A stretch of 64,000 bases of DNA. It comes from Cliona cf. orientalis. Its lineage: Eukaryota; Porifera; Demospongiae; Clionaida; Clionaidae. This document shows, one piece after another, positions 1 to 64,000 of the stretch. The stretch covers positions 27,726,044 through 27,790,043 of the forward strand of contig OZ005689.1 in NCBI GenBank assembly GCA_963930775.1, in the 5' to 3' direction. A model generated the notes under the pieces. That model was given only the letters and a program-made list of their open reading frames with translations. It did no database searches and was not told the DNA's origin. The first letter of the stretch is position 1, and the number at the start of each line of letters is the position of its first letter. The position numbers and the translations under genes are program-made.

Positions 1-242
1 CTTTTTCTTTAGCCAACTTCTTTTGCTCTTTCTCCATCAATTGAGTTTTCTCCTTCAGCTTTTTCCACTCATCTTTTAGCAACTTCTTCTCTGTACATTC
101 ATACTGCTCTCCCAGGCCCACTGATTTATTTCCCCATTTTGAAAATGGAAACATCATAATAATTAGAATATCACTCAATATGATGAAATCTAGATATGAC
201 TTTCAAACGTCCATTTATATACAAATCTTAATAATATTCATA

Positions 243-1035
243 TTATTATAATAGTTTCTCATACATGTATAGTAATTACATGACTATAATCATTTAATAC
301 AATCATACAGTGTCATTATATTATAATATTATACATTATTATTCAAATTCAATCATTATACTGTTGCCATTCAAATCACGGAAACAGCCATTCATCTAAA
401 ACAGTCAGGAAGAATTTTTTCTCAAAACTGTTAGTATAATTATATAAATACATGTATGTACACATCATCAGCATGCAGCTGTTGCAAGTACCACTATTAT
501 AATAATTCATGGTTGCCATTCAAGCAACCATACATTTAATATATATCCTTCGTCTGTACAATAACTATATACTCACACTAAGCTGCAAATTATGTTACTG
601 TATAGCTACTCACTAAACCCAGTCGCTAATATGGATATTATAATAGTTTCTCTTACATGTATAGTATGTGTACTAGCTATAGTTACATGCATGACTATAT
701 ATTATAGTCTAAGATTATTATAATCATACATTATAATAATATTATTAATATACATCTGTTGCCATTCAAACTATAGAGACAGCCATTCATCTAAAATAGT
801 CTGGAAGATTTTTTTCTCAAAACTGTTATAATATAGTATAATAATATTATGCCATTGTAGACATCAGCATGCAGCAGTTGCAAGTATACCACCATAATTC
901 ATGGTTGCCATTCAAGCAATCATTCATTTAATGAAACCATCTGCATAGCCTTCGTCTGTACAGTAACTATACTCATACTCAGCTGCAAACATTGAATAGT
1001 TACGTTACTATAACTACTCAGTAAATCCAGTCACT
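243..1035. repeat. Tandem duplication, unit about 395 bp
   Basis: Two diverged copies (about 243-637 and 638-1035) share a series of matching blocks in the same order: a 'tagtttctc.tacatgta' block, 'ctgttgccattcaaa', 'cagccattcatctaaaa', 'tcatggttgccattcaag' and 'ccttcgtctgtacagtaact'. The DNA is very AT-rich with no plausible coding content. Indels and substitutions between the copies suggest an old duplication. Confidence 0.8.
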
Positions 1036-1229
1036 ACTCTTAAAGCACAGTATATAGATTCACTCATTCAGTTGTAATAGTCAAGATAATACTTGCTCCC
1101 ATGTGAAATGGTTGAATTTGGACAAGCTAACAAATGAAATATGAGAAATATTCCAAGATCAACCAACCATTATTGGTAGTGCATATTACTACTGCGCGCC
1201 GCGGTCAAGTGATCAATCGTCATGAATAA

Positions 1230-1258
1230 TATATAAAAGTAATATTGCTATATAAAAG
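1230..1258 (+). promoter_or_regulatory. Possible TATA boxes upstream of the RPA-like gene
   Basis: Two TATATAAAAG-type motifs lie at about 1230-1239 and 1249-1258, the nearer one about 40 bp before the ATG at 1297. Spacing suits a core promoter with a very short leader. The surrounding DNA is AT-rich, so chance is possible. Confidence 0.3.
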
Positions 1259-1296
1259 CAGACTCAGAAGACAGTTAGCATCCGTCAACAAAAATA

Positions 1297-2354
1297 ATGG
1301 CTTCGAAGACTTATCTGGGAAAGCGAAGAAGATACAACTCCATTGCTTTTGAAAACATATCTTCAATTACTGCACCCACCGAGACTGGTTATAGAGCAAC
1401 TCTAGATGGCATCGTAACCTCCTTTTCTCCAATGTCGCAAGAGTCGAAGCGTAAATGCTGATGGCCGCATAACAGACGGTGAAGCAAGTTTAAGATTCGT
1501 TGGATTCACGAAAGAGCAACAAGCACAAATCTCCAAAATTGCTGCTGATGATGCTATTGCACTTGCTGACTGCTCGATACGGAAATCTAGGTCAGGAGAT
1601 TCTCTGGACGTCATCATCCACAGCACTACAACAATCAGCAAGTCTAGTAAGAAATTCGATCCTTCAATTAAACCATGTGTTGATAGCACAGATACAGTGA
1701 AGGAACTACACCTGGACGAGCTGGAACACCAACCATCATTTCAAAAGGTCAAAATCTCTGCAAAAGTGATCGAGATTGGGGACACTAACACTATTGAAGA
1801 TGGACGTCGTTTCCAAACTGTTCTCCTTGCAGATCACACAGGCACTGCTGAGCAAGAGAATCGTACACATTCAACTACCTCACTGTGAAGATCTTTCATG
1901 ACAAACCATCACTCTTCACACCAAAAGAAAATGCCAAGATCGACAAAATTGCAGACCTGCAAAATGTTGCATTACCAACAGATTCAATCAAGCATACGAA
2001 CGAAGTTCAACGTGCTCGGGTACTTGCTGTGTCTGATTTTGCCACAATTCATAAGTGCATTGCTTGTCGTGATGGCAGTGTACTTCCCATTGGCAGTAGT
2101 GAAAGTGATGGGGTATTTGGAAAATGTTCGAATGCGGAACCGTCGTTCAGATGGACAGCTGCTCGATACGAAAATCGGCTCTACTGACCATCAAAACGCC
2201 CGATGAAATCCTCAAGCTCCTTGCAGTGAATGATCTGCTATCGATTCTAGCCAAATTGCCCCTCGATGAAGTCACAGAAATTGCCTTGCTCACTGGAAAA
2301 GAATTCAAAATAATTTACAACATCAGCAAACTCATTATAGAGGTCTTTGAATAA
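1297..2354 (+). pseudogene. RPA-like single-strand DNA-binding protein (broken)
   Basis: I see a chain of coding pieces in one direction. A start at 1297 gives MASKTYLGKRRRYNS. A segment from about 1440 reads DGEASLRFVGFTKEQQ and on to KVKISAKVIEIGD, LLADHTGTAEQ. A segment from about 1870 reads NYLTVKIFHDKPSLFTPKEN and IHKCIACRDGSVLPIGS. The C-terminus ends GKEFKIIYNISKLIIEVFE. The layout (OB-fold-like beta pattern, then a CxxC ribbon, then 'YNIS') matches the RPA-like proteins carried by sponge and cnidarian Helitrons. At least three frame changes are needed to link the pieces (near 1435, 1850 and 2125), so it is a pseudogene. It lies on the same strand as the Helitron 2.6 kb downstream and could be that element's accessory gene, but the gap holds other repeats. 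Assignment is by pattern only. Confidence 0.55.
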
Positions 2355-2926
2355 CATGTATTATTAATGTTATTCCATGCCTTGTTAATCAAAATAAACT
2401 AATTGAAGTTGCCTTAAGTTTAAGAATGAATACACATAATATCTAGTACCAATAATGTAGCTACCTTGATACTTACCCTCAAATTTAACACATAGCTTAT
2501 ACACCAAACCTGTACCTAACACTTACCCCTCGAAGATGGAGTACTGTAAGCAAGTCAAAAGTTACCGTCCAACAGCATGCTCCGGGCAACGACACAGATT
2601 TTTATCTGCCTAAGGCCCTCAGTGAGCTTAAGCCACACGTGGCTTACCTATCACAGTAAGGTCTACCACCTCAGACACTGCCACCCTTATCTAGTAGTAG
2701 TCAGTGGATTCTCCTATTAGTGCCCACCACTGACCACACCAGAGAAGTTATCCGCCCCTCCCCCCAAAATTAATGCAAGACAGCGCCAAGTAAAAAAAGT
2801 CGATAACCATGCGCTACAAGGCGCGCGGGGTATGTGCTCTATGAGCTCTAGTTCATTATAATATTTTTATGGGTAAGCCAATGAGGAGAGGGGGCGATGG
2901 GCCAACAAGACAATTACAATAAGGGG
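2355..2926. other. No gene recognised
   Basis: Non-coding DNA after the RPA-like pseudogene. No open frame of interest and no inverted repeat was found. Confidence 0.5.
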
Positions 2927-3338
2927 CTTTGTCCAAAGTCCTTGTGGAAAAATTGTCATTATGACATGGGGGGGCAGGAGGTGATGTTTACAACTGCATT
3001 GTCAGCAGAGTTTAGCTTTAGTTGTGATTATGCATAGTCTAGTCACACCTCCAGCAGTGTCAAAATTTGACAGCTGTATCAAGCATTATGTAGCTAAAAG
3101 TGTGTACTTAGCTACAGGCAAGCAAGAAACTGCTAAAGAAGCATAGGTATGCAATATATTTATGAAGACATGCACTGTAGAATACAAGTGAATACCGAAT
3201 GTGTAGACTAAATGGAGCAGAATCAGTTTCAGTATTGAATCTATGCTGAAATGCTGTGACGTTAAGGGGGGGGGGGTAAAATTTAATGTTAACGCCATGA
3301 TGACATTAATAATTTTTCCACAAGGACTTTGGACAAGG
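2927..3338. mobile_element. MITE, about 410 bp, 24-bp terminal inverted repeats
   Basis: The left end reads GTCCAAAGTCCTTGTGGAAA and continues AATT (from 2931). The exact reverse complement closes the element at about 3311-3334. One further imperfect pair extends each end by a few bases (CTTT/CCTT). The inside is non-coding, with a run of G at about 3266. No convincing target duplication was identified, so superfamily is open. Confidence 0.8.
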
Positions 3339-4500
3339 CCATCTCACTAATTATTAATAATTAAGGTCTTATAACTATAAGTTACATTAAGTGCATTGCA
3401 AGGAAGTGATGCAATTGTTACAGAATGCATGTGCAATATTATGATTAGCTATTATCAGTTATAGTTGGACCTTTTACCTGTTGACTAAACCCTTTGTGTT
3501 TGCTGGACCATTACTATTGCTTGCTTGCTGATCTTGTGTTGTTAGTACATGTACCTCTGATGGAGTTACGTTCTCAGGTTGAAGTGAGTGCCGACTGTTG
3601 TTTCGTGTTTTAACACGTTAGTCTTTCTTTGATATTGAATTATTTATGAAAGTTATGATTACCACATCCCTAATAGCTCCATTGTACATGTATAATATTA
3701 TGGTAAAGGGTCACTATGACATTAATGAAATGATTATCACATCCCTAGTAGCTTCATTGTATATGGTAAGGATCACTGTGTATGTAAATAACATCCTTAA
3801 GTTACGCAACATTATGTAATCGATAAATGCTTTAAAGTGGCAAAATGAAAACAGGTGACAGACTTCAAAGTATTTCTAGAGCCATTTTTCCATATTCATG
3901 CACCTGAGTCTGTGCCAAATTTCATGATTAAGTACATCCTTATTAGTTAAGATTCGATACCTTTACTATTTCAGAAAAATTGCTACTAGGGGTATAATGA
4001 AAAACTTAAGACTACATCCCGAGACCCTCATGAAAAGTATTATACCGCACTACTGTATGCCGCCATAATTCAAACTAGTAGACATCAACTAACTGTGCAT
4101 GCTCCGTATACGCGTATGTTGGGGTGCGCGGCTTGAGCCGCGGTTGACCCGGACGTGACCTCCACCTGCCATGTGCTCGACTGAATAGGGAAATTCTCCC
4201 AGAGCGAGCTCACTAAAGAAAGCGATCTGAGAGAATCACCATAATATTATATCATTGATAAGTCCGCGATCTCTGTTACGCTAGGGTTTGAATTCTGGGT
4301 CCCAATACCCTGTCATGCGAGCTAAATATTTTGAAGCAGTTTTCACCATAATTTCATCATAGGTTTCATCATTATTCATCATAATTACCTCATCGGTTGG
4401 CCTACTCGATTTGTGAATTGGGACTCGGGACATAATCAAGGGCTTATAGACCCCTTGATACAATGTAACAATACATGTGGCATACTTGAGTTATGCAATA
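3339..4500. other. AT-rich stretch with no recognised gene
   Basis: Contains loosely repeated phrases ('atgattaccacatccctaatagctccattgtacatg', seen twice in diverged form near 3650 and 3735). A 60-codon minus-strand frame at 4281-4463 shows no recognisable domain. Confidence 0.4.
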
Positions 4501-4689
4501 CCGTATAGCCGGAAAATTTGGCGGTTTGGCGGTCTATATTACAACCGCCAAAATTTCCTACTAGCATATAGATATACATATGGCGATCCCATACCGAACC
4601 GCCAAATTTAAATCTGCCAATATTCTTGTAATAGCGATTTGGGGCTCAACCGCCAAATTTAATTCCCGCCAATATTTCCGGCTATACGG
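4501..4689. mobile_element. Short MITE, about 190 bp
   Basis: TIR CCGTATAGCCGGAAA at the left and TTTCCGGCTATACGG at the right. The inner sequence is built from repeated GGCGGTT / AACCGCCAAA motifs on both strands, so the whole element can fold back on itself. TA precedes the left end; the right flank (CA) does not give a clean duplication. Confidence 0.75.
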
Positions 4690-4986
4690 CATTACATTAT
4701 CATCAAAATTGCTTTAAAGTAGCATAACTTGAAAACTAGAGCTCTCTCGAGCACAAAACCCTCGGCGTGTTGCATGTCATTAGCTACATGCTTCAACAGT
4801 TGCATGCAGAAAAGAGGGTAGCTAAAGGGCTGGGACGAGACAGGGATGAGGCTAATGTTATACTTGCACAGCAGTGAAGCGTGCCACAATGGCTCCGTGT
4901 GACGTGCTGGAATGGCCATAGAGAGGTGCGCGCAACGTCGCGCTAAACGCGCGCAACAATGGTTCGTTCATGTATACTAATATAAT

Positions 4987-6338
4987 ATGTATACGCAGTA
5001 TGGTATGGTATGGTATGGATGGGAGGGGTACTTACTATGGTACTTACTATGGCAAAAAGAAATGCGAGAGCTTTCTGCCGGTGTGTACAATATGTTGAAA
5101 CAGTCTAGAAGAAGCCAGCCTATGACTGTTCGTACACTCTTGAGCAACGTACAGGCCAATAACGAGCAACTCGAAGCAAATCTGTGCACAATGCTTCAGT
5201 CTGTACGCGGCACAAAACAGTACTGGTTTGTGACAAAGAGTGAACTGAGGTGTATGGTACGCGAGTGGGGTTCACCCACACTGCTTCTCACATTCAGCTG
5301 TGCCGAGTACGAGTCCCCTAACATTGAAAACTACCTAAGAAAGGTAAACGATGTTCCCCCTAGCTACAACGTAGGGAAGCTTTGCACAGAGGACCCGATA
5401 TCGGTATCGCGCAAGTTTAGTCAAAAATTCCACTCTTTCTTTCAAAGGGTAGTGAAGAAAGGAGAGGTGCTTGGTACGGTAGACCACTTTTACTGGAAAA
5501 AGGAATACCAAGCACGTGGTGCCCCACACTATCATGTCCGTCTGTGGATCAAAGATGCACCAGTGATAGGTCAGGATGACCCCGATGAGGTGCTAGGGTG
5601 GATTCAGGAGAGGATAACCTGTCACATTCCTAATAAGGAATCCGATCCTAGATTGTACAACCTAGTCACCAGGTATCAGATGCACAAGTGTAGTGGCTAT
5701 TGCAAGCGCAAAAGAAAGTGTGGTAATGTGTTTATCACCAGATGTAAATTTGGTTTTCCATGGATACCTTGTGAGAGCGCCAAGTTGAATCCTGTTACCG
5801 ACAGTCTCAAGTCGCGTAGCAAAATATACCAGTTGGCACGTGCAGAGTCAGAGACTAGAGAGTCAATGACTATAACCCACTCTTGCTATTGCTATGGAAG
5901 GCCAACATTGACATTCAGTTTGTAGCAGAGTCATCGCTAGCGCTAGCTCACTATGTTAGTGGTTATGTCACTAAGGCTGAGAAAAGTAGCAGGCAAGAGA
6001 TTTGGCAGGAGGTGAGTGACAACAAGAGCATGTACAGCCGGCTCTGGAGCTTTGGTGTACGGAGTTTGCGCTCTAGAGAGTGCGGCCTGTACGAGGCCAG
6101 CGATTTGTTGCTTGGCAATCACCTCACCGAAAAATCCGCTACTGTCAAGTGGATAGACATGTCCATGCCACAGAAAAGGAGCTGTCGGCTGAAGGACCAC
6201 AGAGAGTTGGAACAGCTGGCCCAGCATGATCCAAACAAGTATATATACGAAGAGAGTCTATTGAACACACACTATCCCAAGAGACCGGATAGTCTGGAAG
6301 ACGTCTGTCTCTACGACTTAGTGGCCAACTACTCGTAG
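4987..6338 (+). pseudogene. Helitron Rep (HUH endonuclease) region
   Basis: The first frame (4987-5925) shows the Helitron N-terminal region: RGTKQYWFVTKSELRCMV, then GSPTLLLTFSCAEYESPN, then the HUH-type metal motif in EYQARGAPHYHVRLWI. The next frame (about 5883-6338) carries the catalytic-tyrosine region ALAHYVSGYVTKAEK. The shift between the two frames matches one extra AG in AGAGAG at 5857-5862. An in-frame TAG ends the second piece at 6336-6338, after which the frame continues as DNGKRQYTKLKKPCLPNHK to about 6480. The first ~20 codons include a (TATGG)4 repeat at about 4997-5017 and are probably not genuine protein. Role when active: nick donor and target DNA and join strands during rolling-circle transposition. 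Confidence 0.85.
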
Positions 6339-7903
6339 CAAAGTACTGACGATAACGGAAAGAGGCAGTATACCAAGCTCAAAAAGCCATGTCTTCCAAA
6401 CCACAAATTGTTTGATCTTCAAAAGAAGAATCAACGAGAGGACTACTTCTCTACTCTCTCATACTTCTCTTTGTTCCATTCAGAGAAGAAAGTAGTCTGC
6501 TTCTCGAGAATGAAATGGCAGAGGAGGCCTTTCACAGGCTGATGAACGAGGACAGCTCTGCCTACCATGACAAGTTGCAAAAGATCTTGGATGCAGTCAA
6601 AAGATGACAGAGATCAACGAGGCCAGAAAGGCTGATGGTGAGGAAGAGGGTCAACAAAGAGGACGACGACGACCCTCAGTTGATGGGTGAAGCAAAAACT
6701 GCCATGCATGACATGGCAGATATGCTTGTAAATCACTCCACATCCGACCAGCTGAGCTTTGAGGATAGGATAGCCATGCTAAATGCCGACCAGAGGCGTA
6801 TATTTGACACCGTGGATAATCACCTTCAACACCAAAAGCAGCACGAAATCGGTGAGTGTCAGTGTGACTTCAAGCCACTTCGAATGTTTGTCAGTGGTGT
6901 AGGTGGTACGGGTAAATCTTTCCTAATTGAAGCCATTAAGCTCTTGGTAGGAAAGACTTGGCCGTCAAAAGAAGTGACAGTGGCTGTCGCTGCACCCACT
7001 GGTTTAGCTGCTTTCAACGTAGGAGGTCTGACCATTCACAGGCTCTTTCAGCTGCCCATAGAGCACAAGGGTAAGTCGGCTGAATAGTGGTCGCTATCTA
7101 AAGTCTCGCAGAAGGTCATGAAGACCAAATTGCGCAGTGTGAAATTGATAGTTGTGGATGAAATATCCATGGTGTCCAGTCTCACATTGACGTACAAGCA
7201 TTTGAGATTGGAAGAGCTGCTCGGTGGCGTTGAGTGGTTTGGTTGTGGGAACATGTTTGTTGGAGATCTACTTCAACTACAACCAGTAAATGGAAATCCT
7301 GTATTTCAAAATATCACAGAAAAAGCACTTCTGCACAAACTGGGGTGCACTGCGTCGGTTAACATTTGGCGAGACTCGGTTGCTTACGATGAGCTCACCA
7401 TTAACGAGTGCCAAAAGAGTGACACAGAATTCGCCACGATGCTGGACTGTGTGAGGCGCGGTTGTCCAACCGACGAAACTATTTTAACACTTCAGCAAAG
7501 AGTCATTCAGGTAGCTGAGGCTGAAAAATTCAATGAGCTGCAGCAGTTGGGTCAGGCACCGGTGTGTCTGTTCCCGACGAGAGAAATGTGCAAACAGTTC
7601 CAATAGTGAAATGCTCCATCACTTGAGCAGTGAGGTGCACGAAATAGTGTGTACAGACGAAGTCGACCAAACTTCGTCAACGAAAAAATGGAACAAAAAG
7701 GCCATTGAGCAGCTGGAAAAGCTCAATAACGACTGTAGCAGGACAGCTGGTTTGGAAGCTAAGCTATTGCTAGCTGTCGGTGCACGAGTCATGCTACGTC
7801 GTAACACTGATACCAAAACTGGACTGGTAAACGGTGCACAAAGTACAGACTAAATTTATGGTCATGATGTCTACAGAGAGCAGTTTCCGCTTATTCTGGC
7901 ATA

Positions 7904-8608
7904 TGTGACCGGATTTGGGAAAATCCTCCGTATGGGATTTTTTCAGAAAATTGAGTTTGATGCATGGTTGATAAGCTCTACCATAGAGCTAACCCGCGTT
8001 CAAGTCTTAGGCCGATCGCGCGCTTCGTTGTTGACATACATACATACATACATACATACATACATACATACATACAGCGCTTTGTTTGCGATCGCGCCAC
8101 ACCCCCAATAATCGAGAAATTACGGTCTAAAGGCGTTGCTATGCACGTGTATGGCGTTTCCGCATACTATGCGTGACCCGGAAATCAATTAAATGGATCT
8201 GGGCGGAGCCATTCGAAATGAACGTAAAGATCGAGCAAGAGTTGAATTTCGTTCTTGACAACGACAGACGATTGTTCTTAGATGCCCAAGAAGCTAAAAA
8301 GGTGAGCGAACGTATGGTAGTTCGATGAATCTAGCTGTATCTAGGTAGATAATTCTAATTACTGCCCATAGCAACAGGCTCCGTGTACGGTGGCTATGCC
8401 GACTAGGTGGGTCAAAATGAAGGCTTATTTCGCCTTCGTATAGCACGACTAGCCTCCGTAGAAGACGGCAACAGTAAGAAGAAGGAATGTTCGACATGTA
8501 TATGACAAAATCTGAACTTTGACAAATTTCGACCTGAGCTACTAAAAACGCGCATTGCGCGAATCGCGCGCAGATCCCATACGGAGGGTTTTCCCAAATC
8601 CGGTCACA
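7904..8608. mobile_element. MITE family A copy 1 (TGTGACCGG ends), inside the Helitron helicase
   Basis: TIR begins TGTGACCGGATTTGGGAAAA and its near-perfect reverse complement ends at 8608. TA stands at both junctions (7902-7903 and 8609-8610). Removing the element with one TA joins LILAY to VVTIHKCQ in frame, which is the expected helicase sequence, so both boundaries and the TA duplication are firm. TA duplication and TIR style fit Tc1/mariner-type mobilisation. Two further copies lie at 35668-36317 and 54123-54734. Confidence 0.95.
8035..8077. repeat. (CATA)n microsatellite
   Basis: About ten tandem 'cata' units inside MITE family A copy 1. The array is absent from the other two copies in the window, so it expanded after this insertion. 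Confidence 0.95.
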
Positions 8609-9012
8609 TATGTGGTGACCATACACAAATGTCAGCGCCTGTCCTTAGACTGTGCTATTGTCGATCTGTCCAACAAAGTCTTTAGTGTGGGCATGGCATA
8701 TGTGGCATTGTCGAGGGTGAGATCACTTGCTGGGTTGCATCTGTCGGCATTTGATCCAAAGCCCATCATAGTAAGTACTAGCTGCCTCCAGGAGGCTAAT
8801 AGGTTGAGAGAAGCATACAGGAAAGATCTCCCTTTGTATCAAATGCCGTCTTAGGTACAACCCAGCAGTTCGGATGTGAAACGTAAGCTCACTGGCAATA
8901 ATGAGGTTAATCCTGCCAAAAGGGTGAAGCTTGCGGTAGCCAAAGCGAAAAAAAAACGCTAAATAAGCCATTGCCTAAGCAAGTACAAAGTTCGTCTACC
9001 AAGACGAGGAAA

Positions 9013-9564
9013 ATGTCCCTGCCACTGAGCAGTGACTATGATAGACCCAACAAGGTGTCACGTGCTAGTGACCATCGCATTGTACTTGTAAATGTACAGG
9101 GAGGAAGTGGAACCTGTCCATTCAGATTCCATCCCATAGACGAAGCCTGGCAGCGTGCTGCATGCCGCCGTGTTGGGGTTAATTTTGTGACAAAGTGTGA
9201 CCTAGGTGAAGGTGGTCCCAATGTCCCTCTCACTCGTCCACGTAGGTGCAGACCCATTAAAGGAGATGGCAACTGTTTGTTCCATTCCTTTTCCTATCTT
9301 ATAACTGGAACTGAATGACAGCACGCGCAAGTGCGTCGGGCAATTGTCAACCACTTACGCGTTATTGAGCGTTGGATGCTGCCCCATTTCAGTGACCGGG
9401 GTCTCAGTGCCACTGCGTATATTGAAGGCACTGACATGGACAGAAATGGAACGTGGGGTTCGGATGTTGAAATTTTGACTTTAGCCCATATGTTAAACAC
9501 TTGTGTGTATTGTATGTATACGACCCAATATGTAGCAGTTGGGATCGGTATGGTATGGACCCCA
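9013..9564 (+). pseudogene. OTU-type cysteine protease segment of the Helitron
   Basis: Reads MSLPLSSDYDRPNKVSRASD, then RVGVNFVTKC, then the OTU catalytic-cysteine motif KGDGNCLFHSFSYLITG (about 9256-9312). An in-frame TGA follows, then RRAIVNHLRVIERWMLPHF and the GTWGSDVEILTLAHML motif. OTU domains remove ubiquitin-like modifiers, and fusion to Rep/helicase proteins is known in animal Helitrons. The very end holds a direct TATGG TATGG (9549-9558); with one copy the frame reads WDRYGPHN, the W-x-x-Y-x-P region expected near the end of such domains. The Penelope-like insertion starts right after, so the catalytic His region is incomplete. Conserved Cys is present; catalytic competence cannot be judged. 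Confidence 0.8.
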
Positions 9565-10457
9565 CAACGTTGATCGGACATCGAACTTCTCACAGGCCTT
9601 CCTGATCCGCTCACACCACTTACGTATGGGATGACTGCCAGTGGTGGTTTCCTCTCATCCTCCTGGGATTCTTCGTCGTCTGGTTCCTCATCCGACTCCT
9701 CTGCTGGTGTTGATGGTTCCTGTATGCAGAGGAGATGGCACAGATGAAGGCAAGGGATAAACGTTCTGTTTGAAAGTGGTGGTGAGGTGTTTTTCCTCTC
9801 ACAAGTTCTCCTCCCATAGATCCTGGTCCTGTCGAAGAGACTCCTGTTGGCTCCCCTCTTTGCACTTGCTGGGTGGTGGGAGCTGAAGTGCAGGTACCTG
9901 TCTGTGTGCATAGGTTTCCTGAAGACAGCCACGTCCAGAGCACTCCCCTCCCTTCATGTTAGTTTGGTGTCGAGGAAGGGAAGGGAGCCGTCCCTCTCCA
10001 GCTCCATTGTGAACTTGATGGTGGGGTGTACACTGTTGAGATGGTCGACTAAAGGCTCAACCTCATCCTTCTCCATTATGCATCATGTGTCATCCACAGA
10101 CCGCTTCCAGAGCCTTGGTCTTGAGGGAGCTGACTGTAGTGCCAGCTCCTCGAAGAACTCCATGTACAAGTTGCCAACTAGTGCAGAGACGGGAGAGCCC
10201 GTGGCTGTGCCCTGCCTCTGCTTATAGAATTCACTGTTGTAGCTGAAGTAGGTTGACTTCAGACTGATCTGAAAGAGCTCTGCGATCCTCTCTGCTGGTA
10301 ATGGGGTCCGTTCCACCAAGCCCTCCTCCTCCTCCTTCGTGAGTTTCCTGTGGATGACGTCTACTGCTTCATCGATGGGGACATTGGTGAACAGTGAGGA
10401 GGTGATATCAAAACTGACGAGAGCCTCCTCCGCCTCCACATGCACATGCTTCATCAT
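9564..10457 (-). pseudogene. Penelope-like reverse transcriptase (fragment)
   Basis: Read on the minus strand, it shows VSFDITSSLFTNVPIDEA, FYKQRQGTATGSPVSALVGN, LYMEFFEELALQ, LWKRSVDDT, then TIKFTMELERDGSLPFLDTK and FRKPMHTDRYLHFSSHHP, and ends with VIPYVSGVS. These are the fingers, palm and linker landmarks of Penelope RTs. The catalytic box reads SVDDT where YVDDT is usual; the aspartates are kept. Several interruptions are present. It is the inverted 5' half of the element. Confidence 0.88.
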
Positions 10458-10462
10458 ACCTA

Positions 10463-10970
10463 CAAAGTGCTTGGAATCAAAACGTGTGAACTGGTCTTCT
10501 CAACTCTCTGCTCACTGCTCACCAAAGTGAAGGATCCCCTCCCCAAGGAGAAACTGGTAGGTGTGGACTACCTGATCCCCTGCCAGTGTGGTAAGGTGTA
10601 AGTTGGGGAAACGCAGAGGCGCCTAGAGGCGCGAGTCAAAGGGCACTGGGATGCATGCATGCAACAAGGGAGACACGTGGAAGTCTGCCATAGCCGAGCA
10701 TCAGTGGGACCAGCAATACAAAGTGGATTGAGACACAACCAGAGTGCTGGATATGGCCGCCAGATGTGTCCAGCTAAAGATAAAGGAAGCCTTGCACATC
10801 GAGAGGACCCCGGCAAACAACAGGCTCAATCGAGACGGGAGCTATGAGCTACCAGGCTATTGGATCATGACGATGAAGAAGCTAGGGGGCGGGGACAACT
10901 GCGCTAGTGCTAATGATGTCGGCGCTCCACCCTCTGCACCCGGCTGCATGGGCGTGAGAGCGCAGTAGCC
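10463..10970 (+). pseudogene. Penelope-like GIY-YIG endonuclease (fragment)
   Basis: Plus-strand translation gives LLTKVKDPLPKEKLVGVDYL, IPCQCGKV, VGETQRRLEARVKGHWDAC, then VLDMAARCVQLKIKEALHIE and TPANNRLNRDGSYELPGYWI. The CxC plus 'Y-VGET.R.L..R...H' pattern and the 'KIKEALHI' helix are the GIY-YIG nuclease found at the C-terminus of Penelope-like elements, where it nicks target DNA. The tyrosine position before VGET is a stop here, and frame changes occur at about 10700. It is in the opposite orientation to its RT half. Confidence 0.88.
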
Positions 10971-11016
10971 ACGCCTATAAGAGTACCAGCTTTTCGCACC
11001 TCGTTTCACTTTTGCC

Positions 11017-11052
11017 CTGAGGATGACTACAGCATCTAGTCAAAACGTCTGC
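11017..11052 (+). ncRNA. Degenerate hammerhead-ribozyme-like core in the Penelope tail
   Basis: CTGAGGA, then a possible 5-bp stem TGACT/AGTCA with loop ACAGCATCT, then AAACGTCTG. This resembles the CUGAUGA - stem II - GAAA order of hammerheads known from Penelope-like elements. The first box departs from consensus (GAGGA for GAUGA), so activity is doubtful. Confidence 0.4.
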
Positions 11053-11110
11053 AAGTTTTACCAAACAGTTACGTTATCCGCAAAGAATCTTCGTTTTATT
11101 CATATTTGAT

Positions 11111-11451
11111 GGTTGGTGATCAAGCTGCTCCACATTCCATAGCATACTCCTTGACAGTCTGCCCTTTGTTTTCCCCAGGTACAGTCCATTCCCTAGCTAG
11201 TTGAGTCCAGTTGATTACTTCTGCTTCTGGCCAAGCTTGTAGTCTATTGTAAACTATTTTATCACACTGGACATTGTCAAATTTTGGAGAGTGCTTTCAA
11301 CGAACTAAGGGAATAGGTTGTGCACATTCGTGGTTTTCTTCTGGTGTCTCAAAAGATTGAGACAGGCGCATTCTTTTGTAGGATGCAATTGATTGGCCCT
11401 TGCCTAATACTGTTAAGGCATCATTTTCTTGTAACTGTTTATGTGGTCTCG
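11111..11451. other. No gene recognised
   Basis: Short non-coding stretch between the Penelope tail and the next MITE. No repeats or frames of note. Confidence 0.4.
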
Positions 11452-11785
11452 CATAGTTGCCAAGTGTCCTGATTTGGCCGGGACAGTCCCGATTTTTGGC
11501 CCTATGTCCCGGTTGTGTCCCGGTTTACCTGATTTTGCAGCATTGTCCCGGAATCCAGCTCCATTGCACAAATGGAGGTGTGGCACAAGCATAAACTCAG
11601 TATACTATCTAATTTCAGTTCGTATATCTCGATATTTAGTGGGTGTGGCAATACATAATCGTCCGAAAGTGGGTGTGGTCATCCAAAAGTGGGCGTGGTC
11701 AATAAATTTTCGCGCGCGCTTTGCGCGCGTTAATTCTATATTATTTGTTGTCCCGGTCTCTCCTCTCATAAACTTGGCAACTATG
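11452..11785. mobile_element. hAT-like MITE, 334 bp
   Basis: TIR CATAGTTGCCAAGT / ACTTGGCAACTATG. The left flank ends TGGTCTCG and the right boundary region also reads TGGTCTCG (overlapping the last bases of the TIR), giving a 6-8 bp target duplication, the size expected for hAT elements. The inside carries repeated 'gggacagtcccg' / 'tgtcccggtt' motifs. The long forward frame across it is a by-product of this repeat, not a gene. Confidence 0.7.
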
Positions 11786-12216
11786 GTCTCGGCACTCTCA
11801 CCAAAGTGCGTTTGAGCTATTTGTTGTCAGCTGCAGTCAGTTTGATTTAAAGGCCACTACCTGGGCAGGTGGCTAATGGCTAATGCATCAGTAAAAGGTT
11901 TTCCATTATTATACTTTCTCAATTACTGCCTGAGTTTCTCCTAGTATGTTTTGTTGTGGTTCTTGCTTAATTGTTGTTGCTCTCTAGCTGTCAGCAATAG
12001 GTATTGCAGGATTGTATGTTGTTAGTGATGCGATATTGCACATTCCTTACAGTTTGCTAGGGAATGTCACTTTTTTGTTGTATATCACATTGTCCTGTTC
12101 CTATACCAACCTCTGAATACTCTCAAATGGCAACTTAAGCATACATCTAAAAGTGCACGGACATATTCCTGGAGCACAGATTTAGTTATACATAATTAAT
12201 AGTGTCTTATTAAATA
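11786..12216. other. No gene recognised
   Basis: Non-coding between two MITEs. Nothing distinctive. Confidence 0.4.
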
Positions 12217-12526
12217 TCGTAGAATCCCGCTATTATGCCCCCCTTTGCACATAAGCCCCCCTCTCTCGGACTGTATTTTATGCAGATATTGTGAACCATA
12301 AGACTAGTAGAAACAGTAGCCATAACTAACAAACTAGCTATTTGTGTCATAATATTCTCATTTTTCTCAAGTTTTGCCAACCAAACAGCCAGAGAAAGCG
12401 TGGTATTCGATGGTAGGTAATGGTCGTCACACCAAATGGTTTGGATTCCGCGTATAAGCCCTCTCCCCACTTTTGCCAAATGCTAGCATGCACAAGGGGG
12501 GGGGGCATAATCGTGGGATTCTGCGG
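12217..12526. mobile_element. MITE with GCAGAATCCC-type ends, 310 bp
   Basis: Left end CGTAGAATCCCGCTATTATG and right end complement CCGCAGAATCCCACGATTAT pair imperfectly over about 25 bp, continuing into a run of C/G (GCCCCCC / GGGGGGGGC). TA stands outside the right end and near the left end. Style resembles pogo/Tigger-mobilised MITEs. Confidence 0.65.
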
Positions 12527-12969
12527 TATTATTTTGATATTCCTATGTAGGTTTTAAGCTTTTATGTTAGGAAATAGCGTACTATATGTACATACGAAGC
12601 TAATGTACTAACTACGAAGGTTGTACAATGACTCCTTTGTGTGAATAAAGCGTCCATAGCTATGACAACCATTTTATGACGCTGTACAAAGACTAATAGC
12701 TAGTACAATATTTTTACATAAATTATTGTAGCAGTTACGGATGACATCATCCTCATTCCGTGTACAATTGGTTTTAAATTCTTCGCTGTCGACTCGCGCT
12801 TGAGCAGATTAATTTCCACACATAGGCAGTGACCCTCAACAAACGATTTAGATCACTAAACATCTGTCTATTATTTTGCTAAGGCTAATCCTTGACTTCT
12901 CTATGGTAAGCATACTATGAACCAGTTCATGATCCTTGCTTTTACATTCTTTGTAAGCACTTTTCTTGA

Positions 12970-13165
12970 TGCTTAAGTCTGGATACGCCAACTAATACGT
13001 TCACAAAGTGCTTCCATAAAGCTCCAAGGGACTGATCCTGCGTGATGGAATGTCGGCGGGATTTTCTTTCCAGGGCAATGCCTCCAAGTGTTTACTGGCA
13101 GGAGTCTTCTTATCTCATTGACCCCATTTTGCACGAATGGTCTCCAGTATTTGTCCATACCTCCC
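12970..13165 (-). mobile_element. Fossil fragment of a BEL/Pao-like LTR retroelement (pol)
   Basis: A short minus-strand stretch reads FVQNGVNEIRRLLPVN and TWRHCPGKK, a pattern I know from the region after the RNase H of BEL/Pao polyproteins. Only about 200 bp survive; it is broken, and no LTRs or other parts were seen nearby. Age cannot be judged beyond 'old and truncated'. Confidence 0.5.
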
Positions 13166-13169
13166 AGGG

Positions 13170-13789
13170 ATAGTTGGAATCACTGAAGCAGGTAAATTCG
13201 GACAGCGTAATCTCAGGCTCAAGGACATCTGATACAACAGTAGCGTAAGCCGTCAATTATCGACGATAATTCATACTTACCTGCGTATCTTCACAACAGA
13301 ATGTCCGACGAACACAATTCTTGCGCCTATCAGCAGCCTGGAACACCCTCTACACCATCTATCCTTTGAGCATCTATCCTTTGAGCACCTCTCAGAGAAG
13401 TTGCCATTTTCAGAGTTTGAGCGGCAAGCCAACCATCAGGGCAGGTAATTTATTTATCGATCACCCGTATCTAACATCGTCCACACATACAAAATGCCAT
13501 TCCAATTATCGACCAGATTGGAAAGGCGTGTCCATAACTCTTTGTAGGAACGATCCAGCGGCTCCATATATGTAAGATACAAAGTTCAACTAACTCTAAA
13601 TAAGCGTATAATATTATTGTTTTGATCTAGAAATATTTGACAATTCATTTTATATAGTACGCAACACTATACTATAGCATACCAGTGCATACGTGCATAT
13701 ATTGCAATAAACGTAAATAATATTTTGACAATGAATCAAGGTTCAGCAGTCCAGAAATGGGGCTTGCATGAAGGGATGCATGGAGCTAG
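13170..13789. other. No gene recognised; 15-bp tandem copy
   Basis: Contains a perfect direct repeat 'catctatcctttgag' x2 at about 13357-13386. ATTATCGACCAG at about 13503 is the inverse of CTGGTCGATAAT at about 16420, on the far side of the pogo gene. This could be a remnant of its terminal repeats but is short enough to be chance. Confidence 0.35.
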
Positions 13790-13930
13790 CTAAGTACAGA
13801 AGGGGCATAGCCTCTCTTTGCCACTGCTGTCCATGATACAGTCAATAATACAGTCTTCATGAAGCCAGTGTTCACAGGCACACTAGATCCATTCAACACC
13901 GAAACCCAGCTCCACGTCCTCTTCATATGA
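13790..13930 (-). pseudogene. C-terminal PHD-like exon of pogo transposase 1
   Basis: Acceptor CCTACAG at 13937-13931 follows a 50-bp intron (13980-13931) whose donor is GTACAG. The exon continues the upstream frame in phase 0: SYEEDVELGFGVEWI, then (after one stop codon) CACEHWLHEDC, IIDCIMDSSGKERLCPFCT. The W-x-x-C-x-C...W-x-H-x-x-C...C-x-x-C spacing is the second half of a PHD finger. A nearby second CCTACAG offers an alternative acceptor. Confidence 0.7.
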
Positions 13931-16112
13931 CTGTAGGACTGTAGGCAAACACAACATTAAATTTTTATTAGAATCTGTACCTTGCGTATCTTCTCTTGGT
14001 CTTTTGGGTTCAGGCACATTTGTACAGTCACGAAGAATCCATTTGGGTTGAGGAGGTTAGGATCGTTCCGAGGGGGCCCCTCTTGCTGCCGTTTTACTAG
14101 TCGTGCCTTTTCCTCTGCCTTCTTTTCTCTCTGCTTCTCTCTTTCTCTATCTTTCAATATTTTTTGTTCCGCCTTCTTTTGCTTCTCCTCCCGTTGCTTC
14201 TTTTTTCTCTTCTCTCAGTTTCTTTCTGTTCTCCTTTTCCTCTTCTTGCCATTTCTTTTTCTGTTTCTTTTTCCTTTATGATTGCTAAGCACTCAGCAAT
14301 TGTGAGTACTCGAGCTCCAGTCATAGCACGTGTACTAGAAGATGCCGCTGGTTCTTTCTTTTTAGGAGCAGTGGGCAGTTTTAAGTACTTGTCCACTGGA
14401 CTCAAAGTTTTCTGCTGTTCGTTCCCACCTATTGTACGTGAAGGAGTTGCAGACACACCAGGAACTAACTGGGGGTCACAGTGACTAGATGAAACAGGTT
14501 CACCTGAAGGAGATTTGTATTTTGATTTCAAAGTGGATGAGGAACTAGCGGAATTACCTTCAGAAGTAGGACTATTTGAGGAATCATTGGAGCGAGGTGT
14601 AGTACGTGAAGGTGTCACTGAATGTGTGGATTGATGATTAGCTGGGTCGTCCATTGGACAGGGTCAACTGGAAGAACATCAGAAAATTCATCAAGTAGAC
14701 TTGGCCCATCTGGAGGGGTAGTGATACTATTTGGTACTGCTTCTGGGTGTGTGAGCTGAAGCCATGTAACATACTCCTGATCATCATACATGTCATACCC
14801 TTCCATAAATCTCGTACTAAATAGCTCAATTTGCTGTGTAGTAAAATTTACTACGGAAGAAGTGTTTTCTGGTGCAGTCTTTGTGCTACTGCCATCTTCT
14901 TTTGTAGTGGTTGAATCTTCTGTGGTAGATGGATCAGTAGGCTTTGCACTGTCTGTAGGAGCTTCATGAGACAGGAATTGCTTGTCGATTAAATGGATGG
15001 ATGCCACATTTACGAAAACCAGCAATATTTGCAGGGGAAAGTGCCGTTAGCCAGGCTTGGGAAAAGAGACGGGAAAAATTTAGCTTGCTTATCACAGCAC
15101 CATTGTTACGCTGTTGATACTGGTGGCAAACAACTGACCAATGACGCTTGAGTGGACCGAACACTGTGCAATCAAGGGGCTGTGAATCCTGTGTCGTATG
15201 TGGAAGTAAACAGCAAAGTATTATGTCTTCCTCCTTTGCAATCTCAACACTTCGAGGCTCATAATGAGAGCTGTGCCCATCCAGTAGAAGCAAAAGTGAT
15301 CGTCCTGATACAGCATATTTCAGGAAATGATTCTTGAGCCAGTTTCTGAATAGTTCTTGGTCTGTCCAACCTTTACCGCTCATCCCATAGTACGTCCCAG
15401 GTACTTCTCCGTCAGTCCATTGATGGTTCAAGTACTTGCCCTCAAATATCACCATGGGTGGTATCGATTGCCCAATAGCGTTAACACAACCCAAGACAGT
15501 GATTTGGTCCTTTCCTGACACTCGATAACACACCTTCTGTCCTTTTTCAGCAACATTTGGAGGACGAGGATCGAGAGGCACTCCACTCTCATCCATGTTA
15601 TAGATCTGAGCGGGAAAGTCAGACAAGTCATGCTTTGTAAGGGTTTCGTCTAGAAGGTCGAAATACTGCTCGATTGCTTCTCTATTGGTAGAATCCATAC
15701 GGACATGGGCTGTAGCATCACCACGTCTTAAGGATAATTGAGGCTGTCTTTGAAGAAATTTCGTCCACCATCCATCCATCGGTCACTAGCGTCCCACGAA
15801 GGCAATGCTTTTCCTCAGCTACTCTCTCGACTATTGCTTTCACCTCCTTTCTGGTCTTACCATACCATACCCAATCTTGGCTGCTTCGATGAGCTGGTCT
15901 GCTAGATCATGCTCCTCTTGGTCATTTAAGTACGGTCTTGGCCCTGGTTTAGTTCCATGTTTCACTCTGCCGCTTAGGCGATCCTTCAAAGTAGTTGGGG
16001 GTACACCATGTAGCAATGCCGCTTTGTTTATGGATATAGTTCCATCTTTGGCTGCCTCCATGGCTGCTACCATCGATGAATCGCTCCACTGCTTTCGCTT
16101 TCCATCGGCTCA
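13790..16112 (-). pseudogene. pogo/Tigger-type transposase 1 with C-terminal PHD-like exon
   Basis: Minus strand, in order: HTH/CENP-B-like DNA-binding region (KRKQWSDSSMVAAMEAAKDG, NKAALLHGVPPTTLKDRLSG; about 16100-15870); DDE core with D1 in IYNMDESGVPL, D2 in LLLLLDGHSSHYEP and D3 in SQPLDCTVFGPLKRHW (15779-14964); a module FTTQQIELFSTRFMEGYD; a Ser/Thr-rich linker; a charged K/E/R region (about 14350-13985). A donor AAG|GTACAG at 13981/13980 joins in phase to an exon at 13930-13790 reading EWI*CACEHWLHEDC and ERLCPFCT, a PHD-like zinc finger ending at a TAG. Breaks: a duplicated TATGG at about 15860-15870 shifts the frame after KIGYG, there are shifts near 14990 and 14645, and a TAG lies inside the PHD exon (13885-13883). 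A TGA at 16112-16110 lies just before the domain, so the native start is unclear. Confidence 0.88.
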
Positions 16113-16139
16113 GCGTCGCCGCAGCTTTGTAGCCTGAGA

Positions 16140-16967
16140 AGCGCTTGAGCGTCTTCGTCGACGTCGCTTTGAGCTCCTGGCCATGGAAATAGACAGCAGG
16201 GTACAGGAGTAACTACTGTACTATTGTGCTGTATAAAAGAATGGAAATGATGTGAACAAAGACATGAAAAGGGGCCGCAAAAGGTAGCTAAACTTACCGA
16301 TTCTCGATCTTCGTTGATCTCTCATGTAGCCGGTATGTTCGCTCCGTGAAAAGCTACGTATATCTTCGCGGACTCAACCGCCGTCTCCAGATTCTAATCC
16401 GCTTATGCATTCAGTATACCTGGTCGATAATACATAGTGGTCGATAATCGACTATTCACGCTAATAAGCTTAGCTAGGAGTTATGCTGCCAATAGTTTCA
16501 GTTTCGGTATAGTCTGCTTATTCACAGGGGAGACTCTTGTCTCTGAAGTGACAAGTCTCACTGTACGGTGGCCCTGAAGGTCAGTACTCAGGATCAAGTC
16601 TCAATAGAAGTTCTCGGTCCTCAGGTTCTTTGTGAAGGTCAGTCTTCAGGGTCAAGTCTCAATAGAAGTTCTCGGTCTTCAGTCTTCAGGTAGCAAATCA
16701 GTACTTGGACTTGATCGTCAAGTATACAAGTTAACTTTAACATTACTGGAGTCAGGGTCAGGCAACACTCAGGGCAGAACTCCACCTTGAGTAAGAATGA
16801 TAGCGCATGTGCGTAATGATATTACAATCATCACACGGTATAGCTAACCAATAATATAGCATGCATGTGCATGCAATGTACATGCACGCAGTTTGTCCAA
16901 TTGAGCTCAACATTTTAACGCGCGTGAGCATTTTGGGGCACTAGTGTTTGGGGCTGCCATGTCATTT
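16140..16967. other. Non-coding stretch before the large nested element
   Basis: No gene seen. Contains the tandem repeat at 16576-16691 and a possible end of the pogo element near 16420. Confidence 0.4.
16576..16691. repeat. 58-bp tandem duplication
   Basis: 'gaaggtcagt.ctcagg.tcaagtctcaatagaagttctcggtc.tcagg' occurs twice in tandem (starts at 16576 and 16634) with a few differences. Similar 'tcttcagg/tctcagg' phrases surround it. Confidence 0.85.
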
Positions 16968-17812
16968 GTGAGCGGATTTGAGAAAAGGGCCCATTTCGCG
17001 CAAAAAATGATTTTCGAGTTAGTAGTATTACGTAAAAATACGTTGAATGACCTACCTGTTGCACTTTGTTCGGCGTCGCTAGCTGCTTCAGTCACGGAGA
17101 TACGCGTCCTCAAAGTCCAGGAGTGCGCGGAGAACGATTTCGAGAAAAACGCGATCAAACGTTGCACTTCCGGGTGAAATTTAATGATTCCGTATACCAT
17201 CCGTGTACTGTCACACTATACACAGAGTACAAAGTACAGTCTAAGGGCTGAATAATTATGGTTATCAGATCGAGAAGTGGATAGCTACTAGGTAGTTCAT
17301 CGTGTAGATAGGCTATTCTAAAGCCCGTGTTACACCAAGAAGGAGAGTGGACGCTGGGAGAAAGCCAACCTGAGCGACCTGTGGACTATCGGTGTGGTTC
17401 ATTCAGAAAGCGCTCAACGCTGGGGGGAGCTTATGAATAGCGTGTCCAACGACTGTAGCAAAGTTTTGAAAACGGGTACGGGGACGCCACAGGCATAAAG
17501 AGCAACCTTAGAGCAGCCGAAAAATATGCATATTGTTGGGGTTTTACTCTAATATCGTTGCACTGTAGCCTTTTGAGGTTGCTCACTACTGTCTCTCTTT
17601 TTCCTCCCAGCACTGTACTACAGGGACGGCACCATACAAGCCACAATTATGTTTAATACAAACTATACATGTCTGGTGGTGAAAACAAAGGTTTACACTG
17701 GTACACACACAATATGTCAGTACATATGTACATTCACAATACATACAAGCTATACACTGAAATAGTATGTCAGTACATGCACAATACAATGTCATACAAG
17801 CTGTAGCACCAT

Positions 17813-19948
17813 TCACACATGTGTAAGGAATTTCAGGTCATTTTTGCTGTAGTCTTCCAATAGTTCAAATTCACATATCTCATCCTCTCCAAAGTACACT
17901 ACTTTCCCTCATACCAGGTAAGAGAGCATCTTCCTCCTCGAACCTGTGTTGAATGCGTGTTCCAATCAGCAGCCTTGGATTGGTTACAATTTGCTGTATT
18001 GTTGGAGGTTCCTTTGCTGAACTGATTAACTTGCAGAGGTTATCCAATAGCTTCTGAGATGAAACTGCTTCTTTGCTTTTGAAAACTGAAAAACAGATCT
18101 GTCAGCATACGCTTGACACAAAATTATCTCCCTGAACTTTAGCTGATCTTTGAGAGCTGCCTTCTTTTGGGTTTCATTTGATAGTTTAGATAAATTGGTT
18201 ATAGCATCTTCTGCTGACATCCAAAAGCCATTGTGCGATATTTTGGCACAGAGTGCTAGTTTTCGTTCCTCTTTTTGCCTTCTTTTCTTGGCCAATGCTT
18301 GTTCCTTCTCTTGAATAACGTTCTATTGATAAACTAGAATGTCATTCTTACACTGCTTGTAAAGCTGAAGCTGGTCACGGCCAACCATGATGCAGGCTTT
18401 GAACATCTTCTCTTGGTCGTCTTTAGATTTTAACCATTTGGCAGTTTGATTTTGACGGAACATTAGCATACTTTCAGCTGCAATAGTAGAACAATTTGGC
18501 TTCTCTCTCAGTATTCTGCATAAAAGAGAGCCAAGAACATGTGTAAATGAATTTCTATAGATGAGTTGGTTTTTTTTGGGGGGGGGGGGGGTGGCAGAGA
18601 GAGGTCAAGGTAGAAGAGAGGAGATATCAATGTATGCACTTACCTATCCAAGATAGCAAAGTCTCGCTCACTTTTAGCATTAGTTTTCGGCACACACCCT
18701 GTATCACTGTCGAGTTCTTGTGATGAAACCTCACTATGAATTCCTCCTTCCAGGTGGTCACCCAGCAAGCGATCTGAAACCATGATAAATGAACTGCAGA
18801 TCATCTGTAGTAACTCGAGAGGTAAATCTTGAGATTCATCACTGGTAGGATTCATAAGCTCTCTATACACGTCATCTTCGTCAATACTCCGTAGACCTTC
18901 TGTTAATAATGTGGAGGCATCACCTGACCACTTCAAAAAACATCTATACATTCTCTGATACTCCTTTCCAAGCTTGCTCATTGGGAGAGGTGACTCAAGA
19001 ATTCTCCACAATGGTGCTGTGATACAATCCCAAGTGCACGACAACCAATCGAGTAAAGAGGGTGCTTGAGATCTTTGTGAACAGCCTCTAGAAGCTTGTT
19101 GCGGGTATGGCAAATATTCTCCAAATAACAGAGTAGGTGATGACGGAGAAAAAACACTCCACCAGCATTGTAAAAGACAATGTTAAATCTATTGCCTTTA
19201 AACTTTGCATTCGGAAACAGTGAAACACCTTGGGTACGGACATAAGCACGGAACATGACATGGCAACCTGCTTGCTCTCAACACTGCTTTTGAATGGATT
19301 TACAAGCTGTACGAATTAATCGAATAGTTCCTGATTCGCCAGCTGACACATCTTCAGAATGAAGTGATTCCCACTGTCTCAGGGTCTCTACTGAAACATC
19401 AGCCAAGGCTACCAAGAAGTGCAGACCACAAAAGACGTTCATCTTTGAAAATGATGCGCTCTCCATGGGTGACAACCCATTCCATCCATCAACGTCTGGT
19501 AGAATATCAGCTCTATATGTGTCTAAAAAGGTCATTGAAATTTTTTTTCCACAATATGTCTATCTGACATGGTATTCTTTATTGAGGCAAGGATTTCCTT
19601 TGCTTTGCTTGGACTGGCATCACAATTCTCTATGGTATTACATACTGCATTGATATCGGACAAAGCCTGTTCAAGGAAGTCTTTAAAGTCGTTTGCACCA
19701 CCAGCCTTCACATCTGAAATGCACAATGTGTACGAGGAGTCCATGGAAGTAACTTGAAATCCTCCATATTTGTGACCAAACTTGGTTGTTCCGTCAGAGT
19801 GAAGAGTGTTGGTAGAGCAGGCAGGAAGTTTTCTGCTAGCTGGAGATGAGCTAATGACCTTGCTTCAACTACCATATTTGCAAGCGTTGATTTCTGTGGT
19901 AGCTTGTCAACGTCCTTGCCAATAAGATCGAGAACTGCCTGATGCATG
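17813..19948 (-). pseudogene. Outer-element gene Q, C-terminal half
   Basis: Minus-strand pieces in order: MHQAVLDLIGKDVDKLPQKS; a possible acidic-site motif HSDGTTKFGHKYGGFQV; SSYTLCISDVKAGGANDF; KNTMSDRHIVEKKF; FCGLHFLVALADVS; SGTIRLIRTACKSIQK; KGNRFNIVFYNAGGVFFL; GCRALGIVSQHHCG; TNAKSERDFAILDR. A perfect donor (GATAG|GTAAGT, near 18643) leads to an acceptor near 18519 and an exon LREKPNCSTIAAESMLMFRQ, NQTAKWLKSKD. A TAG at about 18321 follows, then EKEQALAKKRRQKEERKLAL and an ending ICEFELLEDYSKNDLKFLTH with stop at 17815-17813. I recognise this as a lineage-specific transposase-like family of sponges and corals without a standard name. At least six frame breaks are present. Its 5' half lies at 28265-29262, beyond the CACTG element. 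Confidence 0.7.
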
Positions 19949-19955
19949 CACTGTT

Positions 19956-20062
19956 AAAAATGGGGTGCTGTCCCAGCACCCCATGTTTGCAGCTTGATTA
20001 GCAGGGTGCTGCTGTAACACCCCACCATGATGGTGGGGTGCTGACTGAACACCATGGGGGTG
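19956..20062. repeat. Left subterminal repeat cluster of the CACTG element
   Basis: GGGGTGCT and its complement AGCACCCC or near variants (AACACCCC, AGGGTGCT, GGGGGTGCT) occur about seven times in 110 bp, including the palindrome GGGGTGCTGTCCCAGCACCC. The right end (28133-28255) has matching GGTGTT/TAGCACCC/AACACCT motifs. Such clusters are transposase-binding sites in CACTA elements; here that role is inferred. Confidence 0.7.
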
Positions 20063-20605
20063 CTTATCTCTTTGGACACTAGAGGGGGTGTGGCATTTGT
20101 GTTAATGAGCATGTGCATTCTAGCACTGAAGGTGACACTGCTCCTTTAACCCTTTCATATTTTGAAATTTTTATAAGTCGCCTGGCTACATTTTAGAGAG
20201 AAATGGATGCCTCTCCTACGATCGGTAAGTTATCAAGCACTCTATATCTCTGCTAAGTTACTTAATAACAATCTGTACTCTAGTTTTTGCCTGCCGCTAT
20301 GACTGTGCAATTTTTGTTTGCTGTAAAAGGTACAACATTTACAGAAGGTTGAGCCTAAATACTATTTAAAAGCAGGTAAACTAACACTGGGGTAGTCACT
20401 GTTTCAATCTCTCTCTCTCTCTCTCTTTACTCTAAACATGGAAAATCACTACTACAGGTACCACAATATGAACATACATGGTAAATCACTTGTAATAATG
20501 AATTGGTAAGCGCACACCCTCCTTTTGATCTTACCTTGCATGTGCATTTTACTACAGGTATCTTGCAAGAACAAGACATGTCACTCAATTTGCAATTCTG
20601 CATTG

Positions 20606-21032
20606 CACAGCAAAAACAAATTAACCTATAATGTGGGTTGCCTCAGTTGCACAAACTATTTAATTCTCCCACGACAGTTCTCAACATAATTCAGTTAATT
20701 ATAGTACTCTACTACACATAATTATGTGTGGTATGCATGCCAGTCTGGCATATTTGCACGTACTTCTTGTTCCTTCTTGAAAACTATCATGGGAGTCCAA
20801 TTAAGTTGTAAGTGCAAGCTTGGTGCAAGATTTAGTAATAATTATTATGTCCGTTTGTTACTAACAAATTGGCATGTTTGACATAGTTATGTATAGGGGA
20901 GTGAATACTGCACTAATTACTACAATTACTTGGGTTATTTTGAGAATTGTCATGGGATAAGTAGTGTGTGCAACTGAGGCAACCCACATTATAGGTCAAC
21001 ATAACCCACTTGTTTTTGCTGTGATGCATGCA
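20606..21032. repeat. Long inverted repeat (foldback) within the CACTG element
   Basis: A block around 20606-20720 ('ataatgtgggttgcctcagt' etc.) is repeated inverted at about 20905-21032 ('actgaggcaacccacattat'), with arms of roughly 110 bp. A direct copy of 'tgcattttactacaggta' also appears at 20547 and 21044. Origin unknown. Confidence 0.7.
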
Positions 21033-21433
21033 TGCATGGCAAGTGCATTTTACTACAGGTACCATAATTATATGAACAAGACATGGTCTCTGCGCATTTA
21101 AGGCCTGGGTCAATGTAGAATTAACTACTTATGTTGCTACTTTCATGACATATAGCAATGTATAAGTAAATTCTATAAGCATGATTAAGTAGTCATATGA
21201 TAGAGTAGACTTAGCAGTTTTGAAAAATCCTAATTAGATTAGCTAATTAGTAAACAAATGACGTCACCAAAGCAACGACATCACCCGCTTTAGTAATGCG
21301 CTTATCAATGTAATGCCCCACCTAACCTGGGTCGGGACGTGGGTGGGGATTGTAGGGGGTTTGACACCAGTTTGGTCCCCCCGGGGGAGGGGCAGTAGAG
21401 GGGATTCGTATAGACCATATTGCGCATGCGTCA

Positions 21434-24400
21434 ATGCCACGAGGTCGTTCGAGGCATATTGCAATGGCTACCAAAACGGTCGTTGTTGACTTTCAGGGGC
21501 ACTCAAGAATCGTGTCCTTTCAGGAAAGCGAAAATGAGATAGAGACTGCCACAACTGCCGTGGAAGAAATCTTTCATGATGTTTTCTCTTCCCCGCCCGC
21601 TCCTTTTTTCCTACAAGTACTGAACGATACTTTTAATCGGTATGTGGACGTATTACGAGGACAGCCTATTCCAGACAAGAGTGTGCTTAGAGTAGTTCTC
21701 AAGGAAATCCAGGTGAGCTATTTAGTAAAAGTGTACAATCCAGGTTAAATTTACCTATAAATAATTTATATAAATATTGAGTGATTCTTTCGTTAGTGGG
21801 TTTTTTTGGCAAGTCCAGGCATGGAATGGATACATCCCTGTTGAGGAATAGTTTCAGTTGAGTTTTGTCAACCCCAATAGATTGTTTAATAAATTGCAGG
21901 GCTGCATTTTGTGGAGGAGGGGGGTAGAGGCTTTCAGGCATATCAAAGCCACACTCAAGGGAGGGGGGGGGGCAATTGCACCCCCTCCCCCAAAATGGCA
22001 CCCCTCCTGATCATTCCCACAATGCATAAATTAATACATGCCAGTACCCCAGTAAGTAATTAAAGTACTACTGTACCCATAGTCTTGTGCCCAGACCCCA
22101 CCCAAGGATTGTGTCCAAATTCACCAGACCTCTTTCCCTCCTTTGAGGGTCGGGTCTGGGGACGGGAACAGATAATCCAGTTCATACAACTACCAGTGCC
22201 CCTGGCGTAAGTATGTCTCCTCAACAGGAATGTATCCCTATTTTAATACTGGAATAGCCCATAATTTAGAGTTAGTGTAGATCATAATGTGGCACCTGGA
22301 GATGTAAAATTTAAGTATCCCATCTACCTCAATTTACAAGCAATTTTCTTGATTTCTTGGTATTAATTTTTGTGTTCTTTTCTCTAGCCATCTGTAGTAT
22401 CATCAGCAGATGTGGTGATTTCGGACGTTGTGATCGTCACAACTTCAACCATGGCTCCTGTGTGTACAACAGTGACCCCTGCTAAAGAATCTTCAAGCAC
22501 CACTGGTTCTCATGCTGGATTGCAACTAAAACTGAAAATTGACGAAACTGGGATTGGTTTAGTGCAAGAAGCCCTGTCTAGCGAGGTAGGTTCATGTAGC
22601 CCTTGTGTGTGCGTGCAGTTTCATGCAAGAATGTGAAAGTAGCTGTGGTTGTCACTCCCCTTGTAATTAAACCAGTGGCCTTGTTTGTGTACTGGAGGTG
22701 GGTGTAGCACCTTGCTTTGGAGTGGCTACAACAAAGGGTTACAGTTTAGGTGGTGACATCTCCAGCTATCTATTGCAACTATGCAAGGCATTGTACTGAG
22801 GGTATAGTATGTGTATGAATGAATTTGAGCTTTATTGATTGCACTATGGCTACTAGTATCATCACTTTTTTCTTTAGGAAAGTGATCCTGAAATGGATAC
22901 ACAGGAAATCAAGAGGGAAGCAATATTCTTCAGAAAAGAACCACTGTCTACTTACCATGTTAAAGTCAATGAAGCATCACAAGCGATATGTTTGCGCAAA
23001 CCGAGTATGCTAAGGAAGAGAGAATTGCTTGTGCTAGCCAAACAAAGTGTTCATGATAGTGGGTATTCCTACCGAAAAGGAACATCGAGGTCCAAAAGAT
23101 ACGGGAGTGCTGTTGATGGTGCTACCAAACCCAAGCGTGTCAAGACAAGTACAGATGAACGTGTTACCCGTATGAAGACCATCAAGGAAGAACTGAGTGA
23201 CTTGCAGAATAGAGTATCATTTAAACGAAAGAGGTTAGATGCTGCTGAGGTCACAAAGAATTACAAATTGTGTGACCAACTTAGTGAGGAGATAGCAGAA
23301 TTGAATAAGTCAAAGCGACACCTCGAAGTGGAGTTAGGCTTGTTACAGAAGAAAGAAAAAAAGTCGAAACGTTACTATCAACGTAGAAGAGAAAGTGACA
23401 GTGACAGTAGTTCCTCTCAAATGTCAAGTTCAAGTGTTGCTTCTACGTGGGAGGGTAGCCCTCCTTTTAATCCTCCAGCAAAGACGGCATCATTTCGCTT
23501 CACAAGTCCTCCTGCGGTATCAGTCAGTGCACCCAGTACTCCTAGACCAGTATCTCCATTTGGGAATGTCCACAGCATCTCCTCCTGTCCTCCTCAAGTT
23601 TCTTCACAGCAAGAAGCAGGTATTGGCAGTGCGGCTACTGATCAAGCAGCCCCAGAACTTCAAGGCAGTTCTGACCAACCTGTAGCTCAATCCTCATGTG
23701 ACAAGCAATCTCAAGAGCAAACGTTTCCTGGTATCCAAGAGTCGTGTAAGGAGGCCACCAGTAGCAGTCAATCTTTTTGACCAGGCCTCCCTGTGAACAA
23801 GATTGTACAGGGAGGCCGGAACTAATGCACACTTTCACCACTTTCCTTAGAAGTAATCCCAGCAACTACATACACGTATCTGACACAGTTTCTGTTAGCA
23901 AACTCAACATGTCCATTAAGGAGTACATATTTACTGCTGAAGAGTACTGTCGAGTAAAGCATACGATGCCTTGCAAAAGATGTCTACCACTGATCACTGC
24001 AGCAAGAGCAATTGCAGATCGAGGAATTTGTCCACTCTCTCACATATACAGATATTCCCCAGTGTGAAGTATAACAACAAAGCTGCTAAACAAAGACTCC
24101 TACAAATCCCAGTTGCAGCAATTAGGTGTGGAAATCCAGAAAGCGGGGTATCCAGAATATATCTAATGGAACGTCTTTCCGATTGCGACCATCTCTATCA
24201 AACAATTATTGACTTTTATCTTGATGGTATGAAGAAATCTCCTAGTAGCAGTCCGCACATGACAAAGGATCATCTTGGACAGTTGCTCTCACTTGCACAG
24301 ACTGATAAGGAACGAGAGTGCATTAAGTATGCCGTTTTCAAAACATCTGGACTTTCTGCTTCAGCTGCACGGAAGTTTTACGGATTCTCTGACATGACAC

Positions 24401-26936
24401 GAAGAGCAGACAGAGTTGAGCAAGCAATGGAAGAGGCACAGTGTATACGTGAAAACATTCAAAGCCTTGCAGCCATACAAGACAAAGCCATCTTGTTGTC
24501 ACATGGAATTAGCTTGCCTAGCTCAAGTAGTAGTTCTGACAGTGAAGAGTCTATTAACTCAGATGACGATAGTGCTCCTGTTGGTCTGGAATACTTCAAA
24601 GTATCGGACACAACTCCAGGTCTCAAGGCTGTCGACTTCACTACCCTTCCACTGAAGGTTATAGTAGAAAAAAGTAAATCCAATTTTTTCCAGGTTGCTG
24701 AAGAGGTAGAAGCTCACTTTGAAACTTCTCTCACATTTGATAAGCTGGATATTCTGTTCCAGGAGATATCTTCACTCCCAGCATCATGTTATGACTCTTT
24801 CCTGATGAACCAATCTTATCGTGCATTCCTTGTTAGTAGTGCACAATCGTTCACTGAAGAACAACATGCCGACCTGGTGAATGGACTTGTCATCACTGAC
24901 TCAGAAAGTGAAAATCCTGAGCTGTGGTCTCAAGCTGCAGAAGTGGAGACTGAGAAGAGGAAGCTGGTTCAAAAGCAACGGATGATTTTGCAACGAAAGA
25001 TACGCAGACAACGTGCAAAGCGTATTGCCACAGCCAATTTTCTGTCGAGGAAGGTATCAAAGAAAGCACGTGGAATTGTTAAGAAGTTCCCTAATATTGG
25101 AAAAGCCATAGAAGATTTCATTTCAGAACGCAATGTTGGTGCTGACTTTTGGCGTAGAACTGGGGTGCTGACCTTTGACGGGAATCGAAAAGTGAAAGAA
25201 AAAGTCACCTATGAAAGAATTAGGCAACATCTCCAGAAACTGTATGACCATCCTTTCTCGTATGGTACAATAGTGCAATTGTGTGTAGCCAGAAATAAGA
25301 GGAGGAAGAGTGCAGCCAACTACCGTGGTCTGGCACGAGTAACTACCCGAAGGGCTCGCAAGGGTTTTACATTGCGGTTCAACCCAGACAGTCATTGGTC
25401 TGCAGCCCTTTATCGGAGCTTGAACTGGTTACAGTATCGTGACGGGCACAACATCCTGAATGTCAACCGCGATGATGCTTCAGGGTATCGCTTAGATACA
25501 CTTGCAACACATAACCAGTATGCTACTCCTGTAGTTGGAGAGACATTGACAACTCGTACAGATTATGTAAATAAATATTCAAGTGTCCTCCAGACCACAT
25601 CCTACAACTTTACAGGAAGCAACACTACAGGTGAGATGTGTGCAGGTGTTGTAAAACAGGCAAAAGTTTACCCAAAGAACCCTGCCCAGCATGCAGCTGA
25701 TTTTAAGAAGCTTGTTAGTGTACCAGAACTTGAACCAGCATTCACAAACCATAGTACTGGTCTTCCTAAACGAGTAGCGTGCATCAGGGTCGACGGGGCT
25801 GGAGATGAAGGGAAGGACCTGGGCATGTCGAAGTCCAGTATTGGTGGACACTTCACCACATGGAAGCATACACTGAAGCTACACTGGTGACTTCGAGAAG
25901 TAGCGGAAGCAGCTACCTGAACCGAGTTGAGCTGCAGAATGGCTGCCTTTCTCTCGCTCACGCCAATCTTTTTATTCCGTCCACCCTCAATGGATCTTGC
26001 TGCAGTGGTAGTGATATTGATAAAGAGAAGCTCACTCAAAATCTGATGTCAGCTGCTGAAGTCTACATTCAGAGATGCAACAATGCACCTTGTGGTGACA
26101 CAGAAATCCATCTTTACCTTGGAGCAGATTCATCAGAACTCCAAGACAGAAGAGAGCGATTGCTGAAATTTCTGAAAGGCTCACAAAAAGAAAAGGTGAA
26201 AGTGCAAAGGGAGCACCCAGAAGAGTATTCTAGTTTTGAGAGAGTGTGGAGCGTAAGAGAGCGGCATATGGTAAAGAATGTTCCACCACAATACGTGTTT
26301 TTTCTGCTCCCCTGTTATGAGCCTGGGTGTCCTCACCCAGCATGTGAGAAAGGAAAGCCAGAACATGAGCCAACCTGGTTTGAAAATGGGCCCCCAATTT
26401 CATACTTACCTTTTCCCGTCCCAGATACCAAGAAACCTTGGGGCAGTAAAGGATGTGATAGCTGCACAGGATTTTGTTCGGGTCACTACTTAAAACCCGA
26501 AGAGTCGTATCTTCAGCGCAGTCGATGTATCTCCGAGCCACCTTCACAGATATTATTGAAGCTACACAAATCCGTACAAGGATCTGTTCCTGAACAGACT
26601 CTACTTGCAAAAGCAAAGGAAGTACAACTGTCTATGAGCGATGTCAGTTTTTGGATGCAGCATCTTGACACCATACGTGAGAATCGCAAAAAGGGGGCGC
26701 AAAAAGCATTGGAGACGCGTCGGAAGAAGAAAGGAGCTTGCAGGAGGAACATTCAGCAGATCAGTGAATGGCGATGTGGTGTCTGTGACCGTCTTTATGA
26801 AGACAAAACCGAGGAAGAGGAGGTATGGATTGAGTGCAGCCAGTGTCAGTTATGGTACCATGTGGGGTGTGTGCATCTAACAGACATCCCTGATGAATAT
26901 TTTTGTCCTTTATGTGAAGACAAACCCCTGTCATGA
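21434..26936 (+). pseudogene. Spliced transposase-like gene with C-terminal PHD finger
   Basis: Exon 1 is 21434-21712 (donor CAG|GTGAGC; start MPRGRSRHIAMATK, or the inner ATG at 21464). Exon 2 is 22388-22585, exon 3 starts at 22878 (acceptor TTTAG), all phase 0. The N-terminal third is a coiled coil (RVTRMKTIKEELSDLQNRVS) and a Ser/Pro-rich tract. A Cys-rich segment follows (KHTMPCKRCLPLITAARAIA), then a basic region (RKIRRQRAKRIATANFLSRK). The likely catalytic part has VACIRVDGAGDEG and, after a frame change, SSGSSYLNRVELQNGCLSLA. The C-terminus is a full C4HC3 PHD finger: WRCGVCDRLYED, WIECSQCQLWYHVGCVHL, YFCPLCED. Three small lesions break it: a T-run one short at 23774-23778, an extra TG at about 24063, and a doubled GAAGG at 25807-25816. 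Otherwise it is complete, so inactivation looks recent. The family occurs in cnidarians and sponges; its TE nature follows from the TIR/TTAA frame. Confidence 0.8.
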
Positions 26937-27282
26937 GCATTTTTTGTGTGCATGCACTGTATTGTTATATACCTATTGTATCAATCACTACTATAATAAT
27001 ATCTTATATCATGCATAATTTGACATTCAATACAATACAATAATGATATTATGATATTGAAAATTCCGTCTTGAACACCTGAAAAGGAGGGGATTTGATC
27101 GTTAGAGTAGGACCAAGGGGTGGGGACATTTTTAATTAAGTAGTCAAATCCCCACCTATGCCCCACATCTGCCCCACCTAGGTAGGGTGGGGCTAAACAT
27201 TGATAGGCGCATAACATAAATCGATGGAGGCGGAGATCAAAATCACCCCTGATGGGCACCACACTCACACAGATGGTTTATA

Positions 27283-27649
27283 TCAATGTAAACTTACTGA
27301 CAACTGAAGGGGGTTCCAGTAGGTAGGCCAGAACAGCCGAAGCCTATATCTCACCGCTCTTCGAGGTCGTCAGAGGGACACGTTCACGATAACTACTCGG
27401 CGGTTTTATAACTTCCAACTTTCCCCCGCCGTATCTAACGTTTAATCATAGTAATTCAACTTATCCTACACTAAATAAGTCTGTCAAGCGGCGGTAAGAC
27501 CTCCGCCTCAAACGCTCTCTACTTTACCAACTATCTAGCTAGCTATACTGCAATGTATCACATGACTTTACACTACTATAAATGGGGCGTGGTCACGTGC
27601 GCTTGACGTTCGGTGTGCGCTATTTGGAATATCGCGTTCTGTACTGGAC
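27283..27649. repeat. 3' non-coding part of the TTAA element, repeated at 48447-48808
   Basis: From 'caatgtaaactta.tgacaac' to 'tatcgcgttct', the sequence matches 48447-48808 with moderate divergence. The second copy belongs to an internally deleted relative, not a separate family. Confidence 0.85.
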
Positions 27650-28264
27650 CCAGGCCTTAACTACGCGGAGGTGACTCACTTGTGATTCTGAATTAGTAAG
27701 CATTATTTTGCATGCATGCCCCCCATGTCTCTCCCTCCCACTCTCTTGTGTGCCCTGTCTTTCTCTCTCTCTCCCTCTTAATCTTTCTCTTCTCTCTTTC
27801 TCTCCATTTCTCTCTATGTTTTTCTCTCTCTCTCTCTCTCCCTCTCCCTCCCTACCCCTCTCTATGTTAGGTATACACATGCATTATTTATAATCAGTTT
27901 ATGCTTCAATTTCTTTACTACAATTCAGGATTTTCAAGATATACACGATTTTACAGGAGAACTAACTTCATGTAGGGAACTGTTTGTAGGTCACACTGGC
28001 TGTATAACTCTTGTATCATGATATTCATCTTTGTACATGTATCACTAAATGTTTATTGCATTTGTTTTGGTCAAAAAAATTGCAGTGATCCAGGGCATGC
28101 AAGGTTGGGGGAGGTGGGATAGGGCCACAAGTTAGGGTGTTGTGGTAGCACCCTAAGCTAGCACCCATTGGTGTGTCAAAACTTGTACACCCTAGGGTGT
28201 CAAATATAAACCATACTACTAGCACTCCTAAAGGTGTTACCATAACACCTTTTTTCTAACAGTG

Positions 28265-29262
28265 TGGCTCAACATTTCGAATGCTAACATTATGGCTTAG
28301 AAGTTTCATACAGCATTCTCTAACCTTATGGGTATAAATCCCAGCATCAAAAGTATGGACCTTTTCTGAAGCCAGATTGTCCAATGCTTCCCTAAGTTCA
28401 TCAATTTGTACTTCCAATACATCCTTATCATCATAACTGTCAAATGACTCAGACTCACTAGAACGTGAAGAATCACATTTTGTTTGTAATGCTTGATACT
28501 TTGAGTGCAGCCGACACCAACGCTTTTGATACTTATCTCGTACTTGCTTTCTTTTCTTCTTCTGACGCATCATATGCACCTTTTCACGATTCTTTTTAGC
28601 CTCATTTTGAAGTGCATGCTTGAGCACTGCATTCTCTGTGCGTAAAGCATCAATTTTTCCCTTCTGCTCATCTATCTCTTTCTTTTGCTTAGCTAGTTTA
28701 GTTGCTGATCGTTTCTTTCGTTTATGCAAATTTCTTGTACACAAGCTCCCCAACTTCCTTTCGAGCATTGATAGTTGGTCTTGAAGAGAGTCTACCTTTA
28801 GCTTGCTAGAATACAACTCTTCAGAGAGTTCCTTAGCAACCTTGCGGTAAATTTGGCTCTTTTGCTCATAATAAATTGAACGACGACGAATACGTTTCAA
28901 CTTTTGGCTACTTTTTCGTTTAATAGTTGCTCGTGACAGGAAATTCAAAACGTGAATCGAAAGCTCTGTCAGATCCTTTTTTTTCGACGAAGGGTTAATT
29001 GACGGTACTTTTGACGGAGATTAGAGAGCGCCTTCCTCAAAGTAAGCTCAGCTGGAGGGCTCCTGGGCCAGTTTTTGCCAGATAGGAGCTTGAGCCATCT
29101 CAGAACCACCATCATAGGTAGCTTTTGGCATGTAGCGAATCGCATAAGTTCAATCATTAATCCATTAGTAATGGCACTCCTTGAAAGTGCCTCTAGGTTG
29201 TTGAGTAACTTTTTAGACGAGATTCTTAGCGCCTGGCAGAGTTCTTCAGGATACCGAGCCAT
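28265..29262 (-). pseudogene. Outer-element gene Q, N-terminal half (coiled coil)
   Basis: The start MARYPEELCQALRISSKKLL at 29262 is followed by SALSNLRQKYRQLTLRRKK-type basic sequence. A T-run of 8 (28977-28984 on the plus strand) one base short of frame breaks it; beyond it the frame reads DLTELSIHVLNFLSRATIKR, then a long coiled coil (SSKLKVDSLQDQLSMLERKL, KKEIDEQKGKIDALRTENAV), an acidic Ser-rich patch, and VHTFDAGIYTHKVRECCMKL, LSHNVSIRNVEP. The CACTG element begins right after VEP, and the protein resumes at 19948. The coiled coil suggests multimer formation. Function otherwise unknown. Confidence 0.7.
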
Positions 29263-29689
29263 TTATATTCCAATTGTATTTAAAAGTTGAGAAATAGTGT
29301 CTTCCACAAAAAAATGGAGAGTCTGCGACTCGGAATGGTGGATATTATCGAAATCAGCACCTGAGAAAACCTATATTATGTCATAGTAAGGACCACTAAA
29401 AGTTTTGTGGGTAAGAAATACACACTAGTTTCAAGTATAAACTGTAGAATAAGTACCAATTTTTTTATGTATCGAAGATGCTTACCAATAAATCCTGAAA
29501 GTACAGCTAAAGAGCTGCCGTTTGACGTGCAAAGCGTAGAAATCCGTTCAGAATTCGCTTGTGGGCGCGAAGTTTTGTAGACACTGCACGGTGCTGCGCT
29601 TAAATAGAGCATGGCACGTCAAAAGGCGCGACGCATTTTTGTGCGTTATGAATATCTTTTGGACTCGCTATTATGAAACAGGTAAGTAG

Positions 29690-30200
29690 CATGAGTAGAT
29701 AGACACTGTTGCAACGAATGATTGTAACAGCTAGGACAACACAGCTAGTGTGTGTATGAGAGGGATAGAGGTAGTGAATGTGTGTAGGGGGGTCTGTGTG
29801 CATGGAATTTACCTGTGGGTGTGTCTTGCCCCTGTAGCAATGAATAATAACCATCGATGGGTGCTTGACCCCGCTGATTGTAACAGCTAGCTAGCTGCTA
29901 GTATGTGAGAGAGGGAATGTGTATGTGTGTGTGTGGGGGGGGGGGGTGTCTGTGTGTGCATGTAAAGTGCATGTGGTTGTGTCTTGTCCCTGATAACCAT
30001 CGATGGATGCTTGTAAAGCTAGACTCTGTTGCAATGAGTGATTGTAACAGCTATGTGAGAAGGGAGAGACTTGTGTGCACACAATTTACCTGTGGGTGTA
30101 CCTCCCTGTAGCAATTGACACCGATGTCCTCGCTGGAAATGCTTGTGAAACTGGTAGGTATCTAGACCCCATTATAATGAATACCTGTATTAAACAGCTA
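29690..30200. repeat. Decayed tandem repeat, units about 130-165 bp
   Basis: Three to four degraded units share 'gattgtaacagct', 'gtgtgtatgagaggga', 'tttacctgtgggtgt' and 'aataaccatcgatgg.tgctt'. Non-coding, between genes Q and P of the outer element. Confidence 0.7.
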
Positions 30201-30436
30201 CTCTGTGCGTTGGGAGAGGACCCTGTATGTATGTATATATGCTATTTACCAATGGGTGCTATAACAGATGCTTGTACCAGCTGCTCCGGGGATAACAGTG
30301 CATATTGTATCCGAGTACATGCCCATGGTATAGTATTAAAGTATCAACCAGTGGGTTGAAGAGCCATGGCAAGCTCTCTTTTTTTTTTTTTTTTGTTTTC
30401 TGTTTCCAGCTACTTTGAGTAGCCTTTTTATGGATT

Positions 30437-30463
30437 GGGGGGGGGGGGGGGGGGGGGGGGGGG
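30437..30463 (+). repeat. Poly-G tract (about 27 G)
   Basis: Uninterrupted G run followed by GTGGGTAGGG. Could form G-quadruplexes and is prone to length error in sequencing. Confidence 0.9.
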
Positions 30464-30573
30464 TGGGTAGGGATAAACATGAGATGCACAAGATACAATG
30501 AAATAAAAAGTAAAGTTACTCGTCTGGGCAGCTCCTATCGTGGCCCACAGCGTGATAAATTCCACGTTCTTTA

Positions 30574-32900
30574 TCACTTAGGTGGAGGAGGTGTTGCTGG
30601 TGGATTGGGAAGTTCTTCAGGATGTGGAGTTCCACGCTTACTCCCACCAGGCCTTGGAACAGTTGGCAAAGGACAAGTCGTATCTTGGTCACTTGGTGGG
30701 CAAAAGGGCCTGATTTTCTCGTAAAGATCCCACTGACGATCAGGATTCAAACCCTTTGGTGGTGTAACATCTGGTTTGGTGTCTGCCTCTGGCGTCCAAG
30801 GCTCCTTGAGCAAGTTGATGTCCTGTTCGACTGTATCACTCCTCTCTCTGACAAAGACATGCCCAGGAGAAGATGATGTGACGCGGAAGTGATGCAGCTT
30901 CTTGATTCCCGTAATCTTCTTGAATCGAGTCGCGAAGAAGTCGGTCCAGTCCAGTGTTGGGACGATAGTGGTGCCATCCTCACGAGAAACTAGTTGGGCA
31001 ACGTTACACTCAGCTGAGGTGTTGACTACTTCAGCGATGTTTTGGAGGCTACCCACTTTCGTCCGCCTGTACTGGCGCTTAAACAGACCAAAGCACCAGT
31101 CTGGAGAAAACTTCATATGACCAACGGGAAGGAAAGACAATGTGATGTTGGAGTGTTGATTCGTCATCACCCTCCACGCCAAATATTGCACCATGCAGTT
31201 GTTTTTGTTCTGTCCGGTGCAATTATCAGCGTGGAGAAAGACGACCTTCTCTCCAAAGCCGTGATTGTGGAAGAAGTCCAGCCGACTGACCACAGCATTG
31301 GCACCCTTGCCGCAATCATCTGCCTCGTCCGTCAAGAAGTTGACTTGCCTGGGGAGTGTCTCACAGTTGACTCCAAACAAGGTACACTTCCGGGATGTCA
31401 AGAAGTAGATCAGTCCAGGCTGAAGGGGATCTGATGGATAATGGACTTGCTGGGCATAGTCGAAGGAGTAGTGCACTTTGATGTTGTTGGAGTTACAAGG
31501 AGTGTGTGACCACGGTGAAGGAGTGAACTCACCATTAGTGACAAAGTGTGCTTGCACACTCTCCTTGCACTCCTCACATACAGCCTTGTACTGTGCTCTC
31601 TCCATCTTCACAACTCGAAGGTGTTCAAGTGCGTCACTGATTGTGGAGGCCTTCTCAGCTTCCGAACCGTTGGCCATACGAACAATAGCGGCACTATTCT
31701 GCTGACATTGCCAGCAAAGATCTGACCTGGGCTTCATTACGACGACTGATGGTACAAGAGTTCGCCACAGGTAGCAAAAGGTTGTGTATGCTACTGGATG
31801 GATGGTACCCTCGACTTCAGCTGCATCATGGTAGACCTTCCAAACTGCTCGCTTTGACACGCTCGATGGTAGTAGCTGAAGGTCATCGCGGCTGTATCCT
31901 GGAAAAGAAGCAATGCGTGCTGCTTGGCATAATTGAAGAGGAAGCGCACAACGTACTCTGTGGAAGTGAAGGACAGAGAGTGTCTGGGTCGTTTATTTGT
32001 GTTACCGTGAACTCGGGGACACAGACTATTGTGCTTCACATTCTTCGTCAGGTTCTTCAGTCGCTTCTCGCCAATTCCATGAAGAAAGCGAAACATCTTC
32101 AAACAGACTGGTTTTCCCTTGTGTGTGAAGGTGGTGTAACACTTCTCACGGTCATCCTCTTTGTGCTGTGCTAGGGTGGAGACGATGTCACTCGTGTTCA
32201 TTCCCGCCATAAGCTGACCCATGATGACCATATCCAGCTCAGCAGGGGTCAGTTCAGCGCATGATGCTCTGAATTCCTCCACATAGCTCAGTGAGAACTG
32301 CTGGCAGCATGGACTCCCTTTCCGTTTGTGGCACCCACACCCGGTAGACATGAAGGTGGAGACAGTAGCTACTTCTGTATCAGTAGGGCGTGAGGTGACG
32401 GTCACTGTAGATGCAACTACATTAAGGCCTTGCAGAGCTACGTACACTCGCTCCTCCGTATCCACCAGCTCACTAGGTGCCGTCTCATCTCCGTCATCGG
32501 GCGTGAGCTTGCCAGCAGGTCTGTATAGTTTAGTAGTATTGTGTATTATGTATAGTTTAGTAGTATTAATAATTCCTTCACGTTTGTTCTTTCAATGTAT
32601 CCGCCTTGATAGCAAGTTTTGTGTATTTTAATAGTATTAATAATACCTGTGTTTTATGTTATTTTCATGTGCACATAATTCTACTCAATTCTATGGCTAC
32701 ATTACTGCACCTTCCAAGATGTGTGTACTGCCAGGCGTGCAGCTGTCATCCTCCAGGTCATCATCATCCTTAGCATCAGCAGGAGAGGTAAAGTAATCTT
32801 TAATTACTTCAAGGAGGGCCTGCTGATCACCACTGCTGAAGCCCAGGAAGGCATTCACTGCCTTGGCAACCTCAGAAGCACCCACAGAATTAGAGGCCAT
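30574..32900 (-). pseudogene. Outer-element gene P: transposase-like protein with 'HADNCTGQNKN' motif
   Basis: Minus strand. A likely first exon (32900 to about 32700) reads MASNSVGASEVAKAVNAFLG and DAKDDDDLEDDS. A second exon starts near 32520 (PAGKLTPDDGDETAPSELVD) and runs on with STGCGCHKRKGSPCCQQF, MFRFLHGIGEKRLKNLTKN, LSFTSTEYVVRFLFNYAKQH. One frame change near 31905 leads into a 428-residue piece: KRAVWKVYHDAAEVEGTIHP, KPRSDLCWQCQQNSA, HYSFDYAQQVHYPSDPLQPG, NFLTDEADDCGKGANAV, VFLHADNCTGQNKNN, LSFLPVGHMKFSPDWCFGLF. It ends in a Pro-rich tail. The three Asp-containing motifs and the family's abundance in sponges and corals suggest an RNase H-like transposase (DUF7869-type), but I cannot confirm the fold. 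Splice phase between the first two exons was not resolved. Only one frame break in the main body, so it may be the younger or better-kept gene of the outer element. Confidence 0.65.
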
Positions 32901-33349
32901 ACCGTAGTAGAGTGTTGCAGCTGCCAGCGGTTAAGTGCTAAGTACTTCAAGTACTATAGCTCATGCATAGTATTATTAGTACTTACGTAATCAATGGTGT
33001 GGGGGTTGTCGCGTTTGGTCCGCGCACGCGCCGCTACTCTCCAATATTCTCCGTGTTACATTTCCGGATAGTCCGTGCACGCGGAGATAGATCGAGAGAG
33101 GGCTCTATTTCGAAGCTATCGCTCGAGGTGAAGACAGCCGTTTCTGGATTCGAAATTTCACCAGAAGGTGAGGAAAGGATCATAGATACTTATGATGTCA
33201 TAACCTCAGTTTCCCGGATGTATGACTCGGGCGCCTATATATGCGCGTACTGAAAATTTTACTAGTGCGCGAAGTGGGCCCTTTTCTCAAATCCGCTCAC
33301 ATTTGATGAGGGCTATCTGAATGGGACGCCTCGGCCTTGTGCTTTTTAG

Positions 33350-34280
33350 CGAGCATTGGAGGACGTGATCAGGCTAGCACCCTATGCTAACGCTCCGCGA
33401 CAAACAACTTCAAGATCCTCCAGTGGTAAGCGCTCCCATGTGTGATACCTAGCTAGTGAGTTACACAGTGTATTTATTATTATTATTATGGTGTAGGTTT
33501 TGAGGACAGTGGCCCAGCCACGAGTTGCTCAAATGCAGGTAAAAGTGTAATAATTAAACACGTGACTAACAATATTTTATTGAAGGGTGTGACTCAAGTT
33601 GGTGGGCCTATCGGATGGCGCTACAAAGTTTACAGTTTTGTGCTGTTCTAGAACTGTTCATTTCCATCGGAATTTTCTGAGTAGGTAGATAATAAGGCCA
33701 CTCCAATATGATTCACTGTTTCCCCTCAAGTTCAGCAGAAAGCCTGGGGCATGCGGGTGGGCGGTTCATTATTTTATCACCCATGCCAAAGTTACTGAGA
33801 TTAGAGCGGGTATACTAATACACTATAATCAATAAAATCTGGGAAAGGATGCAGGCGGGAAACACTAATCATATTGGAGTGGCCTAAACAAGACTACTGT
33901 GTGCAACTACACTGTATGTAGCAGCACTAGATTTCTGAAGGCAATCTACCATATATGTTTTTCATGACTACATGGGCTTACAGAGATTTCATACTTCAGC
34001 CAAAGGCAATAGTTCAAAAGTGGTAATTTATGAAGTAATTTGTAAAGTTGTAAGAGTGTTGATAATGGTAGCCTTGAATCTTTATAATTTATGGTTTTGT
34101 CATGTCACATAATTTTTTTAATTAGCAAATAATTATTCTTGAATTTTATTGATAGGGCATTCGTCTGAAGATGCTGTCATAGCGCTGTATAAGAAGGCAT
34201 GCTCTGAAAAACGGGGATCCGGATCAAGCAAGAGCAAGAAATTACACCCTCAACCAGCCAAGACGAGTGTGATTAACTAA
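33350..34280 (+). CDS. Three 3'-terminal exons of an unidentified gene
   Basis: Exon A is 33350-33425 (acceptor GCTTTTTAG, donor G|GTAAGC). Exon B is 33497-33538 (acceptor GTGTAG, donor CAG|GTAAAA). Exon C is 34156-34280 (acceptor TTGATAG, stop TAA). Phases agree throughout (0, 1, 1), giving RALEDVIRLAPYANAPRQTT, then SRSSSGFEDSGPATSC, SNAGHSSEDAVIALYKKACS, EKRGSGSSKSKKLHPQPAKT and SVIN. Low-complexity, basic C-terminus; no domain recognised. Exon A starts only 46 bp after the ATTT flank of the 16.3-kb element, so upstream exons, if this is a host gene, may lie left of 16,964. It may also be a TE-derived gene tail. Confidence 0.45.
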
Positions 34281-35219
34281 TGTAAACGTTATCATTTTTT
34301 ACAAGATAGTAGCTATAAGGATGTTGGTAATAATTATATGCAGATGAATTTTTCAAAAGCAAGATGGAACGCACCCCTAGAGGCTATTCTTATAAAAGGG
34401 CAGGACCAAATGTTAAAGTTATTGGTATTAGGTAAAATGCTACTTACAAGTAATAGCTCTAGCAGCCAAGGCATTGCAATTTTCTGCTGAAGATACAGTG
34501 TTAGTCTATAGTGGTGCTATTATTCCATCTTAGAAGAATTGGAGGATTGGAAAATATTTAGAAGATAGTGGCTTTTGGGCTAGCAAACACAAGATTGTGC
34601 TAGGGTTGACTCTATTGGATTCTCCGGTGATATAAGTGGTCGCTTATCTAATCTGGAGTCTTCGAAATACCTAGTTGTTATAGTACTACTATCAAGTGTT
34701 GACACAAATTGTAGGAAGATTTTGCTTAAGAAATACTTATGATGCCTACCCAACTCGTATGCCGTGTTACCCTCTGGAGGTAAACTAGGATCACATCAAT
34801 TTTCTTATGTCTTCTCCAATACCTGGTAATAAGTCCTATAAATGGGTAAATTGTGGCATGGTACATCTCACAAGACCGGGCCATGACAGCTCATGAAGGC
34901 TAGATGTGAGTCATGGTGTGAAATTACTATCATAAATTTATTAATTTCAGACCATGCATCCCATATATCGTCACCTATATTATAAATTTACATAACCTTG
35001 CCATCCTTTCTACATTTCATGGGCTTATTGTCAACAGCAGGGTCTCTCCTATCCATGACAAGGAAACCCACGTATCCACCACTCAGTATCAACAAAGTAG
35101 GTCAAAGGTCGTCATGCGGTGATGTGGCGCGTGAGAGGGTTATAATTAGTGTGACACAGACCATGAAACCCAGAAGGGACAGCAAACCCCTGCCTTCAGC
35201 CACAGAAGCCATCACTGGA
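34281..35219. other. No gene recognised
   Basis: AT-rich non-coding stretch. No repeats seen apart from weak similarity of its right end to 41200-41290. Confidence 0.4.
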
Positions 35220-35665
35220 AAAAATTGGAAAAATAGCCAACTTTTTTGGCGAGACTCGCTTCGAAGTCAAGGTCAAGAGTCCAAACCCGTCTCAGTGGAA
35301 TATCATAGTGTGGAGTATAGCTGATCTTGTGCAGCTGGCTATCCGAAATAGGTTAGTAAATTAGTTTCAGCTATGTAGAGCATGGAACACTCTTGATCGA
35401 ACGGTGAACACTACCCATATAGTAACTGTTGTCTTTATTTGGCATATGCGCTTATTAGACGATACATAGGCGTAGGAACCATGGGGGCTCCGGGGGCTGG
35501 TGCCCCCCTATGTTTTCTGATAGTTACATGGCTAGACTCAATTTTATACACACTGATCATACTGCCCTTGCCTATACGGATCTGTAGAGCCCCGCTTTAC
35601 CAAATCATCTTCCTACGCCCCTGCGATACTTAACAACAGGAAGGAAGCATCCACTTATTAAAAAA
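35220..35665. repeat. Dispersed repeat, copy 1 (copy 2 at 41288-41600)
   Basis: Both copies share 'ttggcgagactcgcttcg', 'cagctggctatccgaaa' and 'gagcatggaacactcttgat'. Copy 1 is interrupted by a small insertion at 35466-35622 that copy 2 lacks. Non-coding. Confidence 0.8.
35466..35622. mobile_element. Small insertion (about 155 bp) with GGCGTAGGAA ends
   Basis: Bounded by TAGGCGTAGGAA and TTCCTACGCCCCTG. CGATAC precedes and follows it, consistent with a 6-bp target duplication; the related site at 41530 has a single CAATAC. A MITE of unassigned family. Confidence 0.6.
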
Positions 35666-35667
35666 TA

Positions 35668-36317
35668 TGTGCTTGGGAAAACCCTCTGTATGGGATTTTT
35701 TTCTGAAAATTGAGTTTGATGCATGGCTGATAAGCTCTACCATAGAACCAAGTCTTAGGCCGATCGTGCGCTTCGTTGTGGAGATACAGCGCTTTGTTTG
35801 CGATCGCGCCACAGCCCCAATCGAGAAATTACGGTCTAAAGGCATTGCTATGCACGCGTATGGCGTTTCCGCTTACCTACGCGTGACCCGGAAATCAATT
35901 AAATGGACCTGGGCTGTGCCGTTCGAAATGAACATAAAGATCGAGCAAGAGTTGAATTTCGTTGTTGATATCGACAGCCAATTGTTCTTAGATGCTCAAG
36001 AAGCTAAAAAGTGAGCGAACGTACAGTAGTTTCATAAATCTAGCTGTATTTAGGTAGAGAATTCCAAGTATCGCCCATAGCAACAGGCTCCGTGTACGGC
36101 AGCTGGGCTGACTAGGTTGGTCAAAATGAAGGCTTATTTCGCCTTCGTATAGCACGACTAGCCTCCGTAGAAGACGGCAACAGTTAGAAGAAGGGTTGTT
36201 CGACATGTATATGACAAAATCTGAACTTTGACAAATTTCAACCTGAGCTACTAAAAACGCGCATTGCGCGAATGGCGTGCGGATCCCATACGGAGGGTTT
36301 TCCCAAATCCGGTCACA
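35668..36317. mobile_element. MITE family A copy 2
   Basis: Same orientation as copy 1 (7904-8608). It shares 'gagtttgatgcatgg.tgat', 'tttgcgatcgcgccac' and 'aatgaaggcttatttcgcct'. The left TIR is partly deleted (TGTGC..TTGGGAAAA); the right TIR is intact. TA at both borders. Confidence 0.9.
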
Positions 36318-36319
36318 TA

Positions 36320-37051
36320 TACTGGGCTTAGTGGCCAAACATCCTGGTGTTACTCTCAGAGAAATATCCTCAAAAATCGAGGAAGCTATGAACGTATCTG
36401 TGTCCGGTCCTACAGTATGCAGAGTTCTGCGCAGATGCAACTCCACAAGAAAGATTATGCAAGTAGCAAAGCAGCTGTCAACACAGTTTAGAGCCAGCGT
36501 TATGGCACATGCTCTCCAATTTCTTCACAGATTCTTTGTATGGGTTGATGAGACTGGATCTGATGGGAGGGACCAGATACGCAAGTTCGGTTATGCCTTG
36601 AGGGGAGAGCCACCAGTGTACCACCGCTTTCTAGTACGAGGCACTAGGATATGCTATGTGCACTGAGGGTGTGGTTGACTACCACCTAACTACTGGTACT
36701 GTAAATTCTCAGTTTCTTTGATTTTGTGAGAGGATAACTTATACCAAACATGCAACCCTTCCCTGGTGACAAATCAGTGCTTATCATGGATAACTGTTCA
36801 ATCCATCACTCTGAAGAAGTGAAGGATCTTGTGAGGGATGCTGGTATTTGCTCTTGTATTTGCCTCCATACAGCCCGGATTACAATCCAATTGAGGAACT
36901 GTTGAGTTATGCTAAGTATTTGAAAGAGCATGATGAACTTGCCCAATCACTTGGTGATATCACAGTCCTAAAATCAGCAATTGACAATGTATCAAGTAAT
37001 CATTGTAATGGATGGATCACTCATTCAGGATATGCACAAACACAATTATAA
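36320..37051 (+). pseudogene. Tc1/mariner-type transposase (broken)
   Basis: Begins GLVAKHPGVTLREISSKIEE with an HTH region (GPTVCRVLRRCNSTRKIM), then D1 in FFVWVDETGSDGRDQIRKFG, then D2 in SVLIMDNCSIHHSEEVKDLV, and the third acidic site in LPPYSPDYNPIEELLSYAKY. Spacing and the 'SPDYNPIEELWS'-like motif are typical of the DDE_3 group. At least three stops or frame changes separate the motifs (after 36660, near 36740 and near 36850). The N-terminal part is missing: the frame starts directly at the right edge of MITE family A copy 2. TIRs were not identified. Confidence 0.85.
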
Positions 37052-37084
37052 TTGATTTTAGTAATTATGACTCAACATACAATG

Positions 37085-37779
37085 TCATCATACTTACTGT
37101 TCAGATTGAATTACAATTCAAAAGTTTTTTGTCACTGAGAATCATTGCCTGTAGCTCCTCATATTGAGCTTCACTTATAGTGCCTTTTTGCTTCAGGTCA
37201 TATATAAGCATTTGTCAATCTGCTGAATGCACTCCGATCTCATATTCACCTTTTTGACAGGCGAGATACCAGCCTCAGAGGTCCTACAGTCTTGCTTTTG
37301 GATCGAAAGAATGGTTTATCAGGTGCGGTGTCATACAAGGAGTGTTTCTTCATTTGAATCATGTGCCCAGGTGCGTAATTGCTCAGCAGTGAAGTTTTCT
37401 TCGTGCTTCTGCTTTAGCATTTCCAATATTTCCTCGACTTCATATTCTTCACGTGTGCGGAATACCCTGGAGCTGTACACTTGGTCTTTGATATCTCCAC
37501 ACCATCATCAGATCTCTTCACTGCATTTGGCTTTAGACATTTGATTCACAGTAAAACACACCTTTTCCCTTTAAATTCACTCCACATAGTGGTAAGATCA
37601 TGTTTTCCATTCATGCCATGCCCCGTCTCCATATAGCCAAACCCGTAGTTGTTGCCTTGAATAAGGTGGGCAAATTCCTCCCCAAGTACATGGCTCATTT
37701 GTTTAGTAGACGAAAATTTTTCACCTTGCCAAGTTTCGATAATGTTGCCACCACTATTACTAGGATTAATAATTTTCAC
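37085..37779 (-). pseudogene. Unnamed TE-associated gene family of sponges/cnidarians (broken)
   Basis: Minus strand: SGGNIIETWQGEKFSSTKQM, HVLGEEFAHLIQGNNYGFGY and METGHGMNGKHDLTTMW, then (new frame) DDGVEISKTKCTAPGYSAHV, then HMIQMKKHSLYDTAPDKPFF, SPVKKVNMRSECIQQIDK, and at the end LKQKGTISEAQYEELQAMIL. I recall this architecture (a compact N-terminal domain, 'PGYSAHVK', 'HMIQMKKH.SYD.PP.KPFF', C-terminal helical hairpin) from many unnamed proteins in these genomes. Function unknown. Four or more frame breaks. Confidence 0.5.
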
Positions 37780-37885
37780 AGAATAGTGTTGCTGACATCC
37801 AGAGGGGGCTTTCTGTTGAGCCGCGGCCTGACAAGGGCCCTAGATATAAATGACAGATCAAATTTACATTTATTGTTCTTGGATC

Positions 37886-37908
37886 CCTTCCCCCCCCCCC
37901 CCCCCCCA
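37886..37908. repeat. Poly-C tract
   Basis: About 20 C interrupted once near the right end. Confidence 0.9.
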
Positions 37909-37909
37909 C

Positions 37910-38610
37910 CCCATTTGAGCCACATGTGGTGGAGACTCCTTACCAATTATTTCAGAATGCTTACTGTCACTCTGTATAATTAATTACAGGTCAGCAACGG
38001 CCACTAGAAGGGCAGGCTTATACTATGGCAACTGAGTGCAGTACATATCAAATTGTCAACAATTGGGATAAAATGGTGCTGCTTGCTCTAGGGATCCTTG
38101 TCAATGTAACAATCTTTCGTCTAGCTACAGGTACAGGCTGGCTAGAATACAATCTCGAGGACAAACTTCAAAAATCATACATATGGCCCATTCATATTCA
38201 AGTTTCAAAGTGTGCTACTTTTTAGTATATCAAAGTTACAAGGCTCACCATAGACGCTATGTGTGCGACTCCATGTCAAGCGGACACCCTGGCTTGAAAT
38301 ACACCAGCCTCAGCGGTGATTGCAGCAGGCTCACTCTTGCCAGCGTTAGCCACTGGATCACCCATCCAAACTATAGAAGTGGTAGACTTGTTGCTGCTAG
38401 AGGAATGAACATAGCTTGCCTTCCAACACTCCATCTATGCTGTAGAATATTGTGGTCTGATTTGGCGGGGTGATCACATGGTCCGCATATATGGCCGGCC
38501 TGTGACGACGGCACATGCACGCGCACACTGCGTCCCACACATATTCGAAGTCAATTGAAATCGACAGTATGGCAATTAATATAATTTTAGTAGTAAAATG
38601 ATGTATAATA
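37910..38610. other. No gene recognised
   Basis: Some open plus-strand frame (38183-38473) but no motif. Nothing else seen. Confidence 0.35.
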
Positions 38611-38899
38611 TGTGACCCGCTATGGAAAAACCAACCACTTGCGATTTTTCATGAAAATCGTGTTTTGGGTATAGGTTGACACAGAATTTACTGTAGAGTT
38701 CAACGGTCAAAGAGCCAGGCTCTAAAAAGCTTCCTAAGCCGAGTTATGGCCAAAAAATTGTACACGGGTCACCCGTGCCTCAGTTCACAATTTTTCAAGA
38801 AACGGAGCGTTTTGTACGTACATAGCTCAACGTTCAATGTTTCCGTATACGCTCCGTATTACACCACGCGGTTAGTGCCATATTGAACTTGCCGGAAAA

Positions 38900-40018
38900 G
38901 ATGGCCACAGACAGAGCGCCAGTACAGCAGTGCTGGTCTCAGGGAGAAGATATCGAGAGAAGCGATGGACTCTATACTTCGTAAGTTGTCTATGGTTGTT
39001 CTTATAGCTAAGGCTGCATGTAATAAACACCCCTGGGTGTGATTCAACATGAAGTACTTCTGGCAAAGTACGAAGGAGTCTGACACATGAGATAGCCATT
39101 CGTAGCTGTAGCTAGCTGTGTGCGCTGTTTGGTATGAGCTATGGTTGTGAAAAGCTCAGTATACCTTTGTTGTAGAAAATGTAATTTTGAAGGCTCTGTA
39201 CTGTGCTGTGCAGGTTGTGAAAAGCTTTTATACCTTTGTTGTAGAAAATGAAGGCTCTGTACTGCGCTGTGAGTCTACCAACTGACTGGATGTGATGCTC
39301 TCACTGTGAGGATGAGTCTGCTCATTGTTTAAGGTTTGGAAAGCTAAGGTACATGTATAGGGAGAGTTTGTGTGCATGTTGAAGATTTTGTGTGCATGTA
39401 TGCGTGCATGTACATGTATGATGCACTTGTAGAAATTGGGGGGAGGGGGAAGGAGAGAAGGGCTTAAAGCCAGTGACAAACATGAGGAAGGAGAGTCGAC
39501 TAGTCTTGCATGAGATCGTATACGGTGGGAAAGGTATGTATCCAAGCTGGCACATTTGAGCTGGGGTTTGTGTGGATGTCAACGAGGATAGTGGCTGTTG
39601 ACTCAACAGTGATTCTGAGACTGGTACATTGACAAGGTCTTCTCAGTAGCTGTTTATGAAGTTTGCTGCACAGGTACTAGTTCCTTCATCCTCGTCCATA
39701 ACCGTACAAGTAACATGCAGGTCGAATTATCCGTGAATGTACGTGTATGTCCATGTAATTTACCTCGATATTTATATGTACCTCCTCTCTCTCTTTCTCT
39801 CTAACTCTCTCTCTCTCAATCTCTCCCTCTCCCTCTCTCCCTCTCTCTCTGTCTGTCCCCCCTCCCCTTTCCATCTATCTCTTTCTCTCTTCTCCCCGCC
39901 CCCCTCCCTCTTAGATTCTCTGAGTCTTCATACAGCTCAAGGCACTGTTGTGCTCAAGGCTGTGGGCTCCCTCAGGCAGGACTGGGCTGCTGCTGTTGAG
40001 CTCTGCTGGTCTACATAG
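38900..40018 (+). pseudogene. Exon-like segments carried by the 1.9-kb element
   Basis: Copy 1 is open from the ATG at 38900 to a GTAAGT donor at about 38979; copy 2 has a TAG in the same segment. After about 930 bp with a long CT tract, an acceptor-like CTCTTAG at 39907-39913 precedes LHTAQGTVVLKAVGSLRQDW, AAAVELCWST and a stop in both copies (copy 2: SLQTAQGTVVLKAVGSLRQD). This looks like pieces of a spliced gene captured inside a non-autonomous transposon. Splice phase can be met in more than one way, so the product is uncertain. Confidence 0.4.
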
Positions 40019-40454
40019 ATAGTTAGGCATTGATATTGAGTTTAGTAAACAATTCAATTCAGTATTATGACAGTGTATTGTATGATTAGGGGTGGGATGG
40101 ATGGGTGGGACTGTCTTCTTGATTGACTTCTGGTGCCGTCGATCGTCGAGAGGAGGGTGAGCGGCTGCTCTGTGTAGGATCGAAAGCAAGACAATGGCCT
40201 CGAGTCGGCCACTACTGACTTACTGTGCTATGCTAGCTCGCTAAGCGCAGGTATTTTCATGGTGATCGACCGCGACTTGTAGATTATAATCGATCGATAA
40301 CACTGTAGGTCCGTTCACGTAGCTAGCTAAAGTGAATGCCATTCTTTCTTTCGAGCGGTACACACACTGAACAAGCTCGGATCGCGCTGAAATTTTATAA
40401 ATGGATGGGCAAAGGACTATACTTTCAGAATATCCAAAGAAAAAAATCGAAAAA

Positions 40455-41063
40455 ACTAGAGCTCTATAGAGCACATACCCCGCGCGCACATTGCGCAACC
40501 TATAGAGCTGCTTTTGTTGCTGCTTGGTTGTATCAAGGGCTTGTAGACCCCCATAAGATCTTGGTTGTATAATAATTATAGGGCTCTTGGTGATATCAGC
40601 AAAAACACCACTGACTCTCTCTCTGCACCAGATCTAGACTATGTACATATAGGTATCTTTCATTCTGATTCGATGGGGCTTTGCATTCCAGTCTGCGGAT
40701 AGCTTACCAGCCAAACGTATGCCGCTAGCATTATTGACGACCTTTACCTTCCATAAGTTATGCGCATGAGCAGAAAGCACAAGGCCTGCATGCATAATGC
40801 ATTGAGTGGGCACTGTCGATAGGCGTGGTTACGAAGGCTAACAAAAAGTCACCATTTGTGACACTCGTGGACCATATCCCTCGATTCGAAGCACACTGAA
40901 GCCCGTTTTTCGCCAAATGCGACTGATTGATTGTGCTTACTAGTCGCTCAGGTGCCTAGACCTCGAGATATGGCGATTTTTCTGCTAACAACAACAACAA
41001 CTACAACAACGACAACGACGACACGACTGATTACTTTACCCCCTTGCGCATGCGCGCGGGGTA
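40455..41063. mobile_element. Insertion of about 610 bp inside the 1.9-kb element
   Basis: Absent from the second copy of the 1.9-kb element, where the flanks are contiguous (near 57075). Ends contain TACCCCGCGCGCA and the inverse TGCGCGCGGGGTA. A similar 'aaaactagagctct.t.gagcac' end occurs at about 4733. It includes an (ACAACG)n-like stretch at 40988-41027. Family unknown. Confidence 0.65.
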
Positions 41064-41616
41064 ATAACGTTGAGTCGAGTATCGAACCCCCTACTGAAAA
41101 ATCATATTTTAGCGCGAGTAGTCGGTTTAGACATACATACACGATGTACGCTTAATAGAGAGTGAAGTTTTGGCCCCACCCACTGCCAGCACGTTCGAGC
41201 GCTCAATCACAAAGCTAGCAAGTTATGAACACAGCGATTCTTGGACTAAGCTCTGTAACAGTTCATGGTAGTATGATCAGAAGCCATCGCTTGAAGAAAA
41301 CCATGGAAAAATAGCTGACTTATTTGGCGAGACTCGCTTCGGTCAAGGTCAAGAGTCCGACCGAACCCGTCTCAGTGGAACATCGCAGTGTTGAGTATAT
41401 AGTCGATCTGGTGCAGCTGGCTATCCGAAAACTGGTTGGTATAAGTTAGTTCTAGCCATATAGAGCATGGAACACTCTTGATCGAACGATGACTATTACT
41501 ATCGTCGTTATTGGGCGCATGCGCTTATTAGACAATACTTAATAACAGGAAGGAAGTATGCGCTTATAAAATATGCGCTTAATAAGCATGTGCACTTATT
41601 AACCAGACTACGGTAT

Positions 41617-41777
41617 GATAGAGTAGACCTAACAGTTCTGAAAAATCGTAATTATATTAGCTAAGTAGTAAACAAATGTCACCAAAGTGATGACATCACC
41701 CGCTTTAGTAACCTAAATCGATGGAGGCAGAGATCAAAATCACCCCAGACAGACACCGCACTCACACAGATGGTTTA
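41617..41777. mobile_element. Internally deleted relative of the TTAA element, left part
   Basis: 41617-41714 matches 21197-21296, then jumps directly to sequence matching 27222-27284, so the whole gene (about 5.9 kb) is missing. It ends at GGTTTA, where the CAGTGCTCC element is inserted, and resumes at 48443. The left TIR is lost. Confidence 0.85.
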
Positions 41778-41917
41778 CAGTGCTCCACAGAGAGTATTTT
41801 TAGGCTTTGACCCATAACTTTCTTCTGCAATGGTTTTGAGTGCTCAAACTTGATTCACACACTCTTCTATCAAGCTCCTATCCACACCTGCTGTGAGACG
41901 TTATTAACCACTAGTGT

Positions 41918-42224
41918 GTTTTTATGGCTTCTCAAAAAATAGTCATGGGAGAAATACTTTAGGATATTATCTTTGGCATACTTTTTAGTAGTTAATGGCT
42001 AACTCAGAGCCATTAAGGCCTGGGTCACAGTGGATTGTAGAGTATTTACTGATAACTTCAGAGTATTTACTGATAACTGTGTTTTTATGGCTTCTCAAAA
42101 AATAGTCATGGGAAAAATACTTTAGGATAATATCTTTGGCATACTTTTTAGTAGTTAATGGCTAACTCAGAGCCATTAAGGCCTGGGTCACAGTGGATTG
42201 TAGAGTATTTACTGATAACTTCAA
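41918..42224. repeat. 163-bp tandem duplication at a TTAA-element border
   Basis: 'gtgtttttatggcttctcaa' to 'gtatttactgataacttca' occurs twice, 163 bp apart, and each copy includes a TTAAGGCCTGGGTC end (42013 and 42176). The duplication therefore followed insertion of the TTAA MITE. Confidence 0.9.
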
Positions 42225-42950
42225 TGCCATATATTTCAGCATCTGTACATCCTATGAACTTCTACTATGCACCAACAGAAAGTTTCATCTTCATCCTCTT
42301 TTGTTGTTAATTAACCGCAGGCCATTACGTCAGTGTGGGCAGGGTCGTAAGTGTATGTTTGTAAACAAAATCGAAAAAGGCGGAAGGTATGCACGGCTCT
42401 GACGCCGACCTTAACTATTCCATGCAGTTCATATTTTAGTATACTAATATCTCACAGGATAGATTAGCTACATATTGCTTACTTTCAGAGAAATGGCGAA
42501 AAGTGTACATTTCTTCTTAAAACTCGGCGAAAGTAGGTTCTTTCGAAAATCTACCCTATGATATAAATCTAGTCGATCTTAACCTATCTAGCCTGTCAAC
42601 TTGATCGGCAGTCGCCTCTTTCTATTCCGCCTAGCTGCACCACTGCTAACTAGCTGACTGCAGCATATTTATCATGTGATCGGGTGGCCACGCCCACTTC
42701 AATAATGATGATTCTGGCCAAAATAGAGCAAATTCGACCGTCTCTACTGCCGAAAACAACACAGGTAAGCTACTAAATGTAGCGCATGCATGTCACAAAA
42801 ATGAGCTAATATGCCAAGATGAGAGGTAATATGGTCGCTCATTATTGTTTACTAGGCACGGCCGGTTATATGACCATCGTTGTTACCATAGAAACATATT
42901 CATGAATTCAATTAACCCTGATGACCCTCGCCCGTTATCCGACCCAGGCC
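42180..42950. mobile_element. TTAA-type non-autonomous element, 771 bp
   Basis: GGCCTGGGTC ... GACCCAGGCC flanked by TTAA (42176-42179, 42951-42954), the same termini as the 6.56-kb PHD-gene element. The inside is non-coding and differs from that element, but the right 430 bp are found again, inverted, at 62760-63150. Confidence 0.9.
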
Positions 42951-43375
42951 TTAACCGTGCTGAGAAGTTATTGCACACCTATGGACCATCAAACAAAACT
43001 TGGTGCCTAATGTGAGGTCTTAATGATTGATTATTGAAGTTTTAATTATAGATTTGTACATTTTGAAGATATAGTGCATGATTTGCGACCTGCAATTCCC
43101 TTTTATGTATTGCTGTAAGACTAACTGTATGGCAATTATTTATACAAGTTTGACACTATATGCAATAACATACATAAGATACGATGACACAACTGTGTGA
43201 CCTGTGCTTTCCACTGAGGCATACACTATACAGTGACTGATTTGATTACTCTGTGGTAGCAATATTAACCACTCCTCACTGCATGATCAGTGTGTGCTTA
43301 TACATTCAACATTACTCTTGTCTCCATGCAGCTAGCTATAATTATATCTCTTCTGAAAATCCTTACAAATTATTG

Positions 43376-44635
43376 AAAATTTCCTTACTGTAGCTAGCTA
43401 CCAACCAAACAGGCACAGTGCATGCAACATACCTCTCCACGTATCCATCCCCTGTCTCTCTGGAAAATCCTTACAAATGGAAAGTTTCCTTACAACATAG
43501 TGCATGCATCATACCTCTCCATGGCCTGCACGTATCCCTCCCCTGTCTCTCTGGAAAATCCTTACAAATGGAAAGTTTCCTTACAACATAGTGCATGCAA
43601 CATACCTCTCCACGTATCCCTCCCCAGTCTCTCTGGAAAATCCTTACAAATGGAAAGTTTCCTTAAAACATAGTGCATGCAACATACCTCTCCACGTATC
43701 CCTCCCCTGTCTCTCTAGAAAATCCATACAAATGGAAAATTTCCTTACAACATAGCTAGTGCACGCAACATACCTCTCCACGTATCCATTCCCTGTCTCT
43801 CTGGAAAATCCTTACAAATGGAAAATTTACTTACAACTTAGTGCATGCACCATACCTCTCCACGTATCCATTCCCTGTCTCTCTGGAAAATCCTTACAAA
43901 TGGAAAATTTCCTTACAGCATGCATCATACCTCTCCACGTATCCCTCCCCTGTCTCTCTGGAAAATCCATACAAATGGAAAATTTCCTTACAACATAGTG
44001 CATGCAACATACCTCTCCACGTATCCCTCCCCTGTCTCTCTGGAAAATCCATACAAATGGAAAATTTCCTTACAACATAGCTAGTGCACGCAACATACCT
44101 CTCCACGTATCCATTCCCTGTCTCTCTGGAAAATCCTTACAAATGGAAAATTTCCTTACAACATAGTGCATGCATCATACCTCTCCACGTATCCCTCTCC
44201 TGTCTCTCTGGAAAATCCTTACAAATGGAAAATTTCCTGCATGCATCATACCTCTCCACGTATCCCTCCCCTGTCTCTCTGGAAAATCCTTACAAATGGA
44301 AAATTTCCTTACAACATAGTGCATGCAACATACCTCTCCACGTATCCCTCCCCTGTCTCTCTGGAAAATCCTTACAAATGGAAAATTTCCTTACAACATA
44401 GTGCATGCATCATACCTCTCCACGTATCCCTCCCCTGTCTCTCTGGAAAATCCATACAAATGGAAAATTTCCTTACAACATAGTGCATGCAACATACCTC
44501 TCCACATATACCTCCCCTGTCTCTCTGGAAAATTCTTACAAATGGAAAATTTCCTTACAACCAAATAGCTATCCCTCCCCTGTCTCTTTGCAATTGGAAA
44601 ATACTTAGCTACAAATGGAAAAATTCCTTACGACC
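43376..44635. repeat. Minisatellite, about 14 units of 72-92 bp (mostly 82)
   Basis: The unit contains 'catacctctccacgtatcc', 'cctgtctctctggaaaatcc', 'ttacaaatggaaa' and 'ttccttacaacatagtgcatg'. About 14 full units plus degraded edges. Length differences come from small indels around 'acatagtgcatgca'. The open frames across it (all reading YLSTYPSPVSLENPYKWK) arise because some units keep a multiple-of-3 length; no gene is implied. Confidence 0.97.
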
Positions 44636-44985
44636 AAACACTGGAAAAAATAATTAGCTAGGATGGCATTGGCACATAATTAGAGCGTGAAAATTAGGAC
44701 TCCGGAGCAGGTGGCGTGTTCATTAGAGAAGCGCCTTAATTAGAACACTAAGTTCTGCAATGACACAATTTGAAACTCCAAATACTTGACATGAAAACCT
44801 AATCAGGCAATGAATTATTAAAAGCAGAGTTTACGCCATCATTTACCTTAATCAAGGACAATTTTATTTACAGGTAGCTACTAAATTTAGCGAAATTAGC
44901 GAATTACAAAGGATATGGCTAAATTTTAATAAGTTCATCCAAGCTGATGCCAGAAGTAGCTAGCTAGCACTTAAAAATTTCGAGG
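44636..44985. other. No gene recognised
   Basis: AT-rich non-coding stretch between the minisatellite and the SINE. Confidence 0.4.
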
Positions 44986-45090
44986 AGAAAAAAAAGAAGT
45001 CGCTCCAAATGTAGCTAAAATGAGATTTGAACCCGTTACATACTGCTCCACACACAAGGGCTCCAACCACTAGACCACCGCTGTATATTG
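44986..45090 (-). mobile_element. tRNA-derived SINE head
   Basis: On the minus strand the A box TGGTCTAGTGG is followed about 35 bp later by the B box GGTTCAAATCT, in the order of an RNA polymerase III promoter. The cloverleaf is imperfect. Sequence beyond (toward 44870) may be the SINE body, but no second copy exists in the window to set its 3' end. Confidence 0.6.
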
Positions 45091-45468
45091 TCACTGATGG
45101 CAATCGTTACCTTTCATAGACAAAGCCCTAGAGACCAACCCTGCTAATCACAGGCAGCCCCTCCCATCCATACCGTGCATACATGTAGGGTATATAAGAG
45201 TCACCCAACCTGATGCACGGGCTCGGATTCTCACATGAACAGCATCAGCTTGGGTCAGTTGTTATTGAATGACGCAATTATACTGGAATTTTGTGATTTT
45301 CAATGTCATGTAGCTATCTCTGAAACTGCTCGATGGACATCATTCCAGTCTCATACTGTAGAGCAGCACAAGAGCTATTGAATGGTGTTTGAATAATGGG
45401 AATCCATCCAAGGGAACTAAATTGTGCCACTTTTTGCACGAGGCACGTTTTGTGAGTGCTTGCGAGTA

Positions 45469-46307
45469 CAGTGCAACCTCGATTATCCGGACCTCGTTTA
45501 TCCGGAACCTCGATTAACCAGCGACCTAAAAATACATTACCACGCATGCGCAGAACGCGTGACCGATGATCTTTTGTGGGTGTGGTTGTAGATTGAGCGA
45601 TGAGCTATCAAGGGGTGGTCTCTCCTATACCCACTGTGGTTAGATCTGCGACCGGGGTCACAATTTGTGACCGCCAAAATTCGGCTGTGACCTAGTGACC
45701 ACGCTTAAAATCGTCGGCTATTAGCGCCATAGTACTATAGTATAGTAGTAGCCGCGGGCCGCGCGTGCTCACGTGAACATAATTATTAAGTAACGTAGCT
45801 AGCTAGCTAGCTGTAGAACGTCGAACCAGAACATGTCATGTGGATATGGAACGTTTAAAGGGCGAGTATATCATCTCTGAATATGTACCTACGTATTATT
45901 TAGCTAGTATTTGACTTCTCTGACATGTCTGACAACCTCGTCCATGTTTGTGCTCTGTGACCGCGGAATAGCAATTTTAGCGCCGTGACCTGGTGACCAC
46001 TAATGAAAAACCTCGGTGACCCAGTGACTACCCGTGACCCCGGTCGCAGATCTGACCACACTGGGTATAGGAGAGACCACCCCTTGGCTATGGACTCTAC
46101 AGGCTTGCCTTGGCCAAAATTGACTGACCAAAGTACTTTCTTGAACACTGCTGGCCATGATCATACTGTAAAGGTATCGTTTATAGGCTAGGTATCGTAA
46201 ACCAGGTGAGAAATGTAGGCATTTCAGTTATCCGGACATCATCACTTATCCGGTATGGCAGCGATCGGCCGGTGGACAAAGGGGTCCGGATAATCGAGGT
46301 TGCACTG
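45469..46307. mobile_element. pogo/Tigger-type MITE with CAGTGCAACCTCG ends
   Basis: TIR CAGTGCAACCTCGATTATCC / GGATAATCGAGGTTGCACTG flanked by TA (45467-45468, 46308-46309). 'TATCCGGA' repeats occur near both ends. CAGTG...TATCCGG termini are characteristic of Tigger-type elements. It is interrupted by a second MITE at 45610-46085. Confidence 0.9.
45610..46085. mobile_element. Nested MITE with 52-bp TIRs
   Basis: AAGGGGTGGTCTCTCCTATA... pairs with its inverse at 46034-46085 with two mismatches in about 52. The inside repeats 'gtgacc..gtgacca' motifs on both strands. High TIR identity suggests a younger insertion than its host MITE. Confidence 0.85.
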
Positions 46308-46309
46308 TA

Positions 46310-47787
46310 GCATGCACAAAAGTGCTTACCATGGAGCTAATAAATGTCTCTGAGATATTGGACTTCAACAAGTAGAAAGTAGAAGAGTTACTCTGTCTTA
46401 TTTGGAGTCCAAAGAATGAACTGAAAACACGGCAAAAAATTGGAATGTGGCACCAGAATCAGATAGCTACGCTTCCTGGATCTGTGTGTTTAGGACGACT
46501 GGGGTGAACTTACCCATGTAGCTATACACAATTACCAAAAAATCACAAATAATAGTGTTATGTGAAAATTACAGTTGGAGGAAAGACTTTTTGCATAGCT
46601 AATTAGAAAAAATTAACTTTGAGAGCACACACATGCCAGGCTACCTAGTAGCTAAGTCAGTCTAGATTTATAATTAGAAATGTACTATCTGAGATGTCTA
46701 AATTTTTATCACTGAAAGCTGTCTGATAGCTAGAGCTAGGTGTCAAAACTTGAGACTATAATCCGCTAAAATTATTAAAAGTGAAATTCATAGACTCCAA
46801 CTTTTCTTGAACAATTCCAGGGACATAGATCAGACCCACTAGACCCGCCTAACGTTAAATTAAAAATTCCACCCATACCACACCCAATATCATCAAATTT
46901 TGATGATTATCAATGCCTAAAATTTCTAAAGCATAAATTTGCAAGCGGAGTAGACCTCTTATAGTGTTGTTGGCTACTGCAAAACCAAAGTTTGTAAAAC
47001 ACTACCAGAAGCTGCTTGTTCAATCATTTTACCACCAATAGTTGATTAGTTGTAGTACTATACCAGTGTTTATGCTAGTGTCTGGACCTCATCCGGGACC
47101 AACAATTAGTCAATACAACTGTAGTAAATAGAGCCTTCCGGGAACTAGGACAATTGCTAAATATCCGGGACTGTCCCAGTATCTGTTGGAGCCTATGGAA
47201 ATTCGCTAAAATTAAAGACTTAGTAGCATTAAAGTGCGCGAGCATGGGCGTGAGGATTGGATAATTCAATTAGTGAATCGTAAGGGGGTGTGGCGAGGAG
47301 GCCATACGAGAGTTTTTGGTCAAAGGTGGGCGTGTCCAGAAAGAGCCAGGGATATTTATGCGCGTGTAATTAGCAGCCGGAAGTGGCCCCTGAGGAAAAG
47401 AACGGTAATTACCCACACCAAAGCAAGATCAAAGCATTCTTCAACCGCAACGAAAAAACTGATTAGGCCTAATTTATCGTGCAGGCGCGTTCCAGGCACT
47501 GTGTGCAGAGTGTGTGCGTGTGCGTTTTATTGCTTCCGATTTGGCGTGGCTTAATTGTAGCCCTAATTAACTTAAGGTAAGTACTTGAACATGCATTTCA
47601 AATAGGCCATTGATAGCTAAATTATTGTTTCAACTTAAAATTCTGATGTAATGAAAATCGTCTTACATCTGCACACATGCGCAACTCTAATATCGCAAAT
47701 AGTGCAGCATATGATTTTGAAGGACCAGTATAGTTAGGATCCAAACTTCCATGATTGCTATAGTTAAGGGCCCACTTCTTAATATAT
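46310..47787. other. No gene recognised
   Basis: Non-coding. Around 47080-47175 there are 'ccgggac' phrases resembling the inside of the hAT-like MITE at 11452, but no TIRs. Confidence 0.4.
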
Positions 47788-48202
47788 GTGAGCGAATTTG
47801 AGAAAAGGGGTAACTTCGCGCATTTTCTGAATTTTTGTTTTAAAACGCTTATATCTCTGGAACCACAGTAGCTATGAATTTCAAACCTGGCATGAATATT
47901 CTTTCATCATCCTGCTACACTCGCTGCAAATCGCAAGCCCCGCCCATTTCCGGTATGAGCGGGGCGAGCGTGCACGTCGATCTCATTCGAAAAACGCCGT
48001 TTTATGCCCCTCTTTGGCGGCTAACCGCTCGGGATAGGAGGCTTGCTCAGACTTCTAACAGATCTGTGAAGTAGAAGGCCCAAACTGCTAGCAAACCAAG
48101 TCTGAAGCCTAAGGCTCGTACTGGCTTGAAATGGTGATAGGTTGAAAAGTGACAAATAATCGCGTTTTGCGCGAAGTTACCCCTTTTCTCAAATTCGCCC
48201 AC
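47788..48202. mobile_element. MITE related to the outer element, copy 1
   Basis: TIR GTGAGCGAATTTGAGAAAAG + GGGTAACTTCGCGC (34 bp) at the left and its near-perfect inverse at the right. The first 20 bases differ by one from the TIR of the 16.3-kb element. Flanks do not show a clean duplication (ATAT / GTTA). About 85-90 percent similar by eye to 60031-60448. Confidence 0.9.
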
Positions 48203-48442
48203 GTTAGCCATGTCCCTAAAGTTTCATATTTCTCAAATTTCGAACATTAATGTTACTCAGAACGGCACTGGCATGCCAAAATGTCAAAAAATGCAAAATT
48301 GTGGAACTAATTAAATTCACCAAAGTGACCCTATTGACCTATAGTTTCAAATGAATACCTTGATGGGCAGTGTACGTGACAGGATTACAAGATCAGTATT
48401 TTGAGCCCATTTCTAAATCTACTCTCTTTGTGTGGAGCACTG

Positions 48443-48808
48443 TATGTCAATGTAAACTTATTGACAACTGAAGGGGGTTCCAGTAGGTAGGCCAGAACAG
48501 TCGAAGCCTATATCTCACCGCTCTTTGTGGTCGTCAGGGGGACACGTTCACGGTAACTACTCAACTGATTTATAACTTCCAACTTTCCCCCGCCTTATCC
48601 AACGCTTATTCATAGCAATTCAACTTATCCTACACTAAGTAAGTCTATCGAGCGGCGGTAAGACCTCTGCCTCGAACGCTCTCTACTTCACCAACTTTCT
48701 AGCTAGCTATACTGCAACGTATCACTTGACTTTATACTACTATAAATGGGGCATGGTCACATGCGCTTGACGTACGGTGTGCACTATTTTGGATATCGCG
48801 TTCTCTAC
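48443..48808. mobile_element. Internally deleted relative of the TTAA element, right part
   Basis: Continues the fragment at 41617-41777 after the CAGTGCTCC element. It matches 27280-27648 and stops about 15 bp before the expected GACCCAGGCC end, at the edge of the fossil gag region. Confidence 0.85.
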
Positions 48809-50371
48809 CAGTCTGGATTTGCTTCAGTCCACCACCAGGGTTCACCGGCCGACCCCGGCTTTCTGTTTTCGACTTTTTACAGTTCCGGGCTAGGTGCCCA
48901 ACCTCACCACAGTTGTGGCATTTCCGGGTTTCTGGCATAGGAGATGGTCGGTGAACATTAGCTGAAGATTGTGCGGCAGGGGTAGCTCGTCTTGGCTGCC
49001 CTCCCGGACTACCACTGGACGGCGAGGGGCTGCTAAGTTTGGTAGAGTTACTGCGGCCAAGTTTATCATACTGCTGGCGCTTTCTGAGGGCAGCCAGTCG
49101 ACGCTCTTCACTCTTAGCAGCCGTGCATAGCTCCTTGTATGTCTGTGCACCCGATACAGAAGGTCCCCTGACTAGCTCATACTTCAGCCCCTCCATCAAT
49201 TGCCCGTACAGGAGGGTGTCTCGCGTCTCTGTCTTCAACTTATCCCGGCCATAGGCTATCTGGAACGTCTTCTCCAGCCTTCGGATGAAGTCGGCCACAC
49301 CCTCATTCTCCAGCTGTGCCGAATGGCGGAAATCTTGGGCTGCCATGGTCTTGCTTCCGGGGTCTAGGCGAGCACGCAATGCTTCAACGGCATTGGAAAA
49401 TGTGTCCTTTTCGTCACTGCCCAGGAGATTCCATTCTTGTAGGGCTCGGCCTGTCAGGTGACCAGCAAACTGCAACAACTTATCTCCGTCTGACCAACCG
49501 TTCCATGTAGAGATGCTCGCTCTAATGAAGGGAGCCAGTCATCCAGTTGCATATCAAAGCTTTCGCCAGAAAACGGTAGAATGGGTGGGGCCTTACCACG
49601 CCTGGTCTCCCCAGAGGGTACATCCGTTCGTGTCGTTCGCTCACTAGAGCGGGAGGAAGGAGGTGGGTGCGGGGAGGTAGGGACCGAAGTAGTAGATTCG
49701 GCAGCTGCATGGTCTCCCACCCCTCCCCGTAATTCCTCAAGCTGCCGTTGGAGCGTTTCAATTTCTTCTTCCTTCGTAGTGAGTAGTGCGTCTTGCTCTG
49801 CGACATGCTCGCAATTTAGCTTCCATGCCTGGTGGAAATGCTTCTCTTCCTTAAGTTCACTTCTAAGGCCCTCAACACTTCCCTCAGATGTTGACTCTTC
49901 CAGCTTAGTTTGCAGCTCTTGCATCAAACGCTCCTGCTCCGCTAAGGCGGTCACTGCTTTCTCTAACTCATGTTGGGCCTCTGTGAGTGCTTGCTGCGTC
50001 TCCTCCAGAGCCTTCTGAGTAGCTCCAGAATCCTCCGCTCCAGGGCCACGCTCACCATGCTGAGCTCAATAGGTAGCCTCAGTTTCAAGGAATACGCCTC
50101 CGGAATCCGCGAGGGAGAGTACTGTTGATATCATGGTGCTTTCAGTCAGAATTACCAGGGTACTACTGATGTCCCTGTCCTTATCTGTCTGCAGGTTGCC
50201 CTCTATTCCCTGTCTGACTTGATCGGCAGACCCTGTCGTTGGGAGGTCCATTGCTTTGGCAATTGCTCGCAGATGGACTGCTGTTAGCCGCTTTGAATTC
50301 AGAGGCAAGCGTAACCCCCGGGGCAGTTCGGGACCGCGAGGATCATCGCTCTCCGATCCCGACCCACTCAT
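48809..50371 (-). mobile_element. Fossil LTR retroelement (Ty3/gypsy-like), gag region only
   Basis: The minus strand holds a gag-like region. An N-terminal SAP-like stretch (LPLNSKRLTAVHLRAIAKAM) is followed by a coiled coil, a Ser/Pro-rich linker, a capsid-like domain (FAGHLTGRALQEWNLL, DFIRRLEKTFQIAYGRDK), and a CCHC zinc knuckle (CHNCGEVGHLARNCKK). Broken, with a few interruptions. No protease, RT or integrase follows: the 3' side abuts the TTAA-element remnant. LTRs were not found. Moderately old, with domains still readable. Confidence 0.85.
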
Positions 50372-51486
50372 CTTTTATATAGCTTTCAGTCTGTCGAGTA
50401 CTCTCTCTGTTTTGGTAGCTGTCAGTGAGGTATTCACTCACAGGCTCTCTAACTGCGTTTCGCTGTGTACTGACTGTTTTACAGCGAACACAGCAGCCGA
50501 GCCGTTTCCCCCACGTGCTACCAAAGTCAACCAAATAGGCGTGACCTTTTGATATAGACTCACTTCGTTGATGACTGCTGTTTCCTCTCAATAGTCTCGG
50601 CGGTGCCTCCACTGTAATACTGTCTCGCGCCGACTTGATAGGAATTATCACAGCACGCTATATTTTATATTCTTTCTTGTTGAGAACAGTACATACACTC
50701 ACTATGCATATGCACTCATAATATTATTCAACAACAATACAAATCAATCTTCAGTTCATAGTTTAAGGTTCAAGGTTCATGCGTGTCTGTTACACATGCA
50801 TCAAACTCAACGTTGTCAGAAATGCGCGGCCATCCCATAGTTGGAATAGTGAAAATGTTTCATAATTCATTTATTTGGATGCGTACATTCTCTATGGTGA
50901 TAAACCAAAACAAGCTACCCAGCTTCCGATCATCTAGACTTCTTTGATACAATAAAAGGAAGCTCCTGATGATTTACGACTATCCATACTGCATGCACAG
51001 AATTTACAGATCAGCTATAGTACATGGACCAGACGTAGAACTCAAAAATGCTGAAATATGCTGCACTCAACTTTTGGAATCCGCTCATCATGTCGGCGTG
51101 TCTGTTTGGCATTGAATACTATGCGCATGCGTAATAACATTATGCACACACATGTGCACTTTGTACGAATTATGAGTTAAGTAAATTATCGGGAATGCAC
51201 GTGATAGCTCAATGGCCAATCGGTAGCAAGCGTGGGAAGTTGAGCAGGCTACTGTGCACTTCTGGTGGAAAGGTGAGCATTTTGGATATTGGGCAGTTTA
51301 TGTTTGGTGATCTTGACAAATATTACCTGGTTACAGCAAAAGAATTTGCTGTCTCTTCAGCCCAAGTGTTCCGTTTGTGGTACTGCAATGGTCATACACA
51401 CACAAAATAATATCCAAGATAAACGGAGGTATACAATTATACCCTAGGTAGTATAGTATATGCATAGATAGGCAATGGTTAATTAT
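50372..51486. other. No gene recognised
   Basis: Includes the presumed 5' leader side of the fossil gag element. No LTR edge (TG..CA with a repeat) could be identified because no second copy is present. Confidence 0.4.
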
Positions 51487-52130
51487 AGGCGGCGCTGTCC
51501 AGTGACCACTTGCAAAAAGACAGAGTCTGTGCCATGGGAGTTTCTTTGAGAAGTCAGTTATCCCTTCAGAAGTGGCTTTTTTTGTTGCACTGGTGGATCA
51601 GGGAGTATCCGGTGACTGATGCAGGAGAGGAAACCAAGGTTACTGAAACCACTGCCATCCAGGTCTACCAGTACTTCCGTGACATCTATAGTTGGAGACT
51701 GGTTACTTACAATTCCCCAATGTTACTTAGAGGTCCTGGTGTAGTGGTTCAAATTGATGAATCACCATTTAGCCACATACCATACCAAAGGTACAAACAC
51801 GCATAAAAATTTGAAAACAATTACGCAATTAAAAAATACTATAAATTTAGCACAAACCTTATTGTAATATTTGAGAATCATTGAGGTCGTCCTTCATGTC
51901 AGTAGACATGGGTGTTTGGTATGGTAGACACGAGCACTTGGAGTAATGGAGCTAGTTGCCTCCCATGATGCTGCCACTCTCCTCCCCATAATCCAGCGAC
52001 ATGTTCGTCCAGGAACAATAGTGTGGAGTGATATATGGGCAGCGTACAATAATGTTCTGCATCTCCCCCCTGTGGCTCAACACCAGACAGTGAACCACAG
52101 CATTGAGTTCGTTAACTCTACAACTGGGGT
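51487..52130 (+). pseudogene. Merlin-type (IS1595/ISXO2-like) transposase, broken
   Basis: Starts near RRCPVTTCKK (zinc-ribbon-like CxxxxC), then LSLQKWLFLLHWWIREYPVT, TAIQVYQYFRDIYSWRLV, and D1 in GVVVQIDESPFSH. After about 130 bp of damaged sequence it resumes with LGVMELVASHDAATLLPIIQ, RHVRPGTIVWSDIWAAYNNV (second acidic site), HQTVNHSIEFVNSTTG. It stops there: the third acidic site region is replaced by a hAT-like end at 52131. This matches Merlin transposases, cut-and-paste enzymes related to bacterial IS1016/IS1595. Terminal repeats not found. Confidence 0.85.
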
Positions 52131-52160
52131 CCCAGGGGCGGATCTAGGAATTTCAGTGTA
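52131..52160 (+). mobile_element. Left end of a hAT-like element
   Basis: CAGGGGCGGATCTAGGAATT is a common hAT terminus in animals. It interrupts the Merlin transposase. No matching right end was found before 52.8 kb, so the element is truncated or its other end is too diverged. Confidence 0.5.
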
Positions 52161-52812
52161 GTGGGGTTGTAAAATTTTTTGGACCACGCACACTTTTAAT
52201 TACCTATGCCCGCTCAATCGTGCCCTAAGGAGTGACTGTGACCCACTAGCAATGACTACAATACTGTAGGTATAGAGCTTTACCACACACCACAGCTGAC
52301 TTTTGTGGTCTACAGTAGATTATTCATAGCTGAAGCCATGTTCAGGATGTACCACTAACCACCGTGAACCACCTAATTATGATCTATACGATGTAGTGTG
52401 TAATGTAACCACACAATAAAAATTGTCATAAAAACAATGTAATTTTCTGATTGGTTAATATTATTTTTTGGTTGGTGGTAGCACAACTACTGGAAAATAT
52501 GCTATAGCGTTATACATGGGCTCGTGAAGTTGATATTGTAGGCCAGGAATAAAAGAAAGATCAGCAGCTGTCTTAATTGAATCAGCCCTTTCACAGATAA
52601 TAGAAATTGTCACTACACACAATGCAAGATCAGGACCCAACCAAGTTAGTCCAGGGATGCTCGAAACAATTTTATCCCCTTCTGTGATCAATGCCTCCCT
52701 TAATTGTTTAGCAGTGTCAACGTGATTCTTTTCCTGTGGTCTCTTTGTATTTGTTTGACGTATTAGTGTGCTATGTTTAGTGACGGCTTGTAGTTTAGGG
52801 ATTGGGGCACCT
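52161..52812. other. No gene recognised
   Basis: Possibly the body of the hAT-like element; no coding motif. Confidence 0.35.
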
Positions 52813-52816
52813 TTAA

Positions 52817-53469
52817 CCGATTATAGGCCAAGAGGTCATGACGTCATACGTATTGCCAACGCCGAATTGTATTCAAGAAAGTATAGTGACACAAATAAAG
52901 TGTCTTGTACAGCATAGCAGCACAGCCACACAGGCAGTACAGGCCTTCATGATATGTAAGACAGGTAGCTGCTACATTCTAGTACGCCGCTAGGGCGCTA
53001 CTATACATACTATAAGCTACAAACATACACAAAAGCTTATAAGCTTACTAACCTCCATAATGGCCGCCATCTTCGAGTCGCTCCCAGGTAAGCGCTTGGC
53101 TCTGTTGAAAAGCTTGTCATCTCTGTGTAGGTATAGACCTAGTCTAGCTATATACTTAGTGACAGAGCTGTAGCTCCTGCCCTGTGGTAGAAAACGTACT
53201 GCTCTCGTACCCGGATCGATAGCCATTATCGTCTTATCTTCACAAAAACATTTTTAGTAGCGAGCGGTAGGTTGGGCCAACTGTGACCTCACACCACAGG
53301 TATGCAAGGGAGGCCCCCTAGTAGTCATAGACAGGAAGCCAAAGCTACGGCTTCTTGTTCTTTGGAATGTAGGCGGTGCCATAGCGCTAATATAGCTGTA
53401 CTGACGCCAATTGGCGTCAACGGCGGTTCGCGCGCATGACGCCAATTGGCGTCAATGGCGTATAATCGG
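52817..53469. mobile_element. TTAA-type MITE with CCGATTATA ends
   Basis: CCGATTATA...TATAATCGG flanked by TTAA (52813-52816, 53470-53473). It lies directly against the last recognisable part of the RecQ gene. TIRs are short (9 bp) and differ from the GGCCTGGGTC family. Near the right end are two perfect copies of the palindrome TGACGCCAATTGGCGTCA (53402-53419, 53437-53454). Confidence 0.7.
53402..53454. repeat. Two perfect 18-bp palindromes
   Basis: TGACGCCAATTGGCGTCA occurs twice, 35 bp apart start to start. Possible protein-binding sites of the MITE. 'GCCAACGCCG' near 52857 may be a decayed counterpart at the left end. Confidence 0.8.
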
Positions 53470-53473
53470 TTAA

Positions 53474-54122
53474 CACTACACTACACTACAGCGATCACAA
53501 CACTTCGCCAAGTCACGTGAATGCACATTTGTATCTCCCAGAGCTTGAAGAAGCTTTCATCGCTAACAATTCTCCTTATCCTTATCACTACAATATGCTT
53601 TTAAATCCGAGTCCTTTATTTTCTGCTTGGAGTTATAATAAAGGATACATAAAGAATGGTCATTGTTGTGTCCGGCACGTCCACTTAACTGTAACATTAT
53701 TAAATGAATACATGATTGAATAGCAATCAACTTGCTTTGTACCTGATAAAACTGAGAAATGGTGTCGGGAACCCAGTAGACTACAACTACGGATATATCG
53801 GGGATGTCAATACCCTGAAAATATTAGTGAGAGTACCACAGTTTGAAGAAATCAACATAATCAATCGGTACCATTCCAAATACAATGGTGGAACACAAGA
53901 TCCTCATTGTCATAAACTGCTGCAACACAAACTGCTTCATTTCGCTGGTTAATAATGCATGATATGCACCAATATAGTGTCTTTTCCTGGCTCTATTTCG
54001 CAGAAAGGTGTATAGCTGCACTAACTGCTTCTTGTTGCCAAAGAAAACTATAGTTTTTGGAATAGAGCTAGGGTTAGCTAAAGAGAGACACTGTCCCAGT
54101 CCACCTAAGCCTCTCTGCACAG
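53474..54122 (-). pseudogene. RecQ-type DNA helicase, C-terminal part
   Basis: Minus strand. The first exon (about 54110-53872) reads SIPKTIVFFGNKKQLVQLYT, RKRHYIGAYHALLTSEMKQF, ILCSTIVFGM. A 57-bp intron (53871-53815, GTACCG..TTTCAG) follows, then GIDIPDISVVVVYWVPDTIS, QFYQ (53814-53743). The next exon starts near 53653: LSGRAGHNNDHSLCILYYNS, KQKIKDSDLKAYCSDKDKEN C, two stops, KLLQALG, and the zinc-binding CCDRC. These are RecQ helicase motifs IV-VI plus the zinc domain. The conserved 'RSGRDG' motif VI reads SGRAGHN. The ATPase N-terminal part lies at 58975-59290. RecQ proteins unwind 3'-5' and guard recombination; here it is decayed. Host pseudogene or TE-carried copy cannot be told apart. 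Confidence 0.8.
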
Positions 54123-54734
54123 TGTGACCATATCTGACAAAATTAATGTCAAAGTTAAATTTTGTCATATTCATGCCATAAAACCTTTCTACTACCCTTT
54201 GCCGTCGTCTACAGAGGCTAACCGTAAGTTATAAAGGCGAAATAAGCCTTCATTTAGACCTACCTAGTCTGTACAGCTACCGTACACAGACCCCGTTGCT
54301 ATGGGCACTAATCAGAATTCTCTACCTAGATACAGCTAGATTCATCGAACTACTGTACGTTCGCTCACCTTTTTAGCTTCTTGGGCTTCTAAGAACAATC
54401 GGCTGTCGTTATCAACATCGAAATCCGACTCTTGCGCGATCTTTACGTTCATTTCGAACGGCTCTGCCCAGGTCCATTTAATTGATTTCCGGGTAACGCA
54501 TAGTATGCAGAAACGCCACACACGTGCATAGCAACGCATTTGGACTGTAATTTCTCGATTATTGGGGGTGTGGCGCGATCGCAAACAAAGCGCTGTATCT
54601 CCAAAACAAAGCGCACAGTCGGTCTGAAACTTGAATGCGGTTTAGCTCTATGGTAGCTAGAACTTATCAACCATACATAAAACTCAACTTTCACAAAACA
54701 TTCCATATGCCAGGTTTTCTCAGAGATGGTCACA
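54123..54734. mobile_element. MITE family A copy 3, inverted
   Basis: Reverse orientation of copies 1 and 2. Right end ATGGTCACA then TA; left end TGTGACCATATCTGAC. It shares 'gcgaaataagccttcattt' and 'gtggcgcgatcgcaaac' with the others. It lies in the broken RecQ gene, probably in an intron, and part of it reads into the RecQ frame as an artificial fusion. Confidence 0.8.
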
Positions 54735-55248
54735 TATTATAAACAAATGACCCAAACATGCTAAGTGTATTAACACCACTCACTGTCATACTTTAAGACA
54801 CTACTCACTGTCATACTTTAAGACACTATAGAAAATGTTAGGAAAATGTTAGTGTTAGTGTTAGGTTAGGACAGTCAAGGGTGTGCTTAATGAATTTTGG
54901 ATTATGCATGCTTAGAGATTCTAACAACTACTCTTCTCTACAGCTGGAGGAGCAGATGCCCTAAGACTAATTACAGAGTGCCCGTAGGCCTCCAATCCTG
55001 CTGAAGGATGTACGGAAATCCTTTCCCATGTGAGTATTGGCATATATTAAACCAGAAGTCACATACATGTACACATACTAGTATAACTAACCAATCTGCA
55101 ATAGTGTGATTCACCCACAGCTATGGAGCACAAGTTCAGACTTTCCAACCGTCCTGCTTTGAGCGGGACAGTCCCGCATTCACAAAAAATGTCCCGCGTA
55201 CCGCACTAGCTCCGTTCGGGACGCAGTTTGTCCCACTTTAGGCACATA
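54735..55248. other. No gene recognised; short tandem copy
   Basis: 'cactcactgtcatactttaag' style 26-bp repeat occurs twice (54775-54830). 'gggacagtccc' phrases at 55165-55235 echo the inside of the hAT-like MITE at 11452. Confidence 0.5.
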
Positions 55249-57156
55249 TGTGACCCGCTATGGAAAAACCGACCACTCGTGATTTTTCATGAAAATTGCG
55301 TTTTGGGTATAGGTCGACGCAGAATTTACTGTAGAGTTCAACCGTCAAAGAGCCAGGTTCTAAAAAGCTTCCTAAGCCGAGATATGGCCAAAAAATTGTA
55401 CACGGGTCACCCGTGCCTCAGTTCACAATTTTTCAAGAAACGGAGCGTTTTGTACATAATAGCTCAACGTTCAATGTTCTGTATACGCTCCGTATTACAC
55501 CACGCGGTTAGCGCCATAATGAATTTGCCGGGAAAGATGGCCACAGAGAGAGCGCCAGTACAGCAGTCCTGGTCTTAGGGAGAAGATATCGAGAGAAGCG
55601 ATGGACTCTACACTTCGTAAGTTGTCTATGATTGTTCTTATAGCTAAGGCTGCATGTAATAAACACCCCTGGGTGTGATTCAACATGAAGTACTTCTGGC
55701 AAAGTACGAAGGAGTCTGACAAATGAGATAGCCATTCGTAGCTGTGAATTTACTAGCTAGCTGTGTGCGCTGTTTGGTATGAGCTACGGTTGTGAAAAGC
55801 TCAGTTGTAGAAAATGTGATTTTGAAGGCTCTGTACTGCGCTGTGCAGGTTGTGAAAAGCTTTTATACCTTTGTTGTAGAAAATGAAGGCTCTACTGCGC
55901 TTTGAGTCTACCAACTGCCTGCCTGTGATGCTCTCACTGTGAGGATGAGTCTGCTCATTGTTTAAAATCTGGAAAGCTAAGGTACATGCATAGTAAACAG
56001 GGAGAGTTTGTGTGCATGTTTGAAGAGTGTGCGTGTGCATGTACATGTATTATGTACTTATAGAAATTGGGGGGAGGGGGAAGGAGAGAAGGGCTTAAAG
56101 CCAGCGACAAACATGAGGAAGGAGAGTCGACTAGTCTTGCATGAAATCGTATACGGTGGGAAAGGTATGTATCCTAGCTGGCACATTTGAGCTGGGGGTT
56201 GTGTGGATGTCAACGAGATTAGTGGCTGTTGACTCAACAGTGATTCTGAGATTGATACATTGACAAGGTCTTCTCAGTAGCTGTTTATGAAGTTTGCTGT
56301 ACAGGTACTAGTTCCTTTATCCTCGTCCATAACCGTACAAGTAACATGCATGTCGAATTATCCGTTAGTGTACGTGTATGTCCATGAAATTTACCTCTCT
56401 CCTTTTCTCTCTAACTCCCTCTCTTTCACTCTCTCTCCCTCTCTCTCTCTTTCTCTCCTCTCTCTCTCTCTGTCTGTTCCCCCCCTCCCCCCGTTCCATC
56501 TATCTCTCTCCCCGTCCCCCCCCCCTCTTAGATACTCTGAGTCTTCAGACAGCTCAAGGCACTGTTGTGCTCAAGGCTGTGGGCTCCCTCAGGCAGGACT
56601 GGGCTGCTGCTGTTGAGCTCTGCTGGTCTACATAGATAGTTAGGCATTGATATTGATTTTAGTAAACAATTCAATTCAGTATTATGACAGTGTATTGTAT
56701 GATTAGCGGGTGGGATGGATGGGCGGAACTGTCTTCTTGATTGACTTCTGGTGCCGTCGATCGTGGAGACGAGGGTGAGCGGCTGCTCTGTGTAGGATCG
56801 AAAACAAGACAAGGGCCTCGAGTTGGCCACTAATGACTTACTGTGCTATGCTGGCTCGCTAAGCGCAGGTATCGTCATGGTGATCGACCGCGACTTGTAG
56901 ATTATAATAGATCGATAACACTGTAGGTCCGTTCACGTAGCTAGCTAAAACTGAACGCCATTCTCTCTTTTGAGCGGTATACACACTGAACAAGCTCGGA
57001 TCGCGCTGAAATTTTATAAATGGATGGGCAAAGGACTATACTTTCAGAATATCCAAAGGAAAAAATTCAAAAAGATTATGTTGAGTCGAGTATTGAACCC
57101 CCTACTGCAAAATCATATTTTAGCGCGAGTGGTCGGTTTTTCCATAGCGGGTCACA
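55249..57156. mobile_element. 1.9-kb TIR element, copy 2 (intact ends)
   Basis: TGTGACCCGCTATGGAAAAA + CCGACCACTCG at the left and its inverse (with one difference) at the right, TA at both borders (55247-55248, 57157-57158). 1908 bp. Same exon-like segments as copy 1. No transposase. TIRs share TGTGACC with MITE family A, so both may use the same Tc1/mariner-type enzyme. Confidence 0.95.
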
Positions 57157-57318
57157 TATGGTACCTCGATCAAACGAGAAGGGTGTGGTTTGCGCGACTA
57201 AGTGAGCGCGAGCACTCGCTCGTACACTCAGGAGGCGGGGCAAACTGTATACCTCGCGCGTGCGTGGGCAGAGGCGAACCTGCCATGTGACTCTTGTTAG
57301 CAGCTGTCACCTAGCGTC

Positions 57319-58560
57319 ATGGCGTCTAAACGTTCTGCCTCAACATCAGAGCAGCCTTCTGCTAGGAAATCCAAACGAATGTGTTCGTTTTCTTCGTGGC
57401 AGTCAGAGGAGTTCGAAGTCGAATACAATGGACAGACTAAGACGTACCTGGGCAGTGTGCTTTCTGGGAAGGACGGTGATGAGAAGGCATATTGCAAGCA
57501 ATGCAGAACATCCTTCAGCGTCGCTCACGGTGGAGCCTACGATGTGCGTCGGCATTTCAAAAGTGCTGGGCACAACAAAGCAGTAGAATCCACAAAAAAG
57601 ACAAGGTTGGAAGCTTTTGGGTTTGGTGAGAGCCGAGTAGCAAAAGCAGCAAGAGATAAGCAAGAAGAGCAGAAAATGCAGGTACTCAGTGCCGAAGCTC
57701 AATTTGTGCAGTTTATTGCCGAGCACAATAATATGTCCTTTCGTTCTGGAGTCCATTTTACTAAGCTGGTGAAGTCCATGTTTCCTGATTCAGATATCAA
57801 TTGCCAAGCAGTTCCAGTGCTCAAGGACCAAGACAATGGTCTTGGTAAGAATGGGAAACAGAAAGTTTTGTCAGGATGAGCTGCTATCCACTCTCACTGG
57901 TAATCACTCAATCTTTAGTCCCATTTCTTATAGCCTATTAATTGATGAATCCAATGATAGAGGTGTTGAAGCAAAAAATCTGGTTATTTTTGTCAGGTTC
58001 TTTGATCATCGTGTGATGAAGGCTGTAACTAGATTTGTAGCCCTACCAACTGCCAATGACGGCACTGCTGCAGCAATATTTGCTAAGCTGGATGATTGCC
58101 TAAGAGATAGTGGTCTCCCTTATGCTAACCTGCTGGCCTTCAACAGTGACACTTGTAACACCATGAAGGGGCAGAGAAATGGAGTTGTAAAATACCTAAA
58201 GGAAAAACAACCCAGTCTGGTTGATTTTGGCTGCATTTGTCATCTGGAAAATCTAGCAGTCAAGGCAGCTGTGAAGACACCCTGCCTACGAACATAGATG
58301 TATTTTTGGTAGATCTTAACACCCACTTCTATCTGAGTGTGAAACGCAAAGAGGAATTCAAGTCATTTTGTGACTTTGTCAGCATTAACTACAAAGCCAT
58401 TTTGAGCCATGTGGAAACAAGATGACTGAGTCTCTTGCGTGTCATGAGCAGAGTCTTGGAACTGTGGCCTGCGCTTGTGTCATATTTCCACAGTCATAGT
58501 GATGCAGAGAAACCAGGCCGAGTGAGAACCATCAAAAATCAGCTGTGTGATGAGACTGTT
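57319..58560 (+). pseudogene. hAT-type transposase with BED-like zinc finger (broken, 3' truncated)
   Basis: Start MASKRSASTSEQPSARKSKR at 57319. The BED-like finger is AYCKQCRTSFSVAHGGAYDV + RRHFKSAGHNKAVE. After one frame change near 57870: ISYSLLIDESNDRGVEAKNL, NLLAFNSDTCNTMKGQRNGV, DFGCICHLENLAVKAAVKT, then a stop, DVFLVDLNTHFYLSVKRKEE, ILSHVETR, a TGA where Trp is expected, and LSLLRVMSRVLELWPALVSY. The 'DESND' (first acidic site), 'HLENLAVKAA' and 'ETRWLSL' motifs mark the ZBED/'SCAND3-like' hAT group. The C-terminal dimerisation region is absent. At least three lesions. It lies between the two RecQ parts. Confidence 0.85.
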
Positions 58561-58974
58561 ATTGTAATAATTATTAGTTTTTGTGCAAGATATTACGCAT
58601 ACCACTTCCTAAATGACATTTATTAAGTTTTGAAAAAGTGTCCCACTTTGACATGCTGAGTAGGTTGGACATTCTGCAGTCTGCAAGTTAGACCTAAAAT
58701 ACAGCTCTACGAACCTCGTTTCTCCATGGGAGACTAGTGGCAGTCTCAGATGACATCAAAACTTAATCATTGTTATTGAAAATTATGCACTAGACCAAGA
58801 TCATAAGGCCAATATTTACCAAATTTGTACTTCCCACGCTTTGTTTCATCATAACAATCACGCTTTATTACTCTCCCTACTGACCCAAATAGCTGAAATA
58901 TATATGGTGCAGATTTAGCTAGCTTGGCAGCCTTTAACAATCAGAATAATGTGGTAAGCAACATCACTGGAAAT
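58561..58974. other. No gene recognised
   Basis: Between the hAT fragment and the RecQ N-terminal exon, probably intron of the latter. Confidence 0.4.
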
Positions 58975-58983
58975 GCTTACCTG

Positions 58984-59290
58984 GTCATCCATCAGTGCAA
59001 ATAGGGGGCTGGTTACGATGGTACATGCTCTGTCACTGTGGGCAAGTGCTGGATGAAACTTTTCCCGAGCCTATAGCCATCCTCACATAGGTGTCATGCC
59101 CATGCAATATACGCAGAGCAGCTGTCTCCTGCCCAGGATGGAAACTTTGATATCCAAAATATTTCTGGAATGCTGACGGCAATCTACGATGTATTTCGCA
59201 CACATCCCTGCACACCAGCCCAGATTTACTTGGCGTGCCTCTGGCATACGGACAGGTTTGATGGCAAAGCAGTGCCATCGTACTCGAATT
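58984..59290 (-). pseudogene. RecQ-type DNA helicase, N-terminal ATPase exon
   Basis: Minus strand: LPSAFQKYFGYQSFHPGQET (RecQ motif 0), AALRILHGHDTYVRMAIGSG + K (Walker A, with AIGSGK for the usual ATGSGK), then after a small frame change TIVTSPLFALMDDQ (motif Ia), directly followed by a donor CAG|GTAAGC at 58984/58983. The DEAH exon was not found in the 4.8 kb before the C-terminal part; that interval is filled with a hAT, the 1.9-kb element and a MITE. Same strand and order as 53474-54122, so one gene broken by insertions is likely. Confidence 0.8.
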
Positions 59291-59299
59291 TGGTGCTTT

Positions 59300-59815
59300 C
59301 GTTTGCCCAGGTATGCTGGTCATGCCGGCGGGATACAACAAACCAATCGGAACCCTGTGTGTGCATTTTCCCGGCACTTAGAGTAAGGTATGGATTTTCA
59401 GACGTAGGAATTATCGGACGTCCTCTCGCTGTCAGTATTGTACCAGAAACTTTAATGTAGTCATGAAGTGGTAGGGTGGCCTGATAGTAGTAGCCTTCTG
59501 GAACGAGTGCTGATGGCGTCTAAGAACGTGGGCGCTGTAGAGCACCGAAGTTGACGAATGAAATATCGATATATGGACAGGAGTATGAGTTTTCGTCCAC
59601 GTAGTGTAACTTGCTATATTCTAGAGGACTATCGTTTATAATCGTAACATCCTTAGCCTACCCCTTCACCTTCCTCGTGTAGTGATTGCAGCTCCTCTAG
59701 CCCTGCCCATCTTGTGCGCGCGGTGCCAACAGTAACGTAATTTCCGGTATGAAATATCGTACAACCTTTAAATCAATATACAAGGAGTTTCTCCACAAAA
59801 TACAACACATAAAGT
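59300..59815. other. No gene recognised
   Basis: Non-coding between RecQ and pogo 2. Confidence 0.4.
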
Positions 59816-62755
59816 TTACTCTTTGCAATCATAGCAGATGTAGATGTCATCATTGGTAATTTTTATGTTACTGAGCCCAACACAGACTTGGTGATGTCAT
59901 GCTTTGCAGTCTTGACAGCATACCCACTGCAGCTTTGAATCACTGCAGAATTCTGCTATGCAGAATGTAGCATCGCATGGATGGTCTGCAAAAAAAAAAG
60001 AAAATAAAAGGATAGTGACAGTGTATATTTGTGAGCGAATTTGAGAAAAGGGGTAACTTCGCGCATTTTCCGAATTTTGGTTTTAAAACGCTTATATCTC
60101 TGGAACCATAGCAGCTATGAACTTCAAATCTGGCATGAATATTCTTTCATTATCCTACCACACTCGCTGCAATTCGCGAGCCCCGCCCACTTCCGGTATG
60201 GGTGGGGCGAGCGCGCGCGTCGATCGCGTTCGAAAATCGCCGTTTTATGCCCCTCTTTGGCGGCTCACAGCTCGGGACAGGAGGCTTGCTCGGACCTCTA
60301 ACGTTGGATCTGTGAAGTAGAAGGCCCAGACTGCTAGCAAACCAAGTCTGAAACCTAGGGCTCTTACTGGCTTGAAATGGTGGTAGGTTGAAAAGTGATA
60401 AAAAATCGCGTTTTGCGCGAAGTTACCCCTTTTCTCAAATTCGCTCACATTTATGCAGAAATAGTGTTAGATACTACCAGCATCCACTATAATAGTTTTG
60501 TATTATACAATTCATTATAAACTCACCCTCTTCGTAGTCCGAGCCAATAGCCGAACTCCCTGACATGTCTGATTCAGGGACTGGGCTGGGAGATTGTTTG
60601 CATCCTTTCTTAGACCATGTCACTATTGTACAGGCTTTAGCTGCTGTACTAGCTACAGCTCTTTTCCTGGAAGTGCTACTGTCACACAATTTAGCATTCC
60701 TACTGTTTTGAGTCTGTGAACGTGTAACTCTTAAGCTTCCAGATTTAGTTCCACTAGTAGAACCATCCGCCTTCATGAGCCTAGATTCTCCAGCTTGTTC
60801 TCTTTTCTGAACACTCCGCTGCTTTGATGTGGCAATTTTTGTGGTGCACAAAGAGTCACTTCCAGATTTAGAATCACCCCCCTTCTTGAGCCTTGATCCA
60901 CTAGCTTGCTCTCCTATTTTCTGAGTACTTCGCTGCTTTGATGTGGCACCTTTTGTGGTGCACAAAGAGGTATTTCTACCCTTCTTGGCTGTGTTACATG
61001 TGGAGGCACGTGCACTCACAGGATCTTTTGGATTTTTATTTTTAGTCGAAAGTGTATCATGCTGATCATCACCAGAGAGCTCTTCACAACTGGTGGATCC
61101 ATCTTTCGTTCCTCCAACTTCATTACTTGTCACTGTTCTCTCCATTATCTTCTTTGAACGAAGCCTCTTAGCTTCATCTGGGTATGTAGAATTCAGCCAA
61201 AGCATGTACCTTGAATCAATAGTCAAATTATAGCCATTCTCATGTCGTCTTGTGAAGAGTTTTACTTCTTGAGGTGTAAACTTTATGGAGGTGTCAGCGG
61301 TTTGCTTCTTTTTTTTCCTTTTCTTGTATCTTCTCCCTTTTAGCCTCGCGCTCTCGCCGCTTCGCTTCTTTCAATTCTATCTTTTCTCTTTTTTCTCTCT
61401 CTGTTCAATTCGCTTCAGATTCTCCATGCTTGTAAGCACTTTGGCACAGGATTTCTTGGCTGGTGGGACACTTATAGCAGGGGGTTTTGGAAGCTGAAGA
61501 AGTTTTGACAGACCACTTTTACGGATGACACCCTCAACATCTGATGCCGTTTGCTGACTGAGGTTCTTCAGTAGGATCAATAATCAGTTCACAAAGACGC
61601 TTAGCTTCATCAGGATGATGAATGTGGAGCCATGAAATATATTTGGGATCATTGGAAAGGTCATATCCCTCTTCAAACCTTTGTTGAAAATGTTTTTCCT
61701 CCTGAGTGAGCGACTGAGTACATCTACTATTGGGAGCAATTGGGCTATACATCGGCACAAACGTTAGCGAAGAGGAATGTACTGGACTGTCGGTAACATC
61801 ACCAGAAGCTGTACGAGCAATAAATACACCCCTGCAGCCTTGAAGCCTGCACAAATGTTTCGTGGAATCATTGCTTCAGCCCAAGCACGCGAAAATAAAT
61901 CTGAAAATTGGAATCGAGTGACAACCTTCCCTGGATTGTTTGCCATATACTGGTGACACTGTTCATCCCAACACTGCTTCAAAACTCCAAAAGCAGCTAT
62001 ATCATCAAGAGGTTGAGCGATGTGAGTTGTATGAGGTGGGAGGCAAAAAAGAATGATTTGCTGAGCTGCAGCTGTCTTGATGGTGGATGGGTTATAATGA
62101 GATGAGTGCCCATCCATCAGTAGAAGCAGCGGCCGCGCTGTGGGAGCATATGCCAGAAAATGATTGTGAAACCATATGTCAAACACCTCACTATTCGACC
62201 ATCCGTTATCGGTCAGAGCATAAATGGTTTCTGGGACTTCATTCAATGTCAAATCTGCTTTAAGAACTTTACGGTCGAATATCACCATTGGTGGTAGTTT
62301 TGCTCCACTCGCATTGACACAGGCGATGACAGTAATTTGTGCCTTGTCTCCAGTAGTTACTGTGGTAGGGTGTTTACATCCTTTTTCAGCTACGACACAA
62401 GATTTGTGTGCCTGCAGTGGGAATCCTGATTCATCGACATTGAAGATACAGCTAGGAAAGCTAATTATCTCATTTTCCAACATTGTCTGATCCAGTAGGT
62501 CAAAGTAATGGTCAAGCACTGATTGATCCTGAGCGATAGCCCTTGCGTAGGCTAGTTTCTCAGCTGTACGAATTGTTAACTCTGGGTGTCGACCTTTGAA
62601 GGAGTACCACCAACCAGGTGTGATGGAGGCATCAGGACCACGTTTTGTTTTCAAAGCTAACTTACTATAGCGATAATTTGCTTCCTAGTTTTGGCATATC
62701 CAACCTTTGCACATTCATTGATAAAGTGGACCAGTTCATGCTCTTCTCAGCGCAG
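59816..62755 (-). pseudogene. pogo/Tigger-type transposase 2 with C-terminal PHD-like exon
   Basis: Minus strand. The truncated DNA-binding region reads EEHELVHFINECAKVGYAKT, RKQIIAIV; after a shift near 62665 the core follows: PGWWYSFKGRHPELTIRTAE, D1 in FNVDESGFPLQAHKS, D2 in LLLLMDGHSSHYNP, D3 in HIAQPLDDIAAFGVLKQCW (four extra residues after QPLD). The C-terminal region holds two copies of a short module (RFEEGYDLSNDPKYISWLHI and RHENGYNLTIDSRYMLWLNS, each ending PDEAKRL) and two copies of a basic repeat (CTTKGATSKQRSTQKIGEQA, CTTKIATSKQRSVQKREQA). A donor GAGG|GTGAGT at 60527/60526 joins in phase to an exon at 59985-59816: HPCDATFCIAEFC, LQWVCCQDCKA, a TGA where Trp is expected, HHQVCVGL and IYICYDCKE with stop. 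The N-terminus is cut by a TTAA-type insertion. Four or more frame breaks. Confidence 0.88.
60031..60448. mobile_element. MITE related to the outer element, copy 2
   Basis: Same TIRs as 47788-48202, flanked by ATTT on both sides (60027-60030, 60449-60452), the same 4-bp flank as the 16.3-kb element. It lies within the last intron of pogo transposase 2, so it did not hit coding sequence. Confidence 0.95.
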
Positions 62756-62759
62756 TTAA

Positions 62760-63150
62760 GGCCTGGGTCACGTACGGGCAAGGGTTAATCATATTCATGA
62801 ACTTGTTTCTATGGTAACTACGGTGGTCATATGACCGACCGTGCCAAGTAAACAATAGCGAGCGATCATATTCTCGCTCTTATTGCTTTATTATCCTATT
62901 ATTGTGACATGCGCTATGTTTAGTAGCTTACCTGTGTTGTTTTCAGCAGTAGAGACCGTCTGATTTGCTCAATTTTGACCAGAATTGTTCAAAAACTAAA
63001 TTATTGAAGTGGGCGTGGCCACTCGGTCACATGACGAATGAGCTGCAGTTAGCTAGTTAGTAGTAGTACAGGTAGGCGGCGTATAAAGAGAGGACTAGAG
63101 ATCAAGTTGAGAGGCTAGATAGGTTAATATCAAGTAGTTTTAGATAAGAT
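62760..63150. mobile_element. TTAA-type element, one end only
   Basis: TTAA (62756-62759) then GGCCTGGGTC. It matches the inverse of 42950 down to about 42560. The other end is missing, replaced by the tail of Penelope-like element 2. It cut off the N-terminus of pogo transposase 2. Confidence 0.85.
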
Positions 63151-63198
63151 TGCAAGTTAGTTAGCTTGTCGTAGCATGGATTAACAACTTGATAGAAT

Positions 63199-63228
63199 CG
63201 GACGTTTCGGTCCGAGGACCTTCATCAG
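63199..63228 (-). ncRNA. Hammerhead-ribozyme-like core in the Penelope tail
   Basis: On the minus strand CTGATGA, then stem II GGTC-CTCG-GACC, then GAAACG. Both conserved boxes match the hammerhead consensus exactly and the stem is perfect. Stems I and III could not be fixed with confidence from this single copy. Hammerheads are a known feature of Penelope-like elements. Confidence 0.65.
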
Positions 63229-63333
63229 CGATTAACAAAATTATGCACGTACCAGAGTATAAATACCTACACGTACCATGACGCATGCGTGATAGAATAA
63301 GTGGGTGGAGTTTGTGATCGACTATATATGTTT

Positions 63334-64000
63334 CTACGGGCTTCTTATCCGATCTAGGAATTGCAGCCACACGGGGTCCAACGTAAGTCCACAGTCCAAA
63401 TTGCTCGTGCTTCCAACACTCTGTATCCTCAGTGCTTCCCGCATCCTTCTCTTCCAGTAGGATGGTTCTACAGTCACGACTCTGGCCTCTTGCCAGTTTA
63501 CTCTGTGGTCCTCATCCCATGCATGGGTTGCAATGCCGTTCTTTCTGTCTTCCCTTCTGACTGCTCCTTTGTGTTCCATCAATCTCTGTTTCAAGTTTCT
63601 TTTCGTCTCGCCAACATATACCTTCTCACAGTCAAGGCAGGGTACTTCGTACACTACGCTCCTCTTCAATAGGTCCGGTCTGGGTGTCTTCACTCTTGTC
63701 AGCTTCTCCCGTAGGGTGTGGTGTGACTTAAAGACTGCTTTAACACCGATGCGACCGCACACCCTTTGGATCCGTTCTGACAGTCCGTGGCAGTATGGGA
63801 GAGATAAGATCTTTGGTCTTTCCGAGTTTTCTTCCTCTGGAGTCTCAGTTGGTTGTGTTGGATTCTGGAGGGCTCTTGTGATGAACTTGTCGGGGTAGCC
63901 ATTGTTCCGGAAGGCTTTTCTGATGTGGTTTATCTCTTCTTGCTTGGATTTTGCATTACAAATCTTGTCCATTCTGTACTTCAGGCACTTTACTGTTCCT
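63334..64000 (-). CDS. Penelope-like ORF, C-terminal linker and GIY-YIG endonuclease (partial)
   Basis: Minus strand, open from the window edge to a stop at 63334. The linker reads HIRKAFRNNGYPDKFITRAL and ILSLPYCHGLSERIQRVCGR, the usual Penelope RT-endonuclease connector. The nuclease has RSVVYEVPCLDCEKVYVGET (CxxC, Tyr, VGET), KRNLKQRLMEHKGAVRRED, HAWDEDHRVNWQEARVV and SYWKRRMREALRIQS, followed by LDCGLTLDPVWLQFL. Conserved Tyr, Arg, His and Glu positions of GIY-YIG enzymes are present. The RT domain must lie beyond 64000. The intact frame suggests a young copy. Confidence 0.92.
   Translation of the reverse strand, partial: GTVKCLKYRMDKICNAKSKQEEINHIRKAFRNNGYPDKFITRALQNPTQPTETPEEENSERPKILSLPYCHGLSERIQRVCGRIGVKAVFKSHHTLREKLTRVKTPRPDLLKRSVVYEVPCLDCEKVYVGETKRNLKQRLMEHKGAVRREDRKNGIATHAWDEDHRVNWQEARVVTVEPSYWKRRMREALRIQSVGSTSNLDCGLTLDPVWLQFLDRIRSP

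Follow-up and report, generated by a model that had tools for sequence, protein, structure and literature searches.

Nested transposon ends at the locus

The window, that is, the whole stretch of 64,000 nucleotides of Cliona cf. orientalis DNA that was analysed, contained a spliced gene with two overlapping open reading frames (ORF1 and ORF2), enclosed by two sets of transposon ends. The outer set bounded an element at 21098–27660 (TTAA flanks included, no strand assigned), which was defined by its ends, by the count of its terminal 10-mer and by a second copy. As the sequence-only reading had claimed, TTAA was present at 21098–21101 and 27657–27660, each with the 10-bp inverted end GGCCTGGGTC. 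This 10-mer occurred 350 times in the 216.8-Mb genome, compared with 65 times for the reversed control. Without its insert, the outer element measured about 650 bp (~645 bp). It was like Kolobok and piggyBac in its TTAA duplication and 5'-GG..CC-3' ends, a likeness limited to the outer element, and no match to a stretch of it was obtained in plasmids. The second copy, on the forward strand of the same window, was uninterrupted across the insertion point at 41614–41777 (89% identical), and the rest of it lay at 48443–48808 (forward strand, 91% identical), displaced by other DNA. It provided the empty-site control: a single 164-base match spanned the junction, with one TAA and no gap there.

The inner, gene-bearing transposon (21297–27211, 5915 bp, forward strand) was recognized by its own ends, its TAA duplication, the empty site and its relatives. 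The target-site duplications TAA were located at 21294–21296 on the left and 27212–27214 on the right (no strand assigned). The 5' terminal inverted repeat TGCGCTTATCAATGTAATGCCCCACC occupied 21297–21322 on the forward strand, within imperfect 73-nt arms, and the 3' repeat TGCGCCTATCAATGTTTAGCCCCACC occupied 27186–27211 on the reverse strand. The ends thus read TGCRCCTATCAATG..GCCCCAC, with a 3-bp TWA target duplication that was seen at the window copy (as TAA) and at the relatives C1_24 and C8_68. The terminal pattern, with up to three mismatches allowed, matched at 995 places and the control at 0. In the list of 100 of these places, TWA was complementary in 16/16 facing pairs within 10 kb versus 5/12 remoter neighbours. 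The gene-bearing element was present in dozens of copies in the genome. Some were near-identical (99.94% over 4711 bp) at different sites, with sequences that parted at the terminus, and the same ends were found on gene copies only 44–69% identical to one another.

Thirty gene copies were fetched and their flanks read to about 1.5 kb beyond each protein match. A TGCRCC 3' terminus (at least 11 of 14 bases) with TWA stood in the correct orientation in 26 of the 30. The TTAA-GGCCTGGGTC end was found at the window copy only; the other 29 had none (at least 12 of 14 bases) in the flanks read, and these are therefore copies of the kind that the sequence-only reading had itself named as speaking against it, namely copies of the gene outside a TTAA/inverted-repeat frame. 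In the 11–11.5 kb read for the relatives C17, C1_24 and C8_68, no TTAA-GGCCTGGGTC match of at least 12 of 14 bases was detected, and C17 and C8_68 had one 11-of-14 match each. Judged from the ends and the empty site, what appeared to be one TTAA transposon is a pair of elements, with the gene-bearing one nested inside the outer TTAA/GGCCTGGGTC element. The gene itself belongs, by the same comparison, to a cut-and-paste-type DNA transposon with a TWA duplication and its own ends. TTAA and GGCCTGGGTC had been taken for the gene's own ends, which was not sustained: the gene ends at 21297 and 27211, its duplication is TAA, and the outer site exists empty. Long inverted repeats with TTAA within them were also observed in C17 (2732–3043 and 10189–10500 of the merged stretch) and were taken as another nested element because a TGCACC 3' end lies between them.

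Reading frames and their junction

The gene and all motifs described below lie on the forward strand. ORF1 comprised 449 aa and was spliced with clean GT-AG junctions, in agreement with the earlier claim. Exon 1 (21464–21712, 83 aa) was similar to C1_24 (E 5e-7) and, in two pieces, to C8_68 (E 0.006 each). Exon 2 (22388–22585, 66 aa), whose intron borders were read in the sequence, was similar to C17 (E 7e-11). Exon 3, up to the 0-frame stop (22878–23780, 300 aa), held an NCD2-like region, a coiled-coil-like region and a low-complexity tail; the coiled coil had been noted before, and the region reads so by eye. A PB1-like reading of exon 1, suggested by its pattern only, was without Pfam support, and domain scans of ORF1 gave no Myb/SANT domain.

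The NAB conserved region 2 (NCD2, PF04905), which the earlier reading had overlooked, was detected at 22938–23090 (profile positions 74–125; E 1.7e-8; 35 bits, cut-off 25). The window copy and L010 scored above the cut-off, L012 fell short of it (E 7e-4), and the scanned piece of L017 gave no NCD2 match. L012 also matched the NAB1 structure 2yuf weakly (E 0.09). NCD2 was found at 14 places in the genome, and C13:8662406–8663389 is one likely host NAB gene. The NCD2 region is common to ORF1 and the NAB co-repressors (NAB1/NAB2 family). Unlike these co-repressors, ORF1 is located in a transposon and adjoins a transposase frame, and no NAB domain other than NCD2 was detected in it.

ORF2 (23774–26936) was in the -1 frame relative to ORF1. 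The two frames met at a candidate slip site, T TTT (23774–23777, 0-frame codon TTT 23775–23777), followed by a 6-nt spacer (23778–23783), which here holds the 0-frame stop TGA (23778–23780), and by a hairpin (23784–23817; arms 23784–23794 and 23807–23817, 12-nt loop). The order T-TTT, 6 nt and GCCTCC arm was present in 19 of the 20 copies with a recovered junction, the arm being GCCTCT in L013–L015; the sole copy without TTT, L016, also has stops. ORF1 was open for ten codons upstream of TTT in 13/13 distinct junctions. ORF2 was in the -1 frame in 11/13, the other two having indels there, and in 11/13 the -1 frame was uninterrupted as far back as the slip site. In L015, the shift was limited to 7 nt, from the -1-frame stop to the 0-frame stop. 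The 0-frame stop lay directly after TTT in several copies and 16 codons on in L011, whereas the distance from T-TTT to the arm was fixed. The canonical eukaryotic -1 slip site is an X XXY YYZ heptamer; here, T TTT was the only constant part and this heptamer was not seen. As a bare pattern, the slip site with the 5' arm gave 108 matches versus 87 for the control, because it is too short for specificity, and this count was not used as evidence.

Folding of 23768–23825 gave -26.8 kcal/mol (z -4.96). Stem cells were paired in 94.3%, compared with 37–62% when the stem was slid. In shuffles that ignored relatedness, the 14 stem cells changed on both sides (5.1 ± 2.0 in shuffles) were reached in 0/500, the 4 stem pairs changed on both sides were reached in 47/500, and the 9 further pair types were not above the shuffled value (9.4). 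The first stem pair was unformed in 4/13 distinct sequences, so that the spacer is 7 nt there. Among 68 invariant fourfold columns of ORF2, with a mean third-position pair identity of 0.31, the hairpin proline was the only fully frozen fourfold site (6 sequences in the column; CCT in 13/13 junctions). The comparison of copies indicates that the stem covaries, at a constant distance downstream of the slip site. The 0 to -1 overlap, the slip site, the fixed spacer and the downstream structure were all conserved across homologues. Only two of the three lesions previously counted were real, the ORF2 frame breaks of the window copy near 24.05 kb and 25.85 kb, whereas the stop at 23778–23780 lies in a conserved family feature, and the candidate frameshift signal had been misread as damage.

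Intact relatives had ORF2 frames of 1038–1275 aa, and these, with the 99.94% identical copies at different sites, bore out the expectation of open relatives. Candidate catalytic residues were D1 in NRDD (25471–25473), D2 in RVDGAGDEG (25792–25794) and E in SYLNRVELQNG (25926–25928), the VDGAGDEG and SYLNRVELQNG blocks being as first described. The DD42E spacing was obtained by comparison with relatives: D2 and E were 42 apart in 12/12 rows (11 copies) having both motifs in alignment A1. The predicted structure had an RNase H-like strand order, in which strand 1 carried one D and the end of strand 4 the other. The models were modest (pLDDT 54.4 for the whole and 67.6 for the core, with the candidate-glutamate stretch below 50 in both). 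In the PDB fold search, the best matches of both models were IstA and Mos1 at E 0.02–0.08, with unrelated chains among them, and none passed 0.001. Strand order and acid positions were compatible with the RNase H fold named earlier as a check, but the glutamate stretch was modelled at low confidence and no fold match was significant. Nothing significant was found in the BFVD fold search, no relative in viral contigs, nothing relevant in NCBIfam for three proteins, and no transposase match in Pfam when 14 core members were scanned with E values up to 10 allowed. ORF2 is a putative DD42E RNase H-like transposase.

The C-terminal PHD finger (26775–26915) was confirmed by PF00628 (E 1.9e-5; 25 bits, cut-off 24) and by matches to PHD fingers in the PDB, those of BPTF and TAF3 among them. 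PF00628 was above the cut-off in the window copy, L010, L015 and L021, and below it in L019. As the earlier reading had proposed, the locus has a DNA transposon with a little-described, PHD-bearing transposase; no significant transposase match was obtained in Pfam, NCBIfam or the PDB. RAG2 has a PHD finger, and the RAG1-RAG2/Transib type and some Mutator-like elements also place one on a transposon-encoded protein. Unlike in those elements, the finger here is the C-terminus of the transposase itself, with a TWA duplication and DD42E spacing; RAG and Mutator proteins were compared through Pfam only. Two papers on transposons (PMC4411706, PMC6446971) already mention PHD fingers, so that the presence of one on a transposon is no novelty by itself.

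Placement among known transposon superfamilies

In the sequence-only reading, the PHD-finger transposase gene, inactivated by three small lesions, lay in a TTAA transposon that was either Kolobok-like or new and ended in GGCCTGGGTC. The gene does have TTAA and matching inverted ends on both sides, and Kolobok and piggyBac duplicate TTAA, with 5'-RR termini in Kolobok (PMC9587614). However, the gene-bearing element, unlike Kolobok and piggyBac, duplicates TWA and has different ends, and the Kolobok-like assignment is left without support. The reading is refuted by the uninterrupted outer copy elsewhere in the window and by the TWA/TGCRCC ends on 26/30 copies. In addition, the TTAA-GGCCTGGGTC end was confined to one fetched copy in the flanks read, the three relatives read over 11–11.5 kb lacked it at 12 of 14 bases or better, and the stop "lesion" at the junction is common to distant copies. 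This explanation is extremely improbable. The 14 core members gave no Pfam match to piggyBac at E up to 10, and to our knowledge the Kolobok core has no Pfam model.

A TWA duplication is given as the hallmark of PIF/Harbinger, with two proteins per element in PHIS, in PMC4482050. The element could accordingly be a PIF/Harbinger transposon with the NAB/PHD gene as captured cargo, and at least 143 DDE_Tnp_4 matches were present in the genome. It shares the 3-bp TWA duplication and the two proteins with PHIS, but its second protein is NAB-like, not Myb/SANT, and its ORFs overlap by -1. Moreover, by eye, none of the 143 listed DDE_Tnp_4 places was inside the 30 gene stretches (the nearest about 3 kb past one 3' end), and gene copies at 44–69% identity share their ends. 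PF13359 matched none of the 14 core members, even with E values up to 10 allowed. With hhalign, the core against four DDE_Tnp_4 transposases of its own genome gave a probability of 0.16%, compared with 100% for the control of two against the other two, and no alignment over the Harbinger catalytic region had an E below 1e-4. By these sequence comparisons the transposase is not Harbinger, despite the TWA duplication, and the cargo explanation is very unlikely. A 3-bp target duplication is also described for Zator/ISAzo13 in PMC10045372, and PMC7386202 places Zator with the IS630-Tc1-mariner group. The likeness here consists of the 3-bp duplication and of Mos1 among the best, non-significant fold matches. 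PF07592 (Zator/ISAzo13) had no match in the 14 core members; its only place found in the genome was degraded, and hhalign of the core to it gave 0.3%, a value without a positive control.

Programmed frameshifting as the proposed route to the transposase

The best explanation is very probably a cut-and-paste transposon with a NAB-like ORF1 and a TWA duplication, whose transposase would be made by programmed -1 ribosomal frameshifting. One spliced mRNA would encode two overlapping proteins, and ORF1 would be translated normally through T-TTT near its end. At the TTT codon, which lies 6 nt 5' of the GC-rich hairpin, a fraction of the ribosomes would slip by one base in the 5' direction and enter ORF2, yielding an ORF1-ORF2 fusion with the DD42E transposase and the C-terminal PHD finger. 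We infer such slipping in cells, as well as catalytic activity; ORF1 may oligomerize or recruit chromatin partners, and the PHD finger may read histone H3 at the target, with H3K4me3 the expected mark if it resembles BPTF and TAF3 in this.

ORF2 might instead be translated separately from a start close to the ORF1 stop, through termination-reinitiation or internal entry, and the hairpin would then aid reinitiation. The ORF1 stop is directly at the overlap in several copies, and an ATG lies just past the hairpin in the window copy and L010 and at its base in L017. However, the junction ATG is not conserved (L011, L012, L015, L028 and L034 have none), the -1 frame is open to the slip site in 11/13 junctions, and the stop moves among copies while the arm does not move relative to T-TTT, all of which makes reinitiation unlikely. 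Splicing of a small or alternative junction intron could also join the frames, as could slippage of the polymerase along the T run; introns are present upstream in the gene, and a T-rich tract followed by AG occurs in some copies (window, C1_24, C8_68). Against this, C17 lacks an AG in the interval from TTT to the stem, and L011, L012, L020, L021 and L034 have just four T, which is short for polymerase slippage. A stem held at a constant distance, with synonymous sites frozen, is expected from neither process, and both appear improbable.

Programmed -1 frameshifting remains the preferred explanation. The same mechanism limits the supply of recombinase in many bacterial insertion sequences and retroviruses, and a frameshift fusion yields the transposase in IS1, IS2/IS3 and IS982. 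The present element is like these, and like retroelement gag-pol, in its -1 ORF1/ORF2 overlap, slip site and downstream RNA structure. Unlike these systems, it has a eukaryotic, intron-containing nuclear gene, T TTT with a 6-nt spacer, and a NAB-type domain in ORF1. Among the papers listed for the literature searched, which covered few subscription journals, no report of programmed -1 frameshifting in a eukaryotic cut-and-paste DNA transposon was found.

The case of 21098–27660 shows that nested elements can lend a gene false ends. The signal (T-TTT, 6 nt, hairpin) is compact and portable and the family has dozens of copies, some of them almost identical, so that the question can be addressed directly with a reporter. 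The NAB-type domain ties the transposon to a transcriptional co-repressor family, with the direction of exchange at issue: the chances are about even that ORF1 shares descent with animal NAB co-repressors, either through capture of a NAB gene by the transposon or through an origin of the NAB family from such an element, and that this is joined to a separate DD42E/TWA superfamily making its transposase only as a -1 fusion. If true, the element would represent a eukaryotic DNA transposon superfamily of its own that obtains its transposase solely by frameshift fusion, as in retroviruses and bacterial insertion sequences.

Nesting of the gene-bearing element

The sequence-only reading had taken the TTAA flanks and GGCCTGGGTC inverted ends of 21098-27660, which are present as listed, for the ends of the gene's own transposon. 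Inside these outer ends, and outside the gene, lay a further pair of inverted arms (73 nt long and 73% complementary); the gene is bounded by TGCRCCTATCAATG..GCCCCAC in the window and also in its relatives. The direct repeats just outside the inner ends were TAA in the window and in the gene copy C8_68, and TTA in the copy C1_24 (together TWA). For the empty-site check, the two flanks of the inner element were joined and compared with the rest of the window. An outer-element copy at 41614-41777 spanned the insertion point with no gap there and a single TAA; the match had 89% identity over 164 bases, and its one 3-base gap lay away from the insertion point. Because this second outer copy is uninterrupted at the insertion point and carries a single TAA, the gene's transposon is read from the sequence as 21297-27211, with the TTAA/GGCCTGGGTC element as its insertion target. 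The inner ends, the TWA repeats and the empty copy thus contradict the earlier assignment of the outer ends to the gene.

The inner terminal pattern had 995 genome matches with up to 3 mismatches, versus 0 for the control. Among 100 matches listed, all exact, complementary TWA was present in 16/16 facing pairs within 10 kb but in just 5/12 more distant neighbours. Protein searches returned 68 and 53 genome places, and the best 30 of each were grouped into 30 gene copies. The inner 3' end (at least 11/14 bases) with correctly oriented TWA was recovered in 26 of these; the outer end (at least 12/14), expected if the gene travelled in a TTAA/GGCCTGGGTC frame, was found in one, the window itself. 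The flanks covered about 1.5 kb past each protein match, and an end absent there is not proved absent. The copies on contigs C2 and C9 shared 99.94% identity over 4711 bases and then diverged, with different TWA versions; on the sequence, the divergence point marks the element boundary independently, and the near-identity suggests recent movement. An inverted repeat of 312 bp, containing TTAA, flanked the C17 copy (L069-L070), and a large palindrome lay upstream of it (1-1743 of the merged stretch); these are apparently further nested elements.

The outer element is about 645 bp when closed. Its word GGCCTGGGTC was overrepresented in the 216.8-Mb genome (350 occurrences vs 65 for the reversed word), with many facing pairs about 500-1100 bp apart among the first 100 places listed. 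The outer elements look like a large family of short elements. Those at 21098-27660 and 42013-42954 ended in 5'-GG..CC-3' and were flanked by TTAA, consistent with non-autonomous elements of the Kolobok type. At 42013, the left end was tandemly repeated (42017 and 42180). The second outer copy, used above as the empty site, was itself interrupted by some 6.7 kb of unrelated sequence (41778-48442), with TTTA/TAT at the break.

ORF1 and its junction with ORF2

The proposed spliced gene was confirmed, and two GT-AG introns were read from the sequence, separating ORF1 exons at 21464-21712, 22388-22585 and 22878-23780. Exon 1-like sequence was found in two relatives and exon 2-like sequence in one. 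Exon 3 matched NCD2 (PF04905, E 1.7e-8), which suggests contact with transcriptional regulators; the remaining ORF1 sequence reads as coiled-coil-like, with a tail of low complexity. NCD2 occurred at 14 places in the genome, and the best, a 631-aa frame on contig C13, is probably the host NAB gene. This candidate (G000:C13:8662406-8663389, NCD2 E 1.9e-18) showed weak similarity to ORF1 past NCD2 (residues 89-274, 23%, E 2.6e-4). The NCD2 region of ORF1 may have been captured from NAB or may have been the source of NAB.

In all three intact relatives compared, ORF2 overlapped the ORF1 end, one base back. The junction was recovered in 20/30 gene copies; the filter accepted only matches that began at the very start of ORF2, and further junctions may be missed. 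A T-preceded TTT codon lay 6 nt ahead of the stem start in 19/20 junctions, the lone other being the stop-carrying copy L016. ORF1 was open over ten codons upstream in 13/13 distinct junctions, and ORF2 continued in the -1 frame in 11 of them; the L031 and L019 junctions had small indels in the loop or stem. In the copy L015, a -1-frame stop ended directly ahead of ATC TTT and a 0-frame stop followed TTT, which places the frame change within 7 bases.

Folding each of the 13 distinct junctions by itself gave stems of about 8-13 bp, and the window hairpin region had -26.8 kcal/mol (z -4.96). Standard pairs filled 94.3% of cells in 11 named pairs, versus 37-62% with the partner slid. Cells changed on both sides numbered 14, compared with 5.1 ± 2.0 in shuffles (0/500 reached it), and the covariation score across these junctions was 0.255 versus 0.136. 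Four of the 11 pairs never varied, hence are uninformative, and the outermost departed only through unpaired cells (4/13), the spacer then being 7 nt. Four pairs were changed on both sides, a number matched by 47/500 shuffles, which ignore relatedness; further pair types (9) were not above shuffles (9.4). A pairing-independent test used the 68 ORF2 columns in which the residue was both invariant and fourfold-degenerate (9 rows, at least 5 present). Third positions agreed in just 31% of sequence pairs, and the only fully frozen column was the hairpin proline (6 rows there), which was CCT in 13/13 junctions; the following codon had a final C in 12/13. Because of the pairing and covariation and the frozen proline codon, the stem appears constrained as nucleic acid, beyond protein constraint. 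Programmed -1 ribosomal frameshifting would be the simplest account of the junction; the slip site T-TTT departs from the canonical heptamer.

The putative transposase and its affinities

ORF2 was 1038-1275 aa in intact relatives, with the PHD finger at the end, and was broken at two places in the window, where the VDGAGDEG and SYLNRVELQNG blocks and the PHD finger were present as previously described. The core was well conserved, with a mean column identity of 61% and the motifs INRDDAAGFRLDT, RVDGAxDEGPxH and SSYLNRVELQNG. AlphaFold models gave pLDDT 54.4 for the whole protein, and pLDDT 67.6 with pTM 0.65 for the core. For the suggested RNase H fold with three acids, both models showed the expected strand order, with one candidate aspartate in strand 1 and the other where strand 4 ends, but the glutamate stretch was below pLDDT 50 in both; the candidate glutamate sat in a helix in the whole-protein model, at that confidence. 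The spacing from the second aspartate to the glutamate was 42 residues in 12/12 rows (11 copies) having both motifs in the 15-row ORF2 alignment. In the intact C8 and C18 copies (L017, L018, L051), an HRPEGGGEQS-like short-repeat expansion, absent from the remaining rows, lay between transposase and PHD finger.

Chains of IstA, Mos1, RNase H and Hermes came near the top of the Foldseek rankings, interspersed with unrelated chains, with no chain below E 0.001 for either model. With E values of up to 10 allowed, none of 14 core members matched a Pfam transposase family, and NCBIfam gave nothing relevant for three proteins. The TWA duplication, a PIF/Harbinger feature, would suggest that superfamily, but a comparison of profiles with DDE_Tnp_4 transposases of the same genome spoke against it (0.16% versus 100% for the control). 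A Harbinger carrying the gene as cargo was also considered, and 0/143 listed DDE_Tnp_4 places lay inside the 30 gene stretches (compared by eye). The element may instead belong to Zator, which also has 3-bp target duplications; the comparison used the single, degraded ISAzo13/Zator-like match in the genome (G000:C1:21248860-21249183, PF07592, E 9.5e-5). The inner element is therefore given no superfamily assignment, and there is a fair chance that it represents a new one. In the literature covered, with Repbase and most subscription journals outside its scope, neither a eukaryotic DNA transposon with programmed frameshifting nor a NAB-domain transposon was found. Similar unnamed proteins presumably occur in cnidarian and lancelet gene catalogues.

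PHD fingers are already known on transposons, such as RAG1-RAG2 and Mutator-like elements. Other transposons of the Cliona genome also appear to encode proteins that carry them. At loci L075 and L077, PHD-ending frames adjoined DDE_Tnp_4 copies of the same genome, and that of L075 resembled a YqaJ-type nuclease by eye.

Proposed mechanism

From the anatomy, we infer that host transcription would yield a single spliced mRNA. Most ribosomes would produce ORF1, and a minority would slip at T-TTT and read on into ORF2, giving a fusion of the two proteins. On the model of frameshifting insertion sequences, slipping would keep the transposase scarce and linked to ORF1, and the ORF1 coiled coil could serve in assembly. 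Binding of the ends may fall to the N-terminal part of ORF2, which has a Cys/His-containing stretch and a helical RERECIKYA..SGLT..AR region, and the putative DD42E core would cut and join at TWA with a 3-bp stagger. The PHD finger was closest to histone H3 readers, for instance BPTF and TAF3, and may direct integration to active chromatin.
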